Assembly (NCBI GenBank): GCA_035528375.1
Contig: DATKYS010000065.1
Span: 1-5,593, forward strand
Length of the DNA stretch: 5,593 nucleotides
DNA from: a bacterium
Lineage (GTDB): Bacteria; RBG-13-66-14
Direction: 5' to 3'
The notes below the pieces were generated by a model that saw nothing but the letters and a program-made list of their open reading frames with translations, ran no database searches and was not told where the DNA came from. This document shows, in pieces, positions 1 to 5,593 of the stretch (position 1 is the first letter of the stretch; the number at the start of each line of letters is the position of its first letter). A program made the translations under genes and the position numbers.

Positions 1-90
1 TTCCCTACGACCGTAAATGTAGGGCGGGGTTTCCTAACCCCGCCGCTGGCGATGACGTAGGGGCCGACCGACGGCGCGCCGTTTAGGTCG
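1..90. repeat. Hairpin repeats downstream of frr, related to the right-edge family
   Basis: CCCTAC at 3-8 looks like the end of a unit that began outside the window. GTAGGGCGG at 19-27 opens a new one with a perfect 9-bp hairpin GGCGGGGTT/AACCCCGCC (23-44, 4-nt loop). GCGATGACGTAGGG (49-62) recurs exactly at 5286-5299. A further palindrome ACGGCGCGCCGT (71-82) is enclosed by CGACC/GGTCG (65-69, 86-90). No gene is seen. Confidence 0.7.
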
Positions 91-123
91 ACCCACCCCT
101 CTCCCTAACCCGTAAGCGCGCTT

Positions 124-138
124 CCCCCCAGAGGGGGG
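124..138 (-). terminator. Possible operon-end hairpin after frr
   Basis: Six C and six G pair around AGA, 24 nt past the frr stop on the minus strand, with alternative pairing to neighbouring G- and C-runs. No T-run follows in the direction of transcription, so a standard intrinsic terminator is not shown. It may instead be a module of the repeat family. Confidence 0.3.
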
Positions 139-161
139 AGGGGAAACCGCTTCGATGCCGC

Positions 162-719
162 CTAAACCTCCGAGATGTCGGCTATTTTCTCCTCCAGGAG
201 GGAGTCGATCTTGGCCGACTGCTCGTCGGTCATCTTCTGGACCACGTCCACGAGCCGGTCGCGCTCGTCCTCGCTGATGTCGCTCTTCTTCTCGGCGTTC
301 TTGAGCATCTCGTTGGCGTCGCGGCGGACGTTGCGGATGGAGACCTTGCCCTCCTCGGCCAGGCGGTGGGCCACCTTCGCCAGCTCCTTGCGCCGGTCCT
401 CGGTCAGCGGCGGGAAGGGCAGGCGGATGACCACGCCGTCGGAGGACGGGGTGATGCCGAGGTCCGACGACTGGATGGCCTTGACGATGGCCTCCACGGC
501 GGTCCTGTCCCAGGGCTGGACGACGACCATGCGCGGCTCGGGGACGCCGATGGTGGCCATCTGGTTCAGGGGGGTCTGGGTGCCGTAGTAGTCCACGCGG
601 ATGGAGTCCAGGATGGCGGGGTTGGCGCGTCCGGTGCGGATGGCGCGCAGGTCGCGCTTGGTCGCTTCAACGGCCTTCACCATGTTTTTTTGTGTCTCTA
701 TAAGGTGTGGCTCAGTCAT
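162..719 (-). CDS. frr: Ribosome recycling factor (RRF)
   Basis: RRF works with EF-G in the cytoplasm to split post-termination ribosomes from mRNA and tRNA. The 185-residue length is the usual family length. Recognisable blocks are RTGRA at residues 28-32, the VDYYGTQTPLNQMA hinge region at 42-55, SDLGITPSSDG at 85-95, PPLTEDRRKEL at 103-113 and VSIRNVRRDAN at 126-136, ending in the charged helix LLEEKIADISEV. The ATG at 719 is preceded by AGGAGA 5 nt away. That Shine-Dalgarno overlaps the TAG stop of the upstream membrane gene, so the two are probably translationally coupled. Oddity: codons 1-12 (CTT, ATA, ACA, CAA, AAA and others) are AT-rich and the strongly GC-rich codon use starts only near codon 13, next to the AT-rich cassette. 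Met13 could in principle start a shorter protein, but the family needs the N-terminal helix. Confidence 0.97.
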   Translation of the reverse strand: MTEPHLIETQKNMVKAVEATKRDLRAIRTGRANPAILDSIRVDYYGTQTPLNQMATIGVPEPRMVVVQPWDRTAVEAIVKAIQSSDLGITPSSDGVVIRLPFPPLTEDRRKELAKVAHRLAEEGKVSIRNVRRDANEMLKNAEKKSDISEDERDRLVDVVQKMTDEQSAKIDSLLEEKIADISEV

Positions 720-724
720 AGCGC

Positions 725-730
725 TCTCCT
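725..730 (-). promoter_or_regulatory. Ribosome binding site of frr overlapping the stop of the membrane gene
   Basis: AGGAGA lies 5 nt before the frr ATG, and its first bases are part of the TAG stop of the two-TM gene. The same AGGAGAGC string precedes rplM, so this site looks native to the host operon and not brought by the AT-rich cassette. Confidence 0.75.
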
Positions 731-1553
731 AAAGATTCCGTTTCTTGTTTATATAATCGGCAAAAGATACCGTGTTATCAAGATTCCACACAGCCTCGAA
801 ACATTTAGTATATTTTTCGAAAAGACTATTTTCATTATTCTTTATTATGTGTAATAAGGGAGCACTTGAACCAACCATGCCGTACAAATGTGGGGTTATT
901 AGCATATTGTCGTCGAAACGATATATGCTGTTGTAAAGAGTAGTGTTATGAAGTTTTACGTAGAATTTGTTATTTCTTGGGACGTATAATGGTTCTAGCT
1001 GTTCTAACATAGTTACTATTCTTTCCTTGATACTCCCAACTTTCCCTTCCTCATTGTTTCTTGATTTAATAAAATCAAATTCATCCTCGATGACAATTGG
1101 GTTACCAAGTAATATTCTGATTTGCACCATTTTTGCGATTTTTTCATTTAGTATTTCAATGAACCATGGCTGAAAAGATAAATGATGCATTGCATATGCC
1201 ATCAGATCAATCTGACTATTTGCATTTTTAAACATTGTCTTCCACAATAAATTACTTTCATCATTGTCTCGTTCATTCCAGATTGCGATTAATCCAGTTT
1301 TTTGTGAGCTTCGAATTAGCTTGTTTGCAATTGCTAATTGTTTTTTTATTTCAATATATGTATCAGGCATTGTTACTCTGAAGGTTCCAGATATTAAAGT
1401 AGCAGACATTAATGATACACCAAAGGCAAATAAAAAATTATTCCACCCTGGCTCAAATAGGTTAGTAATTGAGGATACAACAAAAAGGATACCAACAACA
1501 GCTAGCAATACGTGAATAACTAGTATCCATGTTGTTGAGGTTGGCTTTACCAT
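729..1553 (-). CDS. Two-TM membrane protein with C-terminal DUF5919-like domain
   Basis: A 274-residue protein of unknown function. Two hydrophobic segments (about residues 9-29 and 38-57), joined by a short loop with Glu-Pro-Gly-Trp, predict a membrane hairpin. A cytoplasmic part follows from about residue 60. Residues 114-257 contain IDLMAYAMHHLS, IRILLGNP (146-153), KLHNTTLYNSIYRFDD (200-215), LITPHLYG (218-225) and a final FEAVW. From memory this pattern matches the C-terminal domain annotated DUF5919 in actinobacterial XRE-type regulators, which carry a DNA-binding HTH where this protein has membrane helices. The H-T-L-Y-RFDD block faintly recalls a phospholipase D-like fold, but no intact HxK motif is seen. 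The gene is AT-rich, starts 5 nt after the NUDIX stop with only a weak Shine-Dalgarno, and its stop overlaps the frr ribosome site. A membrane-tethered ligand sensor or effector paired with the NUDIX enzyme is an inference. Confidence 0.85.
   Translation of the reverse strand: MVKPTSTTWILVIHVLLAVVGILFVVSSITNLFEPGWNNFLFAFGVSLMSATLISGTFRVTMPDTYIEIKKQLAIANKLIRSSQKTGLIAIWNERDNDESNLLWKTMFKNANSQIDLMAYAMHHLSFQPWFIEILNEKIAKMVQIRILLGNPIVIEDEFDFIKSRNNEEGKVGSIKERIVTMLEQLEPLYVPRNNKFYVKLHNTTLYNSIYRFDDNMLITPHLYGMVGSSAPLLHIIKNNENSLFEKYTKCFEAVWNLDNTVSFADYINKKRNL
753..781 (-). promoter_or_regulatory. Possible internal promoter for frr within the membrane gene
   Basis: On the minus strand TTGATA (781-776, five of six for a -35 box) is followed after 17 bp by GATTAT (758-753, four of six for a -10 box). 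A start near 746 would give a short leader carrying the frr Shine-Dalgarno. AT-rich DNA yields such matches by chance, so this is only a candidate. It would let the cassette supply frr transcription. Confidence 0.25.
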
Positions 1554-1558
1554 TATTT

Positions 1559-2026
1559 TTAATAAAAGGTTTTCTCAGAGTTTTTTTGATAATCACTAAT
1601 CCGTATGATTTGAGCTGGGTGAAGATTAATGTTATTTAATTCAGATAAATCAAAGAACTTTACTTCGAGTGATTCTTTACTGATTTTTATTTCCCCGCTA
1701 ACAACTGAACAAAGAAAACAAAGTGAAAATTGTTGTCGTATTTCTCCATCACTATATTCTATTATATGTTGTGGATCTGAATAAACACCGATAAGTTTAT
1801 CAACCTTTATGCGAATATTGCTTTCTTCATAAACTTCACGGATTGCTGTTTCAGAGATGGATTCACCAGGGATCATCGCTCCGCCGAGAAGAGACCAAAA
1901 GTTGTTGTCTTTCCTCCTGTGTAGCAATATTTGCCCTTTGTCATTGATAACAACAGCCGAAGCAGCAGGAACAATTGAATTTGGTTTGGGAGCGTTACTT
2001 ACGTGGTAATAGTCCTTTCTAGCCAT
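1559..2026 (-). CDS. NUDIX hydrolase
   Basis: A 155-residue cytoplasmic NUDIX-family enzyme; the family hydrolyses nucleoside diphosphates linked to another moiety, using metal ions. The Nudix box is at residues 49-71: Gly49, Glu55, then REVYEE at 63-68. Glu64, Glu67 and Glu68 are the expected metal ligands; the usual Gly of the EExG segment is Asn70. The N-terminal NAPKPNSIVPAASAVV and the YSDPQHIIEYSDGEIRQQFSLCF block (82-104) are typical of a subgroup I recall from Actinobacteria, but the substrate cannot be read from them. I chose the ATG at 2026 because AAAGGA lies 6 nt upstream; a GTG at 2041 in the same frame would add five residues but leaves no good ribosome site. The start is 1 nt past the pyrH stop, with its ribosome site inside pyrH, so expression should depend on the operon. 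AT-rich and unlike its neighbours, it is probably acquired together with the next gene. Confidence 0.93.
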   Translation of the reverse strand: MARKDYYHVSNAPKPNSIVPAASAVVINDKGQILLHRRKDNNFWSLLGGAMIPGESISETAIREVYEESNIRIKVDKLIGVYSDPQHIIEYSDGEIRQQFSLCFLCSVVSGEIKISKESLEVKFFDLSELNNINLHPAQIIRISDYQKNSEKTFY

Positions 2027-2027
2027 T

Positions 2028-2747
2028 TTAATTCCTTTCACGGCAAATGACGGTGGCGAAGCCCGGTTCGGTGATTGCGCGTAGCGGTCCGCCCGCCGCC
2101 TCGCCGGAGAAGACTAAAATCTCGATCCCGCCCCGGCGGCAGAGCTCCACCGCGGCCAGGTCCATCACCCCGAGGCGCCGGTCGAGGACCTCGTCGTAGG
2201 TCAGCCGATCGAAGCGTTTCGCCGAGGGGTCGGTCTTGGGGTCGGCGGAGTAGACGCCGTCCACCTGTGTGGCCTTCAGGATTGTTCCGGCGCCGAGCTC
2301 CAGAGCGCGCAGGGCCGCGGCGGTGTCCGTGGTGACGAAGGGCGCGCCGGTTCCCCCGCCGAAGACGCCGATGCCGCCGGAATCCAAAAACTCCCGCACC
2401 GCCTCGGGGCGGTACACGGCCACGTGGCCCGGCAGGGGGATGACCGTGTAGGCCCGGGCCTTGACCCCGGCCGCGCCCAGCGCGTCGGAGAGCGCCAGGG
2501 CGTTTATCACCGTGGCCAGCATCCCGGCGGTGTCGGCGGCGACGCGGTCGGAGAATGCGGAGTCGCGCCCGCGCAGGAGATTCCCCGCCCCGCACACGAC
2601 CCCGACCCCGTACCCCGCGCCCTTGAGTCCCGCGAGGTCTTCCACCGCCCGGGCGAGCGATCCCGCCTCCAGGGGTGAAAAGCCCCCCGGTCCGCGGCCG
2701 CCCAGCCGCTCGCCGGAGAGCTTCACGATAACCCGTCTGGGATTCAA
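2028..2747 (-). CDS. pyrH: UMP kinase
   Basis: PyrH phosphorylates UMP to UDP with ATP in pyrimidine nucleotide synthesis; it belongs to the amino-acid kinase fold and is normally a hexamer. The 239 residues carry KLSGE (9-13), an oxyanion-like loop GAGN (53-56, where most homologues have GGGN) followed by RG, the block ADTAGMLATVINALAL (71-86), GGTGAPFVTTDTAAALRA (131-148) and KATQVDGVY with ADP (158-170). The start is a TTG at 2747, two bases after the tsf stop, with GAGGAG 8 nt upstream inside the tsf 3' end. No ATG or GTG before KLSGE gives a better start; a GTG at codon 8 would cut into the first strand. The last codons (…CRERN then TAA) fall at the border to AT-rich DNA, so the final residues and stop may be altered by the insertion. 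The next gene begins 1 nt after the stop. Confidence 0.96.
   Translation of the reverse strand: MNPRRVIVKLSGERLGGRGPGGFSPLEAGSLARAVEDLAGLKGAGYGVGVVCGAGNLLRGRDSAFSDRVAADTAGMLATVINALALSDALGAAGVKARAYTVIPLPGHVAVYRPEAVREFLDSGGIGVFGGGTGAPFVTTDTAAALRALELGAGTILKATQVDGVYSADPKTDPSAKRFDRLTYDEVLDRRLGVMDLAAVELCRRGGIEILVFSGEAAGGPLRAITEPGFATVICRERN
2033..2038 (-). promoter_or_regulatory. Ribosome binding site of the NUDIX gene inside the pyrH 3' end
   Basis: AAAGGA on the minus strand, 6 nt before the ATG at 2026, lies in the last codons of pyrH. It decides the start in favour of the ATG over the upstream GTG and places cassette expression under pyrH translation. Confidence 0.7.
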
Positions 2748-2749
2748 GC

Positions 2750-3364
2750 CTAGGACTCCTCGCCCAGTTGGAAACGGACGAAGCGCGTCACCTGGATGTT
2801 CTCGCCCAGCTTGGCCACGTGCTGTTTGATGTAGTCCGCCACCGTCCGGTCCTTCTCTTCCGGCTGGTTCTTGATGAAGAGCTGGTTCAGCAGGGCGTTT
2901 TCTTTCAGGAATTTCTGCATCTTGCCCTCGACGATTTTCTCCACGACCTGGGGCGGCTTGCCGGACTCGGCGGCCTGCTCGGCGTAGACGCGGCGCTCGG
3001 CCTCCAGCACCTCGGGGGCGAAACCGTCGGTGTCCACGGCCAGGGGCGCCATGGCGGCCACCTGCATGCAGAGGTCCTTGGCCAGGGCCTTGAAATCGTC
3101 GGTGCGGGCCACGAAGTCCGTCTCGCAGCGCAGCTCGAGCATGACGCCCAGCTTGGCGCCGGCGTGGACGTAGGTGTGGATGAGCCCCTCGTCGGCGCAG
3201 CGGCCGGACTTCTTGTCGGCGGTGGCCAGACCCTTGACCCGCAGGTGCTCGACCGCCTTCGCCTCGTCGCCGCCGGATTCCACCAGGGCCTTTTTGCAGT
3301 CCACGATGCCGGCGCCGGTCTTCTGCCGCAGCGCCATGACCTCTTTGGCGGAAATTTCTGCCAT
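2750..3364 (-). CDS. tsf: Elongation factor Ts, short form
   Basis: EF-Ts is the guanine nucleotide exchange factor that releases GDP from EF-Tu. At 204 residues this is the short type with a single core subdomain, in contrast to the roughly 280-residue E. coli form. The N-terminal UBA-like module shows LRQKTGAGIVDCKKAL (12-27) and LRVKGL (41-46). The EF-Tu-contacting TDFVAR motif is at 82-87. The C-terminal LLNQLFIKN and GENIQVTRFVRFQLGE blocks complete the family pattern. The ATG at 3364 has GAGG 5 nt upstream. The gene lies 37 nt after rpsB, the near-universal neighbour, and its 3' end supplies the ribosome binding site for the TTG-started pyrH. GC-rich, with no sign of transfer. Confidence 0.97.
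   Translation of the reverse strand: MAEISAKEVMALRQKTGAGIVDCKKALVESGGDEAKAVEHLRVKGLATADKKSGRCADEGLIHTYVHAGAKLGVMLELRCETDFVARTDDFKALAKDLCMQVAAMAPLAVDTDGFAPEVLEAERRVYAEQAAESGKPPQVVEKIVEGKMQKFLKENALLNQLFIKNQPEEKDRTVADYIKQHVAKLGENIQVTRFVRFQLGEES
2756..2761 (-). promoter_or_regulatory. Ribosome binding site fixing the TTG start of pyrH
   Basis: GAGGAG in the last tsf codons lies 8 nt before the TTG at 2747. This strong site supports a non-ATG start and couples pyrH translation to tsf. Confidence 0.75.
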
Positions 3365-3401
3365 GATTACCTCGAATGCCTCGCTGGTTTTTTTAAGCGG
3401 G

Positions 3402-4124
3402 TCAGGCGACGGGCATCTCGTTGACGATCCGGCCGCCGGTGGCGATGGCGCCGCCCTCGATGACGGCGTCGGAGATGGCCCGGCTGATGAGCTGGATGCC
3501 CCGGATGGCGTCGTCGTTGCCGGGGATGAGGTAGGTCAGCTCGTCGGGGTCCGCGTTGGTGTCGGCGATGGCGACGATGGGAATCCCCAGGGTGTTGGCC
3601 TCCTTGACGGCGATGTGCTCGCGCTTGGGGTCCACCACGAAGAGCGCCTGGGGCGGGCTTTTCATCCCCCGGATGCCCACCAGGAGCGCGGAGAGCTTCC
3701 CGTGCTTTTTGGTGAGCATGGTACGCTCCTTCTTCGAGAGGCCCTCGAAGCTCTCGGAGCCGAGAAGGTGCTCCAGCTTGTCCAGGCGTTCCAGGCTGCC
3801 CTTGATGGTCTGGAAGTTGGTCAGGGTGCCGCCGAGCCAGCGCTTTGTGACGTAGAACATGCCGGCTCGCTCGGCCTCCCGGGCCACGATGGCCTGGGCC
3901 TGGCGCTTGGTGCCGACGAAGATTATCCTCCCGCCCCGCGCCGCGGTCTGGGTGACGAAGTCGCACGCCTTGCGCAGGAGCTGCACCGACTTCTGCAGGT
4001 CAATTATATAGATGCCGTTGCGTTCCCCGTAGATGTAGGGCTTCATCTTGGGGTTCCAACGGCGGGTCTGGTGGCCGAAGTGGATGCCGGCCTCCAGCAT
4101 GGCTCGCATGGAGAATTCGGGCAT
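3402..4124 (-). CDS. rpsB: 30S ribosomal protein S2
   Basis: S2 is a late-binding small-subunit protein at the head-body junction, needed with S1 for mRNA recruitment. The 240-residue product has the N-terminal signature EAGIHFGHQTRRWNPKM (11-27), IYIIDLQKSVQLL (38-50), the RWLGGTLTNF block (95-104) and the C-terminal VVDPKRE…AVKEANTLGIPI…DTNADPDELTYLIPGNDDA (163-206). The ATG at 4124 is chosen since it has an ACGAGGAA ribosome site. An in-frame ATG five codons upstream directly abuts a GGAGG, too close to use it. The frame stays open far upstream through rpsI, but that stretch is antisense-like GC-driven reading and not S2. A 146-nt gap with several hairpins separates it from rpsI, so extra control at this point is possible. 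Confidence 0.97.
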   Translation of the reverse strand: MPEFSMRAMLEAGIHFGHQTRRWNPKMKPYIYGERNGIYIIDLQKSVQLLRKACDFVTQTAARGGRIIFVGTKRQAQAIVAREAERAGMFYVTKRWLGGTLTNFQTIKGSLERLDKLEHLLGSESFEGLSKKERTMLTKKHGKLSALLVGIRGMKSPPQALFVVDPKREHIAVKEANTLGIPIVAIADTNADPDELTYLIPGNDDAIRGIQLISRAISDAVIEGGAIATGGRIVNEMPVA

Positions 4125-4160
4125 GGTTCCTCGTTTCATCCTCCGCCTTCCGGACCCGCT

Positions 4161-4179
4161 CGGCGCGCGTTGTGCGCCG
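4161..4179 (-). promoter_or_regulatory. Hairpin in the rpsB leader
   Basis: CGGCGC and GCGCCG pair perfectly around a 7-nt loop, 36 nt before the rpsB ATG. S2 autoregulates through its leader in some bacteria, so this could be part of such a structure, but no recognised motif was seen. The rest of 4125-4270 contains no ORF or evident promoter. Confidence 0.4.
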
Positions 4180-4211
4180 GGGGCAACGAGTGTGTGGAAG
4201 GCGTGCGTATT

Positions 4212-4225
4212 GGCCCGTGGGGGCC
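4212..4225 (-). repeat. Third hairpin in the rpsI-rpsB gap
   Basis: GGCCC and GGGCC form a perfect 5-bp stem with a 4-nt loop. It sits five bases from the tandem pair and is also bounded by an AAACC-type linker on the minus strand, so it looks like a diverged third member of the same row. Confidence 0.6.
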
Positions 4226-4230
4226 GGTTT

Positions 4231-4267
4231 GCGTCCGGGTGGACGCGGTTTGCGTCCGGGTGGACGC
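4231..4267 (-). repeat. Two tandem perfect hairpins after rpsI
   Basis: Two exact copies of a 21-bp unit (4231-4251 and 4252-4272) each hold GCGTCC and GGACGC pairing around a 4-nt loop: 4231-4246 and 4252-4267. The second unit reaches into the rpsI TAA stop. On the minus strand the copies are separated by AAACC. With no following T-run they are not standard terminators; transcript stabilising or attenuating structures are possible. Confidence 0.8.
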
Positions 4268-4270
4268 GGT

Positions 4271-4666
4271 TTATCTCTTGGAGAACTGGAAGCGGGCGCG
4301 GGCGCCGCGCTGGCCGTACTTCTTGCGCTCCTTGATCCGGGCGTCGCGCCGGAGGAGCCCGGCCTCCTTCAGGGTGTGCCGGAGCTCGGGGTCGTACTTC
4401 TCCAGGGCCCGGGCGATGCCCAGGCTCAGGGCGTCCGCCTGGCCGGTGAGGCCGCCGCCGGTGAGGGTGGCGTGCACGTCGAAGCGGTCGGCGGCGTTGG
4501 ACGCCTCGAGGGGGTGCCGGACTCTCTTGCGCCACACCTCCCGGGGGAAGTGGTCCTCCATCTCGCGCCGGTTGACCAGGATCCTGCCCTCGCCGGGCAC
4601 GAGGCGCACCCGGGCGATGGCGGTCTTGCGGCGGCCGGTGGCCCAGATGGAGCTCTTTTCGATCAT
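4271..4666 (-). CDS. rpsI: 30S ribosomal protein S9
   Basis: S9 sits in the small-subunit head; its basic C-terminal tail reaches the P-site tRNA anticodon arm. The product is 131 residues, the usual size, with [19 protein letters not shown] near the N-terminus (9-27), the family signature [19 protein letters not shown] at 70-88, [16 protein letters not shown] at the end, and the conserved terminal SKR. The ATG at 4666 is chosen: GAGGAG lies 4 nt upstream. A TTG at 4678 would add four residues but would overlap the rplM stop. The gene follows rplM by 8 nt and shares its Shine-Dalgarno with the rplM stop codon region, the standard L13-S9 pairing. Its stop codon overlaps the first tandem hairpin unit of the following gap. 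Confidence 0.97.
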
Positions 4667-4674
4667 GACGCTCC

Positions 4675-5109
4675 TCAACCCTCGAGGGTGTAGGCCGCGG
4701 GTTTTTGTGCCTGGTGCCTGTGCTCGGGTCCCGCGTAGACCCGCAGGCGTTTGAGCATCTTCCGCCCGAGGTGGTTCTTGGGCACCATTCCCGCCACGGC
4801 CCAGTGGACGGCGAGGTCGGGGTGGTGCTCCATTATCTCGGCGTAGGGGGTGGACTTCAGCCCGCCGGGGTAACCCGAGTGGTGGCGGTGGAACTTCTGT
4901 TCCAGTTTGCGGCCGGTGAGCTTCACCCGGGCGGCGTTGACGACGACGACGAAATCGCCGGCGTCGAGGTGCGGCGCCCAGTACGTTTTGTGCTTGCCGC
5001 GCAGAAGACCGGCCACGCGGGTCGCCACGCGGCCCAGAGGTGCGTCTGCGGCGTCCACCACGTGCCAGGCGCGCTCTACGTCGGCTAGCTTCTTCTGAAA
5101 GGTGCCCAT
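4675..5109 (-). CDS. rplM: 50S ribosomal protein L13
   Basis: L13 is an early-assembly large-subunit protein that binds 23S rRNA. The 144 residues match the family in full: [25 protein letters not shown] at about 15-39, [14 protein letters not shown] (46-59), [19 protein letters not shown] (65-83) and the L13 signature [23 protein letters not shown] at 105-127. The ATG at 5109 is preceded by AGGAGAG with rather long spacing of about 12 nt. It is the first gene of the operon: a strong promoter lies about 60-90 nt upstream and the leader contains a small GC hairpin. rpsI follows 8 nt downstream. Confidence 0.97.
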
Positions 5110-5140
5110 GTTTTAAGTGCTCTCCTGGGGCCCGGTGAAT

Positions 5141-5157
5141 CGCCGGCCTTCCCGGCG
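5141..5157 (-). promoter_or_regulatory. Hairpin in the rplM mRNA leader
   Basis: CGCCGG and CCGGCG form a perfect 6-bp stem around a 5-nt loop (RNA loop GAAGG), between the predicted transcription start and the rplM ribosome site. Some bacteria control L13-S9 through an L13-binding leader; whether this small hairpin does so cannot be told from sequence. It may be only a GC-driven palindrome. Confidence 0.3.
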
Positions 5158-5168
5158 CGCGGACGGCA

Positions 5169-5198
5169 AGTATAGAAAAGGGCGGGCGCGGATGTCAA
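5169..5198 (-). promoter_or_regulatory. Sigma-70-type promoter of the rplM operon
   Basis: On the minus strand TTGACA (5198-5193) matches the -35 consensus exactly. After an 18-bp GC-rich spacer comes TATACT (5174-5169), five of six for the -10 box. Transcription would start near 5162, giving a leader of about 52 nt before the rplM ATG. It is the only AT-containing hexamer pair seen in this GC-rich gap, and it has the right orientation and distance to drive the whole ribosomal operon. Confidence 0.85.
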
Positions 5199-5293
5199 GA
5201 AAAGCCCGTCGTCCGGGCCGGATTTTCGCCTTTGGTGATGGGTTTTTTATGAGGCAGCCCTCACGCCGGCCAGCGCCTCGCATTTGCGATGAC

Positions 5294-5347
5294 GTAGGGC
5301 GGGGACTTAGGTCCCCGCCGCGGGCGACCGTGGACGGTCGCCCCTAC
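5294..5347. repeat. Compound double-hairpin element, copy 1
   Basis: This 54-bp unit starts GTAGGG and ends CCCCTAC, so its ends are inverted repeats. It holds two perfect hairpins side by side: GGCGGGGAC/GTCCCCGCC with loop TTAG (5298-5319), and GGGCGACCG/CGGTCGCCC with loop TGGA (5322-5343). It resembles REP- or MITE-like non-coding repeats. Confidence 0.8.
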
Positions 5348-5411
5348 GGGTCGGGTTTGCTGGATATTGACGTAGGGGCGGGTCTGGCGACCCGCCCGTT
5401 TTTTTAATAAG
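5318..5411. repeat. 94-bp exact direct repeat, copy 1
   Basis: Identical base for base to 5500-5593, with a period of 182 bp. It contains the second half of a compound palindrome (stem GGGCGACCG/CGGTCGCCC, 5322-5343), a linker with GGTCGGGTTTGCTGG, and a terminator-shaped hairpin. No gene lies here. Confidence 0.95.
5376..5405 (+). terminator. Terminator-shaped hairpin, copy 1
   Basis: GGGCGGGTC and GACCCGCCC form a perfect 9-bp stem with loop TGGC (5376-5397), followed after one G by seven T. The polarity would stop rightward transcription, that is away from the rplM operon, although no rightward gene is seen in the window. Confidence 0.6.
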
Positions 5412-5428
5412 GTAGCCCTCACCCTTAA

Positions 5429-5451
5429 TCCCTCTCCCACGGGGAGAGGGA
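5429..5451. repeat. CCCTCTCCC palindrome between the two repeat copies
   Basis: TCCCTCTCCC and GGGAGAGGGA form a perfect 10-bp stem with a 3-nt loop. A pyrimidine-rich relative with the same flavour (CCCCTCTCCC then a G-rich arm and AACCGC) lies at 96-150, so it seems to be another module of the intergenic repeat family. Confidence 0.65.
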
Positions 5452-5475
5452 GACCGCGTTCACCCGTGCGATAAT

Positions 5476-5529
5476 GTAGGGGCGGACCTTTAGGTCCGCC
5501 CGCGGGCGACCGTGGACGGTCGCCCCTAC
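5476..5529. repeat. Compound double-hairpin element, copy 2
   Basis: The same 54-bp layout as 5294-5347, with ends GTAGGGGCG and CGCCCCTAC. The first hairpin differs in sequence but keeps its pairing: GGGCGGACC/GGTCCGCCC with loop TTTA (5480-5501). The second hairpin is identical. Paired changes in the first stem suggest the structure matters, or that different modules were combined. Confidence 0.8.
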
Positions 5530-5593
5530 GGGTCGGGTTTGCTGGATATTGACGTAGGGGCGGGTCTGGCGACCCGCCCGTTTTTTTAATAAG
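5500..5593. repeat. 94-bp exact direct repeat, copy 2 (runs to window edge)
   Basis: Identical to 5318-5411. The match extends to the last base of the window, so the true repeat may be longer. Confidence 0.95.
5558..5587 (+). terminator. Terminator-shaped hairpin, copy 2
   Basis: Exact second copy of the 9-bp stem plus seven-T tract found at 5376-5405, carried on the 94-bp repeat and in the same orientation. Confidence 0.6.

Follow-up and report, generated by a model that had tools for sequence, protein, structure and literature searches.

How did two AT-rich genes come to occupy the pyrH-frr junction of an uncultured bacterium whose genome is 65% GC, and what might they do there? The window (the whole stretch of DNA that was analysed, 5,593 nucleotides) carries on its minus strand, in this order, rplM-rpsI-rpsB-tsf-pyrH, a Nudix gene, a gene for a protein with two predicted transmembrane helices (2TM protein) and frr; rplM, rpsI, rpsB and tsf were named from their translations. 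The features at the centre of the question are the following:

2028 to 2747, minus strand: pyrH, UMP kinase (Pfam AA_kinase, E 1e-35)
1559 to 2026, minus strand: Nudix hydrolase, 155 aa (Pfam NUDIX, E 6e-17)
729 to 1553, minus strand: 2TM protein, 274 aa, with a C-terminal degenerate PLD-like (DUF5919-like) domain
720 to 735, minus strand: stop codon TAG of the 2TM gene overlapping the frr ribosome-binding site (TTTAGGAGAGCGCTATG; sequence)
162 to 719, minus strand: frr, ribosome recycling factor (Pfam RRF, E 4e-66)

The two ORFs between pyrH and frr are co-directional and lie on the same strand as both neighbours, as a sequence-only reading of this DNA had described, and their low GC content is real: GC and GC3 are 0.36 and 0.28 in the Nudix gene and 0.33 and 0.31 in the 2TM gene, while GC3 reaches 0.87 in pyrH and 0.93 in frr, and the sampled mean GC of the genome is 0.65. 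ATG 2026 is more likely than GTG 2041 to be the start of the Nudix gene, because AAAGGA lies upstream of it and homologues begin MxRxDYY, so that the two genes would span 729-2026 within an altered tract of ~684-2046. That reading had also noted the lack of an integrase or transposase, and neither gene, as an integrative mobile element would have, is found among the ORFs of the window; a target-site duplication was not found either, the longest sequence common to both junctions being 5 nt. A scan of the pyrH-frr interval gave no terminator-like site, the promoter-like sites of the cassette are no more numerous than chance predicts (5 against 5.5 expected), and Rfam yielded no match. As for the suggestion that the cassette uses host coupling at both ends, the sequence is compatible with it through its stop/RBS overlaps, and co-expression with the operon is probable because the pair lies between pyrH and frr with these overlapping signals. 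The contig ends carry repeats that themselves contain inverted repeats (GTAGGGGCGG...): two 127-nt copies, at 5285-5411 and 5467-5593, are 91% identical, and 19-52, near the opposite end, holds a related copy that is shorter.

The pyrH-frr junction is normally uninterrupted, as the sequence-only reading had stated: this holds for 28 of the 29 relatives with a measured spacer (-4 to 128 nt), the exception being the congener G003. In place of the cassette, the congener G001 has a GC-rich spacer of 57 nt; the congener G002 has one of 121 nt that includes a run of N, and two further family members have spacers of 93 and 128 nt. The 2TM gene was found in 0 of the 13 relatives searched (six from the same family, three of them congeners, and seven others from the same phylum). 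Recent acquisition of the Nudix/2TM pair is well supported by these comparisons, because a congener retains a GC-rich spacer and the relatives searched lack the 2TM gene. The lateral origin proposed for the two-gene unit is supported by the same empty site and the same missing gene, together with the occurrence of a similar pair on plasmids and prophage-like contigs.

The junctions themselves are informative about the event:

2046 to 2047, no strand assigned: left breakpoint, where congener identity stops after CACCGTCAT (coding strand)
660 to 719, minus strand: 5’-terminal 60 nt of frr, with an anomalous excess of differences to congeners that falls mainly in the first 36 nt (congener comparison)

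Judged from these comparisons, the acquisition is a replacement of sequence instead of a clean insertion, because both the spacer and the final codons of pyrH have been lost and frr begins with an anomalously diverged stretch. Congener identity ends within the last pyrH codons, and pyrH therefore now ends ...ATVICRERN, compared with ...ATVIGP, with its last codons (2028-2046) derived from the acquired tract; the ancestral pyrH-frr spacer is absent. On the other side, comparison with G001 gives 17 differences in the first 60 sites of frr and 23 in the remaining 498 (Fisher p 5e-8), while G001 and G002 differ from each other at 3 of 60; within the first 36 nt, 14 sites differ between the window and G001 and 3 between G001 and G002. 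Over frr positions 61-558 the window, G001 and G002 are roughly equidistant (23-32 differences), and the anomalous divergence covers the first 36-57 nt of the gene. This altered start may have been brought in with the donor DNA or later reshaped by translation-start selection; a somewhat raised AT content at the 5’ end of frr is seen in other family members as well. Leftover ancestral spacer was also sought at the junctions, and the weak local match obtained, on the right side only and with p 0.01 in one of three tests, is unconvincing.

The first of the two acquired genes encodes a Nudix hydrolase with a clear signature:

1823 to 1882, minus strand: Nudix box GAMIPGESISETAIREVYEE (Gx5Ex7REx2EE), which retains the catalytic glutamates

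Its Pfam match, fold and box all place the protein in the Nudix hydrolase superfamily, and when compared with Gx5Ex7REUxEExGU the box is intact save for the final G, which is N. The AlphaFold2 model has a pLDDT of 94, and the nearest folds found by Foldseek are Ap4A/Ap6A hydrolases, which rank best, and MutT-like proteins. The N-terminus carries the signature MARKDYY...APKPNS. The only PADLOC match is PDC-S07 (E 9e-15), and because this model also picks up ordinary Nudix proteins encoded elsewhere in the genome, one of them with a better score, the match is a generic Nudix match and the defence label was rejected.

The second gene had been called a membrane protein, a description that is right as to its two hydrophobic segments and incomplete as to its main body, which is a degenerate PLD-like domain of sensor type:

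1380 to 1532, minus strand: two predicted transmembrane helices, residues ~8-26 and ~40-58 (Kyte-Doolittle peaks 2.81 and 1.69, the second weak)
750 to 1307, minus strand: PLD-like domain, residues 83-268 (VIA-align)
927 to 950, minus strand: degenerate HKD position HNTTLYNS (HxTx4S, not HxKx4D; alignment and sequence)

The protein has no family match in Pfam, PADLOC or NCBIfam. Residues 23-82 of its model are of low confidence, with pLDDT <50 in the transmembrane region, and most of its tblastn relatives align only from about residue 83 on. In VIA-align the PLD-like domain ranks closest to TrmBL2 (5box; Z 14.1, rmsd 2.3, 139 aligned) and to the DUF1669 domain of FAM83B (5qhm; Z 14.1, rmsd 2.8, 144 aligned), then to NucT and, lower, to the sugar-binding domain of TrmB (Z 12.5), and the match to Nuc 1byr (Foldseek E 1e-5, VIA Z 12.7) assigns it the PLD superfamily fold. 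Neither TrmBL2 nor the FAM83B DUF1669 domain is known to be catalytic. The HxKx4D motif of active HKD enzymes was found neither in the window protein nor in its aligned relatives, in which R95, R146, R165, R212, D214 and W256 are invariant; the replacement of the HKD motif by invariant residues suggests that the domain binds an anionic ligand. The window protein does not match Pfam DUF5919 (PF19319), and relatives from G309 and Aldersonia score 22.8 and 21.0 against a cut-off of 23.5 bits; by that score, the 2TM protein would be a relative of DUF5919 rather than a member.

A search for the two-gene pair elsewhere, which had been recommended, found a homologous pair on actinobacterial plasmids, prophage-like contigs and chromosomes. 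A gene encoding an HTH and a PLD-like domain lies directly upstream of a Nudix gene on plasmids of Streptomyces NBC_00562, Streptomyces NBC_01455 and S. goshikiensis, as well as in Aldersonia, G258 and G385; the N-terminal HTH is absent from the window protein, which has its two hydrophobic segments there. On viral contigs, the Nudix alignment alone retrieved 80 loci, and the best 11 of these 80 (L118-L128) all have a PLD-like gene immediately upstream, while the 2TM protein alone retrieved no relatives and a nine-row alignment proved too weakly conserved for such a search. Among 386 genomes, Nudix relatives that align from residue 1 with E <1e-22 occur only in the window's own genome, G385 and G258, of which G385 and G258 also have the HTH version, and the genome survey found the N-terminal extension of the window Nudix protein to be common to partner-linked Nudix proteins. 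With homologues of both genes side by side in these genomes, linkage of the PLD-like and Nudix genes is strong. The two genes are separable, since Nudix genes without an adjacent PLD-like partner are found in Thermoactinomyces (the closest Nudix found, 58% identity) and Kitasatospora, both with the same N-terminal signature.

The combination of a 2TM version with a Nudix gene was seen once only, in the window, and its gene order is reversed relative to the HTH pairs. A second 2TM + PLD-like version, found in G309 (L044 3869-6326), has no adjacent Nudix gene and is followed by radical SAM and HD-domain genes, an arrangement that could be a variant module; apart from it, the phylum of G309 gave weak matches only. 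HD-domain phosphohydrolase genes lie beside or near Nudix genes in L032, L037, L042, L043 and L046, mostly on the opposite strand. As a fixed third component the HD-domain gene was rejected, being near four chromosomal or plasmid pairs, not near the viral-contig pairs, and hence not obligatory. Streptomyces phage Alderaan (L041 3755-4486) has an HTH + PLD-like gene near a Cro-like regulator, and no Nudix gene accompanies it. A search of the available literature found nothing on DUF5919 or on such a gene pair.

These observations can be brought together in a reading to which we give an even chance, namely a laterally acquired pair of ligand sensor and Nudix enzyme in which the sensor has been rewired to the membrane and which is read from the operon. 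Comparison with congeners shows that an AT-rich two-gene operon was acquired laterally in place of the pyrH-frr spacer; sequence and model show that it encodes a Nudix hydrolase and a 2TM protein with a catalytically degenerate PLD-like domain. This domain may act as a ligand sensor by analogy with TrmB, its ligand would be a nucleotide-type diphosphate compound made or removed by the Nudix enzyme, and ligand binding would drive the transmembrane hairpin at the membrane, while the corresponding sensor of the actinobacterial relatives may drive a DNA-binding HTH instead. The pair is probably read at a constant rate from the ribosomal/translation operon. Nucleotide-based sensing, one of the roles first proposed, is thus plausible; the proposed defence pair gained no specific support, the sole PADLOC match being unspecific and none falling on the 2TM protein, and a defence role is possible.

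The best surviving alternative, which we regard as rather unlikely, is an abortive-infection pair, in which the 2TM protein would be a membrane-permeabilising effector and the Nudix enzyme would remove or make an activating nucleotide, with a phage tipping the balance. The combination of a 2TM part, a soluble sensor and a nucleotide enzyme resembles SLATT effectors (PMC9503650), relatives occur on plasmids and prophage-like contigs, and a Mrr-type restriction enzyme lies in another AT-rich island of the genome; however, no PADLOC family matches the 2TM protein, PDC-S07 does not separate the Nudix protein from ordinary ones of the same genome, and most relatives have an HTH and not the membrane effector part. 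Slightly less probable again is nucleotide-pool housekeeping, with the Nudix enzyme sanitising nucleotides, its partner serving as regulator or scaffold, and the operon position incidental. The intact Nudix box, the nearest folds and the HD-domain phosphohydrolase genes near several such Nudix genes agree with this, but the patchy distribution, the kept linkage to a sensor-type protein and the N-terminal extension common to partner-linked Nudix proteins argue against it.

The sensor/Nudix pair is also to be seen against the genus as a whole, in which AT-rich islands are a normal feature, since samples of 80-297 kb contain 3.0 islands of at least 400 nt per 100 kb in G000, 2.7 in G002 and 2.5 in G003 (~2.8 overall). 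Their cargo includes the Mrr-type restriction enzyme (PADLOC mREase_IV, E 4e-62), a DUF3800 protein and an 8xMP membrane protein. Five islands of G000 (L058, L060, L067, L072 and L052) are ~1 kb long, hold one or two accessory genes each and are scattered in the 65% GC genome. In G003, the pyrH-frr junction (L005 2100-2768) holds a different AT-rich gene of 222 aa, which has no Pfam or PADLOC match and has homologues in G000 (C30, 48% identity) and G006 (C157, 44%). Two congeners carry unrelated cargoes between frr and a conserved gene that is the same in both, and the genes of these cargoes have no Pfam or PADLOC match:

L056, 2567 to 3940 (G002): AT-rich cargo downstream of frr
L055, 2488 to 3570 (G003): AT-rich cargo downstream of frr

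A hotspot at frr junctions is suggested by this different AT-rich cargo on both frr flanks in sister species, and three of five readable junctions, window excluded, are occupied, against ~2.8% expected (binomial p 2e-4); the enrichment is suggestive only, since the test was chosen after the data were seen and assumes one junction per kb. A chimera of assembly or binning, in which the AT-rich sequence would have been misplaced in the contig, is highly improbable, for although the assembly has 144 contigs and this one is 5.6 kb, two joins would be needed exactly at coupled gene ends, each join coincides with a gene end at which stop codon and RBS overlap plausibly, islands are comparably frequent in three genomes of the genus, and two congeners have analogous AT-rich genes beside frr.

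More speculatively, and with considerable doubt, the degenerate PLD-like nucleotide sensor could be a portable module with an HTH or 2TM output, tuned by its Nudix partner, in an undescribed signalling or defence architecture, and frr junctions could be a hotspot for integrase-free AT-rich genes. If so, this would be an uncharacterised two-gene signalling module with exchangeable output domains, accessory genes without a recombinase would repeatedly settle in a highly conserved bacterial operon, and the entry of small cargo into core operons could be tested within one genus.

Among described anti-phage systems, PDC-S07 shares a Nudix match with the window pair but is unspecific, and the 2TM protein matches none. 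The 2TM SLATT effectors are predicted to be under the control of ADPr derivatives (PMC9503650). These and other 2TM effectors have in common with the window protein a 2TM part and a presumed nucleotide link, while the window protein has a PLD-like soluble domain and the window contains no cyclase, TIR or SMODS gene. TrmB and TrmBL2 are regulators of archaea that combine an HTH with a degenerate PLD-like domain, which is sugar-binding in TrmB; a non-catalytic, sensor-type domain of this fold is also present in the window protein (Z 12.5-14), which differs in having no HTH and only 10-12% identity in structural alignments. Closest of all is the actinobacterial pair, annotated ‘XRE family transcriptional regulator’ and ‘NUDIX domain-containing protein’, which is likewise adjacent and co-directional and shares 24-33% identity in the PLD-like domain and 33-46% in the Nudix protein; it has an HTH and its PLD-like gene comes first, whereas the window pair has transmembrane helices, begins with the Nudix gene, is AT-rich, and belongs to an unrelated phylum-level group, where it occupies a core operon.
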